Shown piece after piece: positions 1 through 39,854 of a DNA stretch of 39,854 bases. The DNA comes from Candidatus Microgenomates bacterium (lineage in GTDB: Bacteria > Patescibacteriota > Microgenomatia > UBA1406 > GWC2-37-13). The notes beneath the pieces are model-generated. The model saw only the letters and a list, made by a program, of their open reading frames with translations, was not told the DNA's origin and did not search any database. The position numbers were made by a program, and so were the translations under genes. The first letter of the stretch is position 1. Each line of letters opens with the position of its first letter. The stretch is from contig JAHFKS010000007.1 of NCBI GenBank assembly GCA_023245215.1, positions 1 through 39,854 of the forward strand. The letters run 5' to 3'.

Positions 1-531
1 GGTAAACCGAAGCTTCACCTTTTTGTTGACGCCATGGACAGCCTTGATTTAAAAATCTTGGCGCGTTTTATTTGCAAAAAGCACAAAATACCCGTAATCA
101 TGATTACGGAAAACGGCGATAATAGCATCTTAGACGTGGAGCGTTATGATAAAGACAAAAATTTACTTCCTTTTCAAGGAAGAATCGGAAATGCACGATT
201 ATCGGATTTTAAAAACCTGAATTATAAGGAGTGGTTACGGTTGGCTTCAAAGATAGTGGGGGCCGAATTCCTTTCTCCGGAAATGCAGTCTTCAATACTT
301 AAATTGGGCCGTTCCATAGCTTCGGTACCCCAGCTTTCTACTTCGGTCAGCGTCGGAGGCGCAGGAGCCGCCAAAATAATCAGAAGAATTTTATGCGGCA
401 AACCTATGCCGACAGGACGTTACCTGATAAATTTAGACGAAAAAATAATACCCGGCTACAGGTCCAATAAGCAAAAACTATCCAGATCTAAGCTGACAAA
501 AAAATTTATCCTCTCTTTAACCGGCCGTTGA
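1..531 (+). CDS. ThiF/UBA-fold adenylyltransferase-like protein, C-terminal part (truncated by window edge)
   Basis: The reading frame is open from base 1, so the gene begins before the window; the first in-frame ATG at 34 is internal, because the residues before it (LFVDAMDSLDLK) form a family motif. That stretch, with a following 'K-HKIPVIM' strand and an 'LDVERYD' segment, matches the second half of the ThiF/MoeB/E1-like nucleotide-binding fold, in which the acidic residue and Lys sit near the ATP site. The LDVERYD part is closest, from memory, to ThiF domains found in Rv1355c-like proteins, some fused to nitroreductase-like domains. The last 60 residues (VGGAGAAKIIRRILCGKPMPTGRY) are less familiar. 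The ATP-binding Gly-rich loop would lie outside the window. The substrate is unknown. Family assignment is moderate; a specific role in thiamine, molybdopterin or tRNA modification is not supported. Confidence 0.6.
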   Translation, partial: GKPKLHLFVDAMDSLDLKILARFICKKHKIPVIMITENGDNSILDVERYDKDKNLLPFQGRIGNARLSDFKNLNYKEWLRLASKIVGAEFLSPEMQSSILKLGRSIASVPQLSTSVSVGGAGAAKIIRRILCGKPMPTGRYLINLDEKIIPGYRSNKQKLSRSKLTKKFILSLTGR

Positions 532-541
532 CCGAATCTGT

Positions 542-547
542 TAGAAT
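542..547 (+). promoter_or_regulatory. Extended -10 box before the histidine kinase gene
   Basis: TAGAAT is preceded by TGT, giving an extended -10 (TGnTAGAAT). It ends 11 bases before the ATG at 559. No good -35 is visible at 17 bases. It would start transcription inside the short gap after the ThiF-like gene and give a leader of only about 4-5 bases. Confidence 0.4.
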
Positions 548-558
548 GAAAATAGACT

Positions 559-2718
559 ATGTTTGTAGCCAATATTTCTAATGTAATTGTTGCTCTGACT
601 ATAATTTTAAATACGGCAATTAGCGCCATCGTTTATTTGCGCAACCGCCGGAGCGCAACCAACATCCTATTTTCTCTTCTCGGCGTTACTATTCTTATTT
701 GGCTGGTGACAACAATGATATCTTTTCAACCCCTTGACGAAGCCTCTAGCCTGTTTTGGATTAGATTCAGCACTTTTTTTGCCCCACTGATCTGTTTTTT
801 CTTTCTAACCTTTGCGCACACAGTTCCCAATCCGAAGATCCAGATGAAAACAGCAGGTTTTTTTATTTTATTATTCTCTACTTATTTGATAATGTTGCTT
901 ATCATTTCACCGTTTACTTTTGTTAAAGTAACGATGGTCAACAACTTTCCAAACCCTGCACCGGGAGTAGGCATGATTCCTTTTATGATTTTTGTCGGTG
1001 CAACAATAGGATCATCCATATTTATTTTGGTAAAGAAATTAAGGCGGTCTTCAGGCATTGCCCGTCATCAAATCCGTCTGATTATTTTGGGAATAATTTC
1101 TATGCCTGGCCTCATTCTTTTAACTAATGTCATCCCTATTCTTATTTTCCAGAATAACTCTCTCGTTCCATTTACACCCCTTTTAACATTATCTTTTATT
1201 GCCATTACCGGTTACGCCATCGTTAAACATAGATTTTTTGATATACGCTTTATCATTGCCCGCTCTGTTTCTTATTCTATCTTGATCGCTTTTTTTGGAA
1301 TTTTTTATTCGTTCCTGTTTGGAGTTTTTTCATCGTTTTTTACTATCCAAAATATCCAGGCGAAGACCGTCACCGTATCGGCTGTATTAGCTCTTATAAT
1401 GACTTTTTCTTTTCAAACCGTAAAGAGATTTATAGAAAAATATACCGACAGGTTTCTCTATCAGGACCGCTATGATACGAGCCAGCTTCTATATGACCTA
1501 ACCTTGATAATGGCATCCACCCTTAAGTTTGAAGACCTTAGCCATCAATTTTTAAAAACGCTCATTGCCGAAATGAGGGTGTCAAAAGGAGCTATTATAC
1601 TGGCGAATGACGATAAAATTTATGACGTCATACACGAAGGTTATTCAAAAACTCCAGAATACTCGGAAAAAAAAGTTTTTTCTTTAATAAAACAAAACCG
1701 GATAATTGTTTTCGACGAACTTCCGGAAGATGAAACTAAGCGGATAATGCGTGATATGGGAATTTTTGTCGCCGTAAATATTAATACTGCCGGTGAGCAG
1801 ATAGGGCTTTTAACACTTGGTGAAAAGCTGTCTGGTGACATTTATAGCGTAGACGACATTCGCGTAATTGAAATTATTGAACCTGAAGTCGCAGTCGCAA
1901 TAAAAAACGCGCTTTCTTATGATGAAATAAGCAAGTTTAATCTTACCTTAAAAGAAGAGATTGACCAAGCGACTGCCGATCTGAGAAACGCCAATAAAAA
2001 ACTTAAGGAACTGGACAAGCTAAAGGACGAATTCGTTTCTGTCGCCTCCCACGAACTAAGAACGCCGATGACTGCCATTAAAAATTATCTTTGGCTGGCA
2101 TTAGAAAACGAAAAAGGCGCCAATAAAGAAGTTGCCAAAGATTTGAACATCGCTTATTCTTCGACAGAGCGGTTATTAAAGCTTGTTGAGGACATGTTGA
2201 CTGTTTCGAGAATCGAAGGGAAAAGGCTGGTCTTAAAAACCGAGGCCGTCGTCCTCGACGAAGTTATAAAGCAAGTTTACGATGAATTTACCGTTATTGC
2301 TTCACCCCGGAAAATTACCCTGAATTTTACTAAAGGCAAGAAACAGATCACTGTAAAAGGAGATAAAGAAAAATTAAGGGAAGTTATCCAAAATATCCTC
2401 GGAAACGCAATAAAATTTACTCCCGACCAAGGCTTAATAAATATTAAGCTTGCGGAAAAAGACTCAGTCGCGGTAATAGAAATTTTTAATTCAGGTTCAT
2501 TTATCAGCAAGGAAGATGCCGATAAACTTTTTGAAAAATTCCGGAGGATAGAAACAAGCGGATCCGGACAAAGCCCGGTCAAAGGAACGGGCCTTGGATT
2601 GTATATTTCCCGACAACTGGTAAAATACCATAAAGGGAAAATTGAAGTGAAATCGGAAAAAGGACGCGGCACATCCTTTATCATTTCTTTACCAAAACAA
2701 GATGTCGACAAAAAATAA
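559..2718 (+). CDS. Membrane sensor histidine kinase (7TM-type N-terminus, GAF-like, HisKA, HATPase)
   Basis: A sensor kinase that should autophosphorylate on His and pass the phosphate to a response regulator. Residues 1-295 hold about eight or nine hydrophobic helices ending in 'YAIVKHRFFDIRF', a signature of the 7TM-type N-terminal region of histidine kinases. Residues about 310-460 look like a GAF-type sensor domain, followed by a coiled coil (about 463-492). The H-box SVASHELRTPMTAIKN puts the phospho-acceptor at His498. The N-box is around residues 611-618 (NILGNAIKF) and the G-box (GTGLGLYISRQL) completes the ATPase. The 719-residue length is full. The 3' end overlaps ruvB by 17 bases, so the two are probably cotranscribed. 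No response regulator gene lies nearby, making it an orphan kinase here. The ligand is unknown. Kinase identity is near certain from the motifs. Confidence 0.93.
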   Translation: MFVANISNVIVALTIILNTAISAIVYLRNRRSATNILFSLLGVTILIWLVTTMISFQPLDEASSLFWIRFSTFFAPLICFFFLTFAHTVPNPKIQMKTAGFFILLFSTYLIMLLIISPFTFVKVTMVNNFPNPAPGVGMIPFMIFVGATIGSSIFILVKKLRRSSGIARHQIRLIILGIISMPGLILLTNVIPILIFQNNSLVPFTPLLTLSFIAITGYAIVKHRFFDIRFIIARSVSYSILIAFFGIFYSFLFGVFSSFFTIQNIQAKTVTVSAVLALIMTFSFQTVKRFIEKYTDRFLYQDRYDTSQLLYDLTLIMASTLKFEDLSHQFLKTLIAEMRVSKGAIILANDDKIYDVIHEGYSKTPEYSEKKVFSLIKQNRIIVFDELPEDETKRIMRDMGIFVAVNINTAGEQIGLLTLGEKLSGDIYSVDDIRVIEIIEPEVAVAIKNALSYDEISKFNLTLKEEIDQATADLRNANKKLKELDKLKDEFVSVASHELRTPMTAIKNYLWLALENEKGANKEVAKDLNIAYSSTERLLKLVEDMLTVSRIEGKRLVLKTEAVVLDEVIKQVYDEFTVIASPRKITLNFTKGKKQITVKGDKEKLREVIQNILGNAIKFTPDQGLINIKLAEKDSVAVIEIFNSGSFISKEDADKLFEKFRRIETSGSGQSPVKGTGLGLYISRQLVKYHKGKIEVKSEKGRGTSFIISLPKQDVDKK

Positions 2719-3658
2719 CACTGAAAATCTCCGGCCGAAATACCTAAAAGATTATATTGGGCAGCAGAATGTCGCTAAGACTTTAAAGCTATTTATTGAT
2801 GCGGTTTTAAAAAGAGGCAAACCGTCGGAACACATTCTATTTTACGGTCCTCCAGGAATCGGAAAGACTACTCTCGCTTACATAGTGGCCAATGAGCTCA
2901 AAGGGGAGATCAAGGTTACTTCCGGAGCCACTATCACCAAGACAGGCGATCTGGCAGCGATTTTGACCAATCTGAAGGATAATGATGTCTTATTTATCGA
3001 CGAAATCCACCGCCTTCCAAAGCCGGTTGAAGAAATGCTCTACCCAGTTATGGAAGAGTATTCGCTGGATATAATCATTGGTAAAGGTCCGTCGGCGAGG
3101 ACGGTCAGGCTGCCAATTCCTAAAATTACAATTATTGGTGCAACGACAAAACTGGCTTTGCTTTCGGCCCCTCTGCGGGACCGGTTTGGGTTGCTGCTTA
3201 GGCTGGATTATTATAAAAACAAGGAAATCGAAAGCATTATTTTACGGTCTTCGAGAATCCTCAAACTGCCTCTTACAGAAAAAGCCGCCCAGGAGATTGC
3301 TTCCCGTTCGAGGAAGACTCCGCGCATCGCCAACAGGATATTAAAACGGGCTCGCGACGTCTTTGAAGTCGACAACCACAAGGAAATAAATACAGAGCTC
3401 TTAAAAAATCTCTTTTCTCTTCTGGAAATTGACGAAATCGGCTTAATTGATATTGATAAGGCTTATTTAAAAGTATTAGGAGAAAAGTTTAGCAATCAGC
3501 CGGTTGGAGTCGAAACAATTGCTTCGGCGTTGTCAGAAGACGTTCGTACTGTGGAAGAATTCATAGAACCCTATTTGCTCCAGATAGGTTTCTTAAAAAA
3601 AACCTCAAGAGGTCGTTCTTTGACTGCGAAAGCCTTAACGCATCTTAAATCTAAGTAA
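2702..3658 (+). CDS. ruvB: Holliday junction branch migration helicase RuvB
   Basis: RuvB is the AAA+ motor that, with RuvA, drives branch migration at Holliday junctions. The N-terminus (LRPKYLKDYIGQQNV) is the RuvB signature. Walker A is GPPGIGKT at residues 49-56, Walker B is FIDEIH around residues 98-103, and the arginine-finger segment is APLRDRFG near residue 160. The C-terminal winged-helix (VGVETIASALSEDVRTVEEFIEPYLLQ in pieces) is present. At 318 residues it is slightly shorter than the usual 330-350, mostly through a short N-terminus. It overlaps the kinase gene by 17 bases, and its stop codon abuts the stop codon of the convergent gene at 3659 with no base between. ruvA and ruvC are not in the window. 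Confidence 0.96.
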   Translation: MSTKNNTENLRPKYLKDYIGQQNVAKTLKLFIDAVLKRGKPSEHILFYGPPGIGKTTLAYIVANELKGEIKVTSGATITKTGDLAAILTNLKDNDVLFIDEIHRLPKPVEEMLYPVMEEYSLDIIIGKGPSARTVRLPIPKITIIGATTKLALLSAPLRDRFGLLLRLDYYKNKEIESIILRSSRILKLPLTEKAAQEIASRSRKTPRIANRILKRARDVFEVDNHKEINTELLKNLFSLLEIDEIGLIDIDKAYLKVLGEKFSNQPVGVETIASALSEDVRTVEEFIEPYLLQIGFLKKTSRGRSLTAKALTHLKSK

Positions 3659-4129
3659 TCATTTCTTTTTTTCATTTTCCTGCAACCATTTGTGAAATTC
3701 TTTAGGAGTTTGAAAAGTTCGCGTTTGCTGGTTTAAGATCAAAGTGCCATCATTCCTGGTACGTCGTGTTACAACGGGTATTAGTCCATCTTTAGTTCTT
3801 TTAGTAGTAACTCCTAAAGCAGCGTCTCCGGTAGCTGCTTTCTTTTTTTTGGATTCTTTTTCCGCTTTTCTTTTTTCTTTTATAATTTTAGGGTTTTGGT
3901 CAGGATAGGCAGCATAATAAGTAGCTCTCTCTTGGTTATATTGATTTATTGATTTTCCGATTGAAACTAAACCTAACATTGCAGGAATGCCGCAGGTTAA
4001 CGATATGACAGCGATTTGTACTTCCGGAGGACTAATTAGCAGTGCACCAGTGCCTATAATTGCGGTCCAAATTAAAGCTTTGGCCTGCCATCTCATTCCG
4101 GTGCTTTTTGGAGCTTGTTCTTCAGACAT
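3659..4129 (-). CDS. Hypothetical membrane protein with basic cytoplasmic tail
   Basis: I do not recognise a family. The 156-residue product has two hydrophobic segments at about residues 15-33 and 37-57, followed by a long Lys-rich, probably helical segment (EKRKAEKESKKKKAA) and a C-terminal region with two 'TRRT/TRT' patches and 'KEFHKWLQENEKKK'. The topology suggests a small membrane anchor with a charged tail that could touch nucleic acid or acidic partners; that is inference. It has a good promoter of its own (TTGAAT-17-TATAAT at 4135-4163), with the -10 ending five bases before ATG, so the mRNA is probably leaderless. It lies downstream of the Leu-Thr-Arg tRNAs on the same strand. Its stop abuts the ruvB stop. 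Confidence 0.7.
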   Translation of the reverse strand: MSEEQAPKSTGMRWQAKALIWTAIIGTGALLISPPEVQIAVISLTCGIPAMLGLVSIGKSINQYNQERATYYAAYPDQNPKIIKEKRKAEKESKKKKAATGDAALGVTTKRTKDGLIPVVTRRTRNDGTLILNQQTRTFQTPKEFHKWLQENEKKK

Positions 4130-4134
4130 TCCCT

Positions 4135-4163
4135 ATTATACTATAAGTCTTATGAAGATTCAA
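4135..4163 (-). promoter_or_regulatory. Sigma70-type promoter of the hypothetical gene at 3659-4129
   Basis: On the minus strand, TTGAAT (4158-4163) and TATAAT (4135-4140) are separated by exactly 17 bases. The -10 ends five bases before the ATG at 4129, so the expected transcription start falls on or next to the A of the start codon. No Shine-Dalgarno sequence can fit. Confidence 0.7.
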
Positions 4164-4169
4164 TTGTGG

Positions 4170-4241
4170 TGAGGCTAGACAGAATCGAACTGTCATCTAA
4201 TCCTTAGAAGGGATTTATTCTATCCGTTGAACTATAGCCTC
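4170..4241 (-). tRNA. tRNA-Arg (anticodon TCT)
   Basis: The 72-base minus-strand cloverleaf has a 7-bp acceptor stem (GAGGCTA/TAGCCTC), D-arm GTTC...GAAT, anticodon stem AATCC/GGATT with loop CTTCTAA (anticodon TCT), and T-arm GACAG/CTGTC with loop TTCGATT. The discriminator is A and CCA is encoded at 4167-4169. Its first base directly follows the encoded CCA of tRNA-Thr, so the trio is processed from one transcript. Confidence 0.96.
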
Positions 4242-4244
4242 TGG

Positions 4245-4316
4245 AGCCGCCTGTCAGATTCGAACTGACGACTTGCTGTTTACAAAACAGCTACTCTACC
4301 GCTGAGTTAAGGCGGC
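4245..4316 (-). tRNA. tRNA-Thr (anticodon TGT)
   Basis: The 72-base minus-strand cloverleaf has acceptor stem GCCGCCT/AGGCGGC, anticodon stem GCTGT/ACAGC with loop TTTGTAA (anticodon TGT), and T-loop TTCGAAT. The discriminator is T and CCA is encoded at 4242-4244, immediately followed by tRNA-Arg. It is the middle gene of the Leu-Thr-Arg set. Confidence 0.96.
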
Positions 4317-4323
4317 TATTTGG

Positions 4324-4407
4324 TGCCGCGGGAGCGACTCGAACGCTCACGAACTATTCGTTCACAGGATTTTAAGTCCTGCGTGTATGCCATTCCACCA
4401 CCGCGGC
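4324..4407 (-). tRNA. tRNA-Leu (anticodon TAA)
   Basis: This 84-base minus-strand class II tRNA has acceptor stem GCCGCGG/CCGCGGC, anticodon stem CAGGA/TCCTG with loop CTTAAAA (anticodon TAA), and a long variable arm (GAACGAATAGTTCG region). The discriminator is A and CCA is encoded at 4321-4323. It is the first gene of the trio. Confidence 0.96.
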
Positions 4408-4419
4408 TTATTCATTAAT

Positions 4420-4428
4420 ATTATACCA
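4420..4428 (-). promoter_or_regulatory. Extended -10 promoter of the Leu-Thr-Arg tRNA operon
   Basis: TGGTATAAT on the minus strand (TATAAT at 4420-4425, TGG at 4426-4428) ends 12 bases before tRNA-Leu. This gives a 5' leader of about five to six bases for RNase P to remove. The -35 is poor, consistent with an extended -10 promoter. Confidence 0.6.
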
Positions 4429-4448
4429 GCAGGCTTATGAAAGTTATA

Positions 4449-4670
4449 TTAGTGTCTATTTCCACCGCTCATACCGATAGATCCTGAGCCGGCACCTCCA
4501 CCTCCAGGTGCAGGGCCGCTTGGTAAAACCATAGTTGGTTTTATTTTTGTTTTATTCTTATCTAATGTCTCTTTAGCCCTATTTACAAAGCCTAAAATAG
4601 CTTGACAAGTGCTAAACTTTGGTTTATTAACAGCTTCTTCTAAAGCTTTTAGTACATCTTCTTGTGCCAT
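4449..4670 (-). CDS. Small hypothetical protein with Gly-rich tail
   Basis: I do not recognise a family. The 73-residue product has a soluble helical N-terminal half (residues 1-45, AQEDVLKALEEAVNK and one Cys at 23) and a low-complexity Gly/Ser/Pro tail (PSGPAPGGGGAGSGSIGMSGG). No membrane segment or signal peptide is seen. A TATAAT (4678-4683) ends seven bases before ATG, predicting a leaderless mRNA, and there is no Shine-Dalgarno site. It sits between the tRNA trio and another small unknown gene. The consistent start signal argues that it is a real gene despite its size. Confidence 0.55.
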   Translation of the reverse strand: MAQEDVLKALEEAVNKPKFSTCQAILGFVNRAKETLDKNKTKIKPTMVLPSGPAPGGGGAGSGSIGMSGGNRH

Positions 4671-4677
4671 AATTTAG

Positions 4678-4683
4678 ATTATA
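4678..4683 (-). promoter_or_regulatory. -10 box of the small Gly-rich gene
   Basis: TATAAT on the minus strand ends seven bases before the ATG at 4670. No clear -35 hexamer at 16-18 bases. A leaderless start is predicted. Confidence 0.5.
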
Positions 4684-4730
4684 TTAACAGTAAAGTTGTA
4701 GTAATTCAATTCTTACGATTGAGGTAATAG

Positions 4731-5075
4731 TTAAATATTGTTGGGGTTGCGGTTTTGGATAGCGATGACTATAGGGGGTATGATGGCAGCTATTGCAGTA
4801 ACTATTGCCGCTTCAGTTGAATGACTGGCAAACGCTTGACTTGCGAGTCCAAAAGCGGTTTTAAAATCGTTTGCAAATAATATATTTGGATTATGTCTTA
4901 TAAGATCGCCTGTAAGGCCAATTAATCCTGTAGCAATGGTAACGGCTACAGCGGCAACATTACCCCATCTTCGATTGCTTCGTTCATAAGCACTTTCGGG
5001 ACGTACGGGTGGAGCATAATCAAGAGGTGTATTTAAGCCACTAAATCGTGATTTAGGTGGTGTTTTATCGGGCAT
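4731..5075 (-). CDS. Hypothetical two-helix membrane protein
   Basis: I do not recognise a family. The 114-residue product begins with a Pro- and Arg-rich soluble segment (1-36), then a hydrophobic helix (about 38-58), a loop of about 30 residues and a second hydrophobic helix (about 89-107, AIVTAIAAIIPPIVIAI), ending NRNPNNI. It has one of the best promoters in the window (TTGACT-17-TAAAAT at 5085-5113, also an extended -10). The -10 ends nine bases before ATG, leaving a leader of only two or three bases. It belongs to a run of four short unknown genes between ruvB and obgE, three of them predicted membrane proteins. Confidence 0.6.
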   Translation of the reverse strand: MPDKTPPKSRFSGLNTPLDYAPPVRPESAYERSNRRWGNVAAVAVTIATGLIGLTGDLIRHNPNILFANDFKTAFGLASQAFASHSTEAAIVTAIAAIIPPIVIAIQNRNPNNI

Positions 5076-5084
5076 AGTAGTGTT

Positions 5085-5113
5085 ATTTTACCAGACAATA
5101 GTCCTATAGTCAA
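5085..5113 (-). promoter_or_regulatory. Strong promoter of the two-helix membrane protein gene
   Basis: On the minus strand TTGACT (5108-5113) and TAAAAT (5085-5090) are 17 bases apart, with TGG before the -10. The start codon at 5075 is nine bases beyond the -10, so the leader is about two or three bases. Confidence 0.7.
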
Positions 5114-5115
5114 AC

Positions 5116-5334
5116 TTATCGGGTGTTTTTAATTATTTCGTAAATGGCAAATCCAGTGCCAAGGCAAGTTATTATTGCGCCTCCAATAATTCCCAGAAGA
5201 TACCGTCTCCGGCGGTCGAATCCTTCATTTATCGATCTTCTCATTTCATCAGAAGTTAGTTTTTTATCTATTATCCCGCCAACCGGCGCCTTGAGCACTT
5301 CCCACTTAATTCTCGGTTTATTATTATTTTCCAA
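5116..5334 (-). CDS. Small hypothetical single-span membrane protein
   Basis: I do not recognise a family. The 72-residue product has a charged N-terminal half (1-46, ending DRRRRY) and one membrane helix (about 47-66, LLGIIGGAIITCLGTGFAIYEI), then a short basic end. Under the positive-inside rule the Arg-rich side would be cytoplasmic. The start overlaps the 3' end of obgE by 11 bases and no promoter is visible between them, so it is probably translated from the obgE transcript by coupling. Confidence 0.55.
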   Translation of the reverse strand: MENNNKPRIKWEVLKAPVGGIIDKKLTSDEMRRSINEGFDRRRRYLLGIIGGAIITCLGTGFAIYEIIKNTR

Positions 5335-6265
5335 GGCTTTTTTTGAGAATTATAAGGGAATTTTTGTCGTAAATAGAAACAGGTATAACGTCTGCATTCA
5401 ATTTTTTTAATATATTTATTTTTTTATTGCTTTCTGCGGAGCTGATAAGGTCGGTTTTAGTCAAAAGAATAATCGACTGCTTATCTAAAAGACTTTTACT
5501 ATAATTTGAAAGTTCGCTTATTACCGTTTTATAGTCTTTTTCAATCGTTTCACTTTCCGAAGATATGCAATGCAATAATAGCCTCACTTTTTCTATATGT
5601 TTGAGAAACTTTATGCCTAAACCTCGTCCCGTAGCGGCTCCTTCAATCAAACCAGGAACGTCGGCTATTATTTTGTCGTTGAAGACTCCAAGGTTGGGTT
5701 CGAGCGTAGTAAAAGGGTAATCGGCCGTCTTAACGTTAGCAGCCGTAAGAACATTCAAAAGGCTGCTTTTTCCGGCGTTGGGAAGTCCTATTAGTCCATA
5801 ATCGGCAATAAGTCTCAATACTAATCTAAAGTTTCGTTCTGTACCATTTTCACCCGGTTCTGCGTTTTTTGGCGTCCGGTTAGTTGGTGATTTAAAAGCG
5901 GCGTTCCCCAAACCGCCTTTCCCGCCATAGCAAAGAAAAGCTTTCTGGTTATTTTTGATTAAAGTAGTTTCCTGAAAAGTTTTTAAGTCGATAATAGTTG
6001 TTCCGATGGGCATTTTTAAAACGAGGTCTTTCCCGTTTGATCCGAGTCTTTTATTAGAACCTCCTGCCTGACCGTTTTCGCCGACATACTCGGCTATTTC
6101 GGTAAAGGGCTTTAAGTCAAAAATGTTGGTATTGGATTCAGCATAGACGTCTCCTCCCCTTCCACCGTTTCCCCCGGAAACTCCCTTCCTGTTGGCAAAA
6201 AAAGCCACCCGGCCGTTGCCTCCCCTTCCACCTCGAACTTTAATTACCGCTTCGTCAATAAACAT
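5324..6265 (-). CDS. obgE: GTPase Obg (ObgE/CgtA), minimal form
   Basis: Obg is a ribosome-associated GTPase needed for 50S maturation. Residues 1-155 form the Gly-rich Obg fold (FIDEAVIKVRGGRGGNG). The G domain follows: G1 GLPNAGKS at 160-167, switch I TTLEP at 186-190, G3 DVPG at 202-205, G4 TKTD at 269-272, and G5-like SIYD near 297. At 313 residues it ends right after the G domain and lacks the C-terminal OCT domain of some homologues, as many Obg proteins do. TATAAT at 6279-6284 ends 13 bases before ATG. It overlaps the small membrane gene downstream. Confidence 0.96.
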   Translation of the reverse strand: MFIDEAVIKVRGGRGGNGRVAFFANRKGVSGGNGGRGGDVYAESNTNIFDLKPFTEIAEYVGENGQAGGSNKRLGSNGKDLVLKMPIGTTIIDLKTFQETTLIKNNQKAFLCYGGKGGLGNAAFKSPTNRTPKNAEPGENGTERNFRLVLRLIADYGLIGLPNAGKSSLLNVLTAANVKTADYPFTTLEPNLGVFNDKIIADVPGLIEGAATGRGLGIKFLKHIEKVRLLLHCISSESETIEKDYKTVISELSNYSKSLLDKQSIILLTKTDLISSAESNKKINILKKLNADVIPVSIYDKNSLIILKKSLGK

Positions 6266-6278
6266 AAATTTATGTCCA

Positions 6279-6284
6279 ATTATA
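6279..6284 (-). promoter_or_regulatory. -10 box of obgE
   Basis: TATAAT on the minus strand ends 13 bases before the obgE ATG. The transcript leader would be about six bases and contains no Shine-Dalgarno sequence. The -35 region is weak. Confidence 0.45.
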
Positions 6285-6295
6285 CTCTCTAATTG

Positions 6296-6643
6296 TTATC
6301 TTTTAGAGCGAGCGGGAAGATAAGAAGCTTTGATAGAATTTTCCCTTTTATCCGGATTAGTCATGGTAACCTCATCCTCGTTTTCTATTCGTTTATCATC
6401 TCCTTTTCTTATTCTGTAATCAAATAATGACTCATTTTCTGACATAGGCATACCTCTTCTATGATACCAAAGACCAGCCGCGACTATGAAATGTAAACCT
6501 CTATTACTATTTGTGTTATCACTTCCGATTATTACCATTTTATCAAGGCTATCTTCTCCCAAAAAAAATGGCCTAACTGCACCATCTTTAATTACCAAAT
6601 CAATTGCCTTATTATTTATAGTACCTTTTACTTGCACTGGCAT
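6296..6643 (-). CDS. Hypothetical soluble protein
   Basis: I do not recognise a family. The start is placed at the ATG at 6643 (MPVQVKGT, 115 residues) and not at the upstream codon at 6667, because an extended -10 (TGCTATAAT, 6650-6658) covers the upstream extension and ends six bases before this ATG. The N-terminal 70 residues read like a beta-rich fold (VKGTINNKAIDLVIKDGAVR, LDKMVIIGSDN, RGLHFIVAAGLWYHRRG); the last 40 are charged and probably disordered (DYRIRKGDDKRIENEDE). There is no signal peptide or membrane helix. tRNA-Glu lies just upstream on the same strand and obgE 30 bases downstream. Confidence 0.6.
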   Translation of the reverse strand: MPVQVKGTINNKAIDLVIKDGAVRPFFLGEDSLDKMVIIGSDNTNSNRGLHFIVAAGLWYHRRGMPMSENESLFDYRIRKGDDKRIENEDEVTMTNPDKRENSIKASYLPARSKR

Positions 6644-6649
6644 GGAGAA

Positions 6650-6677
6650 ATTATAGCATACGTACAAGCTAAATCAA
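6650..6677 (-). promoter_or_regulatory. Promoter with extended -10 for the gene at 6296-6643
   Basis: TTGATT (6672-6677), a 16-base spacer and TATAAT (6650-6655), with TGC before the -10. The -10 ends six bases before ATG, which is the classic leaderless geometry. Confidence 0.65.
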
Positions 6678-6681
6678 AATG

Positions 6682-6755
6682 TGATCCCGAGGGGATTCGA
6701 ACCCCTGATTCTCTGGCTGAAAACCAGATGTCCTAGGCCGCTAGACGACGGGACC
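6682..6755 (-). tRNA. tRNA-Glu (anticodon TTC)
   Basis: The 74-base minus-strand cloverleaf has acceptor stem GGTCCCG/CGGGATC with one G-T pair, anticodon stem TCTGG/CCAGA with loop TTTTCAG (anticodon TTC), and T-arm AGGGG/CCCCT with loop TTCGAAT. The discriminator is A and CCA is not encoded (next bases CAT). Confidence 0.96.
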
Positions 6756-6787
6756 AAGGCTTTATTTTACCATAACAATAAAGCCTT
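6756..6787 (-). promoter_or_regulatory. 10-bp hairpin overlapping the tRNA-Glu promoter
   Basis: AAGGCTTTAT (6756-6765) and ATAAAGCCTT (6778-6787) are perfectly complementary with a 12-base loop. The minus-strand loop side carries TGGTAAAAT (TAAAAT at 6764-6769), an extended -10 placed eight bases before tRNA-Glu. The hairpin has no T-run on the minus strand, so it is not a standard terminator for the channel-like gene upstream; it could still end or pause transcription, or mark a processing site. Confidence 0.5.
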
Positions 6788-6814
6788 TGAATTGAAAATA
6801 ACCAGCCGACATTA

Positions 6815-7468
6815 TCAACTTTCCAATTTCTTTTTCAATTCTTCCAACGCTTCCCGGGCAACATCTTTACCTCCGAGTCCAAAAGCTAAACCTCCGGCCA
6901 ATGACAGCATAGCTACTATACCTGTAAAAAGTATTCTTACCAGGTCTTGGGCAACTCCCAGTTGGTTTAAAACTACCAGGACCGTAAAAAAATTGATTGC
7001 CCATTTTGTAAATACTGATAAACCATTGGCTGAACTTGCTCCCATTGTCTTGACGCTGTGGCGGACTAGATCAGCTCCTAGGTTGGCAGCCAAAAATCCG
7101 ACAAAAGCGATGACAACAGCGACGACAACATTAGGAAGGTAAAAAAGAAACTGATTTAATACAGCGGTGGCTCTTGAAAGACCCCAGACTTCCAAAGTGG
7201 GGATTAAAAAGACAATAATTAGCATCCACTTAAGTATTTCCGTCAAGACTTCCACCCAGATTTTAAGCTGTCCCTTAGCAAGCAGCCTCGTTTTTTGGAA
7301 AAGATTATCCAGTTTCAAGAATGAAAAGACTGTCAGGATAAGATGTTTAACAATGCTGCCGATAAGAAAGCCGACCAATAAAATCAAAACTCCCGCTATT
7401 AGATTGGGTAAAAACATTCCCAAACTTTTGAAAAAATCTACTAACACGATGTTTACTAAATCGACCAT
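6815..7468 (-). CDS. TM-helix-repeat membrane protein related to small mechanosensitive channels
   Basis: A 217-residue integral membrane protein with five predicted helices (about 15-42, 75-97, 108-135, 150-172, 178-200). The last part (LAGGLAFGLGGKDVAREALEEL) is the Gly-rich helix seen in MscS-type pores and in the 'conserved TM helix' repeat family; the similar helix around 112-135 (VAVVIAFVGFLAANLGADLV) suggests an internal duplication. It lacks the cytoplasmic beta and alpha-beta domains of true MscS, so a role in osmotic gating is inference. The start is well supported: a strong Shine-Dalgarno (TAAGGAGGT, 7481-7489) overlaps the yraN stop, 12 bases before ATG. Confidence 0.8.
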   Translation of the reverse strand: MVDLVNIVLVDFFKSLGMFLPNLIAGVLILLVGFLIGSIVKHLILTVFSFLKLDNLFQKTRLLAKGQLKIWVEVLTEILKWMLIIVFLIPTLEVWGLSRATAVLNQFLFYLPNVVVAVVIAFVGFLAANLGADLVRHSVKTMGASSANGLSVFTKWAINFFTVLVVLNQLGVAQDLVRILFTGIVAMLSLAGGLAFGLGGKDVAREALEELKKKLES

Positions 7469-7480
7469 TATTATTTTTTC

Positions 7481-7489
7481 ACCTCCTTA
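7481..7489 (-). promoter_or_regulatory. Strong Shine-Dalgarno site (rare in this window)
   Basis: TAAGGAGGT on the minus strand, 12 bases before the channel-like gene and overlapping the yraN stop codon. One of only three strong ribosome binding sites seen in the window. Confidence 0.75.
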
Positions 7490-7843
7490 CTCAAGATCGT
7501 CATAAAATTTTATAATTTCTTTTCCGTTTTCCAAAATTATAGAAATGACTCCAATCTTCAGTTTATAGGCTTTTAATGGGGATTTCAACAAAAAATATTG
7601 CGCGGCTTTTTTTAAATGAATAATCTTTCTTTTATCAACGGCTTCATAAGGGTAACCTTTGCTGAGATTGGTTCGTGTTTTTACTTCTATAAAGTAAACA
7701 GTTTTGTCTTTTTTGGCAACAATATCTATTTCTCCTTGTTTTGAACGGAAGTTTTTTTTGAGGACAGAAAATCCATTGGCCTTTAAGTATAAAGAAGCTT
7801 TGTTTTCCCCGATTTTACCGACGTTTTGCGGGTACTGGGTCAT
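7487..7843 (-). CDS. yraN: YraN/UPF0102 family nuclease-like protein
   Basis: A 118-residue member of the UPF0102 family, which has a restriction-endonuclease-like fold. The family opening (GKIGENKASLYLKANGF) and the catalytic-type motif QGEIDIVA...VYFIEVKTR, with E-x-D and E-x-K residues, are all present, so the nuclease core looks intact. The cellular role of the family is poorly defined. The start overlaps the rplS stop by four bases (ATGA), so translation is coupled to rplS; the two genes are often neighbours in bacteria. The stop lies under the Shine-Dalgarno of the next gene. Confidence 0.88.
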   Translation of the reverse strand: MTQYPQNVGKIGENKASLYLKANGFSVLKKNFRSKQGEIDIVAKKDKTVYFIEVKTRTNLSKGYPYEAVDKRKIIHLKKAAQYFLLKSPLKAYKLKIGVISIILENGKEIIKFYDDLE

Positions 7844-8190
7844 TTAGTTTTCTTGACTGTTTTTGTCCGGTAAAGCTTGTTTCGAAGCTCCTGTTCTGAA
7901 AGGTTCTTCAGGAAATAAGCTTTGGCTTTGTTGTAGCTGGATTTTTTAAGTAGAAGCATCTCGCCGATATTTGGCGAAGAAAAAGGAATGATTCTTTCGA
8001 CGCCAATTCCTGATTTGGTTATTCTTCTTACTGTTATCATCCTGTTCTCTTTTGTGTTGCCTTTGATTTTGATGAGAATGCCTTTAAATATCTGCACTCT
8101 TTCTTTGTCTCCTTCTTTTATCTTATAGTGGATTGACAGAGTGTCTCCGACCTTAAATCTTTTGTCTTTGTACATCAACGAATTAGCCAT
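7840..8190 (-). CDS. rplS: Large ribosomal subunit protein bL19
   Basis: bL19 sits at the 30S-50S interface. The 116-residue length is standard and the core (FKVGDTLSIHYKIKEGDKERVQIFKGI, in pieces; RRITKSGIGVERIIPFSSPNI) is typical, ending in the usual basic tail (KLYRTKTVKKTK). The -10-like TATAAA (8196-8201) ends only five bases before ATG, and the stop of pyrG is 20 bases upstream, so a leaderless transcript is likely. It forms an overlapping operon with yraN and the channel-like gene. Confidence 0.97.
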   Translation of the reverse strand: MANSLMYKDKRFKVGDTLSIHYKIKEGDKERVQIFKGILIKIKGNTKENRMITVRRITKSGIGVERIIPFSSPNIGEMLLLKKSSYNKAKAYFLKNLSEQELRNKLYRTKTVKKTK

Positions 8191-8195
8191 AGAAT

Positions 8196-8201
8196 TTTAT
8201 A
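8196..8201 (-). promoter_or_regulatory. -10-like box of rplS
   Basis: TATAAA on the minus strand ends five bases before the rplS ATG, in the 20-base gap after pyrG. No convincing -35. It fits the leaderless pattern seen elsewhere but could be chance in AT-rich DNA. Confidence 0.35.
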
Positions 8202-8210
8202 TTTTAACAG

Positions 8211-9860
8211 TTAAAGGCTGTTTTTACAAGCCTCCAGAAAGGCAACAAACATCGGATGGGGGTTCAACGGCCTGCTTTTATACTCTGGGTGGCCCTGAGT
8301 GCCGATATAAAAAGGGTGTTTTTCTTTTGGAAGCTCGATCATTTCGACGAAAAAATTATCGGGGCTCGTTCCAGAAATAATCAAACCTTTGTCTTCAAGC
8401 ACCTTCCTGTATTTGTTGTTGAATTCAAATCTGTGTCGATGTCTTTCTGAAATGAGTCTTTTAGGTTTATTTAAAAAGCTATTGGATTTGTCATAAATTT
8501 GGTAAACCAGAGAGTCTTTTTTCAAAATGCAGTCATAAGTACCCAATCGCATGCTCGTTCCGTCTCCCTTTATTCTTTGGTATTTTGGGTCAAAAGGGAT
8601 GCTGTGGATTATAGGATTTTTGGTTTTTGAGTCGGCCTCGGTTGTATTTGCATCTTTCAAATTAGCTTCTGCTCTTGCGAATTCAACGCAGCCTAGTTGC
8701 ATTCCATAACAAAGCCCAAGATATGGAATTTTTCTAATTCTTGCAAAGCCTGCAGAGCTTATTTTTCCTTCGACTCCGCGAGCGCCCCAACCTATCGGAA
8801 CAATAAGACCGTCAGGTTTTCCTATAACAGATGTTCCGTTTTTTTCGACATTTTCAGCATTAATCCAGTTGATTTTTAGATTTGCTCCTACCTTCCATGA
8901 AGCGTGGTCAAGAGCATCGAGTAATGCAGCGTAAGAATCTCTTAATTCATAGTCGCCTGTGCCAAAATATTTTCCAACAATGGCGATTTCAATGTTCTTG
9001 TTTTTGGTTTTATAAATAGACTCGACAAAAGTCCTCCACGAAGTCAAGTTTGGTTTTTTGACGCTAAAACCAAGCTTTTTTTGAATTTTTTCCGCCAGTT
9101 TCTGTTCGTCAAGAATCAATGGAACTTCATAAGGATTCCGGACATCCGGATTTGAAATAATATTGTCCGGCTGGACGTTGCAAAATAGAGCAAACCTATC
9201 TCGTCTTCTTTTGTCAATATATTTTTCGGAACGGGCGACTATGAAATCAGGCTGGATGCCCATAGAATTCAAGGTTTTGACGGAAAGCTGGGTTGGTTTT
9301 GTTTTGGGTTCGCCTAGATGCTTTGGAGTTGGTACGTAGGAAACGTGTACGTGTAAAACGTCTCCTATACATTTAAGAGCAAGCTGACGGGCTGCTTCAT
9401 AGTAGAATACATTTTGATATTCTCCCGCGGTTCCGCCCAGTTCGACTATTATTATATCGGCGCTTTTTTTCTTTCCCAGAGTATTCATTCTGGCGATTAT
9501 TTCATCAGTAAGGTGAGGTATGGCTTCGACATCCTCGCCTTTATAGCCAAAGTTCCTTTCGCGGTCTATGACTGTTTTGTATATTTGGCCCATTGTAACG
9601 AAATTGTCACTGCCCATTTCCTCGTCTAAAAACTTCTCATATGTACCAATGTCCATATCTGCCTCGGTTCCGTCTGCGCACAAAAATGGGTCTCCGTGCT
9701 CGATTGGATTAATTGTGCCGGAATCCATGTTTAGATAGTTTTCAAATTTTATCGGAGCGATTCTGTAGCCTGCTTGTTTTAAAAGTAGTCCTATGGAAGC
9801 GGCGGTAATTCCTTTGCCAATTCCTGAAATAACGCCCCCGGAAATGAAAATGTATTTCAT
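8211..9860 (-). CDS. pyrG: CTP synthase
   Basis: CTP synthase aminates UTP to CTP using glutamine and ATP. The start is the ATG at 9860 (MKYIFISGGVISGIGKG), which begins exactly at the conserved N-terminus; the upstream TTG extension at 9896 lies in topA and is rejected. The synthetase domain spans about 1-265, with the P-loop (GGVISGIGKG) and the HVSYVPTPKHLGEPKTKPTQ region. The glutaminase domain follows, with the nucleophile Cys384 in YLGLCYGMQLG and a C-terminal HPEYKSRP triad segment. Oddity: the oxyanion region, usually P-G-G-F-G, reads P-I-G-W-G (355-359). The promoter lies in the topA 3' end. Length 549 is normal. Confidence 0.97.
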   Translation of the reverse strand: MKYIFISGGVISGIGKGITAASIGLLLKQAGYRIAPIKFENYLNMDSGTINPIEHGDPFLCADGTEADMDIGTYEKFLDEEMGSDNFVTMGQIYKTVIDRERNFGYKGEDVEAIPHLTDEIIARMNTLGKKKSADIIIVELGGTAGEYQNVFYYEAARQLALKCIGDVLHVHVSYVPTPKHLGEPKTKPTQLSVKTLNSMGIQPDFIVARSEKYIDKRRRDRFALFCNVQPDNIISNPDVRNPYEVPLILDEQKLAEKIQKKLGFSVKKPNLTSWRTFVESIYKTKNKNIEIAIVGKYFGTGDYELRDSYAALLDALDHASWKVGANLKINWINAENVEKNGTSVIGKPDGLIVPIGWGARGVEGKISSAGFARIRKIPYLGLCYGMQLGCVEFARAEANLKDANTTEADSKTKNPIIHSIPFDPKYQRIKGDGTSMRLGTYDCILKKDSLVYQIYDKSNSFLNKPKRLISERHRHRFEFNNKYRKVLEDKGLIISGTSPDNFFVEMIELPKEKHPFYIGTQGHPEYKSRPLNPHPMFVAFLEACKNSL

Positions 9861-9868
9861 AATATATA

Positions 9869-9896
9869 ATTTTACTTGATATCTGCTAATTTCCAA
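9869..9896 (-). promoter_or_regulatory. Promoter of pyrG inside the end of topA
   Basis: TTGGAA (9891-9896), a 16-base spacer and TAAAAT (9869-9874) on the minus strand. The -10 covers the topA stop codon and ends eight bases before the pyrG ATG, giving a leader of zero to two bases. Confidence 0.5.
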
Positions 9897-11878
9897 GCGG
9901 AAAAATCACACTTCGGATAGTTTGAGCAGCCGTAAAATTTCCTTTTTTTCTTGCTATATCTTACAACAATTTCTCCCCCGTCCTTGGGGCATATTTTTCC
10001 TTTGACGATTTTTAGAATTGATTTAGTATATTTACACTTCGGATAGTTGGCGCAGGCAAGGAATTTTCCAAATCTGGAGAATCTGGTAATTAGATTACCT
10101 CCGTCCTGCGGACAAATTCCTTCAACTTTGTTTTCAATTTCTATCATCGTCGTATCTTTTTTGCTTTCTTCAAGAATCTCCTTAAAAGGTTTATAAAAAT
10201 CATTTAAAACGGTAATGTAATTTTTCTCGTCACTGGCAATTTTATCAAGGTCATCTTCCATAGATGCGGTAAAGTCGAGGTCGAACAGTTTTGGAAACGA
10301 CGACGATAGGTAATCGCAAATTGTTGTTCCCAAGGCAGTCGGGACAAAATATCGGCCGTCTTTTTCGACATAGTTTTTTATCTGAATAAGAGAAATAATC
10401 GGAGCATAAGTCGAAGGCCGACCGATTCCTTTTTCTTCCAATATACGTATCAAGGAAGCTTCATTAAATCTGGGAGGCGGTTTCGTCTGTAAGGCTTCGC
10501 TTTCCAAGGCTTTCAAAATAATTATCTGTCCTGATTTGATATTAGGGGTTGAGCGATTAGCCTCGGCGAATTTTGGATTTAGCAGTTTGAAAAAACCGTC
10601 GAAAAGAACCTGTTCGAGTTCGCTCAAAAATAAATATTTTTTTTCGCCCTCGATATTAATCTTGATCATTTTGATTTCTGCTTCTTTCATCTGGCAGGCG
10701 ACAGCCCGGTTGAATATGAGGCTATAAAGTTTCCGGTGGTTGACGGTTACTTTTTCACCTGCTTTGAGGTTTGTAATAAGCTTGGTCGGCCTGATGGCTT
10801 CGTGGGCTTCTTGGGCCATTTTAGATTTGGTTCTGAAGCCTCTTGGTTTTTCTAAAGCGTATTCTGCGCCGAAATTAGCGGCGATATAGTCTTTTGCCTT
10901 AAATACAAAAGACGATGAAAGGTTAAATGAGTCGGTTCGATGATAAGTTATCAACCCTCTTTCATAAAGTCCCTGGGCTAAGCTCATTGTCATCTTAGAA
11001 GAAAAACCGAATTTGTAAAAAGCATCCTGCTGCAGAAGTGAAGTGGTAAAAGGAGGAGGCGGGTAGCGCTTTTGGACTTCTTCTTCAACATTGACTACTT
11101 TATATTTATCACCCTGGGAGTCGTTTTTTGTTGATTCAACATTGTCTTTATTTAATGATGTATTTGTAAAAGTATAGTTACCGCTAAATAAAGTCAAAGT
11201 AGTTTTCTGCTCGTAAGGAACCGCATCTTTGGAAACGAGTTTTGCCTTTATGTTGTCAAAATCCCCGTAGATTTGGAAGTAATCCTCTATTTTAAAGTTT
11301 TTTACTTCTTTTTCCCTCTCGACGATTATCCGTAAGGCAACGGTTTGGACGCGGCCGGCTGAAAGCCAATTTTTTCCGGTTTTTTTCCAAAGCAAAGGCG
11401 AGAGCTCATAACCAACCACCCGGTCGAGAATTCGTCTGGACTGCTGTCCTTTCACCAGATTCAACCTTAAGGTTGACGGGCTGTCCAAAGCCTCTTTGAG
11501 AGCAGAACCTGTAATTTCATGAAAAACTATTCTCTTGAGGTTCTCGTCGGTTATTTTGAATTCGGGCCAGTCTTCTTTTATCTTTCCCAAAAGAAAAGCG
11601 ACATGATAAGCGATTGATTCTCCTTCTCGGTCAGGGTCGGTCGCTAATATTATTTCTTGGTTTTGTTCAGCAAGTTTTTTGAGCTGGTCGACTATCTTTT
11701 CCTTGTTTTTAATAATAACGTAGTCGGGTTTAAACTGTTTTTCGTAATCTATGGCTATTTTATTGCTTGGAAGGTCGCGGATGTGCCCCATAGTGGCAAA
11801 AACAAAGTATTTTTTCGGGTCAAGGATGCGGTTGAATGTCCTTGCTTTGGTTGGAGACTCGACAATAATTAATGCCAT
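9872..11878 (-). CDS. topA: DNA topoisomerase I (type IA)
   Basis: Relaxes negative supercoils by single-strand passage. The TOPRIM domain starts at MALIIVESPTKA, with the metal-binding DPDRE at 81-85. The core signature SAGRVQTVALRIIVEREKE (173-191) and the catalytic Tyr312 in GLITYHRTDS are present. Two C-terminal four-Cys zinc ribbons follow (each CP-DGG...C-NYPKC), which aid DNA binding and contacts with RNA polymerase in homologues. At 668 residues it is shorter than E. coli TopA (865), with only two ribbons. It follows atpC by 10 bases but has a possible own -10 (TATAAT, 11888-11893) nine bases before ATG. Confidence 0.97.
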   Translation of the reverse strand: MALIIVESPTKARTFNRILDPKKYFVFATMGHIRDLPSNKIAIDYEKQFKPDYVIIKNKEKIVDQLKKLAEQNQEIILATDPDREGESIAYHVAFLLGKIKEDWPEFKITDENLKRIVFHEITGSALKEALDSPSTLRLNLVKGQQSRRILDRVVGYELSPLLWKKTGKNWLSAGRVQTVALRIIVEREKEVKNFKIEDYFQIYGDFDNIKAKLVSKDAVPYEQKTTLTLFSGNYTFTNTSLNKDNVESTKNDSQGDKYKVVNVEEEVQKRYPPPPFTTSLLQQDAFYKFGFSSKMTMSLAQGLYERGLITYHRTDSFNLSSSFVFKAKDYIAANFGAEYALEKPRGFRTKSKMAQEAHEAIRPTKLITNLKAGEKVTVNHRKLYSLIFNRAVACQMKEAEIKMIKINIEGEKKYLFLSELEQVLFDGFFKLLNPKFAEANRSTPNIKSGQIIILKALESEALQTKPPPRFNEASLIRILEEKGIGRPSTYAPIISLIQIKNYVEKDGRYFVPTALGTTICDYLSSSFPKLFDLDFTASMEDDLDKIASDEKNYITVLNDFYKPFKEILEESKKDTTMIEIENKVEGICPQDGGNLITRFSRFGKFLACANYPKCKYTKSILKIVKGKICPKDGGEIVVRYSKKKRKFYGCSNYPKCDFSAWKLADIK

Positions 11879-11887
11879 AATGAGCTA

Positions 11888-11893
11888 ATTATA
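11888..11893 (-). promoter_or_regulatory. Possible -10 box of topA inside the atpC end
   Basis: TATAAT on the minus strand overlaps the last codons of atpC and ends nine bases before the topA ATG. No -35 match. Read-through from the ATP synthase operon is equally possible. Confidence 0.35.
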
Positions 11894-12305
11894 TAGACTT
11901 TGGCTTTCTTTTTTTTAGCAGTTTAGAATTGATGACAGCGTGCCTAAGGGTAGCGAGGGCCTCTGATCTTTCTGATTCGTCTTTTGTCGTGCTGATTATT
12001 TTTTTTGCATCGGCGACCGCCTTTTCTATCAAACTCTCGTCAATTTCATCTTGATGGTAGGCTTTGGAAACCAAAACCACAACCTTGGCGCCGTCTGTCT
12101 GCAGGTAGCCGCCGCCGATAGCCAGATATTCTTCTTTACTGCCGTTTTTTACTTTTACAATCCCCTCTTTGAGCAGGGAAAAAAGATTTACGTGGTGGGG
12201 TAAAATGGTTATTTCACCGTCGACAGTAGGCACGGTTACAGATTCAACTGTTTCCTGCTTCGCTATTTTTTTGGGTGTAATAATCTTCAATTGCAGCGTA
12301 TCCAT
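11889..12305 (-). CDS. atpC: ATP synthase F1 subunit epsilon
   Basis: The epsilon subunit is part of the central rotor stalk and can inhibit ATP hydrolysis through its C-terminal helices. The N-terminal beta-sandwich (LQLKIITPKKIAKQETVESVTVPTVDGEITILPHH, in pieces) and the helical hairpin (about 90-138, DESLIEKAVADAKK...) are both present, so both domains are kept at 138 residues. It is the last gene of the operon, 11 bases after atpD, and is followed by topA. Confidence 0.95.
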   Translation of the reverse strand: MDTLQLKIITPKKIAKQETVESVTVPTVDGEITILPHHVNLFSLLKEGIVKVKNGSKEEYLAIGGGYLQTDGAKVVVLVSKAYHQDEIDESLIEKAVADAKKIISTTKDESERSEALATLRHAVINSKLLKKRKPKSI

Positions 12306-12316
12306 AATAATTTTAT

Positions 12317-13693
<1,377 letters not shown>

Positions 13694-13703
13694 TTAATAA
13701 TTT

Positions 13704-14555
13704 TTAATTCTCGACTGATTCTTTGGCTGTCATCATGTCAAGCAACTCATAAGTTATTTTTTCCTGTCTGATTTTGTTCCGGAGAAGGGTCAGATTGTAT
13801 ATTACATGCTCGGCATTTTCCGTGGCGTTTTTCATGGCAATCATCCTTGAAGAATGCTCTCCGGCCTCTGCCTGAATGATGCAGTTTCTTATTTTCTCTT
13901 CGACAAAACTCCGGAGCAGCTGGTCGACCAAAACTTTTGGATCCGGTTCGATTAAAAATTCTTCTTTAATCTTCTTGATTTCTTCTTCACCGGGTTTATA
14001 GGTAACCGGAAGCAAGGTTAAATCGGTTGGTTCGTTCCGCAGAGTCGAAATATACTCGTTAAAAAAGATTCTAACTCTGCCGTATTTATCGGTAAGAAAG
14101 CCTTCCAGGGCGAGTTTAAAAATGGCTGTAACATCATTCAGAGGGTTCGAAAGAGAAAAATCAGCTATTATATTGCCTCCCATTTTATTGATAAAAAACG
14201 CACCTTTTTTTCCGACGACAATAAAATCATTATTTTTAAAATCGACGTTTTTGGAAACGTGGCGGTATAAATTGAAATTATACGAACCGCAAAGTCCTTT
14301 GTTGGTTGAAATTACTATGGCGAGCTCTTTTTTTAAATTCTCTTCAGGAGTTTTGAGCAAGGCTGAAAAACTGGGATCTATCTTGGCGGAGATATCCTGG
14401 ATTATTTCGCTGAGGCTCTGTTCGTAAGGTTTTGTTTCGACTGCCTTCTGCTGGGCTTTCTTCATCTTGATTACCGAAACCATTTCCATAGCTCTTGTTA
14501 TCTTTTTTACGTTTCCTACTGATTTTATTTTAGTTCTGACCTGTCTGATATTCAT
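13704..14555 (-). CDS. atpG: ATP synthase F1 subunit gamma
   Basis: The rotor shaft. The N-terminal coiled-coil helix ([20 protein letters not shown]) and C-terminal helix ([20 protein letters not shown]) are typical, with the Rossmann-like middle domain between ([14 protein letters not shown]). 283 residues, normal. Its ATG overlaps the atpA stop by four bases (ATGA), implying coupled translation. Confidence 0.96.
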
Positions 14556-16054
14556 AAAACTTTTTCTATATTAAAGTTAACCATCTTTTTAAGTTCTTCC
14601 TCATTTTTGCCGGTTATTTTATTTTCCTTGACAATTCCCTGGAGGACTTTTTTTCCTCGTACTTTTAGTTCATCTACCAATTTTGACTCGAACTCTTCTA
14701 CTTTGTTTAAAGGCATATTGTCTAATAACCCTGTTGTAATAGCCCAAATGATAACTACTTGATACTCAAGGGGGTAAGGGTTGTTCTTTTTTTGCTTTAA
14801 TATTTGCGTTACTTTGGCGCCGCGGTTGAGCAGTTTTTTTGTATCTTCGTCCAGCTCTGATTCAAATTGGGAAAAAGCTGCTAATTCCCGATACTGCGCC
14901 AAGTCAAGTTTCAACATACCGGCTACCTGCTTCATCAGCTTCGTTTGTGCGTGTCCACCGACGCGGGATACGGAAAGCCCAACGTTGATTGCCGGCCTGA
15001 TGCCTGAATTAAAAAGGTCATTGTCTAAGATAATTTGACCATCGGTGATCGAAATGACGTTCGTAGGAATATATGCGGAAACGTCTCCTTCTAAAGTTTC
15101 AATAACCGGAAGAGCCGTGATCGAACCTCCGCCGTATTTTTTATCAAGGCGGCAGGCGCGTTCAAGCAGCCTAGAATGTAGATAGAATACATCTCCCGGA
15201 TAGGCTTCGCGACCGGCCGGTCGCCTCAAAATTAAGGAAATCTGTCTATATGCCCAGGCGTGTTTTGTTAAATCATCGTAAACCACAAGGACGTCCTTTC
15301 CTTTGTCCATAAAATATTCGCCAATCGCGGTTGCCGCATAAGGGGCCAGATACTGCATCGCGACTGAATCTGAAGCAGACGCAGAAACCACTATTGTATA
15401 TTTAAGTGCACCTTTTTTCTCAAGGAGTGCGACCAAATTCGCGACTTTAGAATTTTTTTGTCCGACTGCGCAGTAAATGCAGATGACACCCTCATTTTTT
15501 TGATTAAGAATTGTATCGATTGCAATCGTTGTCTTGCCTGTTCCACGATCTCCAATTATGAGTTCTCTTTGTCCGCGGCCAATAGGAATAAGAGCGTCGA
15601 TGGCCTTTATTCCTGTGTGTAAAGGAACTTTTACCGGGGTTCTTTTGACTACTCCCGGTGCCAATTTCTCCAATGGGTATCTTTTGTCGACTTTAAACTT
15701 TCCTTTGCCGTCTTGGGGGTTTCCGATGGAATCAACAACCCGGCCGATTATATTCTCGGATACCGGTATTGATAGTGTAATACCAAGAGCTTTGGCTTGG
15801 CTGCCTGCCGTGATTGATAAATAATCTCCAAGAACAATTACGCCGACTTTCTCATCCGTCATATCGACAACATATCCTACGACTTTATTTTCAAACTCGA
15901 CCAATTCTCCGTAGGAAACATTGTCCAATCCTGACATAATAACAACGCCGTCTTTTACTTCGTCGACAATCCCGAATTCAAGGGATTTTAACGCTTTTTT
16001 TTGAGATTTAAATTCATTCTCAATATCTTTGAGGTATTTATCAATCAAGTCCAT
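14552..16054 (-). CDS. atpA: ATP synthase F1 subunit alpha
   Basis: The non-catalytic nucleotide-binding subunit. The P-loop GDRGTGKT is at residues 168-175, and the family signature [17 protein letters not shown] is present. Length 500 is normal. The first 14 bases overlap the 3' end of atpH. The N-terminal 20 residues ([20 protein letters not shown]), which in other bacteria bind the delta N-terminal domain, are present even though that delta domain is missing here. Confidence 0.98.
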
Positions 16055-16325
16055 AGATTAATTTTTTGAAATTTTGTAACTTTCCCCTTATAGAAACGTC
16101 TAAAACTTTAGAGCCGATTTTTATTACATATCCTGCTATTAAACTTTTATCGACTTCATACACTATAAGGGCATCTTTTAAAGCCGGAAATTTTTTCTTT
16201 ATTTCCGAAATTTCCTCATTTCCAATCTTAAAAGCAGAGATAACTGTAAATTGCTTCTTTAGAGCAACTAAATCCTGCTTCAATCTTGCTTTTAAGTCGG
16301 CTTTTATTCTTGGATCAATTTTCAT
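16041..16325 (-). CDS. atpH: ATP synthase F1 subunit delta, C-terminal domain only
   Basis: Delta joins the F1 head to the peripheral stalk. The product is only 94 residues against about 170-185 in most bacteria. What is present is the C-terminal domain that binds the b subunit: [31 protein letters not shown] follows the family pattern (two gly-containing strands and a D-S-R-G-K-L stretch). The N-terminal six-helix bundle that caps the alpha subunits is absent, and the sequence upstream is fully used by atpF, which overlaps this start by 11 bases, so no start was missed. Assignment rests on the C-terminal motif and operon position. Confidence 0.87.
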
Positions 16326-16824
16326 GGAAATCCACTTTGTTCGGCAAACTGCTAAGGATTTTTTGAGTAACCTTTTTTTTGAGGTCCTCGTCTAAAACTT
16401 CATCCAAGGCCTTGTTAACAATAAAGAGTGACAAATCGGAAACCTTTTTTTTGACTTCCGAATAGAGACTTTCCTTTTCTGCTTCCATTTCCTTTTTGGC
16501 GTTATTTTTTATTGTTGCCGCTTCTTCCTTTGCCTCAATAATCAGGTCGGCTTTTATCTTTGAAGCCTCTAATTTGGCATCTTGGAGGACCTTGTTCATT
16601 TCTTCCTTCATTCTTTTTGTCAGCGTCTTTTCCTTCAAAAGAAAAGCTTCCTCCTGCTTCTGGGCGCTTTCCAAAAGCCTCTGTTTCTCTTTCTCCTTGT
16701 TTTTTTCTTCCTGGAGAAACGACATGAATGGTTTGGAAACGAATTTTTTTATAATAATAAAGAACAGTACAAAATTAATTGCCTGTGCCAATAATAGTTT
16801 TATATCGATTCCTAAATTTTCCAT
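16315..16824 (-). CDS. atpF: ATP synthase F0 subunit b
   Basis: The peripheral-stalk subunit. One N-terminal membrane helix (about 7-27, KLLLAQAINFVLFFIIIKKF) is followed by a long, charged right-handed coiled coil (28-150, KNKEKEKQRLLESAQKQ...) and a C-terminal segment that binds delta. 169 residues, usual length. It is six bases downstream of atpE and overlaps atpH by 11 bases. Confidence 0.94.
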   Translation of the reverse strand: MENLGIDIKLLLAQAINFVLFFIIIKKFVSKPFMSFLQEEKNKEKEKQRLLESAQKQEEAFLLKEKTLTKRMKEEMNKVLQDAKLEASKIKADLIIEAKEEAATIKNNAKKEMEAEKESLYSEVKKKVSDLSLFIVNKALDEVLDEDLKKKVTQKILSSLPNKVDFHEN

Positions 16825-16830
16825 ATTTTT

Positions 16831-17097
<267 letters not shown>

Positions 17098-17811
17098 TTA
17101 CTCGTGACTCGAAATTGCACCACTAATAAATACCGCCGTTAGCATGCTAAAAACTAAAGCCTGGATGAAACCGACGAACAATTCCAAAATAATAAATGGA
17201 AAGGACGCCAAAACCGGCACAAGAAAAGCCACTATCGTCAAAAGCACTTCTCCGGCAAAAATGTTTCCAAAGAGCCTGAAAGAAAAGGACAAAATGCGTG
17301 AAAACTCTGAAAGTATTTCCAAAATACCGAGAAAAAAATTAATGGGATTGGTCAGATTAATGAACTTTTTCAGGTAGCCCCAAAGACCTCGATATTTAAT
17401 CCCGTATATTTGTATCATGACGACGGAAATGATTGCCAGGACAAAAGTCGAGTTCAAATCTGCATTACCGCCTCGAAATAGAGGAACGTCGTTGACCAAA
17501 AGACTCCCTACACCTGGCAGCAAGCCAAACCAGTTCTGGAGAATTATAAACATAAAAAAAGACAATAGCAGAGGGAAAAAAACTTTGGTTTTTTCTCCTA
17601 GAACTGATTCGAAAAGTTCATAAATCGATTTAATAATAAACTGGAAAAAATAAAAAAAACCTGATTTATGGACTTTTTTTGTCTGCTCATAATAAGCGAA
17701 GGCAATTAAAAAAAAGAGGAGAACTACGATTAAGGATAAAAGGTAAGAATTGGTAACGGGAAAATTGAGTATGTAAAAGATTATTTCCGGTTTAATGCTA
17801 ATTTTCGGCAT
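17098..17811 (-). CDS. atpB: ATP synthase F0 subunit a
   Basis: The stator channel subunit. Five to six hydrophobic helices; the essential stator Arg is Arg179 in SFRLFGNIFAGE, and the last helices contain LELFVGFIQALVFSMLTAVFI in pieces. 237 residues, normal. It lies three bases after atpZ and 39 bases before atpE; the gap carries the atpE Shine-Dalgarno site. Confidence 0.97.
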   Translation of the reverse strand: MPKISIKPEIIFYILNFPVTNSYLLSLIVVLLFFLIAFAYYEQTKKVHKSGFFYFFQFIIKSIYELFESVLGEKTKVFFPLLLSFFMFIILQNWFGLLPGVGSLLVNDVPLFRGGNADLNSTFVLAIISVVMIQIYGIKYRGLWGYLKKFINLTNPINFFLGILEILSEFSRILSFSFRLFGNIFAGEVLLTIVAFLVPVLASFPFIILELFVGFIQALVFSMLTAVFISGAISSHE

Positions 17812-17814
17812 TGA

Positions 17815-18075
17815 CTATTTTAACAATCTAAACAAATTATAAAAAGTACCTATAGTACCCGCTAATATCCCAAAAATAATAAAAAACTGCTGCCCAGTTT
17901 TTTTACTTAGATAATAACCCAAAACAACTCCAAGAAATAAAGGAGTTATTAAATAATAACCGATATTTGAATATTTTGCAAGGAGAAAGTAATCTTTTTT
18001 CGCAGTTTTTTCCTTTTTTGGAGGCTGCGAAAGTTTTAAATTAAAGTTCTTGTCTAAAACAAAATATTTTTTCAT
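17815..18075 (-). CDS. atpZ: AtpZ/AtpI-like ATP synthase assembly protein
   Basis: An 86-residue protein with two membrane helices (about 35-54 and 62-82) after a basic N-terminus. The pattern (TPLFLGVVLGYYLSKKTG, then a second helix ending TFYNLFRLLK) is that of the AtpZ/AtpI group (ATPase_gene1), which precedes F0 genes and is thought to help c-ring assembly or Mg2+ supply. It is the first gene of the ATP synthase set, and its ATG overlaps the dnaE stop by four bases, so the operon may be read through from dnaE. Confidence 0.8.
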   Translation of the reverse strand: MKKYFVLDKNFNLKLSQPPKKEKTAKKDYFLLAKYSNIGYYLITPLFLGVVLGYYLSKKTGQQFFIIFGILAGTIGTFYNLFRLLK

Positions 18076-21000
18076 AGCTTGACTTTTTCCAGATCGACGG
18101 CGTTTTCCATGACGACATTCAGGCGGTTTTCCCGCTCGTTGACTTTGCCTTTGAACATAATGATTTTATTTATCATCAATATTGACTTGAGATTTGTGTA
18201 TGTTTTAGGAAATACAACTACTTCGACGTTACCTGTTTCATCGAAAACCTGAATAACAGCCATTTCATGGTTGTCTTTTCTCGTCTTGAGGGATTTTTTG
18301 CCGCTGACAAGTCCTGCCAGAATGACTGTTTTGCCGACGTCTTCCATAGTTATATCTCCGATTTTCTTAGTAGTTTTCTTTTCAATTATGCCGCTGAACT
18401 TAGAGAGCGGATTCTTCCCTATCAAAAAACCTATGACATCCCTTTCCATGGAAAAAAGCTCCTCTTCGCTAAATTCAGGTATCACTTTCAGATTGTCCAG
18501 TTTGGGTTTAGTTGAGCTGATATCTTCAAAAAGGTCAAACTGGCCTTTTTCTACCTTGCTTTTAAACGATTGGACTTCGGAGACCATTGTTGGATAATGA
18601 GTGAGCAAAGTGGCTTTATTTCCGAATTCCTGGAAGGCGCCTGCCTTGATCAGGGACTCGACAGTCTTTTTATTTACGCGCCGAAGGTCTGTTTTTGAAA
18701 GAAACTCCCGGAAACTTGAAAATTTCCCTTCTTTTCTCGATTCAATTATCGCATCAATCGCGGCACCGCCAACATTTTTTATCGCTGAAAGGCCGAACCT
18801 TATTGACCCTTTTTCAATGATAAAGTTATATTCAGACTTATTAATGTCAGGCGGCAGAACCTCAATTCCCATCCTGCGGCACTCTTCGATTGCCTGGGAC
18901 ATCTTTATTTCTCTCATCGGGCCGGCTACCCCCTGAAGTTCCGCCGATAGTAAAGCTGTCATAAATTCAACCGGGTAATTGGCTTTTATATAAGCGGTCC
19001 AGTAAGCGATCAAGGCGTAAGAAGCAGAATGGGGTTTGTTAAACCCGTAGGCGGCGAATTTTTCCATAAAATTCCAAATATTTTCCACCATCGATTTTTT
19101 GTAGCCTTTATTCAGACATCCTTTAAAGAACTTTTCGCGTTCTTTTTTCATTAAATCCTTTTTCTTTTTTCCCATCGCCATTCTTAAATTGTCGGCCTCG
19201 CTCATTGAATAGCCGGCAAGTTTATTGGCTATTTCCATTACCTGCTCCTGGTAGACCAAAACTCCGTAAGTTTCTTCTAGAATCGACTTTAAATCAGGGT
19301 GTAAATATTTGACTTTCTTGGAATTGACCTTGCCTTCCAAAAAAAGAGGTATCAGATCCATCGGGCCGGGTCGGTAAAGCGCTACCATTGCTGATATGTC
19401 AGAGATTTTTGTCGGCTTCAAATCTTTAGCCAACCGCCTCATTCCTCCTGATTCCAATTGGAAAATTCCGACAGTATTGCCCTGGGAAATCAATTCATAG
19501 GCTTTTTTGTCATCAAGGGGAACTTGGTGGATGTCAATTTTTTTTCCTGTGATAGTATTTACATACTTTAAAGCTTCTTCTATAATGGTCAGATTGCGCA
19601 ATCCCAAAAAATCCACTTTTAGCAAACCAACAGCTTTTTGATTTGAAACCGCGTTTAAATCGAGACAGTACATATCATATTGAGTGATTATCTTTCCCTC
19701 TTTTGAGTCTCTTTGCAAAGGCACGTATTCTGTCATCGGTTTGTCAGAGATGACGACTCCGGCAGCGTGTACTGAAGCATGTCGAGGCAAGCCTTCCAAG
19801 CGCCGGGCCACGTCGAGGACTTTTTTTATTTCCGGTTCCGTCTGGTAGGCAAATTTGAGCTGCGCCGACTCTTCAATGGCGGCGGCAATAGTCATTGGAA
19901 AACCCTGGCGGCCAAATGGAATCATCTTGGCAATTCGGTCTCCCTGGCTGTAAGAAAGTCCCAGAGCCCGAGAAACGTCGCGCGCAGCCAGTCTGGCTTC
20001 CATTGAGCCAAAGGTAATAATCTGGGCGACTTTATCTTCACCGTATTTTTTGGTGACGTAGGCAAGGACTTCATCGCGCCGTATATCGGCAAAATCTATA
20101 TCAATATCAGGCGGCGTCGGCCTTTCCGGGTTTAAGAACCGCTCAAAAGGCAGATTATAATCGATCGGATTAATATCCGTTATTCCTAAAATATAAGCAA
20201 CTAAAGACCCGGCGACAGATCCACGGCCCGGGCCAACGGCGATTCCTTGTTTTTTAGCCCAGTTGACAAAGTCCTGGACAATTAAAAAATAAGTCGCGTA
20301 GCCTTTGCTAATTATAATCTTAAGCTCATATTCCAATCTTTTATCGACCATCTGTTGGTCGTATTCACCAACGCGGCTTTTTCTCTCCTTAACGAGCTCC
20401 CTTAAATACGAATCTACAGATTCGTCTTTTGGCGTTTTGAATTCCGGCAAAATCCATTTTCCCATAGGAAGATCCAAATTGCATTTTTCAGCAATCTTCA
20501 AAGTATTTTCGACTGCTTCAGGGAGGTCGATAAATAAGCCTTTCATTTCTGCAGGAGATTTAAAATAATAGTCTGGAATGTCTATCATGGACATCGGCCG
20601 GTTCTTTTCTATAATTGTATGCTGCGTCTGGATGCAAAGAAGGATTTCCTGCGCATAAGCGTCTTCTTCTTCAAGGTAATGGACGTCGTTAGTGGCGACG
20701 AGAGGCACGGCAAACTTTCTTGACATTTTTATCAGCTCAACATTAACTCTATCCAAATCAGGGGATTTAGGATGCCTTTGAATCTCCAGGTAAAAATCAT
20801 CCTTGAAAATTGCCAGGTACTTTTGAAGGATTTTTTCCGCCTGGTTGATTTGATTTTCTCTTATTAAGCTGGAAATTTCGCCGTTAAGACATCCTGAAAG
20901 AGCAATCAAACCATCTTTGTATTTTTCCAGTATTTCAAAATCCACCCGGGGTTTATAATAGTAACCTTCAAGATGAGCCGTCGTAACAAGCTTTAACAGA

Positions 21001-21299
21001 TTTTTATAGCCCTCGAGATTTTTGCACAAAAGCGTCAGATGATATTGGTCGCGGTCAACGCCGTTCTGCTTATCAAGACGGGAATTTTTGGCCTTATAGG
21101 TTTCGACGCCGATAATAGGTTTGATTCCGGCTTCTTTTGCTTTAACATAAAATTTGAAAGCGCCATATAAGGCGCCATGATCTGTAATTGCCACAGCCGG
21201 CATTTTGAATTGCTTTGCTTTTTCGATTACGTCCTCAATCCGGCACATACCGTCGAGCAATGAATAACCCGTATGAAGGTGTAAATGGACAAAAGACAT
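18072..21299 (-). CDS. dnaE: DNA polymerase III subunit alpha
   Basis: The replicative polymerase. The N-terminal PHP domain (FVHLHLHTGYSLLDG; ITDHGALYGA) retains His residues. The palm carries PDIDIDFADIRRDEV with catalytic Asp400 and Asp402, and the third acidic site is in LKVDFLGLRNL. GPGRGSVAGSLV (356-367) and the HAAGVVIS block are typical. The C-terminus has the OB-fold (GNVEVVVFPKTY). At 1075 residues it is shorter than E. coli DnaE (1160), lacking part of the tau-binding tail. TATAAT (21308-21313) ends eight bases before ATG. The stop overlaps atpZ (ATGA), linking replication and ATP synthase genes in one transcript. Confidence 0.97.
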   Translation of the reverse strand: MSFVHLHLHTGYSLLDGMCRIEDVIEKAKQFKMPAVAITDHGALYGAFKFYVKAKEAGIKPIIGVETYKAKNSRLDKQNGVDRDQYHLTLLCKNLEGYKNLLKLVTTAHLEGYYYKPRVDFEILEKYKDGLIALSGCLNGEISSLIRENQINQAEKILQKYLAIFKDDFYLEIQRHPKSPDLDRVNVELIKMSRKFAVPLVATNDVHYLEEEDAYAQEILLCIQTQHTIIEKNRPMSMIDIPDYYFKSPAEMKGLFIDLPEAVENTLKIAEKCNLDLPMGKWILPEFKTPKDESVDSYLRELVKERKSRVGEYDQQMVDKRLEYELKIIISKGYATYFLIVQDFVNWAKKQGIAVGPGRGSVAGSLVAYILGITDINPIDYNLPFERFLNPERPTPPDIDIDFADIRRDEVLAYVTKKYGEDKVAQIITFGSMEARLAARDVSRALGLSYSQGDRIAKMIPFGRQGFPMTIAAAIEESAQLKFAYQTEPEIKKVLDVARRLEGLPRHASVHAAGVVISDKPMTEYVPLQRDSKEGKIITQYDMYCLDLNAVSNQKAVGLLKVDFLGLRNLTIIEEALKYVNTITGKKIDIHQVPLDDKKAYELISQGNTVGIFQLESGGMRRLAKDLKPTKISDISAMVALYRPGPMDLIPLFLEGKVNSKKVKYLHPDLKSILEETYGVLVYQEQVMEIANKLAGYSMSEADNLRMAMGKKKKDLMKKEREKFFKGCLNKGYKKSMVENIWNFMEKFAAYGFNKPHSASYALIAYWTAYIKANYPVEFMTALLSAELQGVAGPMREIKMSQAIEECRRMGIEVLPPDINKSEYNFIIEKGSIRFGLSAIKNVGGAAIDAIIESRKEGKFSSFREFLSKTDLRRVNKKTVESLIKAGAFQEFGNKATLLTHYPTMVSEVQSFKSKVEKGQFDLFEDISSTKPKLDNLKVIPEFSEEELFSMERDVIGFLIGKNPLSKFSGIIEKKTTKKIGDITMEDVGKTVILAGLVSGKKSLKTRKDNHEMAVIQVFDETGNVEVVVFPKTYTNLKSILMINKIIMFKGKVNERENRLNVVMENAVDLEKVKL

Positions 21300-21307
21300 A
21301 TTAGTTA

Positions 21308-21313
21308 ATTATA
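21308..21313 (-). promoter_or_regulatory. -10 box of dnaE
   Basis: TATAAT on the minus strand in the 23-base gap after gatD, ending eight bases before the dnaE ATG. Leader of about zero to two bases; no Shine-Dalgarno. Confidence 0.5.
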
Positions 21314-21322
21314 AATTATTCT

Positions 21323-22060
21323 TTATAAGTATCTTTCGATAATTACCTGTTTGGCTTTATTTTCAAAAGTGTCATCCAGCTTTTTTAAGCTTACTTTTTC
21401 TCCGGTTTTTTTTTCTAAGGTTTTTTTGATAATCCAGTCTGCCAAGTCGGGATTTTTCGGAAGAATCGGGCCGTGGAGATAAGTACCGATAGAGTTTTTA
21501 TAGACCATCCCTTCGTTCTTATCCTCTCCATTATTGCCGAAACCCTTGATTACTTTTGCGAGAGGGGTAACTTTTTTTCCCAGATGGGTTCTACCGCCGT
21601 GGTTCTCAAAACCAACTAATCTAGTTTTTGGCAAAATGTAAGGTTCTACTATAAGGTTGCCTATCAACCGCTGCGAGTTTATTCCGGGGCTCTCCGTATA
21701 TAGATCAAAAATGCCGATGCCATCTATAATGGTACCGTCAGCAGCTTTATAGTATCTGCCCAAAAATTGGTAGGCGCCGCAGACAAAAAGACCTGGAATT
21801 CCGCCTTCGACGGCTTTTTTTAGAAATAATCCCTTATTGGCTTTGAGGTCTTTGTTGACTATTTCCTGTTGCTTATCCTGCGCACCACCCATAAAAATCA
21901 TGTCCATCCTGCTGATTAAACCAGGACTTTCATTTAAAGAAATCTTTACAACCTGGGCTTCAAGACCTCTTTTTTGCATACGATAAACTAATGTAATGAC
22001 GTTGCCGCGGTCGCCGTAGGTGCTCATCAGATCGGGATATAGCCAACCTATATTTATCAT
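21323..22060 (-). CDS. gatD: Lipid II isoglutaminyl synthase, glutaminase subunit GatD
   Basis: GatD hydrolyses glutamine and passes ammonia to MurT, which amidates the D-Glu of lipid II. The class I glutaminase (CobB/CobQ-like) nucleophile is Cys94 in LFVCGAYQFLG and the catalytic His is His196 in GTYLHGPILPKNP. The start YPDLMSTYGDRGN is a family signature. 245 residues, normal. The ATG overlaps the murT stop (ATGA), as expected for a two-subunit enzyme. It implies an amidated peptidoglycan in this organism. Confidence 0.94.
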   Translation of the reverse strand: MINIGWLYPDLMSTYGDRGNVITLVYRMQKRGLEAQVVKISLNESPGLISRMDMIFMGGAQDKQQEIVNKDLKANKGLFLKKAVEGGIPGLFVCGAYQFLGRYYKAADGTIIDGIGIFDLYTESPGINSQRLIGNLIVEPYILPKTRLVGFENHGGRTHLGKKVTPLAKVIKGFGNNGEDKNEGMVYKNSIGTYLHGPILPKNPDLADWIIKKTLEKKTGEKVSLKKLDDTFENKAKQVIIERYL

Positions 22061-23367
22061 AGGAATTTTTTTCCCAGCAATATTTTTCTAATTTCGAGCA
22101 TTCCGGAATAAGTCGCCAATATATAAAACTTTTCGCCCTGTCTAGTATTTTCTATAATTTTAGTTAAAGCTTGCTGCAGATTTGGAACAGGGTAAATTTT
22201 ATTTGTTTTATTTTCGTATTTTAATCTGATACTCATATCATAAACGCGGTCACCGGATACAAAAATCTTTTTTACATTAGACAGAAGGATAGAAAAATCC
22301 ACGTCCCAAATCCATGATACATCCTGACCGTCGGGAATCCTGTCGTTGAGAACGATTAAAAAAGAGGCAGTATTATTTTTGAGCATTGACTTAACTGTTC
22401 TGATTGACTGGTTGAACCCGGCAGGATTTTTTGAAAGAAGAAGAAATATTTTTCTTTTCTGAAATTCTATCAACTCCTGTCTGCCAAAAGCCGGCCGAAA
22501 TTTTTTTAGCAGGCTGTTGATTTTTTTTAAATCGGCTTTAAGAAAATATTTAAAAAAAGTCAAAATTCCATTAGTATTATAGACATTGTACAAACCCTCC
22601 ATTGGATAATTAATCGAATTTTCGGAAAAATTATTGACATCTTTCCTTTTAAAGCCACATTTGCCACAATTAAAAACACCAAGATGCGAATAAGCCAACC
22701 TGGAATAGTTCAATAAGGTATTACAAGAAGGACAGTATATAAAATCAACGTCGTGGGGTATATTTTTTAACTCCATCAATTTTTCGTCGACGCCAAAATA
22801 CTTGACGTTCATGTGCAGTTTCTTTCCCATGAAATATAAGTAAGGGTCATCGCCGTTTACGACGACGAAGGTTTTTTTTGGAAGAGTTTCCAGGCTGCTA
22901 AACCAGCGCGATCCAATAGTATTAACCTCTCCATAGCGGTCGAGCTGGTCACGGAACAGGTTGAGGATAAAGACGGCGTCAGGAACTATTTCTTTTAATA
23001 AAAGAGGCAACGTAAACTCATCAACTTCTAAAACCGCAAAATCATAGTCAAGGTTTCCTGAAAAATCAGTTGTTTTCAACAAAGCTGAAGTGACTCCGTT
23101 CATCAAATTAGCTCCTTCCGGGTTGGAAAAAACCCGGTAGCCAAGACCTCTTAATAAGTGGCTGATTAATGCGGTCGAAGTCGTTTTTCCATTGGTTCCT
23201 GCAACGACAATTACTTTCAAACTATTTTTTTTAAAAATATTTTTGACAAAATTTGTTTCAATTTTCAAAGCCAGATGCCCCGGCCATGTCGAACCGGCCC
23301 CAAGATTAAGAAGTGAACTCGCCGCCGCTACCAATTTGCCTAATATTATCGAAAGAAATAGTCTCAT
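22057..23367 (-). CDS. murT: Lipid II isoglutaminyl synthase, Mur-ligase-like subunit MurT
   Basis: MurT activates the alpha-carboxyl of D-Glu in lipid II with ATP and uses ammonia from GatD. The Mur-ligase P-loop AGTNGKT is at 57-63, followed by SNPEGANLMNGVTSALL in pieces. The MurT-specific zinc ribbon is intact, with Cys212, Cys215, Cys234 and Cys237. LNLFRDQLDRYGE and the C-terminal domain (DUF1727-type) are present. 436 residues, normal. It overlaps the htpX stop by one base (TAATG) and gatD by four, so lemA-htpX-murT-gatD behaves as one operon. Confidence 0.95.
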   Translation of the reverse strand: MRLFLSIILGKLVAAASSLLNLGAGSTWPGHLALKIETNFVKNIFKKNSLKVIVVAGTNGKTTSTALISHLLRGLGYRVFSNPEGANLMNGVTSALLKTTDFSGNLDYDFAVLEVDEFTLPLLLKEIVPDAVFILNLFRDQLDRYGEVNTIGSRWFSSLETLPKKTFVVVNGDDPYLYFMGKKLHMNVKYFGVDEKLMELKNIPHDVDFIYCPSCNTLLNYSRLAYSHLGVFNCGKCGFKRKDVNNFSENSINYPMEGLYNVYNTNGILTFFKYFLKADLKKINSLLKKFRPAFGRQELIEFQKRKIFLLLSKNPAGFNQSIRTVKSMLKNNTASFLIVLNDRIPDGQDVSWIWDVDFSILLSNVKKIFVSGDRVYDMSIRLKYENKTNKIYPVPNLQQALTKIIENTRQGEKFYILATYSGMLEIRKILLGKKFL

Positions 23368-24263
23368 TACATTAACCGCAAAATTTTTATTCTTTCTTCA
23401 ACAGGAGGGTGAGTGGAGAATAGATTGGCCAGCCATGAACTGCGGTCTTTTTTCTTAAAAGGATTGCTTATAAACAAATGGGCGGTCGAAGAAGAAGCGC
23501 TTTTGAGCGAATAAGGGTAGCTGCTGATTTTTTCCAAAGCGGAGGCGAGGCCTTCGGGGTTGCGGGTTACCAAAACTCCAGAAGCATCAGCCAAAAATTC
23601 CCTCTTTCTTGAAATTGCCAGCTGAATTAACGTCGCCGCTATTGGAGTTAAAATCAAAGCAACTATAAATAACACGGCAAAAATAGGGCTGCTACTGCTG
23701 CGGCGCTCTTCACGATCGCCTCTTCCCCACCATAAACTTCTGGTTATCCAGTCGGAGGCGATTACCAAAGTGCCTACCAGAACAGCGACGAGAGAAGAAA
23801 TCAAAATGTCGTAATTTTTTACATGTGAGAGTTCGTGAGAAATTACTCCTTCGATGTCAGAACGGTCCAATCTTTGCAGAAGTCCAGTTGTTGCACAGAC
23901 AACTGCGTGTTTTGGATCACGACCTGTGGCAAAAGCATTTGGAGCCGGGTCGTCGATCACATAAAGCTTCGGCATGGGGAGGCCGGCTGCCAAAGCCAGG
24001 TTTTCTGTAGTAGTGTAATAATCAAAAAATTCTTTTTTATTAGCCGGTTTTGCACCGGTTGTAAAAAGAACTATTTTGTCAGAGTAAAAATAACTCCCGA
24101 TGCTGGAAAAAGTGGAAATAAGCAGGCCGAGAAAAAGAAAGGCTCCTGGCGAATTAAAATATTTTCCGGCTAAATAAAAAAAGCCGCTGAATAAAACAAT
24201 AAATAAGACCATTATTGATACAGTCTTAGTCTTGTTTTGCGAGATCTGTGAATAGACTGACAT
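23367..24263 (-). CDS. htpX: Membrane zinc metalloprotease HtpX
   Basis: An M48 protease for quality control of membrane proteins. Four hydrophobic helices (about 15-35, 40-60, 153-173, 194-217) surround the active site. The zinc motif is HELSH (His143, Glu144, His147), and the third ligand is probably Glu222 in SRKREFLADASG. PNAFATG at 109-115 is a family signature. 298 residues. It starts directly after the lemA stop with no gap. The LemA-HtpX pair recurs in many bacteria. Confidence 0.95.
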   Translation of the reverse strand: MSVYSQISQNKTKTVSIMVLFIVLFSGFFYLAGKYFNSPGAFLFLGLLISTFSSIGSYFYSDKIVLFTTGAKPANKKEFFDYYTTTENLALAAGLPMPKLYVIDDPAPNAFATGRDPKHAVVCATTGLLQRLDRSDIEGVISHELSHVKNYDILISSLVAVLVGTLVIASDWITRSLWWGRGDREERRSSSSPIFAVLFIVALILTPIAATLIQLAISRKREFLADASGVLVTRNPEGLASALEKISSYPYSLKSASSSTAHLFISNPFKKKDRSSWLANLFSTHPPVEERIKILRLM

Positions 24264-24806
24264 TTAAAACTTAACTTCTATTTTCTTTCTTTCCTCTTCG
24301 GTCGCGGCAAAGAATTCAAAGGCTCTAAAACTGAACATATTGGCAATCATGTTCGAAGGAAACACCTGGACTTTAGTATTAAAGTCCAAAACATTGGCAT
24401 TGTAAAACTGCCTTGAATAAGCGACTTTGTCCTCGGTATCTTCGAGCTGCCTTTGCAGGTCTTGGAAGTTCTCGCTGGCTTTTAATTCAGGGTAAGCTTC
24501 AGCAACAGCAAATAAGGACTTTAACGCACCGCTTAGCATATCATTAGCCTTAGCTTTATCCTGGAGTGTATCGGCTTTCATTAAGGCCGATCTGGCTTTG
24601 GTGACTTCGGCAAAGACGCCTTTTTCGTGCTTGGCGTAGCCTTTTACGGTTTCTACGAGGTTGGGAATCAAATCAGCCCGTCTTTTCAGTTGGACGTCAA
24701 TTCCTGACAAAGCTTCTTGAATACGGGTTTTTAAGACAACAAAACCATTGTATTGCCCTATTAAATAAAGACCCAGAACTACTAGAATTACAATTAAAGG
24801 TAGCAT
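24264..24806 (-). CDS. lemA: LemA family membrane protein
   Basis: One N-terminal membrane helix (2-18) followed by a long helical bundle. The signature [38 protein letters not shown] (in pieces) is diagnostic, as is the C-terminal [14 protein letters not shown]. 180 residues, usual. The function is not settled; in several bacteria LemA is linked to HtpX and membrane stress. The promoter TATAAT (minus strand, about 24837-24842) lies 30 bases or more upstream, so this gene has a longer leader than most here, but no Shine-Dalgarno is seen. Confidence 0.93.
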
Positions 24807-24860
24807 AATTTTTTAAACTGATAATTGTTAACAAAAACATTATACTATAAATATTACTCA

Positions 24861-25469
24861 ATGAAAACCTATTGGCAGCGAATTGCAGGATTTGTCGGAC
24901 CGTCTTCATCGCATGACTTTGATAAAATAGGCCAACAAAACACGAGAAAGTCTATTGAGGACTTCATTTTAAAACACGCGAATAAAAATTCATCGTTTTT
25001 AGACGCCGGGTGCAATACCGGCGTCGAGGGTGTGAGATTGTTCAATTCGGGATACCAAGGCAAATATTTCGGAGTGGATAATAATAACAAGGCGGTAAAG
25101 CTGGCTAGGAAAAATCTGGCCAACGAATCCAAAGCCAAATTTTTCGTTCTCGATTTAAGCAAATTAAATTTCAAAAAGAATTTTTTCGACATTGTCCTGA
25201 CAAAAGACGTCATAGAGCACCACCAATATTATGTAAAAATACTTACAGAGTTAGCGAGAGTCACAAAAAAATATTTAATTTTGTCAATGTTTATTAAACC
25301 ATCATTTTTTCTGGGTGACAAAATAAAGCTGCACCATGACGGCTATTATCTGAACCGTTACAATCAAGGAAAGTTATTTACGTTCATGGCAAAGCATAAC
25401 TTTAAAAAACCCAAGAAAATTTACGAAGACTGGCAGGATATCGTCTATGTTTTTGAAAAGCTGGTATAA
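24861..25469 (+). CDS. Class I SAM-dependent methyltransferase
   Basis: A 202-residue Rossmann-fold methyltransferase. Motif I, LDAGCNTGVEGV, starts at residue 47; the acidic residue after strand 2 is in YFGVDNNNKA; motif IV is DIVLTKDVIEH. The substrate is unknown, though IEHH and the small size recall methyltransferases acting on small molecules or lipids. The start is set at 24861: the 12-codon extension to 24825 lies over the divergent promoter region. TATAAA (24846-24851) ends nine bases before ATG. The stop codon TAA lies inside the -10 box of the next gene. Confidence 0.82.
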   Translation: MKTYWQRIAGFVGPSSSHDFDKIGQQNTRKSIEDFILKHANKNSSFLDAGCNTGVEGVRLFNSGYQGKYFGVDNNNKAVKLARKNLANESKAKFFVLDLSKLNFKKNFFDIVLTKDVIEHHQYYVKILTELARVTKKYLILSMFIKPSFFLGDKIKLHHDGYYLNRYNQGKLFTFMAKHNFKKPKKIYEDWQDIVYVFEKLV

Positions 25470-25470
25470 T
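25465..25470 (+). promoter_or_regulatory. Extended -10 box of the HD gene, overlapping the methyltransferase stop
   Basis: TGGTATAAT, with TATAAT at 25465-25470, ends six bases before ATG at 25477. The TAA stop of the methyltransferase is inside the box. Leaderless start predicted. Confidence 0.6.
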
Positions 25471-25476
25471 TCTTCT

Positions 25477-26016
25477 ATGAATATTCTTCACTTAGCTTTT
25501 CAGGTCGGCCTCTCTAAAAAAATGAAGAGAACAGGCTGGGTAATGCACAAAGTTAAAGAACCCGAAAGCGTTGCCGAACACTGCTTCAGAGTAAATGTAT
25601 TGGCCATGACCCTGGCTCCTTATTTGGACGTCAATCAGGAAAAATTGATAAAGATGTCGATCATCCATGACCTCGGCGAAACTGCAACGGGCGACTTGGT
25701 TGTACAAAAAGGTGCAAAAGTTGACCTAAAAAAAAGAAAGAAAAAAGAAAAGATTGAAAAAGAAGCTATCAGACAGATTCTTTTTGGATTCGAAGAAGAC
25801 TATAGTAAATTATTCCAGGAAATGATTGAAAGAAAGACGAAAGAGGCGGTTTGTTTTTGGGAGATTGACATTTTAGAAAGAACAATTCAGGCCTACGAAT
25901 ATGAAAAATCCCAGGGTAAAAACCTGTCTGATTTCTTTGACAGCGCCCAGTCGCATATAAAAACACCTCTTCTCAAACAAACCGTCCAAGATCTGATGAA
26001 AATGCGCAAGAAATAA
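25477..26016 (+). CDS. HD-domain phosphohydrolase (YfbR/HDDC2-like 5'-deoxynucleotidase)
   Basis: The HD motif is split in the family way: PESVAEHCFRV with His35, and IIHDLGETATGD with His64-Asp65, with a further Asp in EIDILERTIQAYEYEK. This arrangement (K-x-x-RTGW-V-x14-S-VAEH) is that of YfbR/HDDC2 enzymes, which hydrolyse deoxynucleoside 5'-monophosphates. The start is ATG at 25477 (MNILHLAFQV, 179 residues): the ORF extension to 25447 runs across the promoter and the previous stop. It may balance nucleotide pools in a cell that salvages nucleotides; that role is inferred. Confidence 0.85.
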   Translation: MNILHLAFQVGLSKKMKRTGWVMHKVKEPESVAEHCFRVNVLAMTLAPYLDVNQEKLIKMSIIHDLGETATGDLVVQKGAKVDLKKRKKKEKIEKEAIRQILFGFEEDYSKLFQEMIERKTKEAVCFWEIDILERTIQAYEYEKSQGKNLSDFFDSAQSHIKTPLLKQTVQDLMKMRKK

Positions 26017-26280
26017 TTAAAAACTCCTCGGTGAAGCCGCCTGGCAGATAAATCCGATGAAGGCGCAACCAATGCAGGCCGGGTCAACTAGACCTTCTGG
26101 ACTCAAAGATTGCAGTTCTTGACCTTCGACTAAGTTACATTCGCTGGTTCCTGTTTCGAGATCAACCGTGCGGGTGGTGTTACCATTAAGCATTCCACCG
26201 CCGTCGCTTATTCTCAGATGAATAGTTTTTCTTTGTGGTATAGGAACTTTGGCAATAACTTTGAATTTTCGGGTTTCCAT
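26017..26280 (-). CDS. Small hypothetical Cys-containing protein downstream of tRNA-Asp
   Basis: I do not recognise a family. The start is placed at ATG 26280 (METRKFKVIAKV, 87 residues), because the longer ORF runs into tRNA-Asp. A basic N-terminal half (VPIPQRKTIHLRISDGGG) is followed by an acidic middle and a Cys-rich end (DPACIGCAFIGFICQAA) with four Cys in all, including a C-x2-C. No signal peptide. There is only a 12-base gap after tRNA-Asp and no promoter between them, so it may be read from the tRNA transcript. It converges with the HD gene: the two stop codons abut at 26016/26017. Confidence 0.5.
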   Translation of the reverse strand: METRKFKVIAKVPIPQRKTIHLRISDGGGMLNGNTTRTVDLETGTSECNLVEGQELQSLSPEGLVDPACIGCAFIGFICQAASPRSF

Positions 26281-26292
26281 ATATAAAGCAGG

Positions 26293-26366
26293 CGGAGCCA
26301 AGGGGACTCGAACCCCCAACCCCTTCCGTGACAGGGAAGTGCTCTAGCCAATTGAGCTATGACTCC
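26293..26366 (-). tRNA. tRNA-Asp (anticodon GTC)
   Basis: The 74-base minus-strand cloverleaf has acceptor stem GGAGTCA/TGGCTCC (one T-G pair), anticodon stem CTTCC/GGAAG with loop CTGTCAC (anticodon GTC) and T-loop TTCGAGT. The discriminator is G and CCA is not encoded (next bases CCT). Promoter at 26381-26409. Confidence 0.96.
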
Positions 26367-26380
26367 TTTTCTTACATCTA

Positions 26381-26410
26381 ATTTTATCAATTTAGTTTAT
26401 TATTTACAAT
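26381..26410. promoter_or_regulatory. Divergent overlapping promoters for tRNA-Asp (-) and the gene at 26415 (+)
   Basis: Minus strand: TTGTAA (26404-26409), 17-base spacer, TAAAAT (26381-26386), giving a tRNA-Asp leader of about 8 bases. Plus strand: TACAAT (26405-26410), ending four bases before ATG 26415. The -35 of one promoter is the -10 of the other, so RNA polymerase cannot occupy both at once. Confidence 0.55.
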
Positions 26411-26414
26411 TAGA

Positions 26415-26723
26415 ATGACCGAAGAGTTATTTAGTTTGGAGGTTTTGAATTCACCTTTAACAAAAGGTCCTAAGAAACCGGCAACAGGTTCGGAAGACCA
26501 GAATATTTATCAATCAGCCTGCGTAAATGAAATCGAGACTTTAAGACGCGGTTTTGTCTGTGTTCTTTTAGCCGTTGGTAAAGGCAAGAGTACCCATTAC
26601 GCCGCCTGCCGCCTACCTGATGGCAAATGCCCAGCTGGAGGACCTATTAAACACGTAAAAGTTGACTATACTTTGCCGATTGAAAGAAAGTGGGAAATTA
26701 AAAAGCGGATCAAGTTGAAATAA
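26415..26723 (+). CDS. Hypothetical small Cys-containing protein
   Basis: I do not recognise a family. The 102-residue soluble product has four Cys: ACVNEIETLRRGFVCVLLA and AACRLPDGKCPAGG. The spacing could hold a metal or form disulfides, but no signal peptide is seen. The last 25 residues are strongly basic (PIERKWEIKKRIKLK). The -10 TACAAT ends four bases before ATG, so the mRNA is probably leaderless. It is divergent from tRNA-Asp and is followed 30 bases later by the LysM gene, which has its own promoter. Confidence 0.55.
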   Translation: MTEELFSLEVLNSPLTKGPKKPATGSEDQNIYQSACVNEIETLRRGFVCVLLAVGKGKSTHYAACRLPDGKCPAGGPIKHVKVDYTLPIERKWEIKKRIKLK

Positions 26724-26744
26724 GCTTTATCTTTGGTATATAAT
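26715..26744 (+). promoter_or_regulatory. Promoter of the LysM gene
   Basis: TTGAAA (26715-26720), an 18-base spacer and TATAAT (26739-26744). The -10 ends nine bases before ATG 26754, a leader of about two or three bases. The -35 overlaps the end of the previous gene. Confidence 0.65.
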
Positions 26745-26753
26745 AGCGTCACA

Positions 26754-27350
26754 ATGCCTAAAAAATCAAATCCGGATTATCAACAATTGTTTTTTGAAAC
26801 TGTCGAAAAAAAATATTTCAATCTTTCTCTGGGTATTATTATCGCCTACTTAATTTCCGCGATGACCTATAAAACATTATTAAAAAATGTCCACCTCAAT
26901 ATTGCCTTTTCTTTCCCTAAAATAAACTTCATGAGAAAAACGGAAAAAAAACAAACACCGGTCAAGCAGCTTTCGGAAAAAACTTATGCAATCCAGGAAG
27001 GCGACGACCTTTGGCACATTGCCGAAAAATTTTACGGATCCGGATTCAATGCCTATGATATTTCCCTTGCCAACAAAATGAACGACGCTTCTCTTTTGGA
27101 GACTGGCCAAAAAATAGTAATCCCAAAAGTAACTCCAAGGGAGCCGACAGTCGGTGAAATATCTGCCTCTTCGACGACTCAGGTTACCTATACCGAAGGA
27201 AAATATGTCGTCCAGCCCGGTGATTCGCTGTCTATTATCGCACAGAAAGTATACGGAGATTTATACGCCTGGCAGAGGATTCTTCAAGTCAATAACTTGC
27301 GCAACGCCGACCAGCTGGAAGTCGGTATGATTTTGACTATTCCTCGTTAA
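26754..27350 (+). CDS. Membrane-anchored protein with two LysM domains
   Basis: A 198-residue protein anchored by one helix (about 24-42), with no cleavable signal peptide evident, then a Lys-rich linker and two LysM domains at 77-125 (YAIQEGDDLWHIAEKFYG) and 150-197 (YVVQPGDSLSIIAQKVYG). LysM binds N-acetylglucosamine polymers, so the outside part should hold peptidoglycan. No catalytic domain is attached. The start is set at 26754, since the promoter runs to 26744; the extension from 26733 would lie in the -10. The 3' end overlaps the convergent msrA by 14 bases. Confidence 0.85.
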   Translation: MPKKSNPDYQQLFFETVEKKYFNLSLGIIIAYLISAMTYKTLLKNVHLNIAFSFPKINFMRKTEKKQTPVKQLSEKTYAIQEGDDLWHIAEKFYGSGFNAYDISLANKMNDASLLETGQKIVIPKVTPREPTVGEISASSTTQVTYTEGKYVVQPGDSLSIIAQKVYGDLYAWQRILQVNNLRNADQLEVGMILTIPR

Positions 27351-27879
27351 GCAATTTCGCGAACTTCTTTTTCAGTTTTTCCAACTTTGGATTGATAACT
27401 AATTCACAATAAGTTTCTTCCTTATATTTATTGTAATAATTCTTGTGATAGTCCTCGGCTTCATAAAATTTATTTAGGGGGAGAAGTTCTGTGACTATTT
27501 TTCCTTCACATTGGCCGGATTTTTCTAAGTCGTTTAACGACTCTTCCGCCAGCTTTTTTTGTTTGTCTGAAGTAAAAAAGATAACCGAGCGGTATTGTGT
27601 ACCGATATCGTTCCCTTGCCTGTTTAAACTGGTCGGGTTATGAACATTCCAAAATACTTCTAAAAGATCGACAAAGGAAATAATATTGGGATCAAAGACA
27701 ATTTTCACTACTTCTGCATGACCTGTTTTGCCTGTTGAAACATCGTGGTATCCAGGATTATCCATTTCCCCGCCGGCGTAACCGGAATCGACAGAAACAA
27801 CACCTTTTAACCGTTGAAAAACGGCCTCGGTGCACCAAAAACAGCCGCCGCCAAAGACTACGGTTTCTGTGTGTTTCAT
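27337..27879 (-). CDS. msrA: Peptide methionine (S)-S-oxide reductase MsrA
   Basis: Repairs the S-epimer of methionine sulfoxide. The catalytic motif GGGCFWC places the nucleophile at Cys13, with Cys16 next to it. [13 protein letters not shown] and [10 protein letters not shown] are typical. The start is ATG 27879 ([12 protein letters not shown], 180 residues): it begins at the family N-terminus, and the 25-codon upstream extension (with [10 protein letters not shown]) comes from a dispersed repeat and the msrB end. The ATG overlaps the msrB stop by four bases (ATGA), so the pair is coupled. Confidence 0.95.
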
Positions 27880-28274
27880 GGTTTGGGGTTCCTCGCCGGG
27901 CTCGGAATGACAACGGAGCCTGGAATAAATTTTAACGAAATCGAGTTGACGCAATGCCGGGTGTTTTTCTCGGTATACCCTTCGCCTGTAAATACGTGTC
28001 CGAGGTGGCCGCCGCAGGAATTACATACTATTTCTGTCCTCAACCCATCTCTGTCAGGAATTTTCTTGACCGCTCCAGGGATTTCCTGATCGAAACTCGG
28101 CCAGCCGCACCCGGAGTGGAACTTGGTGCTTGATTGATAAAGAGACGCATTGCAACGGCGACATATATAGATGCCTTCTTTAAAGAAATCGTCATACTCG
28201 CCGGTAAAAGGCGTTTCTGTTGCTTTATGAACTAAAACATCTTCTTCTTTTGGCGTCAGTTTGTTCAGCCTCAT
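27876..28274 (-). CDS. msrB: Peptide methionine (R)-S-oxide reductase MsrB
   Basis: Repairs the R-epimer of methionine sulfoxide. The zinc ligands Cys38, Cys41, Cys84 and Cys87 and the catalytic Cys108 (RHCVNSISL) are present, with HSGCGWPSF. The fold normally ends near FIP (117-118); here it goes on for about 14 residues ([14 protein letters not shown]) that are encoded by a dispersed repeat, see the repeat entry. TATAAT on the minus strand ends 12 bases before ATG. MsrB comes first and msrA second, as in many oxidative-repair operons. Confidence 0.95.
27884..27913. repeat. Dispersed-type repeat at the msrB-msrA junction ('VIPSxARN' type)
   Basis: The plus strand reads GGTTCCTCGCCGGGCTCGGA followed by ATGACA. 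This pattern (TTCCTCGC-x-GGCTCGGAATGACA) resembles a short repeat that is scattered in many bacterial genomes and gives the peptide VIPSxARN in one frame and CHSExGEE in another. Here it codes the last residues of MsrB and ends four bases before the msrA ATG. Only one full copy is in the window; the assignment to the repeat class is from memory. Confidence 0.5.
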
Positions 28275-28330
28275 AAACTAATACTAATTATATAAAAGTT
28301 AGAAATCAAGTTATAAAAAAGGATAAATGA

Positions 28331-28336
28331 TATAAT
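28331..28336 (+). promoter_or_regulatory. Extended -10 promoter of the tRNA-Gly/tRNA-Thr operon
   Basis: TGATATAAT, with TATAAT at 28331-28336. The expected start is near 28343, so the transcript opens with the hairpins at 28340-28421 before tRNA-Gly. The -35 is weak. Confidence 0.55.
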
Positions 28337-28339
28337 AAA

Positions 28340-28376
28340 TATCGCGGCGTACCCGTAAAAGTGAATAGCCGCGATA
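28340..28376 (+). other. 9-bp hairpin in the leader of the tRNA-Gly operon
   Basis: TATCGCGGC (28340-28348) pairs with GCCGCGATA (28368-28376) around a 19-base loop. It stands at the predicted 5' end of the tRNA transcript. No T-run follows, so it is not an intrinsic terminator for either strand. The GC-rich stem stands out in AT-rich surroundings. Function unknown; a small RNA or a 5' protective structure are possible. Confidence 0.5.
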
Positions 28377-28392
28377 CAATTAAGGAAAATCG

Positions 28393-28421
28393 TCGGGAAA
28401 AAACCATCGGTTTTGTCCCGA
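28393..28421 (+). other. 12-bp hairpin directly before tRNA-Gly
   Basis: TCGGGA pairs with TCCCGA (outer) and AAAACC with GGTTTT (inner) with one A-G mismatch and a three-base loop. It ends four bases before tRNA-Gly. The following bases are not T-rich, so it is not a terminator. It may guide RNase processing of the tRNA precursor. Confidence 0.5.
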
Positions 28422-28425
28422 GAGT

Positions 28426-28496
28426 GCGGGATTAGTACAGTGGTAGTATGCCACCTTCCCAAGGTGGAGATGCGAGTTCGATTCTCGTATCCCGCT
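28426..28496 (+). tRNA. tRNA-Gly (anticodon CCC)
   Basis: The 71-base cloverleaf has acceptor stem GCGGGAT/ATCCCGC, anticodon stem CCACC/GGTGG with loop TTCCCAA (anticodon CCC) and T-loop TTCGATT. The discriminator is T and CCA is not encoded (next bases CTGG). It is eight bases before tRNA-Thr. Confidence 0.95.
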
Positions 28497-28504
28497 CTGG
28501 AATT

Positions 28505-28576
28505 GCCGATGTAGCTCAATGGCAGAGCAGCTGTATCGTAAACAGCAGGTTATCGGTTCAAGTCCGATCATCGGCT
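28505..28576 (+). tRNA. tRNA-Thr (anticodon CGT)
   Basis: The 72-base cloverleaf has acceptor stem GCCGATG/CATCGGC, anticodon stem GCTGT/ACAGC with loop ATCGTAA (anticodon CGT) and T-loop TTCAAGT. The discriminator is T and CCA is not encoded (next base C, then ATG of the following gene). Confidence 0.95.
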
Positions 28577-28577
28577 C

Positions 28578-29285
28578 ATGAGAAAATTTGAGATGTTTCA
28601 GAAAAACACCCTTTCAAAAACAATTATTATTTTTATCGTTCTTTTGTTGACGACCGTAATTCTGGTTTCCACCGTTGGTTTGAAATTACTTCTTAATTAT
28701 TCGGTTTTTATCGCCAATTTCTTTTCCAAGAAAACATCTACGACTCTCAATAAAACCAGCGACGTTTACGGTTCAATCAGCATTGACAATATACCTACAG
28801 CAACTAACAGCGCTGCGATTGTTGTCTCTGGCTCGGTCGTAAACTACGATAAAATTCAGTTTTTCATAAACGATGAAAAAGTCAAAGAAATAGATTCTCT
28901 CGCGAGCGATACCTTTTCCGAAGAAATCGGCGACTTAACAAAAGGAGACAATAAAGTTTATATAAAAGCCCTGACTAAAGACGGAAACCAAAGCAAAACA
29001 ACCGTCTCCTACCCGGTTTTGTTCAAGGACGAAAAACCGAAGCTGGATATTTCCGAACCAAAAGACGGCGACAAGACTTCAAAGACAGAAATTACTATCA
29101 AAGGCTCGACGGACAAAGAAGTATTTGTAAAAATCAACGACTTGCCAATTACCGTCGATGCCAACGGCAACTTTCAAACCAGCGTCAGGTTAAAAGATGG
29201 AGACAACGTCATTAATATTATCGCTTCCGATGAAGCCGGCAACTTCGAAACTAAGACTTTGAAGGTGACTTATCAGAAAGATTAG
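28578..29285 (+). CDS. Membrane-anchored Ig-like domain protein
   Basis: A 235-residue protein with one N-terminal helix (about 14-40) and two extracellular beta-sandwich domains: about 63-145 (IPTATNSAAIVVSGSVVNYDKI, in pieces) and about 150-233, where KPKLDISEPKDGD, TEITIKGSTDKEVFVKIND and GDNVINIIASDEAGN match the glucodextranase-B/Big-like repeat family. No enzyme domain is present, so an adhesive or spacer role on the surface is inferred. The ATG at 28578 lies one base after tRNA-Thr; an alternative start is ATG 28593 (MFQKNTLSKT). No promoter fits between tRNA and gene. The 3' end overlaps the convergent polymerase gene by 35 bases. Confidence 0.8.
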   Translation: MRKFEMFQKNTLSKTIIIFIVLLLTTVILVSTVGLKLLLNYSVFIANFFSKKTSTTLNKTSDVYGSISIDNIPTATNSAAIVVSGSVVNYDKIQFFINDEKVKEIDSLASDTFSEEIGDLTKGDNKVYIKALTKDGNQSKTTVSYPVLFKDEKPKLDISEPKDGDKTSKTEITIKGSTDKEVFVKINDLPITVDANGNFQTSVRLKDGDNVINIIASDEAGNFETKTLKVTYQKD

Positions 29286-30348
29286 TAAAAAGCAGGAAAA
29301 GGATAAACGGGTGCAAAAATACGTTGTCAAAAAGAGAGGCTACTCCGACCAAAAGCAGAATTGTCCGCATTGACTGACTATTTTTCCAAATAAGTCTAAT
29401 GAGTCCAATTAGACCTATTAGTCCAATCAACCCTGCCGATACCAATATAGTCAGGTAGCTCGAGCTGAAAGAAGCGCCGGCGTTGGACTTGGGAATATTA
29501 CGAACATACCTCAACCGGTCATAACCATAACCCAGAATAGGCTTTTTTATAAAAAGCTCGATTCCCTCTTGATAGTCTTTAAGCCTTGAAGCTATGGAAA
29601 AAGTCCTTGCAAGATTGACGCCTTCTCCAGACGGCTTGGGAGCAATGATAATTAAAAATAATAAAATAATTAAATAAAGAAATACTTTCTTGAGCTTTTT
29701 TTTTGTAAAAAACAAATATATTAAAGAGACTGCTAAAGACAAATAAATACTACGGGAGAAACTTAAGGCGATAAAAATCAAGTAAATAATTTTTACATAC
29801 CAAAGGCTGCTTGAAAGAAATATCATTCCGTAAATCACGCCGGCGATTGCCGTATCAAAAAAAACCCCGAAGGTCCTGTAAAGATGAGGGTCCCATCCAA
29901 GATAAAATAAGTTCCTTAAATCAGGGTATAAAAAATATTGGGTGATTGTAGAAGAAATAGTGGCAATAGTTATTATTAAAACGCCTTTTTTTACAATATT
30001 TTTTGCATTTTTATTTTCATCTGACCAATAAGTCAGATAAGCCCAATAAACACCATACAAAATCAGTCTTAAAAGATATAATAATCCGACTATATTTTGA
30101 AATCGAGAATAGCCGCCGATTCCGTTTATCAGTGAAATGAAAAGAATAGCAAAAAAAATAAAGAGGCTTTTGTATTTTGTCCAAAAAGATTGCAGGGGAG
30201 CAAAACGGTATTTAACGGCTAAAGTTAAAATAAATAACGTTAAAACAGCTTCGTAAAGGTAGATATTTACCTGTCCTCCATAAAGCGAAAGTCTTCCCAG
30301 CTGCCCAAAAGAAAAGAAAAACGCAAGAAGATAGAAAAGAATGTTCAC
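29251..30348 (-). CDS. O-antigen ligase/polymerase-like membrane protein (Wzy/WaaL type)
   Basis: A 365-residue protein with about ten hydrophobic helices. The signature KPILGYGYDRLRYV, a large outside loop before the last helices, is typical of the O-antigen ligase/polymerase family, which joins polysaccharide units at the outer face of the membrane. Such proteins have little sequence conservation, so polymerase and ligase cannot be told apart. A late helix is built of a 9-base tandem repeat (GLI GLI GLI GLI RLI; see 29386-29432). It is the last gene of the polysaccharide operon, overlapping the gene before by four bases (ATGA). Confidence 0.8.
   Translation of the reverse strand: MNILFYLLAFFFSFGQLGRLSLYGGQVNIYLYEAVLTLFILTLAVKYRFAPLQSFWTKYKSLFIFFAILFISLINGIGGYSRFQNIVGLLYLLRLILYGVYWAYLTYWSDENKNAKNIVKKGVLIITIATISSTITQYFLYPDLRNLFYLGWDPHLYRTFGVFFDTAIAGVIYGMIFLSSSLWYVKIIYLIFIALSFSRSIYLSLAVSLIYLFFTKKKLKKVFLYLIILLFLIIIAPKPSGEGVNLARTFSIASRLKDYQEGIELFIKKPILGYGYDRLRYVRNIPKSNAGASFSSSYLTILVSAGLIGLIGLIGLIRLIWKNSQSMRTILLLVGVASLFDNVFLHPFILFLLFTNLSDKSPSKS
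29386..29432 (-). repeat. 9-base tandem repeat coding for GLI/RLI in the polymerase gene
   Basis: On the minus strand five consecutive 9-base units run ttgatt-type GGx-CTx-ATx, coding GLI, GLI, GLI, GLI, RLI, and end with tggaaaaat (WKN). Units differ only at silent or near-silent positions. A very similar array with the same 3' flank (CT-ATT-xGG-AAA-AAT) lies in the glycosyltransferase gene at 30686-30735. Confidence 0.85.
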
Positions 30349-31094
30349 TTTTGTTGTAACTGGTAAAGCTTCGCTCTAACCAAAAAAGAATGAAAACTCA
30401 TCAAAAAGGCATAAGCAAATCCCGCTGCTCCATCTAAAAATCCCAAATTTAAAACATAGTTGTAAATAAATTTAAAAAACGGAAAAAAAACAATTTCCAA
30501 AACGCCGCAAGTTTTTCCGTGATTATAAAGTTCTTCTGCCCGTAAAGAAGAATAAACGTTTACTTTAACGATAAATTCTTTTAAAGTCGGATGAGGATAG
30601 TGGTTGATAAAACTTTTAAGGTGACCGACATTTTTTGCCGTGTGAAAAACTTCATGAACATTGCCCAGCCACTTGCCAGAATTTTTCCTAATGAGTCTGA
30701 TGAGTCCAATTTGTCTGATTTGTCTGATCTCTCCATACATAAGTTCTTTATTCCAAAAAAAATCCCGCCTTCTCAGAAAATAAGCGTCATTATCGCTCTC
30801 TTTAAGATTTACAATTTCTTTTCTTAATTCAGGAGAAATTTGTTCATCGGCATCAACGAATAAAATCCAATCAAAATTTGCTTTGCTCATTCCAAAATTC
30901 CTTTGTCCGGCAAAATCACCATTCAGTTTTCTTTGAAAAAGTTTGTACTTTAAAACTTTATGGACTAACACTATTGTTTTATCTGTTGAGAAATCATCAA
31001 CTACAATTATTTCGTTGCAAAAAGCGACTGACTTCAAACATTTGCTGATATTTTTTTCCTCGTTTTTTGTCAAAATAACTGCCGATAGTTTCAT
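30345..31094 (-). CDS. Glycosyltransferase family 2 (WaaE/KdtX-like)
   Basis: A 249-residue GT-A fold enzyme: N-terminal MKLSAVILTKNEEKNISKCL, the nucleotide-sugar-binding VVDDFSTDKT (about 31-40) and DADEQ at 81-85 as the DxD metal site. The later NVHEVFH is the conserved acceptor-side segment of WaaE-type transferases. The sugar cannot be told from sequence. Between residues 122 and 136 the protein carries RQI/GLI/RLI triplets from a 9-base repeat, at a place where relatives usually have one short RLF-type strand, so it may be a small insertion. It overlaps the polymerase gene by four bases. Confidence 0.88.
   Translation of the reverse strand: MKLSAVILTKNEEKNISKCLKSVAFCNEIIVVDDFSTDKTIVLVHKVLKYKLFQRKLNGDFAGQRNFGMSKANFDWILFVDADEQISPELRKEIVNLKESDNDAYFLRRRDFFWNKELMYGEIRQIRQIGLIRLIRKNSGKWLGNVHEVFHTAKNVGHLKSFINHYPHPTLKEFIVKVNVYSSLRAEELYNHGKTCGVLEIVFFPFFKFIYNYVLNLGFLDGAAGFAYAFLMSFHSFLVRAKLYQLQQK
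30686..30735 (-). repeat. 9-base tandem repeat coding for RQI/GLI/RLI in the glycosyltransferase gene
   Basis: On the minus strand five 9-base units code RQI, RQI, GLI, RLI with a partial first unit (EI), then aggaaaaat (RKN). Same period, similar unit and same 3' flank as the array at 29386-29432, 1.3 kb away in an unrelated gene. Confidence 0.85.
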
Positions 31095-31096
31095 AA

Positions 31097-32032
31097 TTAA
31101 TACAATTTTACCAAGTTTTCAACGTATTTCTTCCAGCTGAATGTTTTAGACAATAGTTTGAGCGTTTTCATACTTGGTTTCTTGGATATTTGTTTTGTCA
31201 TCTGAACAAATTCATTTAAATTATTAGTTATGTTTGCATAAGGCGCCAGTTCGGGAATGATACTCGTCTTGAGCCCGACAACAGGCGTGCCTTGTGCAAG
31301 CGCTTCAAGAACAGGCAGATTGAAGCTTTCATAATCAGAAGCAGTTAATAAAGCTGCAGCTCCCTGGTAGAGTTTTTTTAACCTTTTTCTGGAAACCCCC
31401 TTAGTCGCGACAATCAACCTAAATTTCTTATAATTAGGATCCTTTTTTATTTCAACAAATGCCTTTTTAATAAAAGATATGTTTTTAATTAAATGATCCA
31501 TGCCTACAAATAGAAAATAAGGTTTTTTAACTTTTGGTACTTGTTTCTTTTCTCTCATATCAAAAGGAATTCCAAAAGGCAGAACAACGATGTTTTTTTT
31601 ATTTCCGTACTTGACAGCGATCAATTCCAGTTCCTTTTTAACTTTTATTGAAGAAACAACAATGATGTTCGAACGGATTATCATCTCATCAAGCTGATTT
31701 CTTAAACGTATGCTGTCTTTTAAGGAATAATGTTTAGGGTAAAAATAATAAGACAGTCCGTGGCAGAAGCTGATTATTTTTCCGGAGGCGTAAAGGGGGA
31801 ATGCCTGGTTGAGAGCAAGGAAAACATCTTTTTTTTCTTTGAGCTCTTCCAGGCTGACACGGCCTTTCATCCAGGCTAAGCGTGGTTTTAAATTCTCAAA
31901 AGTATAGACAAAATATTGGTTTTTTTTGTCATATAACTTTAGAGCCTTTAGTAAATTCTCAGAGAAAATATAGTTGCCGAACCTCTCGCCCGCTTTGGCT
32001 CCCAATCCCCCACCGTCAACGGAAATTTTCAT
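31097..32032 (-). CDS. Glycosyltransferase family 4 (GT-B)
   Basis: A 311-residue retaining GT-B enzyme. The N-terminal domain starts at KISVDGGGLGAKAGERFG; the C-terminal domain has YFLFVGMDHLIKN and the donor-binding ESFNLPVLEALAQGTPVV, the E-x7-E motif of GT4 (Glu at about 239 and 247). It is shorter than many GT4 enzymes (350-400) but has both halves. The donor sugar is not predictable. The start overlaps the fusion gene by 17 bases; the next gene follows after two bases. Confidence 0.88.
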   Translation of the reverse strand: MKISVDGGGLGAKAGERFGNYIFSENLLKALKLYDKKNQYFVYTFENLKPRLAWMKGRVSLEELKEKKDVFLALNQAFPLYASGKIISFCHGLSYYFYPKHYSLKDSIRLRNQLDEMIIRSNIIVVSSIKVKKELELIAVKYGNKKNIVVLPFGIPFDMREKKQVPKVKKPYFLFVGMDHLIKNISFIKKAFVEIKKDPNYKKFRLIVATKGVSRKRLKKLYQGAAALLTASDYESFNLPVLEALAQGTPVVGLKTSIIPELAPYANITNNLNEFVQMTKQISKKPSMKTLKLLSKTFSWKKYVENLVKLY

Positions 32033-33935
32033 TGATGGCTTTTTTCAAAATTATAAAAGAAATTATCACGTTTATCGATTCGCCTACCAGCGTTATCCAA
32101 GAAGAAGCAAAATAACTATAACGTGGTATTAATATTATATTCATAAGCGGGTTGTAAACTAACTGGAAAAGGAAAAGACAAATGACCCATTTAGCCCGTT
32201 TTAAAGCATATAAGCCATTAAGGGCAATAGAGGTAAGAAGAATCATAGGCAAAGCAAAAATGATTATGCGCAAGACCGGAATCCCTGAATGGTAATCCTC
32301 TTTCATGACCAATGGCAATACCAAGGGTGAAAAAACAAAGATTCCTAAAGCAGTTAGGCCGCCGGCCAATAATACTAAAACAAAATCCTTTTTGATTTTC
32401 GAGACAAAGAGATTTTTTCTTTTTTCTTTGGCAAACTTTGCAAACATCGGCATCGAGGAAACGTTGTAAGCAGTCACCATAAACATCAAAGCATCCAAAA
32501 ACTTATATCCGGACGAATAAATCCCCACTTCCTTTGCTCCTTTCATAAAATTAAGAAGCAAAACGTCGGCTTTTGAATAAAAACCTGCGATAAGGCTGAT
32601 CATAAGAAAAACCATTGATTTTTTGGCGATTGCAAGCCAAGCAGATGGGCTGAATTTGAAACCCAAGCCCTTGATCTGTTTTTTTATCAGGAAAAAATTA
32701 AAAATTGCATAAAAACTGTAAAGAATAAAGGTAGCAACAAAAATATAAAACATCCTTCCGGAAAAGAAAACAGTTCCTATAAGCGTTATGACAAGGGTTA
32801 TCTGAAATATCATCGAAACCAAAGAAACCAAATAGGACTTTTCAATTATTGACGAGAAGATGAGAAAACTCCCTGAAAAAGTATTGGCCAGGATGACAAC
32901 CGATGTTAAAATAATTGCCGTTAATATCGCTGGCGGATAACGGAAAATAAAAGCAAAAAGAAGCGTTAATAAAAGAGTCAGAAGAGACAAAACTATCCGG
33001 AAGGAAAAAAGATTTATTGAGCTGTCTTTTTTCTGGCCCGGAAGATAAACTAAACCGTAAGAAGTTGTCCCAAAATCTAAAAGCGGTAAAAACAGACCTA
33101 CGTGAGTCCAGGCTAACGTATAAACGGCATATTCCTGGGGCGGAAAGCTCCTGATTAAAACCAAAAATAGAACGAAATGAAGGATTTTATTGACCAGCGA
33201 AGATATATTTAGGCTGAAAAAACTCAAATAAAAAGGCCTTTTTATGATTTCTTCGTAAATAGTTTTTGGCAGTCTCAAAAGCTCCCGGAGTTTTTGTTTG
33301 GAGCTGCCGTATTTTATTAAAAATTTCAGCCGATTTTTAAATAAATAGTAATTTTTTGCCGGGTTGTCTTTTGAGACTTCAAAGTGCTGGTAAATCTTTG
33401 AAGAATCTATGCCGACTCTAAAACCAGCTTTTCTGGCCCGGTAGCAGTAATCTACCTCTTCATAGTAAAGAAAGTAGCTTTCATCAAATAAACCTATTTT
33501 GTCAACAACGGCCTTATCTATCATCATTAAAGAGCCGGAAACAAAGTCAACTTTTGAGAATTTCGTTCTTGGTTTTTTTTCAGACAAACCACCGCTCATG
33601 CGCCACTTATCTAACTCTCCGCCGTAATATGTCTTTCCTTCCTGGTTCATTGCAAATCCGGATATGTCAAATCGCTTGGCTGCCTGAACAAAGTCAAGAA
33701 AAGTCAAAGCCGCTAAGGATATATCAGGGTTGGCGACAACAATTAATTCACAACCGTCTCTAATAGCTTTTTTTATTCCTTGGTTAACGCCGCCTGCATA
33801 GCCAATATTATTGTCAGTATTATCAATAAAGTAAAGTCTATAATCCTGGATTTTCAACTCTTTAATTTCCTTTTTCAGGCGGTTTATTTCCGATTCCGGC
33901 GTTTTAAATAATACGAATATAAATCCAAATTTCAT
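32016..33935 (-). CDS. Fusion: GT2 glycosyltransferase + MOP-family polysaccharide flippase (Wzx-like)
   Basis: A single 639-residue frame with two functions. Residues 1-215 are a GT2 enzyme of the rhamnosyltransferase type: DNTDNNIGYAGGVNQGI (38-54), NPDI (69-72) as the DxD site and FLYYEEVDYCYRARKAGF (155-172). Residues about 240-639 have about twelve to fourteen hydrophobic helices with the flippase pattern (LVNKILHFVLFLVLIRSF; then LDFGTTSYGLVYL; IYSSGYKFLDALMFMVTAYN in pieces), which export lipid-linked sugar units. Usually these are separate genes. No stop or frameshift is seen at the join (about 216-240). The gene overlaps the previous one by four bases (ATGA). Confidence 0.88.
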   Translation of the reverse strand: MKFGFIFVLFKTPESEINRLKKEIKELKIQDYRLYFIDNTDNNIGYAGGVNQGIKKAIRDGCELIVVANPDISLAALTFLDFVQAAKRFDISGFAMNQEGKTYYGGELDKWRMSGGLSEKKPRTKFSKVDFVSGSLMMIDKAVVDKIGLFDESYFLYYEEVDYCYRARKAGFRVGIDSSKIYQHFEVSKDNPAKNYYLFKNRLKFLIKYGSSKQKLRELLRLPKTIYEEIIKRPFYLSFFSLNISSLVNKILHFVLFLVLIRSFPPQEYAVYTLAWTHVGLFLPLLDFGTTSYGLVYLPGQKKDSSINLFSFRIVLSLLTLLLTLLFAFIFRYPPAILTAIILTSVVILANTFSGSFLIFSSIIEKSYLVSLVSMIFQITLVITLIGTVFFSGRMFYIFVATFILYSFYAIFNFFLIKKQIKGLGFKFSPSAWLAIAKKSMVFLMISLIAGFYSKADVLLLNFMKGAKEVGIYSSGYKFLDALMFMVTAYNVSSMPMFAKFAKEKRKNLFVSKIKKDFVLVLLAGGLTALGIFVFSPLVLPLVMKEDYHSGIPVLRIIIFALPMILLTSIALNGLYALKRAKWVICLFLFQLVYNPLMNIILIPRYSYFASSWITLVGESINVIISFIILKKAINENFR

Positions 33936-34693
33936 TTTTTATAAAAAAATAGTAATAAGTAAGTCAAAAATTCCATATAAACAAATCCCAAATCCAAGGG
34001 AATTCTGAACAGTCCGTCCTTGTAGCCTCCATCTTTTATAAATCTCGCCCAAAACATGTGAACCGGATATAAAAAGATTTTTTTTAAGGAACTTTTTTCT
34101 TTTTTTGATGCTTTTATTTTGGCTATTTTGACAGCATAATCAGTAAACTTACGATATACCTGTCCAAAAGACCGGTAGGAATAGTGGAGGATTTTACATT
34201 TTAGTTTCCCTATCCTGCCTTTTTTGACAAATAATTTATTGTGGACAATTGATGGTTTTATTTCCAAAGAATCCCTCTGAAAAAGTCTGACCATTTTATA
34301 ATTTTCTCCGCCGTAATTTAAGGGTTTTCCGAGAAAATAGTTTTGGTAAGGTATTTCATAGGCGGCAAATTCTTGCTTGTCATCCTGAACTAATTTAAGG
34401 ATCTCTTTCTTCAATTTATCAGAAACAACTTCATCGCTATCCAAAATTAACACCCAATCTCCACTCAAATGTTTTAAACCGTACGATCTTTGTTTTCCAA
34501 TATCATCGAATTCTTTAACTAAAACTTTATAGACTTTCGACTCTAAGACTTTATGAACTATCTCGAGTGTTTTATCCTTTGAATTACTATCAACGACAAT
34601 AATCTCTCCCAAATTCTTTACGGATTCTAAGGTATTTTTAATCGTGTCCTCGTTGTTTTTACTGATTACCAAAACAGATAAACTTGCTTTCAT
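33932..34693 (-). CDS. Glycosyltransferase family 2
   Basis: GT-A enzyme of about 253 residues: MKASLSVLVISKNNEDTIK, VVDSNSKDKT and DSDEVVSDKLK as the metal site. FDDIGKQRSYGLKHL and NKLFVKKGRIGKL are as in WaaE-like transferases, and it is a paralogue of the enzyme at 30345-31094. ATG 34693 is taken as start; a TTG at 34702 is the alternative. TATAAT (34704-34709) ends ten bases before ATG. A stretch (EILKLVQDDK, 34376-34405) looks like a dispersed repeat. It is the first gene of the polysaccharide operon and divergent from the phosphodiester-glycosidase gene. Confidence 0.88.
   Translation of the reverse strand: MKASLSVLVISKNNEDTIKNTLESVKNLGEIIVVDSNSKDKTLEIVHKVLESKVYKVLVKEFDDIGKQRSYGLKHLSGDWVLILDSDEVVSDKLKKEILKLVQDDKQEFAAYEIPYQNYFLGKPLNYGGENYKMVRLFQRDSLEIKPSIVHNKLFVKKGRIGKLKCKILHYSYRSFGQVYRKFTDYAVKIAKIKASKKEKSSLKKIFLYPVHMFWARFIKDGGYKDGLFRIPLDLGFVYMEFLTYLLLFFYKK
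34376..34405. repeat. Possible dispersed repeat inside the first glycosyltransferase gene
   Basis: The plus strand reads CTTGTCATCCTGAAC then TAATTTAAGGATCTC, which resembles the common intergenic repeat CTTGTCATCCTGAxC-x-AAGGATCTC. It codes EILKLVQDDK on the minus strand. The paralogue aligned at this place is only two or three residues shorter, so this may be chance. Low confidence. Confidence 0.3.
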
Positions 34694-34702
34694 AACAATC
34701 AA

Positions 34703-34710
34703 TATTATAC
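34703..34710. promoter_or_regulatory. Bidirectional promoter between the polysaccharide operon and the glycosidase gene
   Basis: The near-palindrome AATATTATAC reads TATAAT (34704-34709) on the minus strand, ending ten bases before ATG 34693, and TATTAT/TTATAC on the plus strand, ending 9-11 bases before ATG 34720. Both directions share the same melting region. Confidence 0.5.
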
Positions 34711-34719
34711 ACTGTAACT

Positions 34720-35898
34720 ATGTTTAAAAAATTCCTTAAGAAGTACCAATTTGCCGAAACTATTTTCACGATAATTGTAATCGGCGGATTGATTTACGGC
34801 GCTTATTACTACTACAAAAAAACCACTTCGCAAATTGCTTCGCTCTATTCGACCAAGCTGAAAACCGAAAGAACTTTGAGTTCAATTTCGACGGAATTAA
34901 AAGGTCTCAAAAACCAAGATCAATATAAAATCAACAAAGACCTCGAGGGAAAAATTAAAAATATTGAAACTTCTTATGACCAAACGGTGAAGATTTATGA
35001 GAAGCTTCTGGATTTAAAAAATCAAACAAAAAATACAAAAAAACTTGACGATTTATTTGCGGAAATCCTTAGTTTATTGTCTCAGAGAAACTATTCTTCG
35101 GCAGAAGCCGATTTGACTTTATTGGGCAGGCAGATTGACGAAGAAAAACAAAAAATCGCCGCTTCTTTTCAAATTCCCGCCAACGTCAAGGAAAGCAACA
35201 CGCCGCCAGGCAATGGCTTCAGCAGCCAAGTCGTCAAGAGCGATATCGGCGACTTTCTTGTCTATATCGTTGCCGCAGATCTTAATTCTACAAGAGTAAT
35301 TGTTGATTCGGCCTCTGATTCAGACTGCAAAAGTGACTGCCCGGTTCTGTCACTGGGCGATTATGTATCGAGAAGCGGCGCCTTTGCCGGAATAAACGGC
35401 TCTTATTTCTGTCCGGCTGACTATCCCAGCTGTTCTGATAAGAAAAATTCATTTGACACTCTTTTAATGAACAAAAACAAAAAATATATCAATTCCGACA
35501 ATAACGTATACAGTACGGTACCCGCAGTTATATTCAACGGCAACTCGGCCAGATTTGTCGGCCAGTCACTCGAATGGGGCCGCGACACTGGTGTAGACGC
35601 GGTCCTGGCCATGCAGCCCCTGCTTGTTTCCGGCGGCAATGTCATTTTTAACGGCGACGGAGAACCAAAACGGGGTTCAAAAGGCTCACGGAGCTTCGTC
35701 GGCGCGTCAGGATCAACTGCCTACATCGGCGTAGTTTTTAACGCTACGGTGGCCGAAGCTGCCCACGTCATAAAAACCATGGGTATACAAAATGCCCTCA
35801 ATCTCGACGACGGCGGGTCTACAGCGCTATGGAGTGGCGGATACAAAACCGGACCGGGGCGCAATCTTCCCAACGCCCTTCTTTTTATCGGAAAGTAA
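34720..35898 (+). CDS. Membrane-anchored phosphodiester glycosidase (NAGPA) domain protein
   Basis: A 392-residue protein: N-terminal helix (about 12-32), coiled coil (about 33-150) and a NAGPA-type domain (about 165-392). Diagnostic segments are AFAGINGSYF (221-230), AMQPLLVSGG (297-306), GSRSFVGAS (322-330) and ALNLDDGGSTALW (359-371). This domain, first known from the human mannose-6-phosphate uncovering enzyme, cleaves sugar phosphodiesters and in bacteria is linked to teichoic-acid-like polymers and exopolysaccharide. Two Cys pairs (203/207 and 231/238) could form disulfides outside the cell. It is divergent from the polysaccharide operon and shares its promoter region, which suggests joint control. 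Confidence 0.85.
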   Translation: MFKKFLKKYQFAETIFTIIVIGGLIYGAYYYYKKTTSQIASLYSTKLKTERTLSSISTELKGLKNQDQYKINKDLEGKIKNIETSYDQTVKIYEKLLDLKNQTKNTKKLDDLFAEILSLLSQRNYSSAEADLTLLGRQIDEEKQKIAASFQIPANVKESNTPPGNGFSSQVVKSDIGDFLVYIVAADLNSTRVIVDSASDSDCKSDCPVLSLGDYVSRSGAFAGINGSYFCPADYPSCSDKKNSFDTLLMNKNKKYINSDNNVYSTVPAVIFNGNSARFVGQSLEWGRDTGVDAVLAMQPLLVSGGNVIFNGDGEPKRGSKGSRSFVGASGSTAYIGVVFNATVAEAAHVIKTMGIQNALNLDDGGSTALWSGGYKTGPGRNLPNALLFIGK

Positions 35899-35930
35899 TA
35901 GTTTAGGCTTTCTTTAGGCTCCGTTATTGG

Positions 35931-35936
35931 TATAAT
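35931..35936 (+). promoter_or_regulatory. Extended -10 box of the gene at 35945
   Basis: TGGTATAAT, with TATAAT at 35931-35936, ends eight bases before ATG 35945. Nearly leaderless start; -35 weak. Confidence 0.55.
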
Positions 35937-35944
35937 ATACATTA

Positions 35945-36463
35945 ATGAAACCAGAAACTAAGGCAAATAAACCGTTTAATTTTGCTGTGGCAACTTTTAG
36001 AACTATCACCTACGAATTTGAAAGGTATCACGTCCCTTTATTTCGCGGAAATCAACTTACCATTTGGGACTATTTGTTTTCCTCAAATCCTATTTTAAAA
36101 AGTGAGGCTTTTGACACTTTAAAAGTATTACCCCACAAAACTCAAAAAGAGAGATTTTCAAAAGTAATGCAAACTTTGCAAAACGCCGTAAATAATCAGC
36201 ATTTTGAAAATATATCAATCGACCCTAGAAAAGAATTTGATGAATCTTATGCAAGTGATAAGGACGCTTCAACATTTCTTTATCTTTTGACTCTCGGCGC
36301 CAGTGCAAAAGACAACGTCTTCTATGAAAGAACCAGACAGTTTTTTCTCATCCAGCTGTCAGAATTGGCGGAAAAGTTAAAAAGGCCGTGCAGTACGTTA
36401 ACACTCTCTGACATAACTCGCGAGATATTAAATGGAAAATTTAAATTAGACTTGCCTGCTTAA
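35945..36463 (+). CDS. Hypothetical helical protein
   Basis: I do not recognise a family. The 172-residue soluble product is mostly helical, with aromatic N-terminal segments (FNFAVATFRTITYEFERYHVPLF), a middle with NPILKSEAF and KVLPHKTQKERFSK, and a C-terminal helix-rich half (FLYLLTLGASAKDN, QFFLIQLSELAEKLKR). No signal peptide, membrane helix or Cys cluster (one Cys at about 153). An extended -10 ends eight bases before ATG. The stop lies one base from the stop of the convergent RnfD-like gene. The clean promoter and length support a real gene. Confidence 0.65.
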   Translation: MKPETKANKPFNFAVATFRTITYEFERYHVPLFRGNQLTIWDYLFSSNPILKSEAFDTLKVLPHKTQKERFSKVMQTLQNAVNNQHFENISIDPRKEFDESYASDKDASTFLYLLTLGASAKDNVFYERTRQFFLIQLSELAEKLKRPCSTLTLSDITREILNGKFKLDLPA

Positions 36464-36464
36464 T

Positions 36465-37178
36465 CTATCTTCTATCGAAAAAAATAAGATTTGCGAAAAG
36501 AAGCGAACCTAGAAAGATATCAGGAACAAATAAAAATCTGGACAAAATTAATGACAACACTGCTGCTGATATACCGAATAAAGCCTGATATAAAGGTTTA
36601 TTAGGTGAAGTCATTGGTTCGGGAAGCATGATTAAAACAAAAAATATTAACACTGGATCTAAAAGATTTATTTCATGGCTGATAAAAAAAGTCGAAAAAA
36701 TATAGACAGCATAAAACGACAAAATCATATAGATTTTTCGCGACCTAAAAATTGACACGTATCCTGACAGTAAAACCAAAGGCAAAACATTGGCGATGCC
36801 CGACCAAGACACTGAAGTTTTGAAAAGCAGGGATCCAAAAAATAACCCGAAAGTCGCCGGGTTGAAAATATGCCGGCCTTTTAATTTGATAAAGTGCTTT
36901 GAGGCAATTGCCAGGACGACAATAGCGAACATCTCTAAAAGCTGATTTTTTGGTGAATTGAGGAGTCCAACTATCAACCCTGTGGCTATTGCCGCCGAAA
37001 GTAAAAAGGGTTTTATTTTCTTGGCCCATACAAATAAATAGTCAACCAGAACAGCCAAGATTACGGTAAAACTGTAATAAATTAAAAGATACGGAGAAAA
37101 CTTTGCTAAAAGGTTGGCTAAAATGAAGCAAAAAAGAAATATTGCCAACTGTACCTTAGGAGTAGAAAGATATTTCAT
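36465..37178 (-). CDS. RnfD/NqrB-like membrane protein
   Basis: A 237-residue protein with about eight helices. The segment ASKHFIKLKGRHIFNPATFG (92-111) and the preceding SAAIATGLIVGLL follow the NQR2/RnfD/RnfE family, whose full members hold a covalently bound flavin and take part in Na+ or H+ pumping electron transport. The late MLPEPMTSP resembles the family's 'DPxTSP' region. The usual S-G-A-T-type flavin attachment motif is not seen, and no rnfABCEG or nqr genes are in the window. So it is an orphan relative with unknown role, perhaps flavin or cofactor related. Family membership is moderate to good. Confidence 0.65.
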   Translation of the reverse strand: MKYLSTPKVQLAIFLFCFILANLLAKFSPYLLIYYSFTVILAVLVDYLFVWAKKIKPFLLSAAIATGLIVGLLNSPKNQLLEMFAIVVLAIASKHFIKLKGRHIFNPATFGLFFGSLLFKTSVSWSGIANVLPLVLLSGYVSIFRSRKIYMILSFYAVYIFSTFFISHEINLLDPVLIFFVLIMLPEPMTSPNKPLYQALFGISAAVLSLILSRFLFVPDIFLGSLLFANLIFFDRR

Positions 37179-37205
37179 TTAACTAGATGATAATAAGTTT
37201 TCACC

Positions 37206-37238
37206 AAAAAAACAACCCACCGGCTTCCCGATGGGTTG
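37206..37238 (-). terminator. Intrinsic terminator of the secreted lectin-like gene
   Basis: On the minus strand CAACCCA and TGGGTTG pair, with an inner CGG/CCG and a CTTC/GAAG loop, followed by seven T (37206-37212). It starts 18 bases after the stop codon at 37256. It is the only fully standard Rho-independent terminator seen in the window. Confidence 0.9.
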
Positions 37239-37255
37239 ATAAGATAAAAGTGAAT

Positions 37256-38710
37256 TTAGTTATGGACAACCAAATTCCCACCAGTTATCGGATACATTCC
37301 GACTGGCGCTGTACCATTTTCGCACCAAGATTTAGCAGTTGCCAAATCACTACTAACTGTATGTCCATAAAGGTCGCCGTTCGTCCCAGGCGTTCCTCCA
37401 TCTTTCACATAAGAAACAACGTAAAGTCCTGTCAAACCGGGCCAACCGGCCGGAATCTGAAACATAAACCATCCTTCTTTAGTTAAAGGTTTTACATTCG
37501 CACACATAACCTTTGCCTCATAATGTAGCAACCCAGGATAATCATAATTCCAATATTCTATTTCTCCTTTGTCTTTAGGCGATACACCAAAGTCAAAAGC
37601 ACTGAATTCCATTTTTTGATTTGGATTTCCCATAATTATTTCTCCGGTTGCCTTTCCGGCAAGATTATTATCATGATCATTTTCATGTGGAATATCTCTA
37701 TCTCTTTTGTGTTCTTTATCATTGTGATGATCACGATTATCTTCGTCTATCTTGTCTTTTCTTTCGACATAACTTACACAGGCTCCTTGATTCTTAAAAA
37801 CCGGATTATTAAATATTTTCCAACCATTATTTTTACATTGGTTTTTATTGGTTGGTGGACCGACTAAAACCGGCGGAATTGGACCTGAAAGCGAGGAAAA
37901 ATTATCGAATAAAAATCCTTTCCCTAAATCTTCTGGGATTGCAGCGCCGCTTGATCGAAAAATCACAGTTTTAGTTATTCTTGGACTTTGTTCAGCGGAT
38001 GCTTCCGGATCATATCTGTAATAATTTTCCCAGCTCGTTCCCGTTTGGACTAAAACTCCATCAATCCATACTTTAACGATGTCATTTGACGGCCCATCTA
38101 AAACATCTAGAGTTAATTTAACTGTATGAGGAATTGCGCGGTTAAGACCTGTTGCAATTTGCGTTTCAACAAAGTTCGCAGGGTTTGATGTTCCTTGAAC
38201 ATCAACAAAAAAAACATCAATTCCTGCCGTTCCATCCTCAAAACGTAAATAGCTCATTCTGGAACCGTCCCCTCTATCTGGTGAAACAGAAGAATGCAGT
38301 CCTGGTTGTTGTGAACCTGGCACTGTAGAAGCAATGTCAAATTGCATTTCAAAATGGCGTTGCAAAGTACCAGTACTAAAAGATCCTGCAGTTGAATCCG
38401 CTTCTCCAACAGCATTAAAAAGTGGTTTTGCAAATACCTGATCACCGAAACAACCGCTTGTAACAGCATCTGAAATTCTCAATGACTGAGCTCCAAAAGT
38501 TGAATATCCAAAGCTTCCGTCCACTTTTTGATCATATAAAGCACAACCTGATCCTGTCGCGCCTAAACTTGACCATCCATCTTGTCCATTAATAACACCT
38601 GTTGTATATGGTGGATTCTCGAAATTTACAGAAACGGAATCGGCAAATGCCGGTCCTACATAAAATATAATTGCCAAAAAAAGTAATATGCTTATAAATA
38701 ATTTTTTCAT
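37256..38710 (-). CDS. Large secreted multi-domain protein with lectin-like N-terminus
   Basis: A 484-residue exported protein. The signal peptide is MKKLFISILLFLAIIFYVGP then AFA-DSV (cleavage after residue 23). Residues about 25-280 look like a concanavalin-A/LamG-type beta sandwich (NFENPPYTTG, LRISDAVTSG, VKVWIDGVLVQTG, FLFDNFSS). Then comes CKNNGWKIFNNPVFKNQGAC (292-311), a short Cys-bounded segment found in many secreted proteins. A His/Asp/Lys-rich stretch (about 316-352) may bind metal. The last 130 residues form another beta domain (YEAKVMCANV, GLYVVSYVKDGG). No membrane anchor or sorting motif, so it is likely released. Strong promoter, strong Shine-Dalgarno and terminator point to high expression. 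No enzyme motif is recognised. Confidence 0.75.
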   Translation of the reverse strand: MKKLFISILLFLAIIFYVGPAFADSVSVNFENPPYTTGVINGQDGWSSLGATGSGCALYDQKVDGSFGYSTFGAQSLRISDAVTSGCFGDQVFAKPLFNAVGEADSTAGSFSTGTLQRHFEMQFDIASTVPGSQQPGLHSSVSPDRGDGSRMSYLRFEDGTAGIDVFFVDVQGTSNPANFVETQIATGLNRAIPHTVKLTLDVLDGPSNDIVKVWIDGVLVQTGTSWENYYRYDPEASAEQSPRITKTVIFRSSGAAIPEDLGKGFLFDNFSSLSGPIPPVLVGPPTNKNQCKNNGWKIFNNPVFKNQGACVSYVERKDKIDEDNRDHHNDKEHKRDRDIPHENDHDNNLAGKATGEIIMGNPNQKMEFSAFDFGVSPKDKGEIEYWNYDYPGLLHYEAKVMCANVKPLTKEGWFMFQIPAGWPGLTGLYVVSYVKDGGTPGTNGDLYGHTVSSDLATAKSWCENGTAPVGMYPITGGNLVVHN

Positions 38711-38718
38711 TTATTTTT

Positions 38719-38728
38719 CACCTCCCTT
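38719..38728 (-). promoter_or_regulatory. Strong Shine-Dalgarno site of the secreted protein
   Basis: AAGGGAGGTG on the minus strand, eight bases before ATG 38710, the best ribosome binding site in the window. It contrasts with the leaderless pattern of most other genes. Confidence 0.8.
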
Positions 38729-38751
38729 CCTGAAGATTTTTGAAGCTAAAC

Positions 38752-38769
38752 TGTTGACTATAATCAACA
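38752..38769. promoter_or_regulatory. Inverted repeat at the predicted mRNA 5' end of the secreted protein
   Basis: TGTTGA and TCAACA are separated by six bases (CTATAA). The repeat starts within a few bases of the predicted transcription start near 38772. It could be an operator or a 5' stabilising stem-loop. Confidence 0.45.
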
Positions 38770-38778
38770 TATGTAAGA

Positions 38779-38807
38779 AAGATAGCAGGAGTTTTTAATG
38801 GTTTCAA
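38779..38807 (-). promoter_or_regulatory. Promoter of the secreted protein gene
   Basis: TTGAAA (38802-38807), exactly 17 bases, TATCTT (38779-38784) with TGC before the -10 (extended). Predicted start near 38772, giving a leader of about 62 bases. Confidence 0.65.
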
Positions 38808-38851
38808 ATATTACCTTTTTTATACAAGTTTAAACAGGCTGTTATATTTAT

Positions 38852-39454
38852 TTACTGTGAGATTTTTGCTTGAATAATCAGTCTCTTCAACGTAGTTCCG
38901 GGAGGCCAGCAGGTCATTAATGTTAAAGTGGAGTCCGGGCTGGAAGCTGGGTTTAAAAATGAAACATTTTTGGGGTCGACGAATTTTTTCGCGGTTACTT
39001 TATATACGTATTTTTTATTAGCATAGTAGACATCTATCTCGTCGTCTTTCTCCAATTTATGCAAAAGGTAAAAAACCGAGTTATAGCGGTTGGCGTCATA
39101 CCAGTTTCCCGAAGAATGGGCAAAGATAAAGCTGTTGCCTCCGAATCCCGGAAATGCCGTTCCTTTGGCGTGGGCGACACCTTTTGTCAGCGCCCATTGG
39201 TACTCTTTGCTGTTATAAGGATCGACATTGGCGACCACTTTGGCATTGGCAAGGATTTTTGGTATGACTATGCCGAAATCAGTATCAACCGGAGTGATTT
39301 TTTTGGCTGCCGTTAAGGGTTTCAGGCTATATTTTGCTTCTTCTTTGATAACCGGGAAAAAAGTCAATAAAAAGATAGATAAACCGCTTAGAAATAGCAC
39401 CAAACCGGCGACTATGAAGAAATTATTGGTTTTGGCTGGCTTTTTTGAAGGCAT
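38852..39454 (-). CDS. Sortase
   Basis: A cysteine transpeptidase that links surface proteins to the envelope. An N-terminal membrane helix (about 11-34) is followed by the sortase beta-barrel. The catalytic triad is His113 (FAHSSG), Cys182 (LTLMTCWPPG) and Arg191 (TTLKRL). The order and spacing fit; the TCWPPGTT loop resembles class E/D-like sortases common in Patescibacteria. 200 residues. Its first 32 bases overlap the end of the surface-protein gene, so the pair is coupled and the neighbour is a likely substrate. No promoter was seen between the two. Confidence 0.92.
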   Translation of the reverse strand: MPSKKPAKTNNFFIVAGLVLFLSGLSIFLLTFFPVIKEEAKYSLKPLTAAKKITPVDTDFGIVIPKILANAKVVANVDPYNSKEYQWALTKGVAHAKGTAFPGFGGNSFIFAHSSGNWYDANRYNSVFYLLHKLEKDDEIDVYYANKKYVYKVTAKKFVDPKNVSFLNPASSPDSTLTLMTCWPPGTTLKRLIIQAKISQ

Positions 39455-39854
39455 AATAGATAGCGTAACCTAAACCGGCGGCAACCGCAAGTATCAGCAA
39501 TGTCAGTTTCTTTTTGTGGGTGACAAAATCTAAGACCGTTGACGGCAAAGACTGTTTCATATTGACTATTTCCGGCTTAGCAGACGGGGAAGCTTCACCC
39601 AAAACTTCGCCTTCTTTTGTTTTTTCACCAAGAACCTGGCCTCCAGCGCCTCCTGGAATATTGGCATTGGCGACCGGGATGGCTCCTTCAGCTGGTGTAG
39701 TAACCACTGTCGTAGTTGATGTTATAGTAACGCTGTCACCTGTCGGTCCTGAAGCATTGCCCGCCACATTGAAAGCGCGCAGGACATAATAATATGTTTT
39801 ATTGCAGTCTGGGACTGATTCGGTGAACGAACCTTCGGTATTTGGACCGATGTT
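39423..39854 (-). CDS. Surface protein C-terminus with LPST-like sorting region (truncated by window edge)
   Basis: The frame is open to the right edge, so the start is outside the window. The visible 143 residues open with the end of a fibronectin-III-like domain (YYYVLRAFNVAGNASGPTGD), followed by a Thr/Val and Gly-rich linker with two VLGE tetrapeptides, then SLPST (about 39537-39551), HKKK, a membrane helix (LTLLILAVAAGLGYAIYYAF) and a short tail (KKASQNQ). LPST before a helix and basic tail is the layout of a sortase cell-wall signal, though the residue after LPST is Val, not Gly, and Lys residues precede the helix. It overlaps the sortase gene by 32 bases. Confidence 0.8.
   Translation of the reverse strand, partial: NIGPNTEGSFTESVPDCNKTYYYVLRAFNVAGNASGPTGDSVTITSTTTVVTTPAEGAIPVANANIPGGAGGQVLGEKTKEGEVLGEASPSAKPEIVNMKQSLPSTVLDFVTHKKKLTLLILAVAAGLGYAIYYAFKKASQNQ

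Follow-up and report, generated by a model that had tools for sequence, protein, structure and literature searches.

Strand-symmetric 9-bp tandem arrays within genes and at competence promoters of a Microgenomates genus suggest a DNA signal overlying the protein code

Two unrelated, neighbouring genes of a Candidatus Microgenomates bacterium contain the same 9-base tandem repeat, which raises the question of how one short repeat came to be present in both, and whether it matters as protein or as DNA. The genes are located in a window of 39,854 nucleotides, i.e. the whole stretch of DNA that was analysed, which is contig C34 of the 819-kb assembly G000 (~91% complete). A sequence-only reading had assigned the repeats to a dispersed element that can enter coding sequence, on the grounds that unit, orientation, frame and 3′ flank are common to both. 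Both repeats are real (Table 1), they share their frame, and xGG AAA AAT follows in both cases. Translation of the coding strand yields ...GLIGLIGLIGLIRLI-WKN for array 1 and EIRQIRQIGLIRLI-RKN for array 2. The units, again read on the coding strand, are GGACTAATA, GGTCTAATT, GGACTCATT and AGACTTATT in P1, the Wzy_C-family membrane protein, and AGACAAATC, AGACAAATT, GGACTCATC and AGACTCATT in P2, the GT2 glycosyltransferase.

Table 1. Positions of the two arrays, their 3′ flanks and their host genes in the window.
Feature	Position	Strand	Description
Array 1 (9-bp)	29390..29429	.	~4.4 units ATnRGWCYn, score 27.1; encodes GLIGLIGLIGLIRLI near the C-terminus of the Wzy_C protein
Array 2 (9-bp)	30688..30728	.	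~4.5 units, score 22.7; encodes IRQIRQIGLIRLI in the GT2 glycosyltransferase
Host gene 1 (P1)	29251..30348	-	Wzy_C, O-antigen ligase/polymerase family (PF04932), 365 aa
Host gene 2 (P2)	30345..31094	-	GT2 glycosyltransferase (PF00535), 249 aa
3′ flank of array 1, TGG-AAA-AAT	29378..29389	-	residues W-K-N, protein-specific, outside the array
3′ flank of array 2, AGG-AAA-AAT	30676..30687	-	R-K-N within the motif RL(I/V)RKxxG, outside the array

The period of nine bases stands, and the unit is better written as 5′-ATnRGWCYn-3′, which at period 9 is its own reverse complement, i.e. the arrays are strand-symmetric and palindromic. Scoring of the whole window with this degenerate motif revealed exactly two arrays, the sole places with a score >14, and no array exceeded this value in order-2 Markov controls or in the reversed window sequence. 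TRF detects only array 2, because the units vary at positions 3, 4, 6, 8 and 9. Single units are not enriched in the window (7 observed, 6.9 expected) and only arrays are in excess, so that the whole array appears to be what matters; an enrichment of arrays without one of single units is as cooperativity predicts. The common flank is not part of the repeat, because it was not found after the ~21 further arrays in G000 and its residues are largely kept in orthologues without an array, e.g. the W-K behind array 1 as IIWKKY in G001 and the R-K-x-x-G behind array 2 as RLVRKGTG in G004.

The two arrays are members of a dispersed, genome-wide set, in agreement with the earlier view that they are not two independent expansions. 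With a pattern of three units and up to three mismatches, G000 has 52 matches per strand, identical on both strands, versus 1 for the pattern read backwards, and these matches represent ~25 arrays. We read 23 of them in detail: 17 are inside ORFs, and the rest are at gene starts or intergenic. The usual array has 4–5 units, and the median length is 41 bp (43 arrays of the genus). The array-bearing ORFs of G000 encode PPDK, LeuRS, CysRS, HisRS (in its last codons), thioredoxin reductase, Fe-hydrogenase, a PHP-type protein (TIGR00375), several glycosyltransferases, PMT-like membrane proteins and a DUF2207 protein, in addition to both window genes. For so small a set, the carriers seem unusually rich in aminoacyl-tRNA synthetases (Leu, Cys, His, Ser; L277 and L287 in G000, L424 in G001, L585 in G014). 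All three frames are used by the 17 coding arrays (GLI 7, KSN 7, LDQ 3), and thus the frame common to the window arrays is not fixed genome-wide.

An exact two-unit match is present in 14 of 19 relatives of the same genus and in one other family member, and it is missing in 11 order-level relatives and one class-level relative, with a control of 0 in every genome. In a scan of the phylum, 30 of 287 genomes were positive, versus 2 for the control. A scan without reversed control retrieved arrays of a similar kind in many other phyla, e.g. Bacteroidota, Lentisphaerota, Planctomycetota and Acidobacteriota; these are mostly intergenic (79 of 137), and we do not claim them as one family with the genus arrays. 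Some of them form inverted pairs around a short intergenic spacer (L115:1761-1870, L039:2336-2406, L112:1273-1350), and many matches in viral contigs (L147 and others) look like collagen-type GPI coding repeats (GGACCAAT) and are probably unrelated. The genus itself is also rich in other degenerate tandem arrays with periods of 7, 8 and 10, e.g. AAATTGG, AAATTTC and AAAAGTC (L280:2649-2695, L286:2552-2588, L349:1881-1925 and many loci of G001–G017). In contrast to the 9-bp arrays, some of these look like genuine insertions, for example in the PHP gene of G009. The repeat strings of the arrays were not found in the open literature searched, and a search for literature on CPR tandem or uptake repeats found nothing.

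The orthologues do not bear out the entry of an element into coding sequence. Same-genus orthologues align without gaps through the arrays of P1, P2, PMT and GT1, as do the closest orthologues of GT87 and the closest or most orthologues of DUF2207, and the array scores fade between species. For array 1, P1 orthologues in eight relatives, all ungapped, score 24.8 (G006), 18.5 (G009), 18.4 (G017), 13.7 (G008) and 4.8–6.3 (the others), compared with 27.1 in G000; the GLIGLIGLIGLIRLIWKN of G000 corresponds to GIIGLLGFIAFIKIIWKK in G001. For array 2, the score of 22.7 is shared by G008 and declines to 14.7 (G006), 14.3 (G015), 11.6 (G009) and 5.1 (G004), with YGEIRQIRQIGLIRLIRKNSG in G000 (22.7) versus YGETKKTRDKGILRLVRKGTG at the low end (5.1). 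The absence of gaps together with the graded scores argues for an origin in place, and in the ungapped cases the alignments clearly point to substitution. The arrays of PPDK, LeuRS, CysRS, PHP, Fe-hydrogenase and TrxB are located in linkers, i.e. variable-length loops in which relatives hold other sequence, sometimes other repeats. Linker lengths are within the range of the orthologues (TrxB is 2 residues longer than its shortest orthologues), and these arrays probably also arose in place by substitution. The suspicion that the triplets are conserved structural residues is correct in that G-L-I and RLIRK pre-exist in orthologues, but the DNA pattern overlying them does not.

Arrays recur in the same genes. 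We located 28 arrays in six other genomes, and for most of them the host gene is also a carrier in a different species of the genus. The 5′ end of gyrA has an array in G001, G010, G015 and G017, the PMT-like membrane protein in G000, G001, G009, G010, G014 and G017, GT87 in G000, G015 and G017, PHP in G000, G001 and G017, and RuvA in G015 and G017; P1 and CysRS are also recurrent carriers across species. A gene with a four-helix-bundle suffix has two arrays in each of the four genomes where it was seen (G001, G006, G014, G015), with the first at the gene start and the second in the linker that precedes the suffix domain (TIGR04258; L568, L569, L570, L571). For some carriers, the array of another species differs in its frame (HisRS) or in its place in the gene, which is the 5′ end versus the interior (PHP) or shifted (PMT-like, G010), and such changes of place or frame resemble binding-site turnover. 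Short tandem arrays of 10-mer and 7-mer units, in inverted orientation, stand on either side of two IVP-like four-helix-bundle genes (L373:2983-3480, L456:576-1530). A motif search linked none of the 137 arrays of other phyla to IVP-type four-helix genes, a weak result since this search misses the four-helix-suffix proteins of the genus.

To separate protein and DNA, the protein was held fixed and the codons were redrawn from genome usage, with 2000 recodings for each of the 17 coding arrays. For 15 of them the observed score was reached in no more than 6 of the 2000 recodings (P2: 3); the exceptions were P1 (50) and DUF2207 (210). In a comparison of array-bearing orthologues, 8 of 35 motif-fixed third codon bases were changed, versus 50 of 79 motif-degenerate ones and 53% in the sequence flanking the arrays in these genes (p = 6e-5 and 2e-4), and 2 of 18 conserved two-fold codons were changed, versus 37% (p = 0.018). 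The figures of both tests are somewhat inflated, because the arrays were picked for high score. Taken together, these sequence comparisons indicate constraint on the arrays at the level of DNA. Base use is symmetric about the transcript: W is A in 65 and T in 66 cases, and n3 (A39 C6 G34 T56) is a near-exact mirror of the complement of n9 (A34 C5 G32 T58). This symmetry favours a signal in double-stranded DNA, because a signal in RNA or peptide need not give it. Selection at the peptide level was ruled out by the three frames and the recoding test.

Arrays are also present at competence genes. G000 contains comEA, comEC, dprA and comM/yifB, as well as a radC that is cut off at the end of contig C12 and was identified by its ORF start, MSTLHDLPAE, which matches radC of relatives. 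At comEA(-comEC), dprA, yifB/comM and radC, an array is directly before the gene start or overlaps it, and at all four the array is between a conserved promoter block, TTTTGTAGCRTATAGTCYATAGACA (weaker at dprA), and the start codon. A pattern for this block (L278, L285, L273, L272 in G000; L438-L467 in relatives) matched in eight members of the genus, with 0 for the reversed control, upstream of comEA, dprA, comM, radC and other genes, among them TrpR-like, secreted and transposase-like ones. The block points to a probable promoter of a competence regulon throughout the genus. Transposase-like genes that resemble the Y1 family are directly behind the block in G006, G008 and G004 (L441, L442, L444). 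Read by eye, the four G000 genes have TAGACW and, after 17–18 bp, TCTAAT, which would make a plausible -35/-10 pair of a predicted promoter; TCTAAT is within the array, so that the array covers the spacer, the predicted -10 and the 5′-UTR. G009 has arrays at comEA and radC. Other species have repeats of different sequence in their com leaders, frequently arranged as inverted pairs, and the folding of many of these leaders is far better than that of shuffled sequences. These repeats include TTYATAAAG, GTATAACG and 7-mers, and the inverted pairs form long hairpins that end near the start codon (L474, L496, L503, L476, L479, L491, L501, L469). Since the unit is lacking in these 5′-UTRs, hairpin structure and not unit sequence may be conserved there.

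The arrays suggest a DNA signal kept on top of the protein code, probably a protein-binding site. The explanation that we prefer, at somewhat below even chances, is that they are genus-level signals in double-stranded DNA, i.e. cooperative binding sites for a putative dimeric protein, used by a competence regulon and scattered in genes. The protein would bind an array cooperatively with one dimer per 9-bp dyad; bound arrays would control the competence promoters, and arrays within genes might mark or regulate further genes by roadblock or chromosome organisation. The arrays occupy whichever frame and codons the encoded protein tolerates. The in-gene location of 17 of the 23 studied arrays, most far from promoters, is odd for an operator and counts against this explanation, as does the lack of the unit in the com leaders of other species. 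A TrpR-family regulator, hinted at by the TrpR-like genes behind the com promoter block, was rejected as the binder because TrpR-family proteins do not track the arrays, being missing from the array-rich G001.

In-frame insertion of a mobile palindromic element, either similar to Rickettsia palindromic elements or mobilised by Y1, would fit the dispersal and palindromic character of the arrays, their presence in coding genes, and the other repeats taken by the PPDK, LeuRS and PHP linkers in relatives. It is very improbable, given that length is unchanged in P1, P2, PMT, GT1, GT87 (closest orthologues) and DUF2207 (most orthologues), and that the frame is not fixed; where orthologues are ungapped, insertion is contradicted. 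Y1_Tnp was found neither in G000 (~91% complete) nor in G001, both array-rich, and a Y1/RAYT transposase (REP/BIME-type mobilisation) was rejected because none was detectable in the array-richest genome, which also counts against a mobile element. A functionless mutational process, i.e. template switching or conversion that involves arrays and array-like sequences and overwrites coding DNA at constant length, would explain the preserved length and why the arrays as a whole are slightly more alike than random ones (27 pairs versus a mean of 10 and a random maximum of 31). We regard it as improbable, because radC–comM is the only single array pair whose similarity exceeds that of the closest random pairs, scores between species grade and do not jump, and motif-fixed sites are conserved between array-bearing orthologues. 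Copying between arrays was rejected, with the exception of those at radC and comM, which are copies. Lastly, G-L-I-rich helices and N/K/S-rich linkers could merely be array-like by coincidence at the protein level, in line with the GLI-type motif of the Wzy_C helix and the RLIRK of the glycosyltransferase in array-free orthologues, and with the two recoding exceptions, P1 and DUF2207. For the whole set this is hardly credible, and is refuted by the census, the three frames, the recoding of the other 15 arrays and the arrays in non-coding 5′-UTRs; individual weak members, such as DUF2207, may nevertheless be of this kind.

Alternatively, an array hairpin in the mRNA might control translation or stability, above all at competence 5′-UTRs, where folding compared with shuffled sequences gives z-values of -7.7 (comEA of G000), -6.3 (comM of G000) and -8.7 (comM of G006), and where other species keep hairpins made from different inverted repeats. 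This is quite unlikely: 13 of the 17 in-gene arrays fold like random sequences that obey the motif (P 0.15–1.0; the other four 0.03–0.05), and base use shows complete symmetry relative to the transcript. The hairpin is not supported as the selected feature of coding arrays, most of which fold no better than motif-obeying random sequences. The main rival is a signal similar to DNA uptake sequences (DUS), in which arrays would mark self DNA for natural transformation, build up in place through biased uptake and recombination (molecular drive) and settle where proteins tolerate them. The competence genes are present and linked to arrays, and several carriers process DNA (comEA, dprA, comM, radC, ruvA, gyrA). 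The origin in place, at permissive spots and in all frames, and the strand symmetry are also as expected; known DUS exist as species dialects (PMC3630211), and ComEC-dependent transformation has been demonstrated in Patescibacteria (PMC10633639). Nevertheless, we consider it unlikely, because ~25 arrays in 0.8 Mb contrast with the hundreds to thousands of US motifs in known cases (PMC2346458), there is no enrichment of single units, the return of arrays to a gene in a different place or frame is not expected, and placement in com promoters is precise. The more specific proposal that a genus-wide overlay of cooperative, strand-symmetric arrays serves competence, as a multi-unit self-DNA signal or as a competence-regulator array of a previously undescribed kind, appears unlikely.

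A DNA signal that is strong enough to choose amino acids as well as codons, in proteins such as tRNA synthetases and glycosyltransferases, is rare. The binder, if found, would reveal either a regulator of competence or a code for self DNA in bacteria that are very difficult to cultivate, and the predicted competence-regulon promoter of the genus is directly testable. Annotators should not mistake GLIGLI- or NKSNES-type stretches of these proteins for conserved protein motifs or domains.

Among known systems, the met boxes of MetJ and the omega heptads are tandem cooperative operators with dyad-symmetric units of 7–9 bp that overlap promoters. The arrays share the dyad-symmetric units and the short tandem form at predicted promoters of the G000 com genes; they differ in that most are inside coding genes and that the regulator is putative. 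With Rickettsia palindromic elements (RPEs) and Wolbachia coding palindromes they have in common palindromic DNA that is compatible with the protein in unrelated housekeeping genes of a small genome. RPEs are in-frame insertions of ~150 bp (PMC10969869), whereas the arrays are ~41 bp long, occur in three frames and are not insertions when compared with orthologues. The DNA uptake sequences of Neisseriaceae and Pasteurellaceae are also short, competence-tied motifs in coding sequence, but they are single motifs in high number, in contrast to ~25 multi-unit arrays without an excess of single units. Like the arrays, the tandem repeats of Borgs are present in ORFs and intergenic regions and evolve fast; within ORFs, their units are near-identical copies with a length divisible by three and give amino-acid repeats (PMC9879509), whereas the units described here are degenerate and vary in frame. 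Palindromic amphipathic repeat coding elements (PARCEL) are tandem palindromic coding repeats spread across bacteria as well, with a 75-nt/25-aa repeat that defines a protein domain (PMC2996958), while no protein domain is common to the arrays. The arrays resemble coding palindromes, tandem operators and uptake sequences without fully fitting any of these definitions, and the closest known architecture, by analogy and not by membership, is that of the MetJ-type tandem operators.
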